A stretch of DNA of 64,000 bases from Anniella stebbinsi (Eukaryota; Chordata; Lepidosauria; Squamata; Anniellidae). Every line of letters begins with the position of its first letter. Within the stretch, counting starts at the first letter, position 1. Of this stretch, positions 1-64,000 are shown in pieces. The translations under genes were made by a program, and so were the position numbers. The DNA is taken from contig JARDYH010000002.1 of the NCBI GenBank assembly GCA_029215795.1, positions 294,655,973 through 294,719,972 of the forward strand, read 5' to 3'. The notes below the pieces were generated by a model. That model was not told the origin of the DNA. It was given only the letters and a program-made list of their open reading frames with translations, and did not search any database.

Positions 1-440
1 TTGAAATGGGTCAAGATAATCTGTATCTTCCAAGAACATCTGCAATTGCCCAGCCATCACCCTATCAAGTGCCTTGCCCAGAAAAGAGGCATTAGCGATT
101 GGGCAGTAGTTGGTACAAACCTCTGGACCCAGGAAGGGCTTTTTCAGGAGTGAATGTACCACCGTCTCCTTCAAGGTGGGGGGCACCACTCCATCATGCA
201 GAGATGCATTCACCACTGCCTGCATCCACTCAGCCAATCCCTCCTTGCTAGCTCGAATAAGTCAAGATGGGCAAAGGTCAACAGAACAGAGAATAGGCCA
301 AACAACTACAAGGGTCTTGTCTACATCCTCAGGCCTCAAAACCTGAAATTGATCTCATACAGCTGAACCAGACAGTGCGTTATTATTGGGATACTTTTGA
401 GTCTACCTATGCTGCCAATGCTCTGGAGCACCGACCTGAG
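1..440 (-). mobile_element. L2-clade LINE fragment, reverse transcriptase N-terminal part, decayed
   Basis: Read on the minus strand, bases 1 to about 250 give peptide stretches such as LEDTDYLDPFQ and FLGKALDRVMAGQLQ. These align with DDTDFLDPFQ and FLGKVIERAVAFQLQ in the better preserved LINE copies at 6443-7938 and 46228-47848. This is the region just before and at the start of the RT domain. No frame stays open through it, and both ends are truncated (the left end by the window edge). It belongs to a different subfamily from the other copies because the nucleotide match is weak. The upstream limit near 440 is approximate. Confidence 0.7.
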
Positions 441-457
441 GAAATAAGGGTGCACAC

Positions 458-777
458 TAGGGTGACCAGATAAAATCCAAGTCAGGGCTCATGTAACTTT
501 AACAGTTGTAGAGAAAAGGGAATTTCAGCCAGTGTCATTTGTATGCAATTAGTTCCTGGTGAAATTCCCTCTTCATCACGACAGTTAAAGGTGCAGGTAC
601 TATACTAGAGTGACCATATACAAAAGAAGGCAGGGCCCCTGCAACTTTAACTGTTGTGATGAAGAGGGAATTTCACTAGGAACTAATTGCATACAAATGA
701 CACTGGCTGAAATTCCCTTTTCTCTACAACTGTTAAAGTTACAGGAGCCCTGACTTGGACTTTATCTGGTCACCCTA
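458..777. mobile_element. Non-autonomous palindromic hAT element, family A, copy 1
   Basis: The element starts TAGGGTGACC and ends GGTCACCCTA. It is flanked by an exact 8-bp duplication GTGCACAC at 450-457 and 778-785, which is diagnostic of hAT-type integration. The two halves are inverted copies of each other, so the whole 320 bp folds on itself around about 600-640. It has no coding capacity. Copies with the same structure lie at 9789, 10751, 15910, 16328 and 27549. Confidence 0.9.
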
Positions 778-826
778 GTGCACACTATTCTGGTCTTGTA
801 TTTAACGAACTTGTACTTTATTTTAC
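778..826. repeat. Flank of hAT copy 1, duplicated in inverted orientation at 2237-2281
   Basis: The 3' target duplication and the next roughly 45 bases reappear as reverse complement at 2237-2281. There they are again followed by the hAT terminus. The shared junction shows that this is a duplicated segment and not two independent insertions. Confidence 0.8.
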
Positions 827-1915
827 ATGATCTTCCCCCACACTTCCTTGCAAAAAATCGTCTAGACACCCCATCTGCCACTTTCCCCCCCATTAACCTA
901 GTGATTGCTAGTTACATTGTGTAAGCCTTGGTTTCTGTTAGAGCAAAATAATCAGCACTAGAGGTGGGACACAGTTGGATACTACTCATAGGTTAATTGA
1001 ACTTAAGTCCCAATGAAATAAATGGGACATATTAGCCTCGATTTAAGTCCCATTGATTTCAATGGGTACTAAGTTAAATTTGGTCTCGATCCAACCCCCT
1101 AATCCCCATTTAGTTAGATCCCTAATCCTCATTTAGTTTGAGATATTGCAGAAAAAATACTTGCATTTCAGGTATCTTTCTTTATGCCTTTGACAGAGAA
1201 AGATTGCAGTCTGTGGCGTGTCTGTTGAAAAGCCTTCATTAGATTGCCATTAGTTGCTAATAATACATCATAATTATTCTTACAGGATTTAGCTCATCTG
1301 GTTTTTCTTCCACCTGCCTTGCAGTGATAACCTCTAAAGAACACTCTGAAGGGCTGTCAGGCTCTCTTTCAAAACTTTTGCTCTAGCTGAATTTTCTAAG
1401 CAATTCATTGTCTACAAAAGATTTGTGGGAGTATAAAGATATGGACTTTATATTTTGCAATTTACATTCCTTTATGACAGTAGTTGGAATTTGGAAGACT
1501 TACATTTATTTCCATTATTTTCAGCAAAGAATATTCTATTTATTAGTATCCACCTTGCTTGCACTCAGCTGCACGAAATCTACCAGCTTATAGATACGGA
1601 ATTTGCCAGTCATAGTTATAATGTGCGTGTATGTGTGCATGCGTGTGCGTGCGTGTAAATCTATCTAAATAAAGAAATTCAAACAGGAATCATTAGTCAA
1701 TTACCATAATATATATCAAACAAGGAACAAATCAAAAGAATCTATAGTGTGTGCGTGTGCGTGTGTGTGTGTATGTACATATATCAATGATATAAAAAAC
1801 CTGTTGGTTTAACATCAGAGTTAAGGCTATCCCATTTTTGCTGGTCCCAGGCACTCCATCTTCCCCATCTGGATTTGGGCCTGGAAGGCCAAGAAAAAGT
1901 GTGGGTATAAGTTGG
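827..1915. other. Unassigned sequence with two TG-type microsatellites
   Basis: I see no gene or recognisable element here. Imperfect TG/CG-rich dinucleotide tracts occur at about 1621-1657 and 1746-1772. The rest is ordinary AT-rich sequence with short frames only. Confidence 0.6.
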
Positions 1916-2344
1916 AGCATCATCAGATGAGCGTTTTATTGCACACTCGTTACTCCCTACTTACAGATGTTCGCGGGTCCCGCCTCCCATGCATCTCCCA
2001 CTCCTTCGTGCTTTTTTTCTGTCACAAAATAGAACCCTTTAAATACGATTTTTGAAAAAACGAAATGTGCCAACATTTCCTGCTGTGTGCAGGAAAAGTG
2101 GCACGATAAACAGGGCCACTGAATGGGCCATGTGGTCACTGTTTACTTCCTCTTTCTTCCCCTATGTGAAGAAAGAGGAAGTATTGTGGGACAGAAGCGG
2201 GGGGAAAGCGACAGTAAGGAAACTGTCAGTAAGGAAAATAAAGTACAAGTTCGTTAAATACAAGACCAGAATAGCGTGCACTAGGGTGACCAGATAAAAT
2301 CCAGGTCAGGGCTCATGTAACTTTCCCTCTCGTCTGGTGATGCT
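1916..2344. mobile_element. MITE family C, copy 1 (AGCATCA termini)
   Basis: The ends AGCATCATCAGATGAG and, inverted, AGCATCACCAGACGAG form a 16-bp imperfect terminal inverted repeat. The interior, including a hairpin CTTCCTCTTTCTTC / GAAGAAAGAGGAAG at about 2148-2182, recurs at 50048-50330 and 51062-51385. The 2237-2325 part is foreign: it is an inverted copy of the hAT junction at 735-826. I could not define a target duplication. The superfamily is unknown. Confidence 0.65.
2237..2325. repeat. Inverted duplicate of the 735-826 transposon-flank junction
   Basis: Bases 2237-2281 match the reverse complement of 778-826. Bases 2282-2325 match the reverse complement of the right end of hAT copy 1. 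The hAT sequence stops abruptly after about 44 bases. Confidence 0.8.
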
Positions 2345-3098
2345 TTTCCAAGCAAGCACAATTTACGACATTGTATAACATCATCCTGATCCTGGGGCAC
2401 ATCTGTTAAGCCTTAGCTTCCAATTTCCTTGCTCCTTGAGAGTTTGAGTCAACAGGAGATAGCCTTAATATGTGTCTTAAACTGACAGGTTTATATCATT
2501 GAATTTCCCTGGTCTTTGAAAAGGAAATTTCTTTGCAAGGTATTTGCTTTTAAATTTACCACTCTGGGCACTCTATGGTTTGAAAAGCAGGGTACAAAAT
2601 GCCATTTAATTGTGTGTGTCAAGGGGAACTGGGACCTTTGCAGGACTCCCCATTGGGCATCACTGTGGAAAACAAGGGGGGATTTTAAGCCAGTGTCCCT
2701 CCATGGAATATCTCTCAGCTGATTTTTGGAGAAGCACTTTGCAGTACACAGGCATAGGTCTCTCCTATTTAAGGAATTCCCAGCTTAGGACAAGGCAGGC
2801 TGCTTCTCTCAAAACTTGGTGATGTGTTCTTGGGGGCAAATGAAGTTAGAATGCCCAACTTGCTGTGTTTCTCACAACAATCTTCCCAAAGGTGAAAAAG
2901 AAGAGTTAAATATGTGCAAATCTCCCAAAGGTGGAACCCCCTCCCCCCCAATAAATGTGTGCAAATCTCCCAAAGTTGAAAAAAACCCTTTAAAGTTGTG
3001 CAAATCTCCCTTCAGGTGAAATAAAATGGGTCTGCTATCTATGGAGGTGACGAAGTGGAGGAGAAAATTGACTAGTGTCATTTCAAGATGCAACAGAG
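2345..3098. other. Unassigned, with a short CAAATCTCCC tandem motif
   Basis: I recognise no gene. At about 2878-3018 a phrase built on GTGCAAATCTCCCAAAG recurs three or four times with spacing of about 45-50 bases, which is a small degenerate tandem repeat. Confidence 0.5.
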
Positions 3099-5388
3099 TA
3101 GGGGTGTGCACGGACCCCCCGGATCGGATCGGGACCCGGATCGGGACCTCCAATTTTGTCCCGGACCGGTTCGGACAAAATCGGAGGCCCCCCGGACCGG
3201 ATCGAGTCCGATCCCGACCCAAAAATCGTACATTTTTGGATCGGCCGCCATTTTTTTCCCCATAGACTTGCATTGCAATGCAAGTCTATGAGGAAAAAAT
3301 GGCGGCGGGTGGGTAAGGGGGGGCCTAACTCCCTCCCCCCCCCGGGGCCGTCCGCTGTGGACGGCCCCGGCAGGTAAACCCCCTCCCCCGCGCTCCCTAC
3401 CCCCCCTGAGGCCGCCTGCTTCCATCCGCTGGCGCCCGCGGGCGCCAGCGGATAGAAGCGGACGGCTCCGGGGGGGGGTAAGCCCCCTTCCCCGCCACTT
3501 ACCTTCTCGGCACGTCCGGCGCCGGCGGCTACTACCAGCGGGCTCCGCGGCCTACTCTCGAGTAGCGCGCCGGGTGATGACATCACCCGGCGCGCCACCC
3601 TGGAGCAGGCCGCGGAGCCTGCTGGTAGTAGTAGGCGCCGGCGCCGGACGGGAGCCGCCGGGCCGGGCAGGTAAGGGCCCCCCTCCCCCCTCCCCCCTCC
3701 GCGCGCCCCCTCCTCCCCTCCACGCACCCCCTCCTTACCTTTCCGGCCCGGCGGCTCCCGTCCGGCGCCGGCGCCTACTACTTCCAGCAGGCTCCGCGGC
3801 CTGCTCTAGAGTAGCGCGCCGGGTGATGACATCACCCGGCGCGCCATCCTAGAGCAGGCCGCGGAGCCTGCTGGGAGTAGTAGGCGCCGGCGCCGGACGG
3901 GAGCCGCCGGGCCGGAAAGGTAAGGGCCCCCCTCCCCCCTCCGCGCGCCCCCTCCTCCCCTCCACACACCCCCTCCTTACCTTTCCGGCCCGGCGGCTCC
4001 CGTCCGGCGCCGGCGCCTACTACTTCCAGCAGGCTCCGCGGCCTGCTCTAGAGTAGCGCGCCGGGTGATGACATCACCCGGCGCGCCATCCTAGAGCAGG
4101 CCGCGGAGCCTGCTGGGAATAGTAGGCGCCGGCGCCGGACGGGAGCCGCCGGGCCGGAAAGGTAAGGGCCCCCCTCCCCCCTCCGCGCGCCCCCTCCTCC
4201 CCTCCACGCACCCCCTCCTTACCTTTCTGGCCCGGCGGCTCCCGTCCGGCGCCGGCGCCTACTACTTCCAGCAGGCTCCGCGGCCTGCTCTAGAGTAGCG
4301 CGCCGGGTGATGACATCACCCGGCGCGCCATCCTAGAGCAGGCCGCGGAGCCTGCTGGGAGTAGTAGGCGCCGGCGCCGGACGGGAGCCGCCGGGCCGGA
4401 AAGGTAAGGGCCCCCCTCCCCCCTCCGCGCGCCCCCTCCTCCCCTCCACGCACCCCCTCCTTACCTTTCCGGCCCGGCGGCTCCCGTCCGGCGCCGGCGC
4501 CTACTACTTCCAGCAGGCTCCGCGGCCTGCTCTAGAGTAGCGCGCTGGGTGATGACATCACCCGGCGCGCCATCCTAGAGCAGGCCGCGGAGCCTGCTGG
4601 GAATAGTAGGCGCCGGCGCCGGACGGGAGCCGCCGGGCCGGAAAGGTAAGGGCCCCCCTCCCCCCTCCGCGCGCCCCCTCCTCCCCTCCACGCACCCCCT
4701 CCTTACCTTTCCGGCCCGGCGGCTCCCGTCCGGCGCCGGCGCCTACTACTTCCAGCAGGCTCCGCGGCCTGCTCTAGAGTAGCGCGCCGGGTGATGACAT
4801 CACCCGGCGCGCCATCCTAGAGCAGGCCGCGGAGCCTGCTGGGAATAGTAGGCGCCGGCGCCGGACGGGAGCCGCCGGGCCGGAAAGGTAAGGGCCCCCC
4901 TCCCCCCTCCGCGCGCCCCCTCCTCCCCTCCACGCACCCCCTCCTTACCTTCCCGGCCCGGTGGCTCCCGTCCGGCGCCGGCGCCTACTACTACCAGCAG
5001 GCTCCGCGGCCTGCTCTAGAGTAGCGCGCCGGGTGATGACATCACCCGGCGCGCCACCCTAGAGCAGGCCGCGGAGCCTGCTAGTAGTAGTAGGCGCCGG
5101 CGCCGGACGGGAGCCACCGGGCCGAGAAGGTAAGTGCCCCCCTCCTCCCCCCCCCGCTGTCCACTTTCATCGGCGGGCGCCCGCTGGCGCCCGCCAATGG
5201 AAGCGGCGGTGGGCGCCAGTGGGCGCCCGCCGATCCGCCGATCCGCCGAACCGGTTCGGAGCTTTTTCGGACCGGTTCGGATTGGATCGGCCGATCCAGC
5301 TGCGGGATCGGAAATCGGATAATTTATCCGATTTCCCACTGGACCGGACTCGGATCGTGGATCGGGTCCGATCCAGTGCACATCCCTA
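3099..5388. mobile_element. GC-rich hAT element, family B, with internal palindromic array
   Basis: The termini TAGGGGTGTGCACGGA and, at the right end, GTGCACATCCCTA are flanked by the exact 8-bp duplication CAACAGAG at 3091-3098 and 5389-5396. Subterminal regions are rich in GGATCGGATC-type repeats in opposite orientations. Most of the 2.29 kb is a 242-bp tandem repeat array (separate entry). Long open frames on both strands reflect the GC richness and lack of stops. They show no domain and are not called as genes. A shorter relative is at 41882-42677. Confidence 0.9.
3430..5130. repeat. 242-bp GC-rich palindromic tandem array inside hAT-B
   Basis: The phrase GGTAAGGGCCC recurs near 3671, 3920, 4162, 4404, 4646 and 4888, and a variant near 5130, so the period is 242 bp (249 for the first full unit). 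Each unit is an inverted repeat centred on GGGTGATGACATCACCC, with arms running through GCGCGCC, a CCGCGGAGCCTGCTG segment, GGCGCCGGCGCC and a CCGGGCCGG segment. Seven palindrome centres are present. Units differ by only a few bases, so the amplification is recent or homogenised. Confidence 0.92.
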
Positions 5389-5732
5389 CAACAGAGAGGG
5401 GATATAGTTAGTGAGGTTGCGTGGAGCGACTGAGCTTTTCACTGCTCTTGTCAGGTGGCTCTTTCTGTTAAGCCACGCACATGGCATCATCCTAGGATCA
5501 CATGTAACAAGGCACTCTGAAAATAAGCCACCCTGGACAACCCAATAACAAGCCATAGGTTCTCAAACCTAGGAATGGTTGAACTCATCCGGGTCCAACT
5601 TGTTTGACACTTGCCCCCTGCCGCTGTTCACTCCAGCTTGTGTGCTACATGAGTTTCTTTGTCCACTTGATGAACATCCAATGAGCACATAGCAACCATC
5701 CGCCCCATCTGGATTCCCCATTGTTGTGCATA

Positions 5733-5877
5733 ATGGAGGGTCTGGAAATGACATAATTCCTCCTGCTGCGTAAATAGTGGCTGTAAAGCAGTGCTTGCGT
5801 CTTTATTCAAGCATAACTGGGGCCTTTATGAATGCCATTTATGGAGTGGGAGGAATTATGTAATTTCCAGAGCCTCC
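5733..5877. repeat. Foldback repeat, arms about 40 bp
   Basis: The left arm near 5733-5775 (GGAGGGTCTGGAAATGACAT and on) is inverted at about 5836-5877 (ending CCAGAGCCTCC). The arms differ at a few positions. It is probably the core of a degenerate MITE whose outer ends I cannot define. Confidence 0.6.
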
Positions 5878-6442
5878 GTTGTCATCCACCCTGAGGAAAC
5901 CATGCCAGGTTCGGATGTCATGAGAAATGACCCTGAAACAAACAAGGCCGATAACCCACCATGGGTTGTTGTGTCATACAAACCAGGTCACAGCATATAT
6001 TGATTGCTTATGGGTCAGCTGATATTTGAAGCCTCAAATGGTGCAGACAGAGGCTTGGGTGAAAGGATTCTATTTCATGTTCCATTTGTAGAGGATCATG
6101 CTTCCAATGGGATTATGTTAAAATCTGCTTCAGTCCTTGATCAGTGGTGTGGTGGTAAATTCTGAAGTGCAGGACCTCATCATGAGAGTCCCATAGCTGT
6201 GCCAAACATTGCAGGCTGCTGTATTTACCCATATCAACAAACCAGGTCTAGCAGTTTTCATTTCCATCATGAGCAGGTGTTTGAAAAATGAATAGGTCTT
6301 AAAATTAGGGATGTTCAGATTGTATTTAATTTGTTCCTCATGAGTTCAGTGGATTGGGTGGAGCTTTAAAGTCCATTGTTTGCAGAGTCACAAATTCGGA
6401 TCTCTCCCTCCCTCCCCCCCATACCACACAGAGACTTATGTA
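5878..6442. other. Unassigned sequence
   Basis: I see no gene, RNA gene or repeat boundary here. A CCACCATGGGTTGTTGTG phrase near 5957 is of a kind seen in MITE ends, but no partner end could be fixed. Confidence 0.4.
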
Positions 6443-7938
6443 AATTATTATTATTATTATTATTATTATTATTTATGTATTTTATTTCTAACTTGCCTCT
6501 CCATCCAGATCGAGGTGGGGAACAACAATAAATATAAATACAAGAATCATAAAATAGATAAACATTAAAACAAATAAAAACAAATACATTATTAAAAACA
6601 TCTTAAAATTCAACTGGGTAGGTCTGCCGGAAGAGAACAGTCTTTATGGCTCTCTTAAATTCCAGAAGTCTGCTAATTTGTCGAATCTCCTCTGGCAGGC
6701 CATTCCACAGTCTGGGAGTGGCAGAAGAGAAGGTCCTCTGGGTAACACTCGTCAGCCTAGTTCTGTCTGATTGGAATAAATTCTTCCCAGAGGACCTGAG
6801 TGTGTGGGGCGGATTACATGGGAGGAGGCGATCCTGCAGGTAACCTGGACCCAACCATGTAGGGCTTTAAAGGTAATAACCAACACTTTATACTTCGCCC
6901 GGAAACTAATTGGCAGCCAGTAGAGTGATTTTAAGATTGGTGATATGCGGTCACCCCTAGGTGTACCGGTGACCAACCTGGCTGCCGTATTTTGAACTAG
7001 TTGAAGTTTCCGGACTAGGCACAAAGGTAGCCCTATGTACAGCGCATTGCAGAAGTCGAGCCTTGAAGTTACCAGCTTGTGCACTACCGTCTTTAGGTCT
7101 TCCAACTCTAGGAAGGGGTGCAGCTGGTGTATCAGTCGAAGCTGATAGCAGGCACTCCTGGCCGTCGCATCTATCTGAGCTGTCACTTAGAGCGACGGAT
7201 CCAGGAGTACTGCGAACACAGTCTTTCGGGGGGGGGGGGAGTGTAACCCCATCCAGAACTGGTTGACACACCTCCAAACCCAGGTTGTGGCCTTTGACAG
7301 CAAGCACCTCCGTCTTGTCTGGATTCAACTTCAGTTCGTTTTTCCTCATCCAGCCCATTACCACCTCCAAGCATTCATTCAGAGGAGACACACTATCCTT
7401 AGCTGACGATGTTGTCGAAGGCATAGAGAAATATATTTGGGTGTCATCAGTGTACTGACAGCACCCCGCCCCATGCCTCCGGATGATCTCTCCCAGCGGT
7501 TTCATGTAGATGTTAAACAGCATTGGGGAAAGGATGGCACCTTGTGGTACACCACATAGCAGCTCCTTCTTTGAAGAGCAGCTATACCCAAGCATCACCA
7601 TCTGGAACCTGCCTGAGAGATAGGAACGGAACCACAGAAGCACAGTGCCTCCAATTCCCAATCCCCCCAGGCGATCCAGAAGGATACCATGGTCGAAGGT
7701 ATCGAAAGCTGCTGAAAGGTCCAGGAGTACCAATAGGGACACACTCCCCCTGTCAATACTCAGGCGTAGATCATCCACTAAGGTGACCATAGCGGTCTCA
7801 ACTCCGTATCCTGCCCTGAAGCCGGTTTGAAATGGGTCTAGAAAATCTGTATCATCCAAAACTGCTTAGAGTTGAAAGGCAACCACCCTCTTGATCACTT
7901 TGCCCAAAAATGGAAGATTTGATACCAGCCTATAGTTA
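6443..7938 (-). mobile_element. L2-clade LINE, 5'-truncated, with partial RT frame
   Basis: On the minus strand the element runs from the RT domain to a 3' tail that ends in an ATT microsatellite at 6447-6472. The 7859-6957 frame (300 codons) shows RT palm motifs: LLVLLDLSAAFDTFDH (motif A), GVPQGAILSPMLFNIY (motif B) with PLGEIIRRHG, and YTDD (motif C). The C-terminal part continues in other frames (TSRLDFCNALYIGLPL, then TFSSATPRLWNGLPEEIR). The product would be a retrotransposon reverse transcriptase acting on its own RNA, but frameshifts and the missing endonuclease make this copy dead. The PLG-IIRRHG and APRLWN signatures favour L2 over CR1. Confidence 0.9.
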
Positions 7939-9788
7939 TTAAGCAAGTTACAAATTTGTAACGATTTACAGAATTTTTATTTGTGGATTGTGTAACGTTC
8001 TTCATCTAGCTTGCAGTTTTGCCTACAAATTTACTTATGTAAATTAATTTTGGATTTATTTTAAACCCGCATGTCCACAGAATTCACTTGATATGAAGAT
8101 GCTGGCCCAGCGTGAAATCTGCGGACAGGCTTACAAGATATCTGGATTCATTTTGGATTGCTTTACCATCCTGAGACTTAATTGCCTGTTCCAGACCAAC
8201 CCAATCTAAAATACTTTGTATTACACAAGGGAATATATTCTTGGTGGGGAAATTAATTTCCCCCCAGCCACTGTGAGGATTGCAGTTGAGCTCAGAGGGA
8301 AAAGGGAATTCTGAGGGCGGGGTGCAGGTGACATCAGCTTCCCTGCCAATCAAAAAGTGCTGGTAATGAGTCTCTGTAAACATGGGCTCCATTACACCAC
8401 CTTCCCTGATGGCAAAGGGTGTGGTGCTCTCCCAAGGACCAAGGCTGAGACCTTTAGTACCTGAAAGCGAAAATGCATTGACTTCCAGGAACCTTCAGTA
8501 GAAATTGGGTCACTGTATCACCCACACAAGTTAAATATATTTACTGGGAGGGTCAAATATCAGTCAATAATGAAATAAACCCTTCTCACATAGTTCAACT
8601 GGGCCTAGATTTCAATATATTAAAATGAAAGAAATAACACATGCCATCATCCTCCAGTGAGTTAAAATTATGCATCACTTTTTGGCTTAGCAGGCTCTCT
8701 AACAGAAGAACAGGATTAAAGAGGTCAGTAAAACAAACAGGTGGCAGAGTAGGAATGGGAACGGAAACACAAGTAGTGAGATATTTTGGTACTTTTCACA
8801 GCCAATAGCCTAGTATATTTCATAGCTAGTAAGTAGCCATAATGATTGTAATCACAGCTCACCACCTGCTTACCATTTATTTTTGAAAAAACATGTTTTA
8901 TTACATATTAATCTGCAATTAAATCGTAGTATGCTTCTAATCACTGTTAATTCTACTGTTGCTTATAGTTAGAGGCTATATCATGGGGCTTTTTTGTTGT
9001 ACTTCGTATACACAAGATCATATTTGTGTTAATTCATTCAGAAAAAAACCCCATATCACATCCTAGTTCTGCATTCACAGTTACTAACATCTATGATGAC
9101 TTGATGGCTGCAGTATCAAGTGATATGTTTTCTATGTGCATGAGCCTTCAGAGGACACAGACCTGATTTGCATGGGTTGCGTGCTGTGTGTGCTGCAGTC
9201 CCTTTAAATATGCAAACTCTGATCAGTCTTATCATAGGTTGCTCCATGATATGCAAACCCAGGCACTATGGGTTATTCGTGGATTAAACAACCCAAAGTC
9301 AACCTAAAAATTATTTTTTTTAAAAAAAACTCAAAGTGCCCAGGTTTGCCCAGCATGGAGAAACCTTATAAAAAATGAACAATAATAAGAACATTTCCAA
9401 TGTATTAGGTAGGCTATACTGGAGACCTGCAATCCAATGTGGAGAGATGGCTTGAATTTCCTTGTGTTGCAAATAGAGCTTTTGTGCTCTGTTTTCCTCC
9501 TGGACCTTAGTCATACCTCTGTATATTCCCATCAGTTATCTTTATACTCGTATATTTCATGGCAATTCTTCCTATCCAGTCTCCATCTGTATTCTAACCC
9601 TGAGTTTGGTCTGGATCCTACTTTCATGGGTTTACTCTATCCTCTAGTCTAGAGGTGGGCAATGCATGGCTCATGGGCCACATGAAGCCCCTAGGCCTTT
9701 TGTGCAGCCTCCATGGACTACCAACTGCTGCCACATTTGCCATGGTGGGGAAAAGGAGCACCTTTGCTTTAAAACAAGGCATATTGGG
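7939..9788. other. Unassigned sequence
   Basis: This is AT-rich sequence with no supported gene. A phrase AGAGGTGGGCAA near 9652 recurs near 24866 and, inverted, near 32735. It probably marks the end of another dispersed transposon family whose limits I could not set. Confidence 0.4.
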
Positions 9789-10651
9789 TAGGGTGACCAC
9801 ATGAAAAGGAGGACAGGGCTCTTGTATCTTTAACAGTTGTAAAGAAAAGGGAATTTCAGCAGGTGTTATTTGTATGCATGTAGCACCTAGTGAAATTCCC
9901 TCTTCATCACAGTTAAAGCTGCAGGAACTCTGCCCTCTTTTGTAACTAGGGGGCGTCTATATGAGGGGAAAGCCACAGAGTGGCTCCACAGTGGTGCGGT
10001 GTTGTTTATATAATGCAGAAGCCATTGCGGAGCCATCCCAGGGCTTTCCCCTAAAGATCCAAAACAAAGAAGTCGAAGACTTGCCCTGACTTTTTCCAAT
10101 GCAGTGAGACAACGATGGTGCATCAATATCTGTTGTTGCTCCAGAGTCACGGTGGGAGGCATAGTCGAGCAGATGACAACCTCTGATTGGTTGTCATCTG
10201 CCTGGACAGGGGGGAGGGGGCTAGAATGCCTCCACGCTTCTATGGTGTGGGAAGATGAAAGGAAAAGATTTTTAAAAGCTACAAAATGATTTAAAAAACA
10301 CATGGAGGGGTGTGCGGATGCACAGTTTCACCTGTGTGGTGATGCACAGTTGTGCAGTGGTGCATGGGCATGGCGAGGGTTCCTCTAGTGCAAACCCCGT
10401 GCTTACTCCTTAGCGCGGGGACAACCCACATGAGCACAAACGTGGAGATTTGGGGGCTTGCAGCGCCAATGCGTCATCGTGAAGACAGCCTCATGGTCAC
10501 TCTAGAGAGTTCCTGCAGCTTTAACTGATGTGATGAAGAGGGAATTTCACCAGGTGCTGCATGCATACAAATGACACCTGCTGAAATTCCCTTTTCTATA
10601 CAACTCTTAAAGATACAGGAGGCCTGTCCTCCTTTCCATATGGTCACCCTA
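9789..10651. mobile_element. hAT family A copy interrupted by a nested insertion
   Basis: The left half (TAGGGTGACC onward) runs to about 9949. The inverted right half runs from about 10490 and ends TGGTCACCCTA at 10651. In intact copies these halves are contiguous, so about 540 bp (9950-10489) is inserted at the palindrome centre. No matching 8-bp flanks are visible, so the outer ends may have been rearranged. Confidence 0.75.
9950..10489. mobile_element. Putative MITE nested in hAT-A
   Basis: The insert begins GGGGGCGTCTATATGA and ends TCGTGAAGACAGCCTC. Inverted, these share about 11 of 16 positions, which resembles the GGCCCTGTCTACACC-type termini at 28797. The exact borders and target duplication are uncertain. 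Confidence 0.45.
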
Positions 10652-10750
10652 AGTGCACAAATTGTTTGGAAGCAGAATTCTGCTCACTGAAACTGCCTGG
10701 TAGCACAATTTTGAATCCAAATAAGCTGCGCACTGCCTGCATGCCTTGTG

Positions 10751-11011
10751 TAGAGTGACCATATGAAAAAGAGGACAGGGCTCCTGTATATTTAATTGCT
10801 GTATAGAAAAGGGAATTTCAGCAGGTGTCATTTGTATGCATGCAGCACCTGGTGAAATTCCCTCTTCATCACAACAGTTAAGCTTGGGAACTATACTAGA
10901 GTGACCAGACACAGGTGCTGCTTGCATATTAATGACACCTGCTGAAATTCACTTCTATATACAACTGTTAAAGATACGGAGCCCAGACCTCCTTTTCATA
11001 TTGTCACTCTA
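10751..11011. mobile_element. hAT family A, shortened copy
   Basis: The copy begins TAGAGTGACC and ends with TTGTCACTCTA. The flanking octamers GCCTTGTG and GCCTTGGG match at 7 of 8. At 261 bp it is shorter than the usual 320 bp, having lost part of the centre. Confidence 0.8.
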
Positions 11012-12154
11012 GCCTTGGGTTTAAGGCAATACTGTTACTTCTGTGCTGCCACCACAGCACCAAATTACAGTGGCAAATTTGGTGGTGGGGTGTGGCCCCT
11101 GATGGGGTTTGGGAGGGCTACGCAGACCCCCAACACCTAGAAGTTGCCAAACTCTGTTGTAGTTAATACTGAAGTCCACCACCTGGTCAGTCACCTTGGT
11201 CTCATACCTGACCAGGGCTGCATTTCTGTGCACATTTCGGCTGTTGAAGTCAATGGGGTTTGGACAGCCTCATGTACAGGACTGAACTTGCAGTCACCAC
11301 GGACTTCTCCATTCTGTCACAGCATTTTAGACAGTTTCCCAAGTTTATATCTGACATTGCATTTGTCTAATGCCAATCAATGCCATCTGCTTTGTGACTT
11401 GCCTTGGCTTGCTTTGATCTTGCATCAAATCCGGACGATCACCTCTTAGCAAATCTGCCTCAGATGAGATTGTGATGCAGCCTGACTCAGTTTTCTACAC
11501 TTTGAAAACGAGAGACATAACACATGCTTTTGTTTACGTTGGGAAGCAAAAACTACGTTCTCTCTGAAGAATGGGAGGGCATAAAAACAGACCCATAAAA
11601 TGCTACAGTGGTTATTATTATTCAAGACAAAGCAAAACACAAGACAGGGATGTGCGGGTGAACTTCTTCTGTTCATTGTTCATAAAATCAGTTTCCTTAG
11701 GAAGGACTTCATCAGCAAAATCCCAAGCATCGCTCCCATGCTGGGAACGGCCCAGCCGAGGAATGCAAGTTCATTAGGTTTACTTAAAGCAGCCCTGTGT
11801 TGCAATGACAAGAGAAAGGCAAAGTCTGGGAAACTTGGCAGGAAGTTGAGTCTCACTGTATTATTTTTCACATGACTTGGTGATGGTGATACTAATTGAA
11901 AATCCTGCAGTCCCCCCTTCTTTCTTTCCCTACATTGCCCAATGAGGTTGCTTTGCTGTATGTCATTTGACAGGCACAAGATTATACCGAAACCCCTACA
12001 AATGACCTTTTGAATCTTTGGGAACTTGGCAGCTAGAATGCAGCTATTCATAGGCAAGGTACATCAGTATCCCAACTGAATGCTTTGGGTAAAGGTTTAG
12101 GGAAGGTGTGTTGTTGAGCATTGGGATGAAGTCATTTGATACCCGAGTCATCAT
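11012..12154. other. Unassigned sequence
   Basis: I see no supported gene or element. Short frames occur on both strands without recognisable domains. Confidence 0.5.
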
Positions 12155-12385
12155 TATATATATGTAAAACACACTCACTCAGATTTTAACAGTTAGTCCA
12201 CAGCAATTTGGCAGGGAAAATCCTTGCTCAATCAATCTCCCCCCCCCCCCTCTAGCTTTAGCTGGACAAATTTGCCCAGCTAAAGTTGGAGGGGGGGGGG
12301 GAGATTGATTGAGCAAGGATTTTCCCTGCCAAATTGCTGTGGACTAACTGTTAAGTTCTGAGTGAGTTTGTTTTACATATATATA
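12155..12385. repeat. 231-bp near-perfect foldback (C/G tract at the centre)
   Basis: The left arm starts TATATATATGTAAAACACAC. It proceeds through CAGCAATTTGGCAGGGAAAA and a C-run to a centre near 12270, then returns inverted, ending GTTTTACATATATATA. Arms of about 105-110 bp differ at only a few sites. Flanks are TA-rich, so a TA target duplication cannot be distinguished. It could be a foldback or mariner-type MITE. Confidence 0.88.
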
Positions 12386-12396
12386 ATAATGATATT

Positions 12397-12422
12397 AATG
12401 GAGGCACAGTCGTGCCTCCATT
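12397..12422. repeat. 26-bp short palindrome
   Basis: AATGGAGGCAC, a 4-base spacer and GTGCCTCCATT form a perfect short hairpin immediately outside the long foldback. It may be part of the same mobile unit. Confidence 0.7.
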
Positions 12423-13094
12423 GTTAAGGGCCGTCAGTAAAAAACACATTCCGCCATGTTAAAGTGATAATTGGGGGGGGGGGTGTCATTCTAACAACCA
12501 TAAAATCAAAAATGTTTCACCAACCTTTCTGAAATTTACAGGTGCCAGAAAGAAATGTTTGTTTTACATTACCTGAAAATTTCAAGAAGATTGGTGAAAG
12601 ATTGAGGGAAGGAGAGCAGTTTAAGGTAGAAAAGGAACACAAACCTGTCTCCCTGCTTTTGTCAAATGATTTTGGGTTTGCAAGTTTTGTGCTCACGATT
12701 TGCATAATTTCTAGAGCCTTATTAATTAATCCAGTGGTGGGGTCTTCTTCCTCCTTGACTGTAGTTGGTGGAAAGCTTTTCGTTTTTTAAAAATTCCCTT
12801 CGGTTGACTTTTAAGGACTATTTTTACCTCTCATTCAAGTCAATGAGGAGGCTATCTTCCCTCATAGCGCGAGGCACGCTCAGTAGCGTCGCTCTCCCCC
12901 TCCCTCCTGCCTTAGAATGTTGGGGGTGGGTGAGTGAAATGGCCGCTGCCTCTAGCACAGACCTTTTGAGTGAAGAAGAAGAGTTTCTCTTTTCTCTTCT
13001 GGAACATGCTTTCCTTTGGCTCTGAGAGCATTTTGGGCTATCTTTATAAGGCCAATTTGCTCACTGGTGAAGCAGGATGTGGTTCCTCTGGATC
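12423..13094. other. Unassigned sequence
   Basis: There is a G-run near 12473-12482, then ordinary sequence with no supported gene. Confidence 0.45.
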
Positions 13095-13097
13095 CAT

Positions 13098-13442
13098 GGT
13101 CCCCTCTACAAGGATTCGCTTTTGCGCCTGGTTAGCCGATTATGCGCATCATCGCTGAAGCGCATTTACGCCTAATCACTCTGCACGAGAGGCGGCGAAG
13201 CGCATTAATGGATTTCCAAAGTGCGGTTTACAAATAGTTAATACACATAAGCGCATATTCACACAGTCAAAATGCGCTTTAACGGCCGGAGCAAAATAAA
13301 ACTCGCGATTTAACGCGCATTTGATAATGCGCATAATTGGAGAGATAACGCGCCTCTACGCCCCATTTGCGCTCCGCTGGTGTGGAGGTAATTTTTTTAA
13401 AGCGCCTTGAAAGAGCTTTAAACCTCTCTTGTAGAGGCAGCC
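13098..13442. mobile_element. Harbinger-like MITE (GCGCATT family), copy 1
   Basis: The ends GGTCCCCTCTACAAG and, inverted, GGCTGCCTCTACAAG are flanked by the 3-bp duplication CAT at 13095-13097 and 13443-13445. The interior is full of GCGCATT/AATGCGC words. The same family occurs at 18009, 29349 and 30878, and as the terminus at 58568. It is non-coding and must be moved in trans. Confidence 0.82.
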
Positions 13443-13779
13443 CATGATAACCTGATCTTCAGATCTCTCCTGGGAATAGGTAGCTATACCTTTCTTTTAA
13501 TTTCCCCCACCCCACTCACACACAGTGCTCCTTCCCTCTTTTCTAAGACTTTGGTCCATGCTGCTATAAAGTTGAAAGCTTCAAACACTTCATTTAATTA
13601 GTTTGGGCCGGTGTTAAGTTTTAAGTACAATGTTGAAACCTTTCAAAGTGCTTCTGGGTCTATAGTCACCCTGTTTTTCTAATAAGGTTTAGAAACAGTT
13701 AAACTGTCATTATTTTGCATAGTGTACACATGCATTTTCTTTCTAATCCTTGCAGTCTACACTGGCTCCCTCCTGGATG

Positions 13780-14040
13780 TGTTTTTGGAGGCAGACAACC
13801 CCTTTTTTGTTCCAGCAGGCCTTTGGCAAATAATCTGGACCTCTGTCTATACCTTTGACTTTTAAATTGTTACATTTTTTAAATGCTTTAATATTGAAAA
13901 GTATTTAATTATATTTTTAACTTTTGTATATTTCTTTTTATAGGTTTTAGCTGTACATGTTTTAGTTTTGTAAGGCTGCCCTGAGGCCCAGCATTGGGCA
14001 AAAGGCAGGATTCTACTACTACTACTACTACTACTACTAG
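13780..14040 (+). mobile_element. LINE 3'-end remnant ending in an ACT microsatellite
   Basis: TTTTATTG-type AT-rich 3' UTR sequence is followed by CTGCCCTGAGGCCCAGCATT and a TACTAC run at about 14010-14040. This is the arrangement of L2/CR1-type LINE 3' ends, with a terminal simple repeat. No coding part is preserved. Confidence 0.45.
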
Positions 14041-14924
14041 TAATGTTTCAGATTTCACTTCTGTATCTGATGTTCTTTTGCATTTACTTTTCTTTATAAA
14101 TCATTCATATCTTAAGACTTCTTGTGTGGCATGTTTTCATTGGTATAACAAGTTAAAAGGGGTATTCACTGTTTTCATGCTTATGTTATAAAATATATTT
14201 TTAACAGGCCTAGTAACTTCAAGAGTAACAGAGTTGGGGAAAATCCTCAATCTCTTTGCTATCAGAGGCACTGAGTAAGGGACCCCTGGAGATAATTTAG
14301 ACTGACCCCAACCACATAACACTATTCCCCCTTCTGAAGAGATCTGGACCACAGACTACAAAGTAGCAGGCCAAAATAACAGTTCTCATGTGGCCATTTG
14401 CCTTATGAGGCAGGTGCTCTGTGGGCTACCAAATGGAGGGACTAACAGGCCATAAAGTTGCCTGGCTGGGTCTGCCAGAAATCCAGCCTCAACACTCCTG
14501 GAAGGTCCATGTTCTATAGCACCTGTTGTCAGATGAACTTGAGGGAATCCCACCCTCCACCCCTGGGTTTAATTTACTGGCTTCCCCTGGCTGGACCTTG
14601 CAGGAAACTATAGGGACAGAAAGAGCAGACATTCATAGCACACATAGAATGCTGAGACTGGCAAATCTAAAAGCAAGTGTGTTGCTTTTCAAGAACCAAG
14701 GAAATTCAATGGGTCTTACTTTTGAGTAAACATCTAGGGATGGAAATGCAGCCTGTGCAAGAACTGAGTAGGGTGACCATATTTGGGAAACCAAAAAAGA
14801 GGACACCTAGTGGGGGGGGGGCAGGAAAATGTTTTGTTATCAAGCATGCTGCTATATGCGATATGTGTTTGAGAGAAAAGTATTGGGCAGTCCCTGTATT
14901 TGGTAACGATATGGAACAGCATTC
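14041..14924. other. Unassigned sequence
   Basis: No gene or bounded repeat is visible. A GGGTGACCATATTTGGGAAA phrase near 14771 resembles a hAT-A end only superficially and lacks a partner. Confidence 0.45.
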
Positions 14925-15056
14925 TCCACCTTGTTGCCCTCCAGGTGTTTGAGATGACAAGTCCCAGCATTCCTGACCATGGGACATACTGACTTGCAAT
15001 GATGGGCATTGTAGTCCAACACCTTTGGAGGGCACCAGGTTGGGGAAGGGCTGCTC
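14925..15056. repeat. Degenerate foldback of the CAACCTGGTG / ACTACAA family
   Basis: The left part (CACCTTGTTGCCCTCCAGGT) is inverted at the right (CACCTTTGGAGGGCACCAGG) with GCATTGTAGTCCAACACC before it. A better preserved relative is at 52668-52781. It is dispersed in this window (also near 26405, 50470, 55866 and 56905). Confidence 0.6.
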
Positions 15057-15332
15057 TAAACAAAAAAAGAGAAGTAAGTGGCCCTAAGTTGTTCGTTATC
15101 AGTTTTCCACAACCCCACAGTCACCTCTGCATATCATATTCTCCATCCTGTCCTCATGGTTTATCTGCTTTGGGAGAATGAGAATTTTACTTGCACTTTC
15201 TGCCTCCTTAGGGAGGATGTGGCATTAAGGCTTGTGAGCCTTAACTCCCAATTTCCCTGCTTTTTGGTGCTTGGTTGGAAACTGTAGAGCCTTAACATTG
15301 TTTTTGTAAACCGTAGGTTTTTTGTTTAATGA

Positions 15333-15377
<45 letters not shown>

Positions 15378-15909
15378 AACAAGCACATTTGATCATAATT
15401 TGGGTATTTTAAATTGAAAATGAACTTTCTAGTCCATAACCTAGTAGAAAAACAGATCCCCTCTAAAACCTAAAAACCAGATAAGGCCTGGTTGTGTACT
15501 CCAGTGAGTCACTAATAACAGCTGTCAGTCAAAGCACATTTGCCCCACCTCTTTTGTGAGAGGCCTACTTATACAATTTCAAATAAGCAGCACCTCTCTG
15601 TCTTTCTGAAGACACACGAACCTCTATAACCATCTTGAACCCTCCACCGAGAGACGGCCATGGGCCATGGCACCACCACTGCCACCTCAATAAATCCCTC
15701 CCCCTGAGAAAAGCAGAGAAATCCCTTCTAGTTGGTTACAGTGGCTCAGTGATGAAGTACAAACACTTTGCACATTCTCAGAGATACTTCTTTTCTTTCC
15801 TACACCCACCTTCGGGACCAAATTTCAAGCTGCAGCCAAAATTAAACCTTTTACAAGTGGAATCCCAACACACACAGCTACACCCAAGAGACACGTTAAA
15901 CCCTATCTC
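15057..15909. other. Unassigned sequence with CA microsatellite
   Basis: A TATATA/CACACA tract spans about 15334-15374. I see nothing else. Confidence 0.55.
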
Positions 15910-16229
15910 TAGGGTGACCATATGGAAAGGAGGAGAGGTTTCCTGTATCTTTAACAGTTGTACAGAAAAGGGGATTTCAACAGGTGTCACTTACATGCAT
16001 GCAGCACCTGGTGAAATTCTCTCTTCATCACAACAGTTAAAGCTGCAGGAGCTTTGCTCTCTTTTGTATCTGATCACCCTAGTATAGCTCCTGCAGCTTT
16101 TACTGTTGTGATGAAGAGAGAATTTCACCACATGCTGCGTGCACACAAATGACACCTGCTGAAATTCCCTTTCCTATGCAACTGTTAAAGTTACAGGAAC
16201 TCTATCCTCCTTTTCATATGGTCACCCTA
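15910..16229. mobile_element. hAT family A copy
   Basis: TAGGGTGACC to GGTCACCCTA, 320 bp, with two inverted halves of the GCATGCAGCACCTGGTG subfamily. The flanking octamers CCTATCTC and TCTACCTC agree at 6 of 8, consistent with an old duplication. Confidence 0.82.
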
Positions 16230-16327
16230 TCTACCTCAAAACATGATGTCAACAAGAGAAAAAGATAGGTACTCCCTTTAGGATGTGGCTATTCAGTGCC
16301 AACAAAGTGCTATGAAGTATGCTGTAC

Positions 16328-16647
16328 TAGGCTGACCATATGAAAAGGAGGACAGGGCTCCTGTAACTTTAATAGTTGTAGAGAAAAATGAATTTCAGCC
16401 AGTGTCATTTGTATGCAATTAGTTCCTGGTGAAATTCCCTCTTCATCACAACAGTTAAAGGTGCAGTCATTATACTAGAGTGTCCATATACAAAAGAAGG
16501 CAGGGCCCCTGCAACTTTAACTGTTGTGATGAAGAGGGAATTTCAACAGGAACTAATTGCATACAAATGACACTGGCTGAAATTCCCTTTTCTCTTCAAC
16601 TGTTAAAGATACATGAGCCCTGTCCTCCTTTTCATATGGTCAGCCTA
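16328..16647. mobile_element. hAT family A copy with intact target duplication
   Basis: TAGGCTGACC to GGTCAGCCTA, 320 bp, flanked by an exact TGCTGTAC at 16320-16327 and 16648-16655. It is the same subfamily (CAATTAGTTCCTGGTG) as 458-777 and 27549-27867. Confidence 0.92.
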
Positions 16648-18005
16648 TGCTGTACTCTACATAGGTGTGCATATCACATACACCATAACCAAACAAATAC
16701 ATGAGGGATCTTTTGGCATTGAAGTCCTAGCGCTTAGGAAAACTTGATATACCCCGATAGAGTCAGATACCACAACAAGGCTTTTGAAAGTAATTCTTAT
16801 ATTAAAGAAGAATTTAAAATGAATTAAAACCACTCATCAGGGGAATAGAATCCTACAGTAATGCTGAGAAATGTTAAAGATAATCAAGCATTTAAAGCCA
16901 ATAGAGAAGCAAGGTACACTGGGATTTATAGAAAATTGTATGTATGTGTATTCAAAAGAAAACAGTTTTAATTTCTAGGAAAGTGTGTGTGAATGTGTGT
17001 TTAAAAGAGGTTTGATAAAAGTGCAGCACCTCAAAGAGATGATTTAACTCCTGCGAGGTGTCTGTATGTGTATAGCTGATCATGGAGGAAGGTGGAAGGG
17101 GGAGAAAGAGGTTTCAGCTTGGGATAATTTGAATTGGGGGAGAAACAGACTATTTTCCTTCATTTCAGTTTAGTACCAACAACCATTTGTTGTTACATCC
17201 AGATTAGTAAACTATGCTTTGTGCTTGTCCCCCCAAATTGGAGACCATGTTCACATCATAGTTCTGGAGGACAAGTGCAAACCATAGTGGCGAGTTTGGA
17301 AGTAATGGCAAATTATGGTTTGTGTTAAACTGCAAGGACAGAAGTAGTCAGAGTGATCATGCAAGGCTCGTTGGTGTGATGCTTAATTAACCATGATTAT
17401 GAGCCAGCCCAATCACGGAATGGCTCTAGGAAAAATGGATTTTGGATTCTTGCCCAGAACTGCATTCTTTGGATATTTACTTCCAACCCATTTCCCTTAA
17501 ACCCAGTGGCCACATTCTAATGCAGATTTAACTGCGCTTAAGCTCATTGATTTCAGTGAACTTAAATGGGTTACCTTGCATTGGTTTATGGTTACTTCTA
17601 AATAAAAGTGCAAGGGGCGGGGCTGAAATACATTGCCACTGAAATCAGCCGGTCTGGGCTATGTTTAATTTACTCCATATTGCACCTGATGTGTTTTCAA
17701 GATAAGGGACAGCCAAAGACATACCTTCAGTAACCTCTGGTATATGAGATACATCAATATCTCCTGCTTGCTATGAGTCAAAATTATACTTCCACTGGAG
17801 AGAACAAATGGAGAGTTGGGCAGGCTAGGAGGTCAGTTGTGTAGCTGGAGGCAACTTATATGCCCCATCTCAACTCAGTCTAACTTAAGCCCCATTCAGT
17901 TCAATGGGTCTACTCTAAGTAGGACTAGGGATGTAGGAGAAATTTGTTTCAGTTAGTTTTTGATCAGGATTTACCTATTTCACACCTTCTGGATTGAACA
18001 TGGAC
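16648..18005. other. Unassigned sequence
   Basis: No supported gene. The part from about 17130 to 17420 carries repeated AACCATAGT-type words typical of degenerate MITEs, but no ends could be fixed. Confidence 0.4.
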
Positions 18006-18008
18006 TCA

Positions 18009-18353
18009 GGTCCCCTCTACAAGGATTTGCTTTTGCGCCTGGTTAGGCGATTATGCGCATAATCGCAGAAGCGCATTTATGCCTAATACCTCTGCACGAG
18101 AGGCGGCGAAGCGCATTAACGGATGACCAAAATGCGCTTTACAAGTAGTTAATGCGCATAAGCGCTTGTTCACATAGTCAAAATGCGCTTTAACGGCCGG
18201 GGCAAAATAAAACTCGCTGTTTAATGCGCATTTGATAATGTGCATAATTGGAGGAATAGCGCGCCTCTACGCCCGATTTGCGCTCCGTTCTTGTAGAGGT
18301 AAATTTTTTAATGCGCCTTGAAAGAGCTTTAAATGCCTCTTGTAGAGGCAGCC
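18009..18353. mobile_element. Harbinger-like MITE (GCGCATT family), copy 2
   Basis: Ends GGTCCCCTCTACAAG and GGCTGCCTCTACAAG (inverted), target duplication TCA at 18006-18008 and 18354-18356, length 345 bp. It is nearly collinear with 13098-13442. Confidence 0.85.
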
Positions 18354-19094
18354 TCAAATGCAATCTGCGGTTAAGGTCAGACATTTCTGAGCTTGCAATG
18401 TGATTCCCGGACACTCGCCCCGATGTGTTCAACAGCATGCATACATTTGAAAAATGCACACAGAAAAATGCCTACATTTGAAAAATGTGCAGAAATACAC
18501 TTTAATCAACAGGAGAAGAATACGTAAATTTCAAAGATGTGAAGAACTGATGTGTACATTTGAAAAAAATATGCATGGATTTTCATATGAAAAATAAACA
18601 AACAGCTCAAAATGTGATACGGACTTGAATTGGAACCAACACTGGATACAGCCCATTGTAACTGCATCCTGCCTTGGTGTTTTTGTGTATGTAAAGGTTT
18701 TTAAAAGTCAGTGCTTCTGGGCATTTAAAGGCTGATGTTATCTGCCTTGCATATTTTAATTTGAAACAGAAAGACAGACTATAAAAACCTATTATAAATG
18801 AATAAAGTGGGGTCTTTTTCCATTTCAGGCTTTAAAGAAAATCCTTCTTTTGCTGCTTGGATATGAGAATAGGGGTATGCTAAAAGTGTCTTTTTTAAAC
18901 AACAACTCTAATATTATTATAAGCTTTCAAAATAAAGTAGAAATTATAGGTCCCAAATGCTGCCATCTAGTGATGGAAAAAGCAAGAAGCAAAATTAGAT
19001 GTATTTAAGATCACGTCTAATCAATGTAGCTCAGCAGGTCTCATTTACATGTCTAGCTGCAGAGATTCAAGGAATGGAGGAGCAGTTCAGTAGG
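18354..19094. other. Unassigned sequence
   Basis: No supported gene. The sequence near 18655-18800 is AT-rich and resembles a LINE 3' UTR, without a diagnostic end. Confidence 0.4.
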
Positions 19095-19900
19095 TTAAGT
19101 TCAGGTATAAACTAGTCTGAGATGGGGCAGCACTCCCCCTATAAGACCAAGTGCGCAGTCTGGGAGACCTCCTGGACTCTGAGCTAACTGGGGAAGCCCA
19201 GGTGGCTGCAGTGTCCAGGAGTGCATTTTACCAGCTTAGGTTGGTCCACTAGCTGCTGCCCTATGTGGAGAGGACGGACCTTTCCTCAGTTATCCATCCA
19301 GCGACATCCAGGCTGTATTACTGTAATGCATTATACGTAGGGCTGCCTTTGAAGACGATTCGGAAACTTCAGCTAGTGCAGAATGCGGCCACCTGAGTAC
19401 TGGCGGAGGCAAGCCAATTACATAATCGTTACTGGTGTATTTCCAAGCCTGATTGGATGTGATGGTTTTGATCTTTAAAGCCTTAAACGACGTAGGACCA
19501 AATTACTTAAAGGACCATCTTCACCCATACCAGCCTGCCCACACTTTAAGATCAGAAAAAGAGGCCCTTCTCATTTGCTCACCCGTGAGAGCAGTTAAGT
19601 GGGTGACAACACATGCGAGGGCCTTCTCTGCAATGGCCCCAAGCGTTTGGAACAAGTTTCCATCAGACATCCGCCATGCCCCGTCACTGCAGGCTTTTAA
19701 GAAGGCCTAGAAAACTTATTATTTTACCTTGGCCTTCTCTTGATATGACTGCTGTTGTTGGTTTTATTGTTGGCTTTTATTGTTGTTAATATTTTAATTC
19801 TTTTTATGTATTTTATTGCTGTAAACCATCTAGGGAGGGCTTCTGCCCTGAAAGGTGGCCAAGATATATTTTAGATAAATAGATAAATAAATAAATAAGT
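19095..19900 (+). mobile_element. L2-clade LINE 3' part, second subfamily
   Basis: Translation in shifting frames gives the C-terminal L2 signature. An 85-codon frame from 19453 contains IFKALNDVGPNYLKDHL and APSVWNKFPSDIR. It is followed by a 3' UTR ending in an ATAAATA repeat at about 19880-19898. The sequence diverges clearly from the 6443 and 22706 copies. The 5' end is truncated and degenerate. Confidence 0.8.
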
Positions 19901-21184
19901 TTGTTTTAGCTATTCAAGGAAGATGAAAGGGTAAATTTTATTGACACAATTTAATCACACAAAGGTTCTTGTTCAGAGTATCTCATGGCTGCAACTTGGC
20001 ACTAGTGGCAGGGCTGGCCCTACCATTAAGCAAAGTAGGGCAACCATCTCAGGCTGCGGATTTCGAGTGAAATGAAAAGGCAGCAATTTCTTAATGATTT
20101 AAGTTATTATTATTGCATTTTTATTCCCAGGAAGAAGCACTTTGCGGCTTTTCGGCCTCAGGTGCCAAAATAACTTGGCCAGACTTAGGTACTAAACACC
20201 TTGACTTGGGGAAAGGGGCACCACTTGCTCTTCTGCCTCAGGCAGCAAAATGTTTTGGGCCAGCCTGATTATTGGTTTTCACAAGGTGTGTTAGAAGCTG
20301 GAGGGCCGTGAACAGATATTAGCACAAGGGAGAAAAGGCTTTCTTAAGGGGACACCCTAATATCCTTCTGCTTGAAGTGAAGTGGTCTTGCTGGGTGTGG
20401 AAATGCTGGCTGGGGCATGCTGGAAGTTGTAGGCCTTTTTTTGTCTAAACATGCATAGGATTGTGCCTTTAGACACTGAAATCTGGCCCTTTTTGCTGCC
20501 TGGAGAATGTGGCAAAAAGGGTTTCATGGAAATCAAAATAGCATGTTAGAAATACAAATAGAGCGTCACAATCTAATATGCATAACACTGATTCACTATG
20601 ATTTATGCTACAATTGGAGTTAACATTTGGAGTGAGTGCTGTTTCATTAAGGGTTACCAAGGTGACGATAATCAGACTGTAAGCCAGAAAAGGCCAGGGA
20701 CTAAAGGCTGAATTCCAAAGAGACATGTCTCAGCACAAGCCACATGACTGAAGGTTTAGTTTGCTCAAATACATTCTGATCTGCTGTAAACAACGTTATT
20801 GAATAAAAACAAAGGCGTAAACTGCTATAAAAGACTGGAAAGAAGGCTAAAATGAATTCAGCATTTAAGTTTCACTTTGTAATCAGCTGAGGTGAATTCC
20901 CAGAACACAGATATTCAAAATTACACTCAAAGCTGATTTTCCTCTTAAAATCTGGGTTATAGTTTTAGTTCATCCTCCAAACCAGTTTTTTACTCTCTGG
21001 GATTATTTTAAACATTTCTTTAATTAAAAGTACGGTTTCACTAAATGTTCTGCTATTTTAATTTTCAGGCTTTAAAAGAGTCCTTCAGGTATATGTATGG
21101 GGTCAGGGGAAGAGAAATATTCCTGATAAACAACAACAAACCTTAACTGTGAGAATGTTTACTTTTTTCTGCTCCTTTGCGCTC
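19901..21184. other. Unassigned; 20480-20720 possibly conserved non-coding
   Basis: No gene is supported. The stretch at about 20480-20720 is free of recognisable repeats and has octamer-like words such as TATGCATAA and mixed AT composition. That would fit a conserved regulatory element, but only alignment could show it. Confidence 0.3.
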
Positions 21185-21187
21185 ATT

Positions 21188-21681
21188 GGCTGCTTTTGCA
21201 CGACATATTAGGCAACGGAGGGGGAAATAATGTACTGACCGTGCGTTAGGTAAGCAGTGCTCCCCACACAACACGTTGCCCCTCCCCCATCACGCGGCTG
21301 AAAATCCCGGCATCCATCTGGGCTGCAGCATCTGCTCCCTCCTACCTCTCTTAGTCCTCCGGCTGTATCCCAGCATGCACTGCACATTCTGCCGGCTGTA
21401 TAGGAGCAGCTGGGTTTTCACAGCTGCTCCGGGCATCAGAACTCTATGCTTAAACAGAATAGTGCACGGAGAGAGGGGGGTTGGTTTCAGACAAACTTTA
21501 AACAACGGGCTTCGGGCTAAACAACATGCAAGCCTGTTGTTTCTCTCCATTGTTTAATTGGGTGGGATAGCGTACCATGCATTGTGTGTGCATGGTGTGT
21601 AACCCTCCACACAACACGATAATCGATGGTTACTTCCCCCCCCCCCCCCCCCGTTGCCTAATGTGTCGTGCGAAACCAGCC
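21188..21681. mobile_element. Harbinger-like element with 31-bp termini
   Basis: The termini start GGCTGCTTTTGCACGACA and, inverted, GGCTGGTTTCGCACGACA. They continue to a shared ATTAGGCAACGG, 31 bp with few mismatches. The 3-bp duplication ATT lies at 21185-21187 and 21682-21684. The interior shows no coding evidence, and a C-run at about 21636-21652 lies beside the right terminus. Confidence 0.85.
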
Positions 21682-22215
21682 ATTGTTTCCATTATTAGCT
21701 GCTGCTTTGGTACTGTTCCCCACTTCAAATTACTTCATCTTCTTCTTGCTGGATCAGTCACATGAGTGAACCCATCCAATTGGGGATCACTGGGATGCAT
21801 AATGATACTACATAGCCAATCAGATTTGACAAGTGCTGATATTTTAAAACACCTGTCTTTGGTTTACATGATCTGTTGATGGTATTAAATCTGAGTTGCT
21901 GTCCAGATGCTACAGCTCCTAGCTCTGCTTCTCCTCAATGAAAGTGGTAGTAGGAAAGAGAGGTTCTGCAGAACAGATGTTCTTGAGAGTCATCTCTATT
22001 ATCCTCCAGGAGTACCTCCTATGGCTATTATTGCAGCTGCTGCTCTGGGCAGTTGTTATGTCTCCCAAGCGTAGAACTCTCAGGCAGTGGCTATTGGAGG
22101 CACTGGGACTATCTTACTGGTGATGTAATCTTACTGGTGATGTTTAGGGGTGCTTCCAAATAAGTTTTTTTTTAAAAAAAATCATGCAATTGGCCTGTCT
22201 CATTAACAAAGAGCT

Positions 22216-22600
22216 TTTTTTTAACCATGAGGCATTTATTGCATACTTGTCATTCCTTACTCAGTCATTTACAAGTTCTTTAAATGAAGTCATGACCCTC
22301 CAGTCTTGCTTCTGTTTTTAAACAGCACTTTCAGTGAGATTTTTAGATCAGAGGAAATGTGATATTATTTGTAAATGCGAAAGCAAATGCTTTTTTCACT
22401 CATCAATTTGAAGAATTCTCTGCTATACCACAGCGTCACCTAGAGGTAATGTAATGGAAAAAGCACTCTAAATTCTTTTTGTGTAGCGGTCTAAATTCTG
22501 TGACAAAATTGAAAGTGGATACAGTGCATTTACAGTCTTGTGGAGAAAAGCACAGAATGTTGTATTTCATTGGTAGCATTCCCATATTATTTATTAGTTA
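22216..22600. repeat. Dispersed repeat, pair member 1
   Basis: The order of phrases (GGCATTTATTGCATACTTG, CATGACCCTCCAGTCTTG, AAACAGCACTTTCAGTGAG, CACCTAGAGGTAATGTA, ACAGTCTTGTGGAGAAAAGC) is repeated at 24320-24660 with roughly a quarter of bases different. The start resembles MITE family C (GCGTTTTATTGCACACTCG at 1930), so it may be a distant relative. Confidence 0.7.
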
Positions 22601-22705
22601 GTTAATTTGATTTGTACCTCACCTTTCTACCAACAAAATGACACTCAAGGTCATTTCCCCAGTTTCTCCTCTTTTTTCTTTCTATCAAAAAAAAAAAAAG
22701 AAAAA

Positions 22706-23521
22706 AATGTCAGGAGTTCTGGATGGGGTTACACCCCCCCTGAAAGACTGTGTTCGCAGCTTGGGGGTGCTCCTGGATCCGTCGCTCCAAATGACAGCCC
22801 AGATAGATGCGACGGCCAGGAGTGCCTACTATCAGCTTCGGCTGATACGCCAGCTGCGCCCCTTCCTAGAGTTGGAAGACCTAAAGATGGTAGTGCACTC
22901 ACTGGTAACTTCGAGGCTCGACTTCTGCAATGCGCTGTACATAGGGCTACCTTTGTGCCTAGTCCGGAAACTTCAATTAGTTCAAAATATGGCAGCCAGG
23001 TTGGTCACCGGTACACCTAGGGGTGACCACATAACACCAATCTTAAAATCACTCCACTGGCTGCCCATTAGTTTCTGGGCGACGTATAAAGTGTTGGTTA
23101 TTACCTTTAAAGCCCTACATGGTTTGGGTCCAGGTTACCTGCGGGATCGCCTTGTCCCGTATAATCCGCCCCGCACACTCAGGTCCTCTGGGAAGAATTT
23201 ACTCCAGTCAGCCAGAACTAGGCTGACGAGTGTTACCCAGAGGACCTTCTCTTCTGCCGCTCCCAGACTGTGGAATGACCTGCCGGAGGAGATTCGACAA
23301 ATTAGCAGTCTTCTGGAATTTAAGAAAGCCGTGAAGACTGCTCTCTTCCGGCAGGCCTATCCAGTTTAATTTTAAGATGTTTTTAATAATGTATTTGTTT
23401 TTATCTGTTTTAACGGTTTATCTATTTTATTGTTTTATATTTATATTTGGTGTTGTTCCCCGCCTCGATCTGGATGGAGAGGCGGGCTAGAAATGAAATA
23501 AATAAATAAATAAAATAAATA
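22706..23521 (+). mobile_element. L2-clade LINE, 3' 0.8 kb
   Basis: A 243-codon frame reads VLDGVTPPLKDCVRSLGV..., then TSRLDFCNALYIGLPL, HGLGPGYLRDRL and APRLWNDLPEEIRQ. This is the C-terminal region after the RT domain, nearly intact. A 3' UTR ending in GCCTCGATCTGGATGGAGAG and an ATAAATA tail follows. The element starts abruptly after an A-run at 22687-22707. It is severely 5'-truncated and has no RT core. Confidence 0.9.
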
Positions 23522-24319
23522 GGAGGAAAAGGACAGAATAGCTACACAATGTCTTTTGACTGGTGTCCTGTTTTGGCTGTAGCAAGCTTTAAATGCAGTG
23601 GAGTCAGCAAAAACTCAGGCCTACAGATGGTTAGCCAATGGGGTTCAGGCTGCAACACAGATGGTCTAAATCTAGGCAGAAATCAGAGCACAGAAGTCAG
23701 ACAAGAGGATCAGGCAACAATAGGAGTGGTCAAAATAACAGGCAAGAAGTCAAACACAGTAAATCAGTGAGGTTCTTTATGCAGTCCAGAAGCAGGTTCG
23801 TTGGCAGGCAGTCCAAAAGATCAGGAAACCAAGCATCAATCACAGGGCACAGTTCAGGAGGCAAGGCACATGGCAGAGGCGGGATGGATCAAGTTATTGG
23901 AACACTGGCTGGTTTTCTAGCGAACACCTTTAAGTCCAAAACCTGTGAATTCCACTCAGAGCTCAGCTGCAATCATCAGAGCACCCTTTCCAGAGCCCTG
24001 CTCCCAAGGAGTCACTTTCTCCTGAGGAGACTTTTTCTGGAGGCAAGCACTCCTTCACACAGGAGCCCTACTAGCCTGTCGCTTGAGGTAACAATGCTTC
24101 TGGGGGTTGTTCTGGTGGCAGTCCCTGGTCTGGAATGCCTTGATCTTCTAGGGCCTTCAGCTCTTCCTTTGAAGAGGATTCCTCCAGTAGGAGCATGACA
24201 ATTAGTAGTATTAGCATCTGTCTGGAATCACCCCAGGAATGCAGCAGTGGCCATAGGACGATAACTGCCTCTTGTAATTGGCTGCTGGTCTAATGCTTGA
24301 CAGTCAGATGCTTTAAGAG
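23522..24319. other. Unassigned CAG-rich sequence
   Basis: Recurrent GGCAGTCCA, CAGGCAA and AGTCAGACAAG words suggest an internal part of a dispersed element. I recognise no family, and the 186-codon frame at 23638-24198 has no domain. Confidence 0.35.
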
Positions 24320-24660
24320 CTTTTATACATCAGACATTTATTGTGTGCTTAGCAGTTCATTACAGGTTCTTTATATGACACCATGACCCTCTAGTTTTAC
24401 TGTTGTTTTTAAACAGCACTTTCAGCAAGTTTTTTAGGAGCAGGGAAAATGTGGCATTATTGTGAAAGTGAAAGAAAATGTATTTCCCTACTTGTGTGAC
24501 TGTGTTATTCCACTATAGCACAGCACCACCTAGAGGTTATGTAGCAGAAAAACAGGAAAGGAAATAATCTTTGTGTAGTGTTCAGATCTTAATTCTGAAA
24601 TGAAATGTAAAGTAGATACAGGGATTTAACAGTCTTGTGTTGAAAAGCTCTAAGTCTCTG
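24320..24660. repeat. Dispersed repeat, pair member 2
   Basis: This is the partner of 22216-22600 in the same orientation. The two lie about 2.1 kb apart and flank the L2 at 22706-23521. Confidence 0.7.
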
Positions 24661-25109
24661 GAAGAGGGCAGGCTAACTAATCAAGGCTGATAGTCAAACT
24701 GCTGCAGCTTCTAACTTTCATCCTCTAAAGCTGCTGGTGGTGGCAGGGGGTGGGGGCAGATGTTCTTCAGAGTCTGATTCCCAGATCTCAAAGTGTTTCT
24801 GCTATTACTAATAGTGTTGCTGCTGCACGGAACAGTAGGTCATGCTGAAATGCTGTAGCAGAGGTGGGCAACTTATGGCCTTATGGTTGTTTTGTCCCAC
24901 CACTCTCATCAGTGGTGAGGGATGTTGGTGAGGGATAATGGTAAGAGATGATAGGAGCTATAGCTATTCATGTGCAATTCCCACAGAGAGTAAATATTTC
25001 AGTTTTATAGAAAATTGAATAATTTGCAAATAGAGAATCAATTACATTATAAATGGGCCCCTTGCAGTAAAATTGTAGAAATGATCAGTTTCATTCCAAC
25101 TGCAATTTG

Positions 25110-25146
<37 letters not shown>
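25110..25146. repeat. (CT)n microsatellite
   Basis: About 18 CT units without interruption. Confidence 0.95.
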
Positions 25147-25149
<3 letters not shown>

Positions 25150-25339
25150 TCTGTTGTTAAATTTACTAATAACTTTAGGATCAAGGGAGGAATTTCCTTT
25201 GTAGCTTATCTCCTGAACTTGTTTAGGACATTGCACTTAATGAGGTTTATAATTCATTCAAAACTACATCAGCATCTTTAATTATGCCTAGCATTTAATC
25301 TTCACTGCACCACTTAAATCACAAGATCTAAAATTAAAT

Positions 25340-25830
25340 CTTCTCGAGTCTAATCTAATAATAAACATGCATGACATTTTGTGGAAAATGTGAGAGTCTG
25401 ATTAGTGTGGCACACTATCGCAACGAGTTTAAAATAAGTCCTAAAGAGCAATTTGAAGCAATGCTGATGTTGCGCAGAGTAGTTGCCTGTGAAATACATG
25501 CTTGTGTATTTCCCGTCAGGTACCTGTTTTTTGTTCAATGAGATTGTTCTTTTGCAGGAAGAGGCTAGCTGTACACACTGAGCAAACTGAAGACCCAAAC
25601 CTACAATTAGCGAAAATTGCTTAATGATGAGAACCACTGGCTTCACTGATGCTCTTTATGGAAATGGCATTTAACCAGCTCATGGCAATTACAGGCGTAT
25701 GAAAGCAAAGATTAGTGCTGGAGCTGGAGCGAATACAGCTTCCCACCCGCATTCGTGAAAGCATTTTGCAAATGTGAACTGTTTGCTTAATGTGAGACTG
25801 TACGTCGCCTCCTTTGACAATATCTCTTCA
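25340..25830. other. Repeat-free block, possible conserved non-coding element
   Basis: No repeat, foldback or coding signal is visible. The block has balanced composition and homeodomain- and octamer-like words (GGCAATTACAG, TTTGCAAATG). Calling it conserved is an inference from appearance only. Confidence 0.25.
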
Positions 25831-25844
25831 GGTGGAAAACACTG

Positions 25845-26120
25845 GTATTCATTTATTTTAGAATATATAAACCGCTCCACATCAAAAGGGATCAGAGTAC
25901 AACAAATTAAAATACACACACCCCTCCAAAAAAACCTCCCCTTCAATAAAAGCAGAAACATTATTAAAACAGTGGCTGGAATTTAGTCATTAGTCAAGAA
26001 ATATTTGCCTGGGGAAAAAGTTTTCAGCAAATGCTGAAAGCAAAGTAATGTAGGTGTATGCTGCCTGATCTCAGTTGGAAGGGCATTGGAATGGTATCTA
26101 ACCAACCTTCAGAACTTGAT
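25845..26120 (-). mobile_element. LINE (L2-like) 3' end
   Basis: On the minus strand the sequence passes from a coding-like AWN-IP segment (near 26090) through an AT-rich 3' UTR to GAGCGGTTTATATATTCTAA near 25850, the style of L2/CR1 3' ends. It is heavily decayed. Confidence 0.5.
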
Positions 26121-27204
26121 TATTTTAAAAGAAAAATGGCAAAATGTTGGTGCTGATTATGAAATCAAAGAAGGAGTTGTCATCATTCAGGGGAACCAGG
26201 ATGAAGGCCAAGGATTCCTCTTCTGATAATCTGCTGGGTGTCAAAACGCTGGGAATATTTTCCTGGAAAGTTTGTGGTTTCAAAACGGAGAACACGGATA
26301 TATTTGTAACATCTCTTTCTGATTTGTATTGCAGTGCCTCAGTCCTGAACCACCAGGCCTGTAAGGCTTCTCCCTGCCACATAGGATATTTGGTTCATTC
26401 TCTTCTCTATTTCTTGGGCCAGGTTGGGAAAGCTGTTGCCCCGTCAGCCCATCCAGCATGGCAAGTGTTCAGGGATGATGGGAGTTGAACAACAACTGGA
26501 GAGTCACCTCCCTGCTCTTGGAGACAGTAGATGAGGAAGCATAATTGTCCCAATACATTTTCTTTGAAAAGACTGAGAGGAAGATTGGGTGTGTGTGTGT
26601 GAGCAAATGTTCAGGTTTTCTGAGTTTAGAATGTGTTCAGGTTCCCCTCACCCTGAACTTCTAGGAGAGTTCTTGGGGAAATTTCAGGGCTTCCCCACCC
26701 CCTCAGCTCTCCAGAGAAAATTAAGAAATAAGAATATGAAGGGGAGGACAGCTCATGTCCAGCCTTCCATGCTGTCCCTTGCCTTCTAAGCAAGTTTACC
26801 CTTGGGGTGCATTTGGCAGTGGGAAGGTTTGCTGGAGAGAAGAGTTTTTGAAGGCCTTTCTTTAATAGGCCTAGATGCTCCTATATGTACTGAGGAGCAT
26901 CATTTCCTGTTGGGGTGCATGGGATTTGTAGATTTCCCTGACTCCAATTCCAATGTATTGGAACATCAAGGTCAGTTAAGGAAAAGGCCTACAAGGCCTC
27001 TCCTGTCTCCAGAGAGCCCTCTGTGCTGCCAGTTCTCCAACAGCTCTGGCAGGGTGGCCATGTGTCCTGCTTTACAGAGGGCAGCCCTCTCTTTGAAGGG
27101 TTGTCGGATGACAGTTCTCTCATTGAAGGCATCCTTTGTTTGAAGGGTCATCTAATGAGAAAGAGCCTTAAGAAGGGAGAGCAGCAGGGACCCTGAAGTT
27201 GTCC
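26121..27204. other. Unassigned sequence
   Basis: A fragment of the CCAGGTTGGG/GATGATGGGAGTTG foldback family lies near 26405-26490. Nothing else is supported. Confidence 0.45.
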
Positions 27205-27430
27205 TACACAGTTAGCACCTGGACAGCAGACTGTGCAAAGAACACAGATCACCTGGTCACAGTCTTTCCCAGTATGGGAAATGTATTGCACTTCTATTTA
27301 AATTATGGTATTTTCCCCCTAAATTGCCAAACATATAAATTAGTCTATGCAAATTTTATGTAAATATGTATCATCTGTTGACCTCTTTTTTGGTAATGCA
27401 TTTCCTCTTTTTTGGTGATGCGTAATTAGC
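27205..27430. repeat. Dispersed repeat ending in doubled CTCTTTTTTGGTGATGC
   Basis: The segment from CACCTGGACAGCAGACTG to the doubled CCTCTTTTTTGGT-ATGC motif is repeated at 33830-34020 in the same orientation with moderate divergence. The family is unknown. The repeated end motif suggests a retroposon 3' tail. Confidence 0.65.
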
Positions 27431-27548
27431 CACTTTCATCACTTTCACTTAAGGATTGTTAACTTTGGCTGACTTGTCATTCTTGTTTTGTTTTTGTGGT
27501 GGGCAGCTTGGTCTGAATCATCAGGAGGCATTTGCTCTTCGGGTAGCT

Positions 27549-27867
27549 TAGGCTGACCATCTGAAAAGGAGGACAGGGCTCATACAACTTTAACAGTTGT
27601 AGAGAAAAGGGAATTTCAGCCAGTGTCATTTGTATGCAATTAGTTCCTGGTGAAATTCCCTCTTCATCACAACTGTTAAAGGTGCAGGCACTATACTAGA
27701 GTGATCATATACAAAAGAAGGCAGGGCTCTGCAACTTTAACTGTTGTGATGAAGAGGGAATATCACCAAGAACTAACTGCATACAAATGACACTGGTTGA
27801 AATTCCCTTTTCTCTACAACTGTTAAAGTTATATGAGCCCTGTCCTCCTTTTCAGATGGTCAGCCTA
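27549..27867. mobile_element. hAT family A copy with intact target duplication
   Basis: TAGGCTGACC to GGTCAGCCTA, 319 bp, with exact GGGTAGCT at 27541-27548 and 27868-27875. It is a palindromic two-half structure as in the other copies. Confidence 0.92.
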
Positions 27868-27965
27868 GGGTAGCTGCTCTTTGCTAGTGGCATGCCATGA
27901 TCAAATTGCTATGAGAGGGGTAAGGAGGGGGCTTGTGGGTGGAGGATCTTTCTTTCCAGCAGGGT

Positions 27966-28330
27966 ATGGGATTATTATTATTATTATGATTATGATTATT
28001 ATTATTATTTTATATAGCACCATCAATGCACATGGTGCTGTACATAGTAAAACAATAAAACAGCAACGCCCTGCAACATAGGGTTACATTCTGAAAAAAC
28101 CACAATAAAACAACAAGAAAGGGAAGGGAATGGGCCAAACAGGCACAGGGGACAATAAAACTAACAGTATAAAAGTAAGATCAAAATCAAGTTCTAAAAG
28201 CTTCAGAAAAAAGAAAAAAATTCAACTGAGCTTTAAAGACTGTACTTGAACTCGTGGTCTACAAATACTCTAGAAGAGGATTCCAGGCATAGGGGGCAGC
28301 AAGAGAAAATGGATGAAGCTGAGCAAGAGA
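27966..28330 (-). mobile_element. LINE (L2-like) 3' fragment
   Basis: An ATT microsatellite at 27968-28008 starts the minus-strand 3' tail, followed by TATATAGCACCATCAATG and an AT-rich UTR. Near 28260-28300 the minus strand encodes the AP-AWN-LLE type C-terminal signature in broken form. Confidence 0.6.
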
Positions 28331-28793
28331 AGTAGAGTGCCCATTGGTCAAGATTTGTGATTTCCTGCATTTTCCACCAGTCCTACTGAGACACCCGTAA
28401 GCCCTCTACTGATGTGGGGCATTTTGGCCTCTCTACAGTTAAAGCAGGCTTGCTCATGGTTTGCAATGGTGGAGTGTCACTTGGCTTCTCCAAGTCTTTG
28501 ATAGCTTGGAAGTGGTAGCTTATCTGGCCTTAGCGTTATAATAACCATGTCCCTTTCCCTGATGTGATTACAAAGGAACACATTAACTGCCTGGGCTGCC
28601 AGATGGGTTCTATAGCTTCCAACCAGGTGCAGGACATTTACTGGAAAAAGCAAATACTCCCCCCATTCCACCCTGGAAGGAACCCTATGCTGGCAGCAGA
28701 AAGCGGAACATTCTGATACTGCACAAGCTGACTACACTGACTGTTACATTGGCATGCAGCACGAGGAGGTGAGCGTGGGAGCATGGTTACAAC
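28331..28793. other. Unassigned sequence
   Basis: I see no gene or repeat boundary. Confidence 0.45.
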
Positions 28794-28796
28794 TGA

Positions 28797-29345
28797 GGCC
28801 CTGTCTACACCTCCCGGAATTCCGGGAGGGAGTGGGGAGTCTCTTGTGATATCCTGATTGTGAAAGCCTCCCCCAGTGTGCACACGCGGCGCGCAACATC
28901 CCAGATGGACGTTGTGCCCACCATTTAAAAAGAAAAGAAAAGAAACGGAGCAGGGAGCACAATTGCACTCCAGTGAAAAATGTAAGGTTTTTTTAAAAAA
29001 ATGAAATTGGGACCCAACCCCACTCCCTGCCATCCCAGGGGTGGCGAAATTGCTGCTACCTCCCTCCCCTAATGGGCACGGAGCTGCGCCGCATGGCTCT
29101 GTGCCCGTTTTTGGTGCCTGCTTACTCACGAGTAAGCGGGCACCGGACGGGATGGGCACCCACACCTCCCGCGGTCTCGGGACGTTCCCGGGAGTGTTGG
29201 AAGAATTGGGTTTTCCCTGGGATTCTTTATCCCTGGGAAAACCTGTGCCTGCCCTCCCTGACCCCTGGAGTTCCTGTGCGCCATTTGGACACACAGGGAG
29301 CAGCCAGGGACATTCCTGGGGGAAAAGGCTGGTGTAGAAACAGTC
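28797..29345. mobile_element. Harbinger-like MITE, GGCCCTGTCTACACC family
   Basis: It begins GGCCCTGTCTACACC and ends GGTGTAGAAACAGTC. The flanking triplets are TGA (28794-28796) and TTA (29346-29348), which differ at one base. The right triplet is also the target duplication of the next element, so this copy abuts 29349-30454. The interior (a TTACTC-CGAGTAAGC segment) is shared with 36432-36953. Confidence 0.65.
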
Positions 29346-29348
29346 TTA

Positions 29349-30454
29349 GGCCTCCTCCACACGAGACGTTTAATGAGCCTTGAAGGCTCATTATAAATTT
29401 TACCTCCACACCAGCGGAGCACAAAACGGGCGTACAGGCGCGTTATCTCCCCGATAATGCGCATTTTCGAATGCGCGTTAAATAGCGACTTTTATTTTGC
29501 TCCGGCAGTTAAAGCGCATTTTGACTGCTGCCGCCGCTGTCAAAAGCCCTCCCCCAGCTGCAACGGCGCAGATTGGGGGATCAGCCAGTCGTGGCGGACG
29601 TGCAGCCAGCGAGCGAGCTCTCGAGGAGGTCGCTCCTCGCTCTGTCTTTCGGCTCGCGGGGTGAGGAAGGCTCAACTTTTCTCTGCCGCTCCTCCTCCTC
29701 CTCCTCCTCGCCCCCGGCAGCAGCAGCCTCTGCAGGGCCGGGAGGGGGGGCGAGCGAGCAATTCACAAACAGGGATGCGGAGCGTGCTGGCGGCGCCCCC
29801 CACAGCCCACCCCACGCAGAAAAAGAGAGAGAGAGATCAGGTTGGCGAGGAAGAGAGCGGGAGGAATAGGGAATTGCGAGGATGGGGCGGCGGGGGAGAG
29901 AGAAATCCTCGCAAGAATAACACTAATACTTCTAATAATAATGTGATCGAGGCCCCTCCTTCGCTCCGCCTCCTCCTCCCCCCCCCCCCCAGCGTTGCAG
30001 CAGCCAAAGCAAGGAGCCAGATGGCAAAGCTTGGCAGGTCTGTCTGTTGCTGCTGCAGTCATTCAAAGCCGAGTGTGTGTGTGTGTGTGTGTGTGTGTGC
30101 TTTCCCTGCTCCTCCCTCCCTCCGTCCGTCCTCCCTCCCGCCGCTTTGCCCCCAAGGTTCCTGCCTTCCCATTCCCCAAACCCAGTGCTGCCAAGCCCGA
30201 TCACAAGCTCTCCCCCACCGACGGTTCAAAAATATCAAACGCAAAACGCGGGGGGCGCTTCAAGAACAGCTCATCAGGAGGGTGGCGGGGGAAGAGAGAG
30301 CGAGAGAGCGAGAGAAACGGACTTGACAGCCTGCCAGAGGGAAGGGGAGGGGAGCGCCGCCTCTCGTGCAGAGGTATTAGGCGTAAAGGCGCTTCAGGGA
30401 TAGTGCGCCCAATCGCCTAACCGGGCGCAAAAGCGAATTCTTGTGGAGGGGGCC
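29349..30454. mobile_element. Harbinger-like element (GCGCATT family) carrying GC-rich filler
   Basis: Left end GGCCTCCTCCACACGAGACG, right end CTTGTGGAGGGGGCC, exact TTA duplications at 29346-29348 and 30455-30457. The outer 180 bp (left) and 100 bp (right) match the inverted sequence of the 355-bp copy at 30878-31232. The middle, about 29527-30353, has no counterpart there. It is GC-rich with many CpGs and contains a GT microsatellite at 30072-30099. Frames of up to 289 codons cross the element ends and show no domain. Confidence 0.82.
29527..30353. other. CpG-rich filler inside the Harbinger-like element
   Basis: It resembles a vertebrate CpG island or first-exon region: poly-purine and poly-pyrimidine tracts, GCGGCG words, CTCCTC runs and an AGAGAG tract. 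It could be captured host sequence. The source cannot be identified from the window. Confidence 0.5.
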
Positions 30455-30457
30455 TTA

Positions 30458-30874
30458 GTGTGAGGTTTGAACTGCACATTGCACAGAATGCTTCCCATAG
30501 TTGCATTTTGTTTGCCCCAGGAATCTGCTTCTTGTAGGAAAGAGAGACCTATAGCCTTGGGATCCCAGAAGCAAAAGCTTTCCTAAGGGAAAATAAGGGT
30601 AGAAAACAGGGACTTGTTGTAAGAGATGATTGAAAGTGTTTTGTGAGAGGCATCAGTTCTGATAAGTGCATTTAAATATTTATTTTGTCTGTAGCCAAAC
30701 AGGTTGTAAAGGGTTTTGTATTGTTCCCCCCCCCCCCAAAAAAACTGCATAACCTATTTACCAGAGGTGGGATGTATACTCTCTGAGCAGCAATCCTCCT
30801 CTGAAACGACTTCCAACTCTCTACTGTGTATTGCCAGCCTAGCTCTCTCCACTGTTGCCTTAGGGCATTTAGAG
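30458..30874. other. Unassigned spacer between two related MITEs
   Basis: There is a C-run and A-run near 30726-30745. Nothing else is supported. Confidence 0.45.
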
Positions 30875-30877
30875 TAA

Positions 30878-31232
30878 GGCCCCCTCCACAAGGATGCGCT
30901 TTTGCGCCCGGTTCGGGGATTATGCGCATTTTCGCGGAGGCGCATTTACGCCTAATCCCTCTGCACGGGAGGCGGCGAGAAGCGGCGAAGCGCATTAAAA
31001 GATGCCCAAAAAGCACTTTACAGGTAGTTAATGCGCATAATCGCTTGTTCACACAGCGAAAATGCGCTTTAACGGCCGGAGCAAAATAAAAGTCGCTATT
31101 TAACGCGCGTTCGAAAATGCGCATTATCGGGGAGATAACGCGCCTGTACGCCCGTTTTGCGCTCCGCTCGTGTGTAGGTAAAATTTATAATGAGCCTTCA
31201 AGGCTCATTAAACGTCTCGTGTGGAGGAGGCC
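30878..31232. mobile_element. Harbinger-like MITE (GCGCATT family), copy 4, intact
   Basis: GGCCCCCTCCACAAGG to GTGTGGAGGAGGCC, 355 bp, with exact TAA at 30875-30877 and 31233-31235. Its right 180 bp, inverted, is highly similar to 29349-29530 and to 58568-58750. Confidence 0.88.
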
Positions 31233-31235
31233 TAA

Positions 31236-32040
31236 GCTGTGGAGTGTGCTCTGATACACTTTAAACCCAGCTTAGTAAAAGGTAGTGAACAATGGAAGCT
31301 TTGAGATCCTGCTGTGAAGTTCCCTGAAATCCTAATAACAATAAAAAGAGAGAAATCCTTTATCAGGGAGTCTGAGCAGCAGGTTTGTACATCATCTAGG
31401 TCAGGGCAGATCACTTTGATCAGCACAGATGAAAGGCTGATGAAATCTCCATTGGGCCACCAAATTCCTTGCTCCTGTATTTTGCTGCTTAAACCAGATG
31501 TCACTCTCGGCCATGCTTGGTCTTGCTAGTAATTAAATAAGAGAAGATCAAAGGCATACAAATCTTTTATCTATATTAGCAAATTTAAAGGTAAAAACTC
31601 TCTCAGTAGTGAGTTCTGTGTCATTCATAGGTAAATGCATTCTTCCTCCTTTCCTAGTGATTGAAAGGCCATAGCTTTGTTCAAGGTATTTACAAAGGGA
31701 AAGGACGCCCCAGCAACCTCCATTATAATTGCTTGCAAAAATGTAGTGCCATCATTGAGATCTGCTAAAGATAATGGCTGGGCCAAATGATGTATAATAA
31801 AGCTAAAGAAAAACCTCAAGGATGCTTTGTTAACATAGAGATGTATCCACTATTGTTTCCGGATTGTGAAGCCTGCCTGCCCTGCATGTATGAGAAAGAG
31901 ACTGGAGGCCAAACAATAGCACCTTTCACCCCACTTTGGCTCATGATCTATTTTTATATGGGTCTCTAATTATGACAGATAAGATTGCTTCACTAATTGT
32001 TTGCCCACCTTGAGACCAACCTTGAAAACGACACTGCTCA
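31236..32040. other. Unassigned sequence
   Basis: I see no supported feature. Confidence 0.45.
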
Positions 32041-32043
32041 GCA

Positions 32044-32395
32044 ACACAGAATCATAGAATGGCAGAGTTGGGAAGGGCCTATAAGGCCATCGAGTCCAAC
32101 TCCCCTGCTCAATGCAGGAATCCACCTTAAAGCATCCCTGACAGATGGCTGTCCAGGTGCCTCTTGAATGCCTCTAAAGTGGGAGAGCCCACGACCTCCC
32201 TAGGTAATTGGTTCCATTGTCGTATTGCTCCAATAGTCAGGAAGTTTTTCCTGATGTTCAGCTGGAATCTGGCTTCCAATAACTTGAGTTTATTATTCTG
32301 TGTCCTGCACGCTGGGATGATTAGGAAGAGATCCTGGCCTTCCTCTGTGTGACAACCTTTCAAGTACTTGAAGAGTGCTAGCATCATTTATCTGA
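32044..32395 (-). mobile_element. CR1 LINE 3' end
   Basis: The + strand start CACAGAATCATAGAATGGCA is the reverse complement of the classic CR1 3' terminus with its ATTCTATG-type octamer, followed by GAGTTGGGAAGGGCC and TCGAGTCCAACTCCC. Upstream on the minus strand, an 86-codon frame ends the CR1 second ORF (RLKLLEARFQLN-like and HLDSHLSGML). It is strongly 5'-truncated. Confidence 0.92.
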
Positions 32396-33531
32396 TCTTG
32401 GAAACAGACGGGAAAAGTGCTCAGCTGGGCTTGGGGACCTTTTTCAACCCAAGGGTCAAATACAATTTCGGAAAACCTCTTGGGGCCCACATTCCATTGG
32501 TGGGTGGGATCAAAGCTAAAAGTAGGTGGGGCAAAAGCCACCAAACATGCCAGCATATTCCCACCTAAAGCTCTTACTGCCAGTAACTGAGAGGCATTTT
32601 TTAACCTTTTAGAATGGGGGAAATCTGTGGAAAAGCTGGGACCCCATCAAGTAATGAGCTCAATAAGTGCTAGAAGAAAGGGGCATGGCCTTCTGGGGAC
32701 TCCAGGGGAACCAGATTTGGTCTTTGGGCCTGGGGTTGCCCACCTCTGCTGCAAAGGCAGGGATGGCTGGGAATCCAGGAAGAGAAAAGTAGTTTAAGTT
32801 GCAATCCTATGCATGTTTAGACACAAAAAAAGTTCAACAACTCCCAGAAGAGCTGGCTGGGGAATATTGGGAGTTGTAGGACATTTCTCTGCATAGGATT
32901 GTGTCCATAGTGTGACTATTTGAACACATAGTATAATAAGTATGTTGTTTCATTGTATTCTATTTTATTATGATGCTCCAGCTCCCTGCAGAAAGCATGA
33001 AAATAAAGGACAGGTTGAAACGTGACAGGCTTCTTGTCAGTAAATCTATTTTGCATCTTGAGAACGTGTTTCTCTCCTTTGTGACCTGCTTTTGATGCTC
33101 ATCTCCTGGTGCTTCTTCTTTTCTTTACAGATACAGTGGACAAAGGCAGCAAACACAATAATAAATTGACAGAGCAATTCTATGGAGGTCTGCAGGAGGG
33201 GCTTGAGTGATCTCTTCCTCTTCTTCCACCAGCCCACTGCATTTCTACGTCTGTTGCAAGAGAAGGGGAAGCTTTCAATTGCAGCCAGCATGGAAACCAA
33301 GCAGGCAGTTGGAAGAGTGCCAACCCTCTCACTTGCCTGCATGGGATCTCGTGTTGGCTACAGCAACCAGGCAAAGATATTAAATAAAAGCCTAGTTACA
33401 AGCTATGCTACTTTGTTGGGCCTAGCAAAGTGAGAGCCCTTTTCCTATGTTCTTCTACAGCAGGGGTGCAGAACCTCAGGGCAGGTGACTAAATCTTCCC
33501 CCCTCATTCTGAAAGATTGAAATGAAATGGG
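32396..33531. other. Mostly unassigned
   Basis: A possible old transposon lies at about 32430-32750, where an inverted GGGTTGCCCACCTCTGC phrase matches ends seen near 9652 and 24866. Its limits are not fixed. Nothing coding is supported. Confidence 0.4.
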
Positions 33532-33722
33532 GATGGGCCCTAGTTCAGTGGTAGAGCACCTGCCTTTGCATGCAGAAGGTCCCAGGTTCAATCTCTTGCT
33601 TCTATAGGTAGGACTAGGAAAGGATCCTAGCTGAAACTCTGAAGAGCTGCTGCTAGTCAGTGTCGACAATAATGGGCCAGATGGACCAATCATCTGACTT
33701 CGTATAAGACAGCTTCTATGAA
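33532..33722 (+). mobile_element. tRNA-Ala-derived SINE
   Basis: The head matches a tRNA-Ala(UGC) gene: TAGTTCAGTGGTAGAGC is the A box region, CTTTGCATGCAG the anticodon arm with TGC, and GGTCCCAGGTTCAATC the B box. An unrelated body follows, ending GTATAAGACAGCTTCTATG. The missing acceptor-stem complement and the long tail exclude a functional tRNA gene. It is transcribed by Pol III in principle and mobilised by a partner LINE. Confidence 0.85.
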
Positions 33723-33829
33723 ATGCATTTCCCTAAAGCTTAGTTATTGGCAGTAAAAGCTTCAGCTAAAATATACAGGTATTTTGGTTCCACCCCTTTT
33801 GCCTTCAGCCCTGACCACCACTGGTATGT

Positions 33830-34020
33830 TATCACCTGGGCAGCAGACTGAACTAGTCACAGTTTCCCCCACTATGATGTATTTCTATTTAAATTATAGT
33901 AAAGATAGATTTCTACATTTGCACATATACACATAAAAATTAGCGTATGTGAATCACTGTCCTCTTTTGTCCTCTTTTTTGGTGATGCATTTCCTCTTTT
34001 TTGGTGATGTGTAAGTGGCT
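33830..34020. repeat. Dispersed repeat ending in doubled CTCTTTTTTGGTGATG
   Basis: Second copy of the repeat at 27205-27430. Confidence 0.65.
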
Positions 34021-34032
34021 TCTCTCCTCATA

Positions 34033-34253
34033 GATCTTATTCAGACAATATGTTAAGCCATGGTGGTTAAGCATTTTGAGCTAAACGTTATGGCTTAGTG
34101 GTTAGCGGGTTGTGTGAACCATGACTTAGCATGTCGTGTGAATCATTCCTATCCATGGTGGCTACATAAGCACGGTTTAAACACGCTCACTAACCATTTG
34201 CTGCAAAAGGGTGAGTGGCCTAACCATGTTTAGTGCATCGTCTGAACAGGCCC
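34033..34253. mobile_element. Harbinger-like MITE, TTCAGAC family
   Basis: Ends GATCTTATTCAGACAATATG and, inverted, GGGCCTGTTCAGACGATGCA, flanked by exact ATA at 34030-34032 and 34254-34256. The interior has TTAAGCCATGG and AACCATG words in inverted arrangement. The subterminal GACGA and TAAGC words resemble those of 47852-49818. Confidence 0.72.
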
Positions 34254-34438
34254 ATAGGCAGATTAGCTTCAGGATTTTCTTCCACTTGGAGAAGCAGGGA
34301 GTGTGTAACAACATACTCCGTCTGCCTTCCTCTGGGGTGTGGTGTGGGGAAGCATTACAACACAATCAGCCCAAGACCCATATTGCAAGAATCACATCAC
34401 ATGTGTGCATCACTTTTTAAAATTATTATTATTATTAG

Positions 34439-34503
34439 AGCCTATCTACACTACTGCTTTAAAACTGTTATAAACCGTTTTAAAGCAGTAGTGTAGATAG
34501 GCT
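34439..34503. repeat. 65-bp perfect hairpin with 27-bp arms
   Basis: AGCCTATCTACACTACTGCT plus TTAAAAC is followed by an 11-base loop and its exact reverse complement. The related phrase TCTACACTACTGCTTTATAG near 46128 suggests a dispersed MITE. Confidence 0.9.
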
Positions 34504-35607
34504 TTTAGTTACAATATGAGCACCTCAGATTCAAAATGGGCCTAACTGTGGGCCTCTCACAGGCCCCTTAAAAAATGCGATGTCATCTTTGAAGCATGCT
34601 GGCTGTTTGTTCTGACATGCGCTGCTTGTCATCTTTTCGCTAATAGGTGCAGAGAATGGAACAATGAACTACAGGTTCCAAATGACTGGTAGCGGCAGTA
34701 AATTTATTTTGCCACTAACGGCCTTTGTAATGCTCAGATCAACTTTATCTCATTTTACCATGGGTATGCAGAGATAATTGCTGAAGTACTTTGTTAAAAA
34801 GAAAAGCTCTCTGCGTTTCCATTAACTCGCTGCATGGTGCCTGTTTCAGTTGAGTGCACTAGGTACCACTTACAGTTCAATTTTACAGCCATGATGGACT
34901 GGAACATATCAACCTGCTTTCTCTCCACTCCACTAATTGCATACATTAATCAACAGGAAGATTTAGATGATTTTTAAAATGTTCTTATTCCTCCTTGCAA
35001 CCCCAGCATCTCCTTTTGTGAATCTTCTTTTATGAGTAAAAGCAAGACACCAGCGCTAATGAAAATCCCAACTGCCACGGGATTAAATAAAGTCCCCGTC
35101 TTACCACAGCAGGGTGTAATAAGTTACTGTTTGGTGAGAGCAAACCGAGCATACAGAAGCGCTTGCAAATTAAAACAACAACAACAAAGAGGATCATTGT
35201 GCGGGGTAAATCTGCAACATGCATGTGTTGACATAATCATGTTGGAATTTGCTTTGAAATTTTGCCTGGAAAATGTATTAAGTCTGAAGGGTGAAGATTG
35301 AAATATCCAAGGCTTCAAATTGCTCATACAACATAGGAAAACCATGTCATGGTGGGATGAGAGGAAAAAAAGAAGAAGAACCAAAGATGACAAAGAAGAC
35401 CAGGAATCCTTTTTGTAATGGGTCTAGACTGACAAACCACTCAAAGGCTAGGATGCAAGATAAGCAAACAAGCTGCAGGAAACACTAATGTTGCTTGCAT
35501 TCCTCCCCTTTCATTTTTTTCTTTTCTTAAGATGATTAATTCTTCTCTTTAAAAAGGATGGCTTTCCAACATGACTTGTGCTTGACTGTGTTTAATTGTA
35601 TCTGCTG
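34504..35607. other. Unassigned; 34570-34830 possibly conserved non-coding
   Basis: No gene or repeat is supported. About 34680-34770 (GGCAGTAAATTTATTTTGCC and on) looks like repeat-free regulatory sequence. This is inference only. Confidence 0.3.
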
Positions 35608-35614
35608 TTTGCAC

Positions 35615-35616
<2 letters not shown>

Positions 35617-35670
<54 letters not shown>
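35617..35670. repeat. (GA)n microsatellite
   Basis: About 27 uninterrupted GA units. Confidence 0.95.
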
Positions 35671-35673
<3 letters not shown>

Positions 35674-36428
35674 CTTCCACTCACCATGCCATGATTTGAA
35701 GCATGACATGGAAATTGGAAAAACCAACTTCTTTTCTCCTGCCAAGATTTCTTTTGTCAAGTAAAGAGAAAAAAATTGTTATTTTCTCTACACCTGGGGC
35801 TACATTTCACAGCTCTGATTCCCAATGAATAGATCTTACCAGGATATCTTTGGATTCAGCGGCACTCCAGACATAACTACTGCTGCACATTTTCAGATGC
35901 TGGCCCCGTTGTAAAATGAGGACAGTTAATGCCTTACAACTTCACAGGGCCTAATCTGAAGCACTTGCAATTAATGGATGGCAAAAGGTTGTAAGGCGGG
36001 AAAAATGAGCTGGAGATTTTAAGTGCCTCGGTATCCATTGTGAGCCGCACAATCCAAAGAATGTAAACATTACTCCTCAAATCTTGCAATGCTGCAGTGT
36101 TTATTTTCAAAATAATTGACAAAATCGTGAGTTATTTTCAAGTCAGAAACCAACATAGCATTTCCACCTTGTGAACAATGTTAGCATGTTTGGAAATTTT
36201 AATGAATGCAGGGTTTATACTGCACCCTCTGATGCTCTTGTACATGGTTCGTTGTATGTTAGGAACAATATGCACAAATTAAGTTAGAGCAGGTTTTAAT
36301 CAGATGTGCATATCGCTCTGTCATTGGTGCATGGCTGTAAAATGGAAACTTGCAGGTCTCACATGTGGTCAACTCCGTGATGTCCAATATTCAAATGCCA
36401 GTTATGACCGGCCGTGGGATGAGTTATG
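35671..36428. other. Unassigned; repeat-free
   Basis: No coding or transposon signal. About 35925-36130 is a second candidate conserved block, judged only by lack of repeats and by words such as TTGCAATTAATGG. Confidence 0.3.
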
Positions 36429-36431
36429 TAA

Positions 36432-36953
36432 GGCCCTTTCCACATTATAGGGGAGGCGGGGAAACCCAGAAGTAACCACTTCCGGGTCTGGCACGCAGAG
36501 GCCGCACCAGAATGTGACAGCCTGGGCTTCTACTGGGCCATTGCAACTTGCGCCGGCCATTTCTTTTGACAGATCTGTGGAGGTGCGCATGAGCGCTCCT
36601 GCGCAAATGTACATTTTTTTTAAAAAAAACCTGCCATGTGATCGCGCCCCCCCCCCCTGCCATCCTGGGGATGGCAATTTCATTGTTCCCCCCGATGGCC
36701 TTGGAGCCGCATGATGCGGCTCTGTGGTTATCGGTGCAGTCGTGCTTACTCGCGGGTAAGTGCGGCTGCACCGCGGGTAAGTGCGGCTGCCCTCCCGGGA
36801 ACAAGGAACAAAGTGGGATAATAGCATTCCCTGAACTCCCGGGAAAAAGGAGGGCTGGCCCCTGCCTGCTTGCTGGATGCTCTGTGCCTCATGCGGACTC
36901 TCTGCGAGCAGGCAGGGGCAGCCCTGGGAAAAATGGCTGGTGCGGAAAGGGCC
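36432..36953. mobile_element. Harbinger-like MITE, GGCCCTTTCCACA family
   Basis: GGCCCTTTCCACA to TGCGGAAAGGGCC, 522 bp, with exact TAA at 36429-36431 and 36954-36956. The interior matches 28797-29345 in order (AAAAAAA run, CTGCCATCC, GGCTCTGTG, TTACTCGCGGGTAAG), and the TACTCGCGGGTAAGTGCGGC-type phrase is locally duplicated near 36747-36790. Confidence 0.85.
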
Positions 36954-36956
36954 TAA

Positions 36957-38709
36957 GTTTCCTCTTCACATCTTGCACTTTTACCGGGTATGTAGACAGC
37001 CACATTTGTAAAACATGCCTAAAGTGCCTTATTGTCTTGACCATCAGTCAGACTTATGACCTGTCCTTCTGATTTTATTTCATTGGACAGTACCTTGATC
37101 CATCTCTTGCTGTTTATTCAGAAGTAAATCTCAGCAAGAGCAGTGAGCCCCAGTCACAGGTAAGTGTGCACAGGATTGCAGTCTTAGTCCAATAAAGATA
37201 CTGTTTTAACAGGACCCATCCAATGGGCCAACATTTATAGAAGTAAGAGACAGGGTCAGGATGAGACATCTTCTGAATGAACCATGTGTATGTCTATAAA
37301 TAATACTGGTATCCAGCCTTTATTTTTCAACTCCAATTATTACACACTCACAATTTGGCTTTTGATGCCACTCAACTCGGGATCCAAACATGGCAGTTGT
37401 AGTGGTAACATCTATTTGAAGCTTGATAAGATTCTGCCTAAAGAACTGCACCTTTTTCTGTTGCCTCTGGATTGCAAAAGCATTTGATGTGGCTTGGATT
37501 TTATCTCATGCATCCTTTTATGCTACAGTCAACAGAGCAACTGCTTTAATGAGTCTATAAGGCTGTAACGCAAGCCACCTTTAGATTGGTTTGTATGCAT
37601 GGCCAATATTTTAGTACAGAAAAGCAAAATGTTGGTGGCTCATTATATGTTTTGTAAGATTGCCTCATGAACCTTTTTTCTGTGAGATATTTCAGGTAGA
37701 ATGAAATGGCTGAGATGTTGTACTTTGTGTTTGAGCGAATGCCAGAAACAAAAAAGGCCTTCCCTCCCCCAAAATGCTACCTGTCCAAAAAGCCAATTGG
37801 CTTGCTGCTGTGATAAACCACCTGCAGCATCCATTGGCAATATGTGATTCATCTTCAGATTTAGCTGTTGCCACCATCAGGTTCTTTTCAGACAGTAGCT
37901 AAAGGAATCTAATTACACTGTGTGAGCTGGAAGACACCAGCATATCACAACTCCTTTTGAAAATGGCATACAATGAAATACCTTCATTACACAAAACCAT
38001 TGTGTTAAGGTAAGCTTAAATCTATGGTGGTTCATGACACAAGGCATGGGTTTGACAAGACACACAAATGCTTTGGTGGTTGTAAAATGCGGGGGTAGGG
38101 GAACAGGAAGTTAACATCCATGGTAAAATGTGTTAGTTCCGGGTAGGCTTGCCAACTCCCTCCACCCTGGCTCAACAAGGCTACTTTGTCCTTAATGGTG
38201 TATTTTAAGAGCATTCGATGTGGTTATTTTGTATACTTCTTAATAGTGATACAGGCAATTCAGGGCCAGCCCTACTGTTAGGTAGAGTGAGGCAGCCAGC
38301 TCCGGCATCAGATGCTTGGTGATGTGATGTTGTAGGAAAGAGCTTTGTGTACTACCTGCCTGGTGCACCCTGAACTAGCCGGCTGCTCTCAGTTGTAGTG
38401 ATAGACACTTGCCAGCATTCAAGAAGCCAGTCGAATTGGCTTTTGTGTAATTGCCTCAAGCAGCAAAATGTCTTGTGCCGGTCTTGGGAAAAATCACATG
38501 TGATATGAAATTGGGGCATGGGTTGCTTCCTACTTCGTGTTTGCAAATAGGAACTGGAGATAATGGCTTAAAGAGAGCAGTTAACCCAGCAAAGATCCAG
38601 AAGACACTGAGAGTCTTATATACTTATTACCAAACTCTTCTCTTCCTAGTCCTCAGCTGGGTCACTGCTTACCTGCTGGATCTTCTCCCTCCTCCTGAGT
38701 AATAGTTGC

Positions 38710-38749
<40 letters not shown>

Positions 38750-39840
38750 TTATTAATCATGCTTCCTTCCAAGGGAGCCCAAGGCAGTGACAAAAAGGGG
38801 GGTGCTCATTTGAGTACCACATTTGAGACCCTCACTCCTGAGTTGACCAGTCAGAACTCTGGCTTCTGCACTGTGGATAGCTCCATTAGAATCCTGACTG
38901 AAACCTGGAATGGATTGACCATCCCACTGATGACAGAGCAACAAGTCTCCACTGGTTCTGATTGGCTGTTTTGCTCACACTCTGGCTAAGCTCCACAAAA
39001 GGATTATGTTAAAGTTGCCATAAAATTTCACCTGAAGCAAAATTTGAGATGGATTTGAAGAGGTCCAGGTCATTTATAGAAGTTTGGAGAAGAGCTCAAA
39101 GAATTTTTGATGGGATTCCTGAGATATTTCTCAGGAAGCACCTGCAAAATGACAAGTAAAGTTTGATGGTCTCAATGCGTCAAAACCTTGGTAGAAATTT
39201 TGAGGGAAGCTAAAAGAATTCTGATATGTTTAGTAAAAAAAATTCTGAGGGGTGTTTTGCACAACTAGGAAACACAAAGAACATGAGGGGCATTTCACTA
39301 ACAAGAATGTAGACATTAATTTTGGGATTGGACTCTTCATTCCCATTCTAATCCAACTCCCACCACCCATTCATGTATGCCATAAAGTTCCATTCATATA
39401 ACCAGCGTTTGGGCTTATTTTGAATTCTGGTGTTTTGCTTTCTTTCAGCCTTCATTGTAATGTATGTAGTAGAGAAGCTGTCTGAGTATCATACCAGTTG
39501 CCCAAGTCTAATTTTAACATGTTATTGCAAATAGTGTTGGTGTTGTTATAAAAGAAGACTGTTTTATAAAAGTTTCTAGTCCTCATCTTGTCAGGCAAAA
39601 ACACTCATTCTAGCATGTGGCATCACTGAAGAGTGGAGCAGCTCCAACAAGGGCTGACTGCTCCTCACCCTTTTCCTGTCATTGTAGAGTTTGCTCTGCA
39701 TTTGCCTGGCTAATTTTTTGTTTTCTACCCCTGTCTCTAGTGTATGTCCTGGTTTTGCTCCTATATATATATATATATATATATTTGGAGAGTTATGTAC
39801 AACTGACTACAAGATCTTCCTGAATTATAACATTATTCTT
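36957..39840. other. Unassigned, with ATT and TA microsatellites
   Basis: (ATT)n lies at 38710-38750 and (TA)n at 39763-39784. A GTCAGAACTCTGGC/CTGACTGAAACCTGG fragment near 38840-38940 belongs to the foldback family seen at 53303. I see no gene. Confidence 0.5.
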
Positions 39841-40016
39841 AGGGGTGTGCAGAGTGGGTCTGTTCTGCCCTGAAATTCAGAACGGAGCTCCACTGAGTGG
39901 TGCCTCCGCTCTGCTTTTTGGAGCAGCTTCCTTGCTCCACCTCATGGGATTATCCATCGGAGAACCGCCTTGTTTTCGGATAACCATTCAAATTATAGTC
40001 AATAGAAATTAACCAA

Positions 40017-40510
40017 AGTGCTTACAGCTTCCTCATTTTTAATGATAAAGAGATAAAACTTGGCACTGTGAGAGCTCTTAAATAGGGATTTAGCCATGCC
40101 AAGTTGGAAGCAGATCAGGTCATACCTTCATTTTTCAGGATTTTTTGAAGTTGGAATAAACAGCCCATTATAGACTATGGAAATTAACAAAAATGCTTAC
40201 AGCTCCATGATTTTTAAAGGTAAAGAGATGAAACTTGCACCATGGTAGCTCTTAAGTAGGGATTTAGCCATGCCGAGTTGGAAGCAGATCAGGTCATACC
40301 TTGATTTTTCAGGATTTTTTGAAGTTGGAATAAACAGCCCATTATAGCCTATGGAAATTAACAAAAATGCTTACAGCTCCATGATTTTTAAAGATAAAGA
40401 GATGAAACTTGCACCATGGTAGCTCTTAAGTAGGAATTTAGCCATGCCAAGTTGAAAGCAGATCTGGTTATGCCTTGATTTTTAGGGATTTTTAAAATTT
40501 CCAACTCAAA
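40017..40510. repeat. Tandem repeat, about 175 bp, near three copies
   Basis: GCTTACAGCT begins units near 40020, 40195 and 40370. Each has TTTAGCCATGCC and GGAAGCAGATC(A/T)GGT in the same order. The third unit is shorter and more diverged. Confidence 0.85.
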
Positions 40511-41312
40511 CCTCCTCTTTGGGGTCTAGAACCTTGAGCAGTACACAAGTTTCCAAAAAAATTGAAATGTTAAAATAAAAAAGCCAGCCAGCCAGCAGCA
40601 TATTACAAACAACAATGAGAGGTGAGACAAGAACAAACATAAATATAAATACTTTTATTTTTGATATTTGTTTTCAAAGTATATAAACTTGACTCCTGTC
40701 TTCAAAACAGAAGATAGTGCTAGCAACTTTTCTTTTTAAAAACAGTACTTTTGAGGCTGTCTCCTTTTGAGCCACTATTACGGACATGATTTTAAGGCAA
40801 TTACAAACATAATTTGTACTATAATTTGTACACTGGGGGTGTGGGGTGAAATGGAAAGAAGGATTGGAATGGAAAGATAAAGTTTTTTTTGTATTTTTAA
40901 TAAAATATTTTAGTGGGGGTAACAGTAAAATACACTCTCACACACTCATACTATAACACACACAGGGGAAGTCTGGGGTGTGTCTAAGGTGCAAGGAACT
41001 TGGAGATTGGAATAGACAACAAAAAGAACTAACTAGCAAACAGATAAGGGATTATTTTTATATTTTTAATTTTTTTTAGTGGGGTAACAGTAAAACACAC
41101 ACACACATACTATAACACACAAAGGGGGAGTCTGGGGTGTGTCTAAGGTGCAAGAAGGAACTTGGGGATTGGAATAGACAACAAGACTAGCACACACATA
41201 AGGAACAAAGAAAACCAAAGACACACAGAGAGACTGCAAACAAACAGCAAGCAGAAGCTCTCTCTCTCTTTCTCTCTTTTTCATACTCTCTGAACCTCCT
41301 CCTTCCTTCCTA
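40511..41312. other. Unassigned, with a local duplication
   Basis: GTGGGGTAACAGTAAAAC-CACAC followed by GAGTCTGGGGTGTGTCTAAG occurs near 40914-40990 and again near 41078-41145. This is a direct duplication of about 165 bp. Confidence 0.6.
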
Positions 41313-42815
41313 ATGCAGCCTACAACAGCTAGTTCCTTCTTAGAGTTGGAAGACCTAAAGTCAGTAGTGCACGCAATGGTAACTTCGAGACTCAACTTCT
41401 GCAATGTGCTGTACATAGGGCTACCTCTGTGCCTAGTCCGGAAACTTCAACTAGTTCAAAATATGGCAGCCAGGTTGGTCACTGGTACACCTAGGGGTGA
41501 CCATATCACACCAGCTTTGAAATCTCTCCACTGGCTGCCAATTAGTTTCCGGACGAAGTACAAAGTGTTGGTTATTACCTTTAAAGCCCTACATGGTTTG
41601 GGTCCAGGTTACCTGTGGGATCGCCTTCTCCCATACAATCCACCCTGTGCACTCAGGTCCTCTGGGAAGAATTTACTACAGTCAACAAAAACTAGGTTGA
41701 CAACCGTTACCCAGAGGACCTTCTCTTCTGCTGCTCCCAGATTGTGGAATGACCTGCCGGGAGAGATCCGCCATCTCACCAGTCTTCAAGAATTTAAAAG
41801 AGCTATAAAGACTGATCTCTTCTGGCAGGCCTACCCAGATGAATTTTAAGTGTTTTATTGGTGTTTTATTGGTATTTTAATTAGGGATGTGCACGGACCC
41901 CCTGGATTGGATTGGGACCCAGATCGGGACCTCCAATTTTGTTCCGGATCGGATTGGAACAAAATTGGAGGTCCCCTGGATTGGATTGGACTTGATCCCG
42001 ATCCGAAAATCGGATGTCCGATTTTTGGATTGGTGCCATTTTTCCCCATAGACTTGCATTGGGGGAAAGAAAGCTTTCCCCCAATGCAAGTCTATGGGGA
42101 AAAAATGGCGGCGGGGGGTGAGTGGGGGCCTAACTTGCCCCTCCCTGTCCCTCCCCCCCAGTGCTTCTTACCTGCTGGGGCCATCCGCTGCCATCTGCTG
42201 GCGCCCGTGGGCATCAGAGGATGGCAGCAGATGGCCCCGGCAGGTAAGATTCCTCCTCACCCTCACGCTCCTTACATGCTAGGGCAGGTAAGCCCCCTCC
42301 CCGCATTCATGCTCCTTACCTGCCGGGGTTGTCCGCTGCCATCCACTGGTGCCCGCAGATGGTAGTGGACAGCCCCGGCAGGTAAGCCCCCTCCTCCCCC
42401 TCACGCTCCTTACATGCCGGGGCAGGTAAGCCCCTCCCCGCATTCATGCTCCTTACCTGTTGGGGCCATCTGCGGACGGCCCCGGCAGGTGAGGAGTGCG
42501 AGTAGGGGGAGGGGGTCCGATCATCCAATCCAACACGATCCGGATCGGGTCCTTTTTGGATTGGATCATATTGGATCGGCCGATCCAGGTGCTGGGGATC
42601 GAATCAGATAATTTTATCCAATCCAGCCTGGATCGGATCCGGATCGTGGATCGGACCCGATCTGGTGCACACTCCTAATTTTAATGATGTATTGGTTTTA
42701 TGTGCTTTTAATCAGTTCGTGTATTTCATGCTTGATGTTGTTCCCTGCCTCGATCCGGAGGGAGAGGTGGGTAATAAATAAATAAATAAATTATTATTAT
42801 TATTATTATTATTAT
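41313..42815 (+). mobile_element. L2-clade LINE 3' part, split by a hAT insertion
   Basis: The 178-codon frame 41313-41849 reads FLELEDLKSVVHAMVTSRLN, then KLQLVQNMAARLVTG, then APRLWNDLPGEIRHLTSL and ends ...YPDEF. The 3' UTR is interrupted after ATTTTAAT at 41881 and resumes at 42678 with the duplicated ATTTTAAT, then GCCTCGATCCGGAGGGAGAG and an ATAAATA/ATT tail to about 42815. It is 5'-truncated. Confidence 0.92.
41882..42677. mobile_element. hAT family B element nested in L2
   Basis: TAGGGATGTGCACGGACCCC to GGTGCACACTCCTA, 796 bp, with exact ATTTTAAT at 41874-41881 and 42678-42685. It shares its GGATTGGATT/GGATCGGATCC subterminal words with 3099-5388. It also has CGGCAGGTAAG and its inverse CTTACCTGCCG in its interior, but only short non-homogenised internal repeats. 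Confidence 0.93.
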
Positions 42816-43197
42816 TAGTAGTAGTAAAGGAATGACTTCCAGGGCAAGGACAAATGGGTTATATCATTTGCAATCCCGTCCCCTAAGCACTGTGATTGGA
42901 GGGGGGAACACGGGGAGGAGACTTTGGTTATTGGTTAGCCACAGATGTCAATCTCAAAACTTGAGCATTTTCCTTATATGAAGAAGTGTTCTGTTGACTC
43001 CCATCGACTAAATACAAGCTTCAGAGAGCCTAAAACTGGCCAGATACCTACGAGGCGGTTTGGACATCCAATGGATGTCCGCTCCGCCCTGAAGGTCTCT
43101 GGTGGTTTTAAAACCATCCGTGATATGCTCCTTGAGATTGGGCCTCTGACAGACCTCCAACGGACCTTTGGATTTGTGGAGCGGAGCGCACACCCCT

Positions 43198-44776
43198 ATT
43201 ATTGTCATAATTACTAGTATTTGGGGGGGCAGTATTTTGTGATTCTTAGCTGTATTGGACTGCTAAAAATGTGGGATATAACTTTGTTAAATGAAAATAA
43301 TAAAAATAACAACTAATGTAGAAATCAACAATATACATAGCCAACTAGAATAACTTTTTGTATCTTTCCCAGAAAGGTAGCTGTTAGTGTGTACTAGCAA
43401 AAACAAGGAAGAGGTTGCAGCATGAGCTTCCCCAATGGGCTTCTATCTACAAAAGCTCACGCCACAAAAGTGTGTTACGTGTGACACCACTCTTTGCTGT
43501 TCCTGCACTTATCAATTATTATTTGCCATTTCATTGCTCAGTCTCTTGTTCTTGTATATCCCTTCTTCAACTTTGCAGTTCAGCTTCTGATCTGAACCAT
43601 TTTCTCATGGCTAAGGATTTTTGCTACTTCATTCCCCAGATTCCAGATTTTAAATGCATATTAAATGGAATGCATCTATTGCAGATCTTGGTACATATTT
43701 TGCTCTCCATCCATGAAATGAACATTGCTACGAGTCCAGTACATTGTTAACACCAAATTTATGTGATGCACATTTTTAACAATTTGATTTCCCTCCCCCC
43801 ATCCCATTTCTGTACCGCACATTGATTCTAACCACTTAGGTGCCAAGTCATCATTAGTCATACTTGTAGTGGTATCTCATGAGCTGGCCCTTTAATTATT
43901 TTTCTTTTCAGATGCCCATGGCAATGCTGTGTCTCTTGGGGCATCTGGTTCACTGGGTGGCTCTTACAGGCTGTATATCATATTGCCAACTGCATATAAT
44001 TATGGCCCTCTTCCCTGACTGCCTTTTGTCTTTCCAGCTGTTACAGATTTTTCTCTTTGCCAGTGAAATCTGTTTTAGCAATGGAGAAAGTTGCTACAGT
44101 GAGAATGCTAATCAGAGTGACAAGTAATAAAAATATGCTAATGATGCTTAAGCCAGCCATCTTCATAGCTAGCAAGAACTGGCTCACAGTACCATATTTG
44201 AAAACTCCTCTGTGTTGTACAGCGGGAGACTGTAAAGGATCCATCATATAATCTATGGTTAAAGCTTATCTGTAAAACACAAACCTGAACAAAAAAAGTA
44301 ATAGTTCTTATCCCACGCAGAGCAAGAAAGACTCAGTGTATGTTTAGGATTCAATCCTCTAATAGATGTAATTCTTCCTTTGTTGAGTGAATCTTCTTTT
44401 GTATGTTAGAATATGGTCCAGCAGCATCATAGGGAAACTGAAGGACTGAATAATAGATTAACTGATTCTTTTCAAAAATGTTCCCAGCCTATGGGTCCAT
44501 GTGATCGGTGAATAATGAGCTGTCTCATCTTGCTTCTAAAATACTGGAAAGACCATCCCAACTCAAGGCAAAAATGAAAATACGTTGTTTTAATAAGAGG
44601 TATTATGCTAATGTCTTTCCATTTTTGATCTGTTTTGATCTTGATATCCTTGCCAAGGTATCTATGTGTCTCTTGAGTAGCTGTATTTTGATTCCCCCTA
44701 AAGCAATGTATTCTTTTCTGCACTCTCTCTAGTCAAGCATTATCGTTGGTGGCATACCAAGGTTAATGTGCTAGAT
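43198..44776. other. Unassigned sequence
   Basis: AT-rich, with no supported gene, RNA gene or bounded repeat. Confidence 0.45.
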
Positions 44777-44779
44777 AAA

Positions 44780-45234
44780 GGCCTGGTTTGCACATAATGC
44801 TTAATCTATGGTTTGTCGCCCTACCCAGGTTTTGTCTGGCAAGATGATTGTCCAAACTATGGTTTGTTTTCTGAATCCCTAGGTCGCTTGTTTCCCTCCT
44901 CCTTTGCGTGCTATCTCCCTTTATCCCAAATGCCTTTGTGATGCTATAGTACTGCCATGTAGAGTGCCTGTTTTTTTAAAAATTGCTGTTGCCCACCACG
45001 TCTGTAGTTTGGTGAAATAACTGATAAACAACCCATGGTTCTGGGTTCTCACATAATGACAACCCATGATTTAAATAACCCAGCATTCATGCTTCAACAA
45101 CAAACCAGATGTTCTCTTTCTGGATTGTTCATGGTTAATGAACCATGATTCATTAGATGGCCACATTCACAGATCATTACAACCTGGAATTCAATAACCC
45201 ATATTATGTGTTAGCGCTATGAGCAAACTGGGTC
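44780..45234. mobile_element. Harbinger-like MITE, GGTTTGCACATAATG family
   Basis: Ends GGCCTGGTTTGCACATAATG and, inverted, GACCCAGTTTGCTCATAGCG, flanked by AAA at 44777-44779 and 45235-45237. The interior has repeated AACCCATG/CATGGTT words. The AAA duplication is low complexity, so the call rests mainly on the termini. Confidence 0.6.
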
Positions 45235-45439
45235 AAAAAGTTGAGTATAATAAATATCCTAAATAGTGCCAGTGTGTAACAATTAACCCTAAATCTAAAC
45301 AAATAAATAATCTCACTACCAAAGCAGATGCATTGCTATATCACCCCTTCTTCCTTAACGCTGTGTGCAATTTCGAGTTGGGCCCTATGTGCTGCTTGTT
45401 CAGTGTCATTTTCTCAATTTTTCTGTCACTGGAAAGGAC

Positions 45440-45880
45440 AATTCACACTTTACTATGTTGGGCTTAGTTCGCATAGTATAAGAGGGCAGGTCCTACCCCA
45501 AGAAACTTCCATCCTAAAAATTGACACAGAGGAGACAATAAAGAAAAGGGATGGAGGCAAGGGTAAAGAGGAGTAGACTATGCCATTATTTGAGCTCTAT
45601 GGACTTAGGTTTGTTTCCACGAGTGTATTGGGACTAATAGATTATGCCAAAGGCTTCATGGAAAAGGTAGGGCATGAGGAAATCAAAGATGGCATTCTGA
45701 GATGGGAAGCAGTTGCAATGGGAAGCAGTTCCAGGCATAAAGAGTAGCAAGGTAGTGATGGTAGCATCATTTGAGGGAACAGCAGACTCTTGGATGGTTG
45801 AAGTTACTGGAGCTAGATGAGTGAAGGTCATGGGCATGGATATAGGAGGAGAGAGACAAAGCAACATGGGTTCAAGAAAT
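45440..45880 (-). mobile_element. Possible LINE 3' fragment
   Basis: The phrase GTTCCAGGCATAAAGAGTAG near 45728 resembles the antisense of the L2 C-terminal AWN region as in 28280. The rest is too decayed to assign firmly. Confidence 0.35.
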
Positions 45881-46227
45881 AGTCCTTGAGGGACCTCCAT
45901 GGAGAAAGGGAAAGTACCAGTTGCCAAAGTCCCCCCATGTCTCCCAACCCCCTCTCTCACTTCTAAGACAACAGTTTTCCTTCTGCTAGCAGTGGTGGAG
46001 AAACAGTTATCACCTCCATCACCTGCCAGCCACCCCTAAATCTCAGGAGGTAAAGAGGGGAAATTAAATGTCCCCATCCCTGCATGCTGTGGTATGTGTG
46101 TAAGAGAAAGAGATGGAGGCTAGATCTACACTACTGCTTTATAGCGGTATTGAAGCGCACTGTTGGGGCACAATCCACATTCCATGTACTGCTTTCATAG
46201 TGTTATTTCCTGGTTTTTATTCCACAT

Positions 46228-47848
46228 TTGTAATAATAATAATAATATATTTATTTATTTATTACCCGCCTCTCCCAACGGATCGAGGCGGGGAACAGCA
46301 TTAAACATAAAATACAAAACTGATTAAAAGCACATAAAAGCAAATACATCATTAAAATACCAATAAAACACCAGTAAAACACTTTAAAATTCATCTGGGT
46401 AGGCCTGCCGGAAGAGATCAGTCTTTATAGAACTTTTAAATTCCTGAAGACTGGTGAGTTGGCGAATCTCTCCTGGCAGGTCATTCCACAATCTGGGAGC
46501 GGCAGAAGAGAAGGTCCTCTGGGTAACAGTTGTCAGTCTAGTTCTTGTTGACTGTAGTAATTCTTCCCAGAGGACCTGAGCGTGCGGGGTGGATTGTATG
46601 GGAGAAGGCGATCCCATAGGTAACCTGGACCCAAACCATGTAGGGCTTTAAAGGTAATAACCAACACTTTGTACTTCGCCCAGAAACTGATTGGCAGCCA
46701 GTGAAGAGATTTTAAAACTGGTGTAATGTGGTCACCCCTAGATGTACCAGTGACCAACCTGGCTGCCATATTTTGAACTAGTTGAAGTTTCTGGACTAGG
46801 CACAGAGGTAGCCCTATGTACAGCGCATTGCAGAAGTCAAGCCTCGAAGTTACCAGCGCGTGCACTACTGATTTTAGATCTTCCAACTCTAGGAAGGGGC
46901 GCAGCTGGCGTATCAGCCGAAGCTGATAGTAAGCACTCCTGGCCGTCGCATCTATCTGAGCTGTCATTTGGAGCGACGGATCCAGGCGCACCCCCATGCT
47001 GCGAACACAGCCTTTCAGGGGGAGTGTAACCCCATCCAGAACCGGTTGACACACCTCCAACCCCAGGTTGTGGCCCTTGACAGTAAGCACCTCCTTCTTG
47101 TCTGGATTCAGCTTCAGTTTGTTTTTCCTCATCCAGCCCATTATCGCCTCCAAACATTCATTCAGAGGAAAAACACTATCCTTAGCTGACGCTGTTGCCA
47201 AAGGCATAGAGAAATATATTTGGGTGTCATTTGATAGCACCCCGCCCCATGCCTCCGGATGATCTCTCCCAGCGGTTTCATGTAGATGTTAAACAGCATT
47301 GGGGATAGGATGCCACCTTGTGGTACACCACATAGCTGCTCCTTCTTTGAAGAGCAACTATCCCCAAGCATCACCATCTGGAACCTGCCCGAGAGGTAGG
47401 ACCGGAACCACTGAAGCACAGTGCCCCCGAGTCCCAATTCCCTCAGGTGTTCCAGAAGGATACCATGGTCGATGGTATCGAAAGCCGTTGAGAGGTCCAG
47501 GAGTACCAACAGGGACACACTCCCCCTGTCAATACTTAAGCGTAGATCATCCACTAAGGCGACCATAGTAGTCTCAACTCCATATCCTGCTCTGAAGCCA
47601 GTTTGAAATGGGTCTAGAAAATCTGTATCATCCAAAACTGCTTGCAGTTGGAAGGCAACCGCCCTCTCGATCACCTTGCCCAAAAATGGAAGATGTGATA
47701 CTGGCCTGTACTTATTAAAGTCCAGGGGATCCAGGGAGGGCTTTTCTAGAAGCGGCCATACTACCGCTTCTTTTAAACATGATGGAAAACTCCCCTCCCT
47801 GAGATGATTTGACAGAAGGCGTAGATCTGGCCAGACAGTTTCAGAGAG
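46228..47848 (-). mobile_element. L2-clade LINE with most of the RT domain, frameshifted
   Basis: On the minus strand, frames 47683-47162, 47240-46533 and 46617-46384 together cover RT to C-terminus. They show FLGKVIERAVAFQLQAVLDD, FRAGYGVETTMVALVDDL, LLVLLDLSTAFDTIDHG, GVPQGGILSPMLFNIY, TQIYFSMP (after a break near motif C), MGWMRKNKLKLNPDK, and a C-terminal APRLWNDLPGEIRQLTSL. At least two frameshifts break it; the catalytic YxDD itself is lost at a small deletion near 47235. The 3' tail is an AAT/ATTT repeat at about 46228-46262. The 5' side runs into the element at 47852. Confidence 0.92.
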
Positions 47849-48935
47849 TATGGCTCAATTCGGACGACACGCTAAGCAACTGAGGGTTGATTAAGCAACA
47901 ACCCGTTGAGTTGTTAAACGTGTCGTCTGGAGGTAGCCACACAACACAGTAACAACCCACAGTAGGCAAAGTGGCAAAACTTAACAACTGAGAGAAACAA
48001 CTCACTTGCGAGTTGTTAAGGTAATTGTCAATTGACAAATGTGTCATCTGGAGCGGTGCGTGGGTGAAACAACAATGGTGAGTAGGTAAGCATGGAAGAT
48101 CAGAGAGTCGAGTGGCAAGAGCAGCAGAAAGCGGCCGGCCACTCAGGCATGCTCGCAACAGAGCCCCGGCGTTGCAGCCATAGCAACCAGGATGTCCGCC
48201 TCCCCCACCAGGCAGCCGCCACAGAGCTCAACAAGGGGCCAGCTCCTGCAAGCACTCACGCAGGGTGCCTAGTCAGCTACCCAAACAGACAGGGAAGCGC
48301 ACCAGAAGGGCACTACGGCAAAGGGGGGGAGGGGAAACGGAAGAAGCAACAAGCCCAGGCACACAGGGGTAGCCACCCCACTCTAAAAGGGAGAACAGCA
48401 ACCCACCCGAAGCATACCCCCACCCCCGTGAGCATCGGCTGTGCAGTTTCATCTGTGGACTGGCATCTCTCCCTGGCATGCCGCCCCTCTCCTCCACATC
48501 CCCTTTGCACGTTCCGTGCTTGACTCCTGGGGGTGTGGGCTTGGCCGTCCCCTCTTCACTGCTGTGCCTTTCATCCGTCTCCTCCCTTCCCGGGGACAAC
48601 TGTCCTCTCCGTAGGTTCTGCCCTGGCTTAGTGGTGCCCATGTGCCTTACTGCCCATGTCTGGTATCCCTGCTGAATAAAGTTTTCTATGCCACCCCACT
48701 CTTGCCTTCTTTCCTGTGTGTGCGGAAGATGCTCAAGGACGAAGGGGGGGTTGGGAGCTGGGGCTGGGGGCCGTGGGTCTTCCTTGCGACTGCTACGTCT
48801 CCCGTGTAGGGTGGGTGGAGGGTGCCTCCCTGGGGCATGGGTGCCAACGTTGGAATTGCAATGCTGGGCGTGGGGTGCGACTGTTGTATCGGTGCTGCCG
48901 TTCATCCTGGCTGCCTCTTTGTCCGAGGCTGCTGA

Positions 48936-49503
48936 GGGGGTATCTACACACGAGTTGTTTGACGTTTTATAAGGGTTATGAAAACTCTTTGGGCTACATG
49001 ACGCACTCCCTGTAACGTTGTATATCTGAGGTTTTTTAAAACTCACTTCAGTTATATACAACGGTTTCACTTTTAATAAATCGTTTTAAGTAAAATAATG
49101 TGTCCTACCTTACCGTTTGTAATTCCTGGGGGCAGTGCTTCCTTTACTGGTGCCCAAATGCTTAGCAGTTGATTGGTGGGGAAGAAAAAGGAAGTGGACC
49201 AGTGAACTACAACACCCACAATTCTTAGCACTATACTTGCTAGGGAATGACAGAGGAACTAAGATGGAAGTGTGTAACTGAACTACAACCCCCACAATGC
49301 CTTGCCCTAAATTCATTGAAAAACGAAAGAGAAAAAGACAGGGCAGAACAGCATGTGACTGCACACATCGCTTTAAAGACTAAAGACTGTTCTCCTGTAA
49401 CGTGAGTACTCAGTAATGTGGCCTAAGACGTTTTAGAACGCACCTATTTGGAACGTTTTAAAATACTTCTTAAAACGTTCCAAAGGACTGTGTGGATTCC
49501 CCC
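48936..49503. mobile_element. Harbinger-like MITE nested in 47852-49818
   Basis: GGGGGTATCTACACACGAG to CTGTGTGGATTCCCCC, 568 bp, with exact TGA at 48933-48935 and 49504-49506. Paired ACGTTTTA/TAAAACG words lie near both ends. It carries two ACTACAA motifs (49204 and 49281). Confidence 0.8.
49281..49304 (+). promoter_or_regulatory. ZNF143/SBS-like motif in a MITE
   Basis: AACTACAACCCCCACAATGC followed by CTTG resembles the long SBS consensus (ACTACAA-TCCCA--ATGC) bound by ZNF143/Staf. A weaker copy, GAACTACAACACCCACAATT, is at 49203-49222. Function is inferred from the motif only. Confidence 0.45.
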
Positions 49504-50047
49504 TGAGTTCTGCCCACTGACTGAGGTAGCCAATGGGGTTTGGGAGGCGTGTCCTGCATCGGCTTCAATGGCAGCGCCCATGGATTTTTGGCCGCAGTGT
49601 GTTCTGGGATACCTGCTGGAGGACTAACGGAGTTTGGTAAGCGGGGAAAATGGCGGCCGAGCTGTCAGTCAGAGCCGAGTACGCTATTAGCAACCGGGGT
49701 GGTTGTTGGTTCCCTGCAGCGCCTGCTGCAGTGTGTCGTCTGTGGATCACCACCTCTTTCACACACTGTCAGTAGGTTATTTACCCACCATTGCTTAACG
49801 TGTTGTCTGAATTGAGCCTATGAGTGTGTGTATGTAACAGTGCATATGTGTGTCCTGCAGCCCCAGCCATGGCTGCGTATGACCCTTGGCACCAAAAGGA
49901 TTGTACACCCTGCCTTGTGGGAATGTTGAAAGAGGGATTATCAGACAGCTAGGAAGAAAACCAAATGAGAATAGAGTGGTGTAAAGGCAGGTATGAGATA
50001 TCCCTCTTGCACATGCATGTTGTAGAGTGTCATCAGGCAAGCATTTC

Positions 50048-50330
50048 ATAGCATGCTCGTTACTGGCCATTCATGTTTTTTGCAGGTCCTTTTGACAATG
50101 CTGCCCACCTCTCGCATGTCTTCCACGCCTTCTGGTCTTCTTTCCACAACAAAATCCATTTAGGGGGAAGCAAAACGTGCCACCATTTCCTGCTGTGTGC
50201 ATTGTTTACTTCCTCTTTCTTTCCTGTGTGAAGAAAGAGGAAGCATCATGGGACAGAAGCGGGGAGGGGGGGGAAGTGATGGTAAGGAAACACAATTTTC
50301 CCTTGTCTGATGATGCTAATAATGTGTGAG
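50048..50330. mobile_element. MITE family C, copy 2
   Basis: Starts AGCATGCTCGTTACTGG (internally deleted terminus) and ends CTTGTCTGATGATGCTAATA, inverted TTAGCATCATCAGACAAG. It contains CCATTTCCTGCTGTGTGCAT and the CTTCCTCTTTCTTT/GAAGAAAGAGGAAG hairpin shared with 1916-2344. Confidence 0.65.
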
Positions 50331-51061
50331 CAGGTGTGCCATACATAGGCTTACATTTGTATCATCAGAATTTGCATCAGGATGGTTTGGAAGTGATCCT
50401 ATGTCTATATATGTCTCTTTAAGAACAGTGCCTGAGTCACACAGCATGCTGACATTACTTATGTACATACACTAGGGCAGCCTTTCCCAGATTTTGTTGC
50501 ATTACAATTCCCATCGTCCCTGATCATTGGCCATGTTGGCAGAGGACAATGAAAACCACACTCCAACTACATTCAGGGTTCCCAAGTTGGGGAAAACGGC
50601 GCTTGGTTTCCTTCCACGGCATCACAGCCCTTGGGTCTGAGCCACCAAAGCCTGCTGTCAGAGCACGTGATGTAGGAACAGGGAAGGCATTCTTGGGGTC
50701 AGGATCCCAGGCAGATGAGGCAAGAAACCACCCAGTGATGTGAACACCATGAAGCAAGGCAGTATTCATTGTTTCTAACCCAGGAGGAGTCACTCCTTTA
50801 TATTTGTGGAGCCTTTTTTTTATAGTGTTTGGTTTTTACAATGTTGTTTTATTGTGAGATCCTTGTAATATTAATCCATTAGGAGGACAGGATATAAATC
50901 TTTCAATAAATTAAAAAAACTGAATAATTAAAACAAAGGCTGGGATGAATAATTTAATAATTTAATTTGAAGAATTAAAGCCAGCTGCACTGAACATGTC
51001 ATGACTGTAGCTTTTAGCAGCATACACCCTCCAAGATGGAGTCTCGGGTTCAACATAGAAC
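50331..51061. other. Unassigned sequence
   Basis: An ACAATTCCCATCGTCCCTGA phrase near 50506 is part of the ACTACAA foldback family. Nothing else is supported. Confidence 0.45.
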
Positions 51062-51385
51062 CTAAGAAACGAGCGTTTTATCGCACACTCATTACTGGGC
51101 ATTCACAGTTTTCTGCGGGTCTTTTTGATGATGGTGTCCACCTCCCACATGTCTCCTGCCCCTTCTGCTCGTTTTCCCATCCCCCCACAAAAGACCCAGA
51201 AAATCCGACTTTTCCATCTGTAGCAAAACATGCCGCCACTTCCTGCTGTGTGCAGGAGAAGCAGCAGGATAAAAACTCCCACAGAATGAGCCACGTGGTC
51301 ATTGTTTACTTCCTCTTTCTTCCCCTTGTAAAGTAAGAGGAAGTATTGTGGGACAGAAACTGGGGGGGAAGTGATGGTAAGTGAG
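51062..51385. mobile_element. MITE family C, copy 3
   Basis: ACGAGCGTTTTATCGCACAC at the left, CACTTCCTGCTGTGTGCAGG in the middle and the CTTCCTCTTTCTTCC hairpin at about 51309-51344 match 1930-2220. The right terminus is missing. Confidence 0.65.
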
Positions 51386-52426
51386 GAACCTCTTAGGCTG
51401 ATAGGGGCTAATGGATCACAGAGTAGTAGGTTACCATGCAGGCCAAATAAATGCTTCTCTTGGAGTTTTGTCAGCAGCATGCTGGGGCTTCAGACGTGGG
51501 AGCTGAACATGGAATGCTTTCTTTGTGAGGTTTTCGTTGTGGGCCATGGTTTTTCCAATGCATATCAAAATGTCATCTGCTTTTTTTATTCATAATTTCA
51601 CATTCCTGGTCCATGTTCAACTTCACTATAATGCAGGAAGTGTTTATACTCCCCCATTTGCCATGGGCACTTTTGGTTCATAACTTAAAACAAACAGCAA
51701 TTTGGTGCTACTTGCTCTCTTTCTGTCAGTGTACAACAGATGAGAAGCTTGGACCCCAGGTGTTTTGTTAAAATGTGGTTGCCCTATATTTCTCTCAAGA
51801 AGGTAATTGTGTATTGTGCTCAGCTGTCTTGCCTACCTGTTTTAGAGCTGGGACAAACTATAATAGGGACAGCTTTGTCATCTAAACAAAATACTTTGAC
51901 CTACTGAAAATACTGTGGAGTAAAAAACCAACCAACCCTTACTTTTCAAAATAGCCTCTTAAAAGAGTCTTTCACTTGAGGAAGTGTATAATCTGTAATT
52001 GCATATCATCTGCATTAAAAAGTGAAGACACCAGCAACCAAGTCTTAACACATGATTTGAAAGCAAGCGCTATAAATTTCAAGGGAAATAAACTTTGAAC
52101 CAACAGATGCAACCCTAAAGAAAATAGGTTCATTCAGAAGGAAGTCCCACTGATCTGAATGGGAGCTAATTCCAAATTAGTAAACTGTTAGGATTTAGGA
52201 TATATATTTCATTTTGATTTAAGGGTGGCTGTCTTTCTAATTATTGATTATGGCAGAGGTGGGCTGCAGGCCCCCCCAGCCTTTTTTTGCTCCCCCCCTG
52301 CATCTCGCCCTGAACTTGCCACTGACATTCAGCAGTGCAACAGCCAAAAAAAGGTTGCTTTTTCCTTGTGTTAAGGAAATACATTATGGCTTGCCACCAA
52401 AATTTGGTGGTGTGGTAGCAAAAAAG

Positions 52427-52428
<2 letters not shown>
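51386..52428. other. Unassigned sequence
   Basis: No supported gene or repeat boundary. Confidence 0.45.
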
Positions 52429-52460
<32 letters not shown>

Positions 52461-52484
52461 TTTATACACACACACACACACACT
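52428..52484. repeat. (GT)n-spacer-(AC)n microsatellite hairpin
   Basis: About 15 GT units, then ATTTTAT, then about 11 AC units, so the two arms are self-complementary. Confidence 0.93.
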
Positions 52485-52667
52485 GATGCACATCAGCTTT
52501 AAATAAAATTCTCAGGGTTGCTTACAACAAAATTCAGTAAACAAGCACAATTTAGCTAAAGTAACTATAAAACAACCACTAATCTGCATCCTATGGATAT
52601 GATCAGAGGCTGAGATCTGACTAACTACTTTTATGGGGATGGGGGTGAGTTGAAAGCAGCTTGCTCC

Positions 52668-52781
52668 AACTGATGTTCTCCAGATGTGTTGGCTTACAAC
52701 TCCCATCATCCCGAGGGAGCTGGCTGGGGATGATGGGAGTTATAGGCCAACACATCTGGAGGGGGCCAGGTTGGGGAAGAC
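52668..52781. repeat. Foldback of the ACTACAA family, well preserved
   Basis: The left arm CTCCAGATGTGTTGGCTTAC plus AACTCCCATCATCCC is inverted after a 20-base loop as GATGATGGGAGTT, then CCAACACATCTGGAG. It is a dispersed non-coding MITE-like unit. Confidence 0.82.
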
Positions 52782-52977
52782 TGCTGTAAGGGGTCATATT
52801 TGCCCTTTCTGATTTGTCTATTTTAAATGCAGACCCCCATGCCAAAGAGTGACCAACTAGGGAATAGAGTGGGCAAAAAGTGAGTATCATGGCCAAAGGT
52901 GGCATGTGATTGATTTCCCCTTTTTCATAGGCACTCGTTACTCATCTGACTGTTCTGAGTAGTATCTTGTACCCACA

Positions 52978-53280
52978 GAACCTTCTCTTCTGCTGCTCCC
53001 AGACTGTGGAATGGCCTGCTGGGAGAGGTTCGCCAACTTAACAGTCTTCCGGAATGTAAGAAAGCTATAAAGACTGAACTCTTCCGGCAGGCCTACCCAG
53101 TTGAATTTTAAGATGCCTTTTAATAATGTATTTGTTTTATATATTTTTAATAATTGATTAGTTTTATATGTTTTTAATCAGTTTTATGTATTTTATGCTG
53201 TTTTGTATTTAATGTTGTACCCCACTTCGATCCAGAGGGAGAGGGAGGTAATAAATAATAATAATAACAATAATAATAAT
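52978..53280 (+). mobile_element. L2-clade LINE, last 0.3 kb
   Basis: ACCTTCTCTTCTGCTGCTCC begins the conserved C-terminal segment (FSSAAPRLWNGLL), followed by GGCCTACCCAGTTGAATTTT, the 3' UTR with CTTCGATCCAGAGGGAGAGG and an AAT repeat tail at about 53250-53280. Confidence 0.88.
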
Positions 53281-53302
53281 TGTATGTTTATGAGCAGTTA
53301 GC

Positions 53303-53513
53303 GGAGGCTGGTGGTTCTGATGTCAGTGGGGCAGTGAAACTGCTTTGGGTTTCAGCCAGGACCTGTAAGAATTCTAAAGGAGCTATCCAAGGTACTGAAT
53401 CTATTTTGGGGATAAGATTCAGCATTCTGGATAGCTCCTTTAGAGGTCTGGCAGGTTCTGACTGAAATCCACAGTGGATTCACCGCCTCACTGATACTGG
53501 AGTCACCAGCCTC
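53303..53513. repeat. Foldback MITE, GGAGGCTGGTG family
   Basis: The left arm GGAGGCTGGTGGTTCTGATG runs to AGGAGCTATCCA near 53390. It is inverted from TGGATAGCTCCTTTAGAG to CTGGAGTCACCAGCCTC at the right. The centre is near 53410. Partial relatives lie at about 38830-38950 and 55770-55868. Confidence 0.82.
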
Positions 53514-56269
53514 TAATGCTAAAAGTAGTGCTCTCAGGGCAGGACTATGGGGCAGATGTCCGGGGGCCCACTTAGCAGAATGAGCAGGAGGGCCCCAAAT
53601 GAAGCGGGCTGGCTTTTCACATTTTGAATTGAGTGAAGTAATACAGATGACCATCCAAAGAGGGGAGCTGCTGGAAGTCTATTAAGTCCAGAGTGTAAAA
53701 TTACTGCCTATAAAAGCTGAAAGCTTTCCCCAGGACAGGAGATCACAAAAATAGATGGATGTTAGATAAAAAGTAAACTTTTCTTTTTGGATATGACTCA
53801 TTTTTTCTCCCAATGATGGTGTTGAGCTTAATCTTCTTTATACTTTTATCCCTTTGATCTTCAGTTTTTATTTCCCTGTTAGAACTAAAAGGGGTACAAA
53901 ATGTTGTTCACATTTCTGTCCTTATCAACATCCAATCTCCAGAACCTGAAGAGTATTAAGGTTTCTTTCTAAAGGCACCTTATTTTTCTCTTCCCTTGCT
54001 TTGCTGCATGTAAGGTGTTGCATTTGAGGTCTCTTTGGTGGGAAAGAAATTGGGAAGGAAATAAAACAAGTCAAATGTCCTGATAAACTTATCCTTCCAT
54101 ATTCATAGCAAAGTTTATTTCTTTGTGATTTAGGCCATCAGTTTAGATCTCTAAAGAAGAGGAGATTGCAATCACTAAAGCTGTTTATTACCTTATAAAT
54201 CTGGGAAGAAAACTGGAAGTAGCATTTAAATTTAACTAGCTTCAAAGGCAAATAAAGAAAACTGTAGCAGTTCACAAAGTCATAACTCATGGCATTAGGA
54301 ATGCATCTGGCCCTTTTATGAGGTGAGAGAGCTGCTTAACTTTTACATTTTTAAAAATTATATTTTGTAAGGTTAAAATAGCATTATAAAAGTGGTGCCA
54401 CATCCACCACGAAAATGTGTACAGTATAAATCTGATCAAAATCAATCAATCAATCAATCAATCAATCCTAGGTGTCAACAATTTAGTTCCTCACAGCTTT
54501 CCTCCTCATGTGGGATATCCCTATGCCTGATCTATACCATAGTCAGTTGTACTTATCTGAGAGCAAAACTTTCTTTTTTTAAAAAAATTATGATTAGCAT
54601 TTATCTGCTGCTTTCCCAACATTTGTTCAAAGCAGTGTAGAACGAGAAAAAAGCAGAACAATAAAACACACACACACACACACACCATGATAAAAAAATA
54701 AATACAAACATCACGAAGCAACTTAAAAATACTGAACAGCCAGTCAAAGAATACTCCTGTTTGGGTGAAGTTTCAAAAGGCAAATGAAATGAAAGCAAGA
54801 CAGAACTTAAGGGAATCAGTTCACAGTCTTGGGGCTATCGCTCTAGAGGTCCTGCTTGTTGTACAACAGGGTCTGATTTTACAAGACGGAGGTTGTGAGG
54901 TATTTCTGTCGATAAAGGACATACTTCCCCAGCTTGGTGCTTGCCTTCATGTATTGGACTTCAATGCTAATTGTGAAGAAAGGGGCCAGGATGGCTACAG
55001 TCTAGCTGGGATGGGCAGGGTTGGCCTACCTTGCAGGACTGGGGCCTTGGAGTTGGGAGGGGGAGAATTCCATGGAGAAATGTTACAAAATTTAGAGCTG
55101 CTGGTTCCCAACACCCACACCTGGCCCTCTTATCTTGGGAGGCCAGGCAGCTGCAAGAATTTCAGCTGTGGGAAATGGCTGTTCGCAGGGAGGGCGCTGG
55201 TGGTATGAGCGGGATGCCCAGGGATTGGTTTTGGCTAGTCACGGTACCAGATAACCCGGAAAGGGATAAAGGGGATACCCACTAGGTGGAAGACATGTTC
55301 TCCTGGACCGGTGCACGAATGGAGGAATCCCTACTCAGTAAGTTGATGCTGGGGAATATATAGATTTATTGCTTTCAGGTCTGGCTCGTTCCAGGGAAAG
55401 ACTTGTCACCCTTTGGGTGTGATTTAGAGTGGGTTTTGTTTTATTGCTGCTAACCTCTACCTCAAACCTCATCCTAGCCCCCTCACTCCCCACTCCCCCT
55501 CCCTTTCCTTCCTGGCTTCCATTTTAAATGGCTTATTGGAAGGACTGGAGCCCTACATGGACTAGAATTAGGATCTTAATAAATTGCTTCAGTCCTTAAC
55601 TTGTGTGGTTATTTTTGAAGGCTGGCTTGGGGCCATTTGGCCTTGGGATAGGGAGGTGGGCTTGGGGGGAATTTGGCTAATGAGTTCCATGCCTACCTGG
55701 TCGGAAAGTGGGCTCTTTCCTTCACACTAATCATGTCTGGGGGTGGTGGGAACTAGTGCAGGTTGGTAGAAGTACCTTGGAAAGCTCTTTTAGAGTTCTG
55801 ACTGGTTCTGACTGAAACCTGGAGTGGCTTCACTGCCCTACTGACATTGGAGCCGCCAGTCTCCACTGGTGGGAACTGTAATCCAACACTTCTGGAAGGC
55901 ACTAGGTTGGGGAGAGATGGGCAGGCTCTGTTTGGGTCCCAGTCAGGCCACAAAAAAATGTATGGGCCAATCCCAGCACCTGGAATTGAGCACAGGCGCA
56001 AACTAGTATTGTCACTCACAGGTTACAAGTTGGGTCTGACATGTCTATGAATTGGAACATTAGGGGTTGGAAAGACAAGAAGTTTTATTTGCATCAATGA
56101 CAGTGTCATTGAAATACTCCTATCAATTATGAAAATATGCAGTAAAAAACTCCAACGATGTCAGAACTCTTCATATTTCCTGTGCTGTGCAGGTCCTTTT
56201 CCATTGCTATTTCATGAGCAGATAATAATTTTACCACCTGAAATATCCAGAGCTGAATGGAGTAGTAAT

Positions 56270-56271
<2 letters not shown>
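53514..56271. other. Mostly unassigned
   Basis: (AATC)n lies at about 54440-54466 and (CA)n at 54667-54687. Part of the GGAGGCTGGTG foldback is at 55770-55868, and an ACTACAA-family end at about 55867-55915. From 54950 to 55600 there is moderately GC-rich sequence with a 147-codon frame from 54765, no domain, and an AATAAA near 55577. I do not recognise it. Confidence 0.4.

Positions 56272-56342
<71 letters not shown>
56272..56342. repeat. Compound (CT)n(GT)n microsatellite
   Basis: About 14 CT units, CATAT, then about 18 GT units. Confidence 0.95.
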
Positions 56343-56345
<3 letters not shown>

Positions 56346-57899
56346 GTGCAACTATTGCATCTCTTCCAATAAAAGCTCTTTATTTATTTTTTTAGCTTAG
56401 AAGAAGACTGGTAGTAGAAAAACTGCCCAATATCAATTGTTTTTGAAGCCAAAACCAACTCAGTATAAAACAGAACTCTTAAACATGACCTGATTGCCTA
56501 CCACAACAGTACTGTGACATCACATGGCCACTGAGTTGCAGAACTGCCCTGTAACATCTTTTTCTTTACAAAGTGCATCCTTGAAGCCAGGTGCTGGCAT
56601 TCATAGCCCATATGGAATAACTCATTTATTTCTCCTAGGTTTCCAGTTCCATCAAACAGGCTTTTTTTGTGTGTGTACTGAATCGGCCAGAAATGGCTAA
56701 AGGCATCTCCATTTTAATTAACACTTTGATAGCCCATTTTCTAACCCAAATGGTGATGAAAAGATTTTCTCTAATTGATCATCTAGCCACAAATGTTGTG
56801 AAGAGGAACTTCCTGCTTACATACCACTCTGTTGAGTGGAGTATTATGTAGACTGTTGAGTGGTCATCTCTGCCCGCCTTGGATGAACATCATCAGCCCC
56901 AGCCACTGGAGTTGTTGGGGGGTGTAGTCCAACACATCAGGAAGGCACCAGGTTGGGGAAAGCCAATATACCTAAGCTGTCGAGAACGTTGAGTTGTAGG
57001 TAAATTTTCCATGTACATGCTCCTTCCCTCATCTCCTGACAAATGTACTGTGATTCCTAAATGCTGATTTACTGTATTGTCTTTTCCTCCTTCTTTCCCA
57101 GCATAACCTTCTCCACTTCTCCCTAATTTGTATCCTATAGTTCCCCCCTACTGTTGTTATATTTTATTATTGTATTCTGGACTTAAAATATAGGCGACCA
57201 TTTAATAAAAAAAGTATAAACAAAAAAGAATGTAACAAAAACAAATGTACTCTATAAATAATTTTACACTGAATAGATTTCAGTGTACAATCCAATTTTT
57301 TCCCTAAGAACTGTAGTGAATACAGCTTGCTGTACATTATCTGGATTACTTCATCAACAGATTCTTGGCAACATGCCTCTCTTAGTGCCGAACTAGATGT
57401 TACAAGAAGATTGTACAACATTATCCCAACAGCCTTTTTTACACAGGAAGAAACACTTCTGGAAGAGATTAGAAAACTGGCAAAGGGACATGCGGTAATG
57501 GTGTTAATACCTAATTTGGTTGCACGTTGGTCCAAACAGAAGGCACAACGTTTTTTTTTTCTTATTTGGATTTTTGTTTTGTTTTAGTTAAGTTTGTTGT
57601 TGTTGTTGTTTTTATTTTGTTGGGGATTTGGGGGGCACATTTTTGTCACAAATTGGGTCATTTTATTTTTCTTTTGGAGGGATTTCCCCCCTTATTATTA
57701 TGTATAGTCCTGGGTAATTTTAAAAGTTTCCTCAGTTCCAATATCACAAATATTACTCTAAGGTTTTCAGAAATGGTTCATTTCAAACATCAACATTGGA
57801 TTCATTTGCTATACAATCCATGCTATGTAATATTAGTTGTTGTTTACAAATCTGGAAAGAACTGACTGTGTAGTGGAGTAAACAAATTCAGAGTGTTTT
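56343..57899. other. Unassigned sequence
   Basis: An ACTACAA-family fragment lies near 56883-56962, and a short GTT repeat near 57594-57612. No gene is supported. The AT-rich 57320-57890 part could be 5' sequence of the LINE that follows, but no motif shows it. Confidence 0.4.
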
Positions 57900-58564
57900 T
57901 TCAATAGTTAATGTGATCTCATGGAATGTCAAAGAGCTACGAAATGTAAATAAGCAGAAAAGAGTACTTTTTTCTAAGTTAAAAGAGCTCAATGCTGATG
58001 TTGCATTTCTGCAAGAAACTCATTTGATGTCTGTTGATGAACATATGTTGAGAAAGGACAGGGTTGGTGAGGTTTATGTGTAACACAGCATAAAGGGGTG
58101 GCGATTTTGATCCATAAATGACTCTCCATTGTAACTCAACAGGTGGTTCTTGATATTGAGAGGCACTTTTTGATTTTGGTTGGGAAGTATATGGACAAAC
58201 TAATTGCTACGATTAATGTATATGGACCTAATATCGATTCCTCAGATATGTTTCATGATTGGTTTAGCAATCTGGTCAATATTGCTTATGATTATTTGAT
58301 TGTGGGTGGGGTCTTTAACAAGGTTTTAGATCCTTCACTTGATAGAAATACACCTCCTCCTAAGATTTAAACAGCTGTGAGATTGGCAGTTCAGGCTTAC
58401 ATGATGGAATATGATTTAATTGATGCCTGGAGAATATTACATCCTGTTGATAGAGAGTATACTTTTATTTCATCAGTTTATCATAATTGCTTTAGATTAG
58501 ATTAGTTTTTGGTTTCTACATCCCTGATAGATCAAATAAAAGATTGTAAAATTGACATATTAGC
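57900..58564 (+). mobile_element. L1-type LINE endonuclease region, decayed
   Basis: Broken frames give the N-terminal apurinic endonuclease pattern of L1/Tx1-type ORF2. The pieces are VISWNVKELRN (about 57910), LKELNADVAFLQETHL with the QETH catalytic signature (about 57980-58028), INVYGPN (about 58215-58235) and YDYLIVGGVFN, where a G-DFN is expected (58290-58322), then YFLVS-like decay near 58500. Stops and frameshifts are present. It is cut at its right by the Harbinger-like terminus at 58568, consistent with that element having inserted into it. Confidence 0.8.
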
Positions 58565-58943
58565 AGTGGCCTCCTCCACACGGGGCGTTTAATGAGCCTT
58601 GAAGGCTCATTATAAATTTTACCTACACACGAGCGGAGCGCAAAACGGGCGTAGAGGCGCGTTATCTCCCGGATTATGCGCATTATCGAATGCGCGTTAA
58701 ATAGCGACTTTTATTTTGCGGCGGGATGTAAAGCGCGTTATGACCATGTGTACAGTTTTTCAGTGAAGCGCATTTTCGGAGAGGTGTGAGCAGGTAGAGG
58801 GCGGGTTTTGACGAGATGGGCGGGGAGAGGGAAGGTATTTCCGGCGGGAGATTTGAAAAAAAAGCCCTCAGGTTATGCGCAGCCGCGCGGGTGTGCTCAC
58901 CCAACGGTTTGGCTGGAGGCGCAGGTGTGGTCGCGCGCCTATG

Positions 58944-58951
58944 CATATAAG
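58944..58951 (+). promoter_or_regulatory. TATA-like box in CpG-rich promoter
   Basis: CATATAAG lies 98 bases before the ATG at 59050 in a CpG-rich stretch (58860-58990, many GCGCG words). A start site near 58975 would give a 5' UTR of about 75 bases. It is inferred from the motif and spacing only. Confidence 0.45.
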
Positions 58952-59049
58952 CGCGTGCGCGCGATCCGACCGTTGACCTCATTTAACTTCGCGACGCCAG
59001 AGAGACTGCATCCTGATTTATTTCCTCTACACCTTTTCCACCTACCGAA

Positions 59050-59539
59050 ATGGCTGCTCCAGGAAGGGGAGTTTCTTGGAAAAAGGCAGAGATTCTCGAC
59101 CTTCTGGACATTTTTGGGGAGCAGAAAGTTCAAGCTCAACTGAATGCCAGCCATAGGAACCTCGATGCCTATGAATCCATTGCTCAGGAAATGCAAAGAA
59201 GGGGCCATATCCGTACAGCGAAGGAGTGCAGGACGAAGGCAAAGGCAATGAGGCAGGAATATCGCAGGGTCGTGAATCATAATTCACGATCAGGAAATGA
59301 TGCTGCCACCTGCCCCTTTTTTGAGGAGCTTCATAGCATTTTTCGGGGGGATGCTACTATTCAACCAAATCGCGTGGGCAGGAGTCTGAACATCCATCGT
59401 GTCCAAGCACCTGCTGCTGCTCCCCCAGTAAGTTCCCCCCTGGCTTTCCCGCTCTCAGAAGGCTCAGAAGAACTGTTCAGCAGTGAACTTCAAACAATAG
59501 ATGTGGAGGACTACCTTGGAACGCCCTACTCTCCCGGAG
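59050..59539 (+). CDS. Myb/SANT-like DNA-binding domain protein, exon 1
   Basis: This exon encodes 163 codons plus one base. Residues about 8-98 form a Myb/SANT-like (MADF/Myb_DNA-bind_4 type) three-helix domain: W10 and the E-I-L-D-L-L helix (14-19), N37-x-x-x-Y41-x-x-I44-A45 (helix 2), then RTAKECRTKAKAMRQEYRRV (55-74), the recognition-helix block with conserved C60 and K63/K65, and a CPFFEEL block (88-94). The R-SG-D--TCPFFEEL-I pattern is that of the large MSANTD/ZSCAN29-like families in reptiles and of Harbinger Myb-like proteins. A Pro/Ala/Ser-rich, then acidic tail (residues 115-163) follows. The ATG has G at -3 and G at +4. The frame stays open past the donor GGAG|GTACAT, but splicing at 59539 joins in frame to exon 2. 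The expected role is sequence-specific DNA binding in the nucleus. Confidence 0.8.
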
Positions 59540-59630
59540 GTACATTGATTGTAATTGCCATTTTTTAAAAAATCTCGTTCTTCCTTCTATTTCATGCCTA
59601 TAGCTCACATCTGATGTTTTCCCCTTTTAG

Positions 59631-59672
59631 AATTGGAGACACCAGAAGATATTGGAAACGAAGAACCTGAAG
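59631..59672 (+). CDS. Myb/SANT gene, exon 2 (42 bp)
   Basis: A polypyrimidine stretch and TTTTAG acceptor precede it, and AAG|GTATAG follows. Phase 1 on both sides. It adds 14 residues, ELETPEDIGNEEPE, an acidic linker. The intron before it is only 91 bp. The acceptor and in-frame joining are good; no RNA evidence is available. Confidence 0.65.
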
Positions 59673-59981
59673 GTATAGACTGTTTCTTTTGTTGGGTTGG
59701 GAAGACTCTTAACTTTACAACTTAATATTGTGTTCCATGGAATAAAAAATTGTATTCTAAAATGGGGCAGGCAGATGCGGGTGAGCGGGTGGGGCAGGAG
59801 AGGGCAGGAGAGATCTCCTGTAGCTACCCAGCGTTTCTCTGGTCTCTCCAGGGCGGGGGGGAAAAAGGATAAGGGGCAGGCAGCCATTTTGAACAACCAC
59901 CCCCATTTCAAAAGGAGGGAGGTTTGTGATTGTGCCTATTGATGAAACCTCCTAAAAGCTCTTCTTTTTCTGCCACGGCAG

Positions 59982-60083
59982 GAGCCTACAGAAGCAGCAG
60001 TACCACCAGTGCATCGGAATCCATTGAGCAAGCAGATTTGAGGGCCAGAAATCTCCAGCAGCATCCTGCAGCAGCAGCACCGA
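59982..60083 (+). CDS. Myb/SANT gene, array exon 1 of 8 (102 bp)
   Basis: Acceptor CTGCCACGGCAG|GAG, donor A|GTAAGTA, phase 1 in and out, 34 codons. The product is AYRSSSTTSASESI..., then ADLRARNLQQHP and an Ala/Pro end. It is the most diverged unit (ESIEQADL instead of ETSEHADL). The acceptor is a CAG|GAG tandem, so use of the second AG would drop one residue without a frame change. Confidence 0.7.
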
Positions 60084-60604
60084 GTAAGTACAGGCCTAGC
60101 TAATTTCTGAGGTCAGACATCATGGAAGGAAGGGAGTTCCCAATGATCTAGGCTGGGTTTATGGGGGGGGGGGAGGGGGAAAGGGGGGCATTGGACACAA
60201 CATTGTGGTGCATGGGACCAGAAATTGTGGTCTATGGGAGGGATTCCCGCCTTTTTCTCTACAGCAGTTAAAGTTACATGAGCCCTGACCTCCTTTTCAT
60301 GTGGTCAGCCTAGGCAGGCAGCCATTTTGAACACACAAACAACCCCCCCCCCTATTTAAAATGGAGGTTTGTGATTGTGCCTATTGGAAGACTCTTAACT
60401 TTACAACTTAATATTGTGTTCCATGGAATAAAAAATTGTATTCTAAAATGGGGCAGGCAGATGCGGGTGAGCGGGTGGGGCAGGAGAGGGCAGGAGAGAT
60501 CTCCTCTAGCTACCCAGCGTTTCTCTGGTCTCTCCAGGGCGGGGGGGGAAAAAGGATAAGGGGCAGGCAGCCTCCTAATAGCTCTTCTTTTTCTTCCACG
60601 GCAG

Positions 60605-60700
60605 CCTACAGAAGCAGCAGTACCACCAGTGTGTCAGAAACCAGTGAGCACGCAGATTTGAGGGCCAGAAATCTCCAGCAGCATCCTGCAGCAGCACCGA
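60605..60700 (+). CDS. Myb/SANT gene, array exon 2 of 8 (96 bp)
   Basis: Acceptor TTCCACGGCAG|CCT, donor CCGA|GTAAGTA, phase 1 in and out, 32 codons (YRSSSTTSVSETSEHADLRA and on). It is followed by an intron of only 60 bp that is itself open in frame, so it may be retained as a single longer exon with array exon 3. Confidence 0.7.
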
Positions 60701-60760
60701 GTAAGTATAGGGCTATGTCAATGAAACCTCCTAAAAGCTCATCTTTTTCTGCCATGGCAG

Positions 60761-60862
60761 GAGCCTCCAGAAGCAGCGGTACCACCAGTGCGTCAGAAAC
60801 CAGTGAGCATGCAGATTTGAGGGCCAGAAATCTCCAGCAGCATCCTGCACCAGCACCACCGA
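60761..60862 (+). CDS. Myb/SANT gene, array exon 3 of 8 (102 bp)
   Basis: Acceptor TGCCATGGCAG|GAG (tandem CAG|GAG as in array exon 1), donor CCGA|GTAAGTA, phase 1 in and out, 34 codons, unit ending in PAPAPP. Confidence 0.7.
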
Positions 60863-60929
60863 GTAAGTATAGGGCTAATTTCTGGGGTGCATGGGACCAG
60901 AAATTGTGGTCTATGGGAGGGATTTCAGC

Positions 60930-61312
60930 CTTTTTCTCTACAGCACTTAAAGTTACATGAGCCCTGACCTCCTTTTCATGTGGTCACTGTAGTATACTGC
61001 CTGCAACTTTAACTGTGGTGATGAAGAGGGAATTTCACCAGGTGCTGCATGCATACAAACGGCACCGGCTGAAATTCCTTTTTCTCTACAGCACTTAAAG
61101 TTACATGAGCCCTGACCTCCTTTTCATGTGGTCACTGTAGTATACTGCCTGCAACTTTAACTGTGGTGATGAAGAGGGAATTTCACCAGGTGCTGCATGC
61201 ATACAAACGGCACCGGCTGAAATTCCTTTTTCTCTACAGCACTTAAAGTTACATGAGCCCTGACCTCCTTTTCATGTGGTCAGCCCTGACCTCCTTTTCA
61301 TGTGGTCAGCCT
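60930..61312. repeat. Tandemly repeated hAT-A half elements inside an intron
   Basis: A unit running from CACTGTAGTATACTGCCTGC through GATGAAGAGGGAATTTCACC to CCTTTTCATGTGGT occurs twice in tandem (starts near 60986 and 61131, period about 145) and is followed by a 26-bp duplicated end. The same arrangement recurs at 62500-62830. Related single halves lie near 60246-60310, 61650-61830 and 63165-63347. Confidence 0.82.
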
Positions 61313-61430
61313 AGGCAGGCAGCCATTTTGAACACACAAACAACCCCCCCCCCCTATTTAAAATGGAGGTTTGTGATTGTGCCTATTGGAATGAAACCTC
61401 CTAATAGCTCTTCTTTTTCTTCCACGGCAG

Positions 61431-61529
61431 CCTACAGAAGCAGCGGTTCCACCAGTGCGTCGGAAACCAGTGACCACGCAGATTTGAGGGCCAGAAATCT
61501 CCAGCAGCATCCTGCACCAGCACCACCGT
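61431..61529 (+). CDS. Myb/SANT gene, array exon 4 of 8 (99 bp)
   Basis: Acceptor TTCCACGGCAG|CCT, donor CCGT|GTAAGTA, phase 1 in and out, 33 codons. It has SETSDHADL instead of SETSEHADL. The terminal base T instead of A changes the junction codon from Thr/Arg type to Ser/Cys type without breaking the frame. Confidence 0.7.
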
Positions 61530-62122
61530 GTAAGTACTGGGCTAATTTCTGGGGTGCATGGGACCAGAAATTGTGGTCTATGGGAGGGATTTCAGCCTTT
61601 TTCTCTACAGCACTTAAAGTTACATGAGCCCTGACCTCCTTTTCATGTGGTCACTGTAGTATACTGCCTGCAACTTTAACTGTGGTGATGAAGAGGGAAT
61701 TTCACCAGGTGCTGCATGCATACAAACGGCACCGGCTGAAATTCCCTTTTCTGTACAACTGTTAAAGTTACATGAGCCCTGACCTCCTTTTCATGTGGTC
61801 AGCCCTGACCTCCTTTTCATGTGGTCAGCCTAGGCAGGCAGCCATTTTGAACACACAAACAACCCCCCCCCTATTTAAAATGGAGGTTTGTGATTGTGCC
61901 TATTGGAAGACTCTTAACTTTACAACTTAATATTGTGTTCCATGGAATAAAAAATTGTATTCTAAAATGGGGCAGGCAGATGCGGGTGAGCGGGTGGGGC
62001 AGGAGAGGGCAGGAGAGATCTCCTCTAGCTACCCAGCGTTTCTCTGGTCTCTCCAGGGCGGGGGGGAAAAAGGATAAGGGGCAGGCAGCCTCCTAATAGC
62101 TCTTCTTTTTCTTCCACGGCAG

Positions 62123-62218
62123 CCTACAGAAGCAGCAGTACCACCAGTGTGTCAGAAACCAGTGAGCACGCAGATTTGAGGGCCAGAAATCTCCAGCAGC
62201 ATCCTGCAGCAGCACCGA
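62123..62218 (+). CDS. Myb/SANT gene, array exon 5 of 8 (96 bp)
   Basis: This is a duplicate of array exon 2, 1518 bp downstream and identical as far as I can read, with the same acceptor, donor and phase. It lies in the second 1.52-kb repeat. Confidence 0.7.
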
Positions 62219-62278
62219 GTAAGTATAGGGCTATGTCAATGAAACCTCCTAAAAGCTCATCTTTTTCTGCCATGGCAG

Positions 62279-62380
62279 GAGCCTCCAGAAGCAGCGGTAC
62301 CACCAGTGCGTCAGAAACCAGTGAGCATGCAGATTTGAGGGCCAGAAATCTCCAGCAGCATCCTGCACCAGCACCACCGA
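62279..62380 (+). CDS. Myb/SANT gene, array exon 6 of 8 (102 bp)
   Basis: This is a duplicate of array exon 3 at offset 1518 bp, apparently identical, again after a 60-bp open intron. Confidence 0.7.
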
Positions 62381-62947
62381 GTAAGTATAGGGCTAATTTC
62401 TGGGGTGCATGGGACCAGAAATTGTGGTCTATGGGAGGGATTTCAGCCTTTTTCTCTACAGCACTTAAAGTTACATGAGCCCTGACCTCCTTTTCATGTG
62501 GTCACTGTAGTATACTGCCTGCAACTTTAACTGTGGTGATGAAGAGGGAATTTCACCAGGTGCTGCATGCATACAAACGGCACCGGCTGAAATTCCTTTT
62601 TCTCTACAGCACTTAAAGTTACATGAGCCCTGACCTCCTTTTCATGTGGTCACTGTAGTATACTGCCTGCAACTTTAACTGTGGTGATGAAGAGGGAATT
62701 TCACCAGGTGCTGCATGCATACAAACGGCACCGGCTGAAATTCCTTTTTCTCTACAGCACTTAAAGTTACATGAGCCCTGACCTCCTTTTCATGTGGTCA
62801 GCCCTGACCTCCTTTTCATGTGGTCAGCCTAGGCAGGCAGCCATTTTGAACACACAAACAACCCCCCCCCCTATTTAAAATGGAGGTTTGTGATTGTGCC
62901 TATTGGAATGAAACCTCCTAATAGCTCTTCTTTTTCTTCCACGGCAG

Positions 62948-63046
62948 CCTACAGAAGCAGCGGTTCCACCAGTGCGTCGGAAACCAGTGACCACGCAGAT
63001 TTGAGGGCCAGAAATCTCCAGCAGCATCCTGCACCAGCACCACCGT
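62948..63046 (+). CDS. Myb/SANT gene, array exon 7 of 8 (99 bp)
   Basis: This is a duplicate of array exon 4 at offset 1517 bp, with the same T before the donor. Confidence 0.7.
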
Positions 63047-63705
63047 GTAAGTACTGGGCTAATTTCTGGGGTGCATGGGACCAGAAATTGTGGTCTATGG
63101 GAGGGATTTCAGCCTTTTTCTCTACAGCACTTAAAGTTACATGAGCCCTGACCTCCTTTTCATGTGGTCACTGTAGTATACTGCCTGCAACTTTAACTGT
63201 GGTGATGAAGAGGGAATTTCACCAGGTGCTGCATGCATACAAACGGCACCAGCTGAAATTCCCTTTTCTGTACAACTGTTAAAGTTACATGAGCCCTGAC
63301 CTCCTTTTCATGTGGTCAGCCCTGACCTCCTTTTCATGTGGTCAGCCTAGGCAGGCAGCCATTTTGAACACACAAACAACCCCCCCCCCCTATTTAAAAT
63401 GGAGGTTTGTGATTGTGCCTATTGGAAGACTCTTAACTTTACAACTTAATATTGTGTTCCATGGAATAAAAAATTGTATTCTAAAATGGGGCAGGCAGAT
63501 GCGGGTGAGCGGGTGGGGCAGGAGAGGGCAGGAGAGATCTCCTCTAGCTACCCAGCGTTTCTCTGGTCTCTCCAGGGCGGGGGGGAAAAAGGATAAGGGG
63601 CAGGCAGCCATTTTGAACAACCACCCCCATTTCAAAAGGAGGGAGGTTTGTGATTGTGCCTATTGATGAAACCTCCTAATAGCTCTTCTTTTTCTTCCAC
63701 GGCAG

Positions 63706-63798
63706 CCTACAGAAGCAGCGGTTACACCAGTGCGTCGGAAACCAGTGACCACGCAGATTTGAGGGCCAGAAATCTCCACTATCCTGCAGCAGGAGCGA
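63706..63798 (+). CDS. Myb/SANT gene, array exon 8 of 8 (93 bp)
   Basis: Acceptor TTCCACGGCAG|CCT, donor GCGA|GTAAGTA, phase 1 in and out, 31 codons. It differs from the others by SSGYTSASE and by a shortened end (NLHYPAAGA instead of NLQQHPA), so it is a distinct terminal unit. Confidence 0.7.
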
Positions 63799-63968
63799 GT
63801 AAGTACAGCCGATGTTATTTGCTTGATAAAGTTTCAGTCCTGCAATTCTTATAAATGTGTGAAAGGACATTCTCATCTTCAGGATGAGGGTGCGAGAGAA
63901 CCCATGGTACAGGCTGGACATGTAATAAATGATTTTTAAACACACTAAACTTTGCCCTTTCCCTTCAG

Positions 63969-64000
63969 GTACAGATGAAGGAAGGAGACATCCCATCCAA
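63969..64000 (+). CDS. Myb/SANT gene, following exon, cut by the window edge
   Basis: Acceptor TTTCCCTTCAG|GTACAGATG. Joined to the phase-1 end of array exon 8 it reads STDEGRRHPIQ, open to base 64000. It is not a member of the array. The gene continues beyond the window. Confidence 0.5.

Follow-up and report, generated by a model that had tools for sequence, protein, structure and literature searches.

Copies of a PIF/Harbinger-class transposon in Anniella stebbinsi carry a tandem exon array of varying unit number

The window analysed here is a 64,000-nt stretch of the Anniella stebbinsi genome (assembly GCA_029215795.1, contig JARDYH010000002.1, forward strand, 294,655,973-294,719,972), and it contains a predicted gene in which two leading exons are followed by an array of eight tandem unit exons and the start of a C-terminal exon (Table 1). 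The units measure 93-102 nt, are all of phase 1 at both ends and are bounded by AG and GT; the acceptor reads CACGGCAG in six of them and CATGGCAG in two, whilst the donor GTAAGTA is present in all eight. Coordinates, phases, splice sites and reading frame agree with the first-pass annotation, which had described eight symmetric phase-1 exons with an open joined frame. Its figure of 451 codons for exons 1 and 2 plus the units is reproduced, but includes the part of exon 9 that falls within the window, the units alone taking the frame to 440 codons; with DNA beyond the window added, the full predicted protein is 666 aa long. The DNA-binding domain placed ahead of the array is indeed there and is of Myb type (PF13837, 4.4e-19), and the repeat, then called rich in Ser/Thr and Ala/Pro/Gln, holds up as one rich in Ser, Ala, Thr and Pro. 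An AlphaFold model of exon 1 is helical with a middling mean pLDDT of 63.7, and its best Foldseek match, taken as supporting only, is the GT-1 trihelix (E 0.094, probability 1.00). Two introns of the array, E2-E3 and E5-E6, are 60 nt long, in frame and free of stops; falling short of 65 nt, the limit that PMC4463651 reports for human introns, they count against the predicted splicing of the units.

Table 1. Features of the window in order of position (extended coordinates run past its end).
Feature	Position	Strand	Remarks
Older related MITE	13098..13442	-	TSD ATG
Older related MITE	18009..18353	-	TSD TGA
Related element	29349..30454	+	same termini, TSD TTA; GC-rich interior unrelated
Related short element (MITE)	30878..31232	-	TSD TTA
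Old L1-like LINE	57900..58567	+	ORF2 endonuclease, own frameshift and stops; split by the element, resumes after it past the window
Left target duplication copy (AGT)	58565..58567	.	right copy at extended coordinates 70489-70491
Left terminal region of transposon	58568..58744	+	begins GGCCTCCTCCACACG; GCGCRTT motifs dense
Exon 1	59050..59539	+	ATG and Myb/SANT domain (PF13837); phase 1 at 3' end
Exon 2	59631..59672	+	42 nt; phase 1-1
Unit E1	59982..60083	+	102 nt
Recent tandem duplication, copy 1	60281..62090	+	offset ~1520 bp; overlaps copy 2
Unit E2	60605..60700	+	96 nt
Intron E2-E3	60701..60760	+	60 nt, in frame
Unit E3	60761..60862	+	102 nt
Unit E4	61431..61529	+	99 nt; last base T
Recent tandem duplication, copy 2	61801..63609	+	near-identical to copy 1
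Unit E5	62123..62218	+	96 nt; same sequence as E2
Intron E5-E6	62219..62278	+	60 nt, in frame
Unit E6	62279..62380	+	102 nt; same sequence as E3
Unit E7	62948..63046	+	99 nt; same sequence as E4
Unit E8	63706..63798	+	93 nt; final unit
Exon 9, start only	63969..64000	+	C-terminal region with SPATRL motif; continues past the window

Only five of the eight unit sequences are distinct (E2 equals E5, E3 equals E6 and E4 equals E7), because two overlapping stretches of the array are near-identical: the copies agree at 99.67%, differing by one substitution and five single-base homopolymer indels. In the window copy, a recent tandem duplication of three exons has been added to a five-unit element. 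The proposal that any number of units could be included or skipped is right for length, which always keeps the frame, but 32 of the 256 ordered subsets that we computed meet a stop, the other 224 remaining open. The closed subsets are exactly those having units 4 and 6 without 5: if E5 alone is skipped, the final T of E4 and the initial GA of E6 make TGA. Considering that the units are recent, highly similar duplicates, the open frame is weak evidence on its own; the simulated chance of meeting no stop is 0.74-0.89 per unit.

The array sits inside an 11.9-kb element, running from window position 58568 to extended coordinate 70488, whose insertion split an old L1 and duplicated three base pairs of target, AGT. 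The interrupted L1 matches residues 11-221 of the human L1 EN, and its reading frame continues across the site when the element is removed in silico to give the empty site. Terminal inverted repeats of about 15 bp, imperfect, are present at its ends (GGCCTCCTCCACACG on the left, GGCCCCCTCCACAAG on the right as reverse complement), and mPing, like the window element, begins GGCC. A long terminal inverted repeat was considered and rejected, as the 177-183 bp in question belong to the left terminal region that separate elements have in common, and a 2-bp TA or 8-bp hAT-type target duplication was dropped since exact 3-bp duplications were found instead. The element carries the array-bearing Myb/SANT gene, a second Myb/SANT exon (profile match 8.1e-10) and a DDE_Tnp_4 transposase domain (PF13359, above cutoff at 2.6e-35, on the minus strand at L009:4408-5157); Rfam and ARAGORN scans gave no match. 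Possessing a DDE_Tnp_4 transposase, a Myb/SANT ORF, terminal inverted repeats and a 3-bp target-site duplication (TSD), the element belongs to the PIF/Harbinger class.

The window holds four related elements, and in all of them an exact 3-bp duplication lies at the predicted boundary, against none of the four at every shift of 1-4 bp. Where both ends of an element were read, the duplication is exact in five of six cases (AGT at the window element, then TTA, TTA, ATG and TGA), the exception being L014, where the left flank reads CGA and the right flank CAA. The narrow-sense PIF/Harbinger target, TWA, is found in only four of 25 left flanks (TAA in L013 and L022, TTA in two short elements), and the window element itself has AGT. 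The base before the TSD is C at 20 of the 25 insertions. A C in this place and a Myb/SANT second ORF recall the NuwaII group, for which PMC4482050 gives TNA preceded by C and followed by G as the target; TNA occurs in only 8/25 left flanks.

Across the genome, exon 1 is identical over 490 bp at 40 of 40 scored places and the transposase domain is without a stop at 149 of 150; the element has multiplied recently in A. stebbinsi. The gene, which the first-pass annotation could assign to no described family, belongs instead to a high-copy transposon, as its Myb ORF. The variable unit number foreseen for it is real, but as variation between DNA copies of the element within one genome and not as an outcome shown by splicing: the 21 copies read hold four (n=2), five (n=15), six (n=1), seven (n=1) or eight (n=2) units, and six further loci hold 0, 1, 2, 3, 5 and 6. 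Array introns likewise vary in length between copies. All 112 unit exons of the 21 copies retain both AG and GT, measure a multiple of three and contain no in-frame stop; CAYGGCAG and GTAAGTA are complete in 111, and the ORF reaches the exon-9 stop uninterrupted in 18 of the 21 copies. Some arrays are damaging or decaying: in L018, one of the two eight-unit copies, a stop is met after E4, and in L036 the donor GT of one unit out of five is replaced by AT. The units of L036 also cluster closer to each other than to the window units, which indicates that the array has expanded or been homogenised more than once. At L031, the locus with a single unit, no exon 9 was found within 5.5 kb, and this locus may therefore be incomplete. 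No relatives were found in the viral-contig and genome-contig collections.

A dN/dS comparison among the units, recommended at the outset and run here as pN/pS, gave similar values over ten unit pairs (pS 0.05-0.15, pN 0.04-0.14, changes few), and neither selection nor constraint among units was detected. The idea of a linker of adjustable length accordingly fits the architecture but finds no selection on the units to back it. A 26-nt core is invariant across the five distinct units of the window (permutation p = 0.0007) and variable in L031 and in the second unit of L032; gene conversion could equally produce such an invariant core. Across the young copies, the contrast between exon and intron conservation is uninformative, the copies being too young.

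A protein search with a query holding five of the eight units gave no match. Over the Myb exon, six proteins of the leopard gecko (Eublepharis macularius) are 46-51% identical; two of them bear the name myb/SANT-like DNA-binding domain-containing protein 7, and the other four are listed as uncharacterized. They share a GSEEL motif, and have SPG[TS][RQ]L near the C-terminal region where exon 9 has SPATRL, but differ in showing no clear internal repeat (crude 12-residue scan, n=6, best 7/12 identical). A relationship between the units and the gecko linkers was considered and is unsupported, at least 26 of 300 shuffled units scoring as well in each of 12 comparisons. The gecko proteins could be transposon ORFs themselves.

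Taken as a whole, these observations are very probably explained by the array being the spacer exons of a recently multiplied PIF/Harbinger-class Myb/SANT gene, with a unit number that depends on the copy and a freshly duplicated triplet in the window. By analogy with studied relatives, the Myb protein would bind the element ends, recruit the transposase and aid its nuclear entry; in Harbinger3_DR, according to PMC2836001 and PMC9179366, ORF1 binds the terminal inverted repeats and the transposase requires ORF1 for nuclear localisation. Judging from the architecture, the units, each of some 33 residues, would form a flexible Ser/Thr/Ala/Pro/Gln-rich linker that joins the DNA-binding domain to the C-terminal region, and phase symmetry would make most changes of length tolerable. 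Unit number may change via unequal exchange or slippage in post-excision gap repair, at repeats that exons and introns have in common. We could speculate further that gap repair during transposition drives repeated expansion and contraction of the array, and that unit number tunes the bridging of element ends and transposase by Myb, although we consider this extension unlikely.

The gene might alternatively belong to the host, as one of the MSANTD7-like genes of which the gecko has several, bearing an exon array and lying beside the transposon or captured by it. The gecko proteins with their Myb-exon identity and SPG[TS][RQ]L motif speak for this, and the element at 29349-30454, with the same ends around an unrelated interior, suggests that capture may occur in the group; yet exon 1, identical at every scored place, lies inside a bounded element with a Harbinger-type transposase, and we hold a host gene to be highly improbable. 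Its low-copy form was rejected, being largely refuted by copy number and the empty site. An assembly artefact, by which the 1.52-kb stretch was duplicated between near-identical repeats, would concern the eight-unit state and not the array itself. High-copy repeats are prone to misassembly, and the duplicate copies differ by little beyond homopolymer indels; even so, one substitution does separate them, six other loci (L012, L013, L014, L015, L018 and L035) deviate from five units in different ways, and the 1-, 2- and 3-unit loci have sequences of their own, all of which makes an artefact very unlikely.

Far closer to an even chance, if slightly short of it, is the reading of the units as neutral passengers: a repeat of minisatellite kind in which an exon happens to lie, its number without functional effect, which is compatible with the transposon explanation. 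The similarity of pN and pS between units fits neutrality, as do the varying array introns and the predominance of five units (15/21 copies), expected from a single recent master copy. On the other hand, the unit exons are intact throughout the young copies (112/112), which carries little weight at such an age, the 26-nt core is invariant in the window, with the variability and possible gene conversion noted above, and the array has expanded or been homogenised more than once.

Within the spacer-exon explanation, the resemblance to known PIF/Harbinger systems (PHIS: Harbinger3_DR, Ping/mPing and Harbinger-Snek of sea kraits) extends to the DDE_Tnp_4-type transposase, the Myb/SANT ORF, the terminal inverted repeats, the 3-bp TSD and the short non-autonomous relatives. 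The window element departs from them in having two Myb/SANT genes and not one, a Myb spacer built as a tandem exon array of variable number, mostly non-TWA duplications and a short, imperfect inverted repeat. At 11.9 kb it is also long: PIF/Harbinger candidates in the survey of PMC4482050 average about 4.1 kb, and most candidate autonomous elements there have two ORFs. Tandem exon duplication is itself a well-described process (PMC9013439), and shares with the array neighbouring homologous exons of equal phase, kept splice sites and a tandem origin in DNA; unlike the ordinary case, the array resides in a mobile element, whose many insertions within one genome sample different unit numbers. The literature searched, mostly papers open without subscription, yielded no description of a Harbinger Myb gene with an exon array, nor of a two-Myb element.

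Exon arrays are usually studied gene by gene, whereas here one genome offers many near-identical copies differing in exon number. The case also adds a PIF/Harbinger-class element carrying two Myb genes alongside its transposase. If the linker were indeed tuned, competition between lineages of the element would turn on the length of the linker, and zero to eight units would form a natural series within a single genome. The copies with four to eight units (n=21) and the loci with zero to six make the rate, direction and breakpoints of duplication directly measurable, as well as how far a protein linker tolerates changes in its length.

The eight tandem units that the first-pass annotation read as symmetric phase-1 exons stand where it placed them, with the splice sites and phase it described, and they belong to a Myb/SANT gene of an 11,921-bp PIF/Harbinger-class (PHIS) transposon. 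To the left of 58568 an L1 ORF2 is interrupted within its endonuclease domain; the element ends at 70488, in the downstream DNA, followed by AGT and the remainder of the L1, which has older stops of its own and whose frame continues through SDHAPV once the element and one AGT are removed. Four shorter elements in the window share, at one end, the 177 bp that begin at 58568, and all have exact 3-bp duplications (TTA, TTA, ATG and TGA); none of the four shows a duplication once its right boundary is shifted 1-4 bp in either direction. In 20 of 25 insertions a C stands before the duplication, a target preference that resembles that of the NuwaII group more than TWA; but the left flanks read TNA in only 8/25 and TWA in 4/25, so the element is not placed in a group. 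One shorter element (29349-30454) has the same ends, a TTA duplication and a GC-rich interior unlike its relatives, and may have captured host DNA in the manner of Pack-type elements. The window also holds a separate GC-rich tandem array.

The element encodes, on the minus strand, a DDE_Tnp_4 transposase domain (2.6e-35), and since it carries a second, different Myb/SANT exon, it has at least three genes, whereas one survey lists mostly two ORFs in candidate autonomous PIF/Harbinger elements (PMC4482050). The motif GCGCRTT is concentrated at element ends, with 37 of the window's 40 occurrences falling within five elements: the 177-bp left end holds 5 against 0.25 expected, and three short elements hold 7-10 each against 0.4-0.6. 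These clustered motifs may serve as an array of binding sites for a Myb protein.

Features of the transposon and its exon array, with other repeats and loci
Feature	Position	Strand	Remarks
Exon 1	59050-59539		Myb/SANT DNA-binding domain (PF13837, 4.4e-19)
Exon 2			42 nt, phase 1-1
60-nt introns	60701-60760, 62219-62278		in frame, without stop
Second, different Myb/SANT exon	66449-66808 of the extended window (L009:2522-2881, downstream DNA)	minus	8.1e-10
GCGCRTT-bearing elements	58568-58774, 29349-29525, 13098-13442, 18009-18353, 30878-31232
Palindromic repeat, array introns	60929-61282, 61596-61804, 62447-62800, 63113-63321
Same repeat, elsewhere in window	~460-775, 9791-9925, 10494-11012, 15912-16645, 27551-27869		in places itself tandem, period 148
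GC-rich tandem array	3513-5157		period 242 bp, 6.8 copies, 97% matches
Cluster of six high-scoring Myb exon places	G000:C5:181.71-182.07 Mb		288-aa open frames, ~360 kb

The window's eight units comprise only five distinct sequences, since ~1.8 kb of DNA occurs twice, offset by ~1520 bp, the two copies differing by one substitution and five homopolymer indels. The gene runs on past the window and ends there in exon 9, which carries a SPATRL motif; the complete joined protein has 666 aa. The 60-nt E2-E3 intron has the same sequence in all 23 instances read, and such introns, being in frame and open, might be retained with the reading frame still intact; they fall below the 65-nt threshold that one report gives for human introns (PMC4463651). 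Other array introns contain a palindromic repeat.

The element is abundant and young copies are many, all counts being lower bounds. Exon 1 matched at 100% over 490 bp at all 40 places scored among 274 candidates, the window's own included; in a search with a gecko relative, 97 of 115 scored places (1655 candidates) shared one score, that of the window copy; and the 150 transposases scored among 1916 candidates were 98-100% identical, 149 of them without a stop. Of the 39 further listed copies with an exact exon 1, we compared the first 20 with the window copy. Mean pairwise divergence among these 21, preselected for identical exon 1, was 0.5% over 450 nt ahead of the ATG, and the 309-nt intron preceding the array diverged by 0.1%.

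Unit number varies among these copies: four in 2, five in 15, six in 1, seven in 1 and eight in 2. The commonest array is E1-E2-E3-E4-E8; the window copy reads E1-E2-E3-E4-E2-E3-E4-E8 and L018 E1-E2-E3-E4-E1-E2-E3-E8, whilst E4 occurs twice in L012, three times in L015 and is missing from L013. L014, one of the two four-unit copies, has lost E8 and exon 9, its array being joined directly to positions 7916-11921 of the window element. Single arrays may be misassembled. Each of the 112 unit exons is bounded by AG and GT, measures a multiple of three nucleotides and contains no in-frame stop; the complete CAYGGCAG and GTAAGTA are kept in 111. In 18 of 21 copies the joined frame stays open until the stop in exon 9. 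Of the others, L014 has no exon 9, L021 is open to the end of the sequence read, and in L018 the final T of E4 and the initial GA of E1 create a stop at the E4-E1 junction, which the second AG of the CAGGAG acceptor, if used, would avoid. The E1-E2 intron of L021 measures 5990 nt, against 342-521 in other copies, and probably contains a further insertion.

Further loci of the genome carry from none to six units. No unit was detected in the ~4.5 kb after the Myb exon of L033 (54% identical); L031 (84%) has a single unit, and its 5.5 kb yielded no exon 9; there are two units in L032 (96%), three in L034 (97.5%), five in L036 (97.5%) and six in the young copy L035 (100%). The first L032 unit is closest to E1, the second about equally close to E1 and E8; L032 lies in the cluster of six Myb exon places, which may have arisen when an older relative was duplicated locally. 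The five L036 units, one with its GT donor replaced by AT, average 97% identity among themselves against 83% to the window's, and form one group in a small FastTree tree (~100 sites, modest support). Judged from these sequences, expansion, or expansion plus homogenisation, has thus occurred at least twice.

Comparison between units gave no sign of selection on their sequence (pN ~ pS). A 26-nt core is invariant among the window's units (p = 0.0007), but both L031 and the second unit of L032 depart from it.

In the relatives studied in two reports, a Myb-like protein binds both the ends and the transposase, and is required for nuclear localisation of the latter (PMC9179366, PMC2836001). Taking the element, its genes and ends, the varying number of units and their in-frame symmetry as observed, we infer that the units, if spliced into the transcript (constitutively or alternatively), would form a flexible spacer separating the DNA-binding region from the C-terminal one, with ~33 residues contributed by each unit. 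Their number would be altered by unequal exchange, or by slippage in gap repair following excision, and the phase 1-1 symmetry of all units would make most changes of length tolerable.
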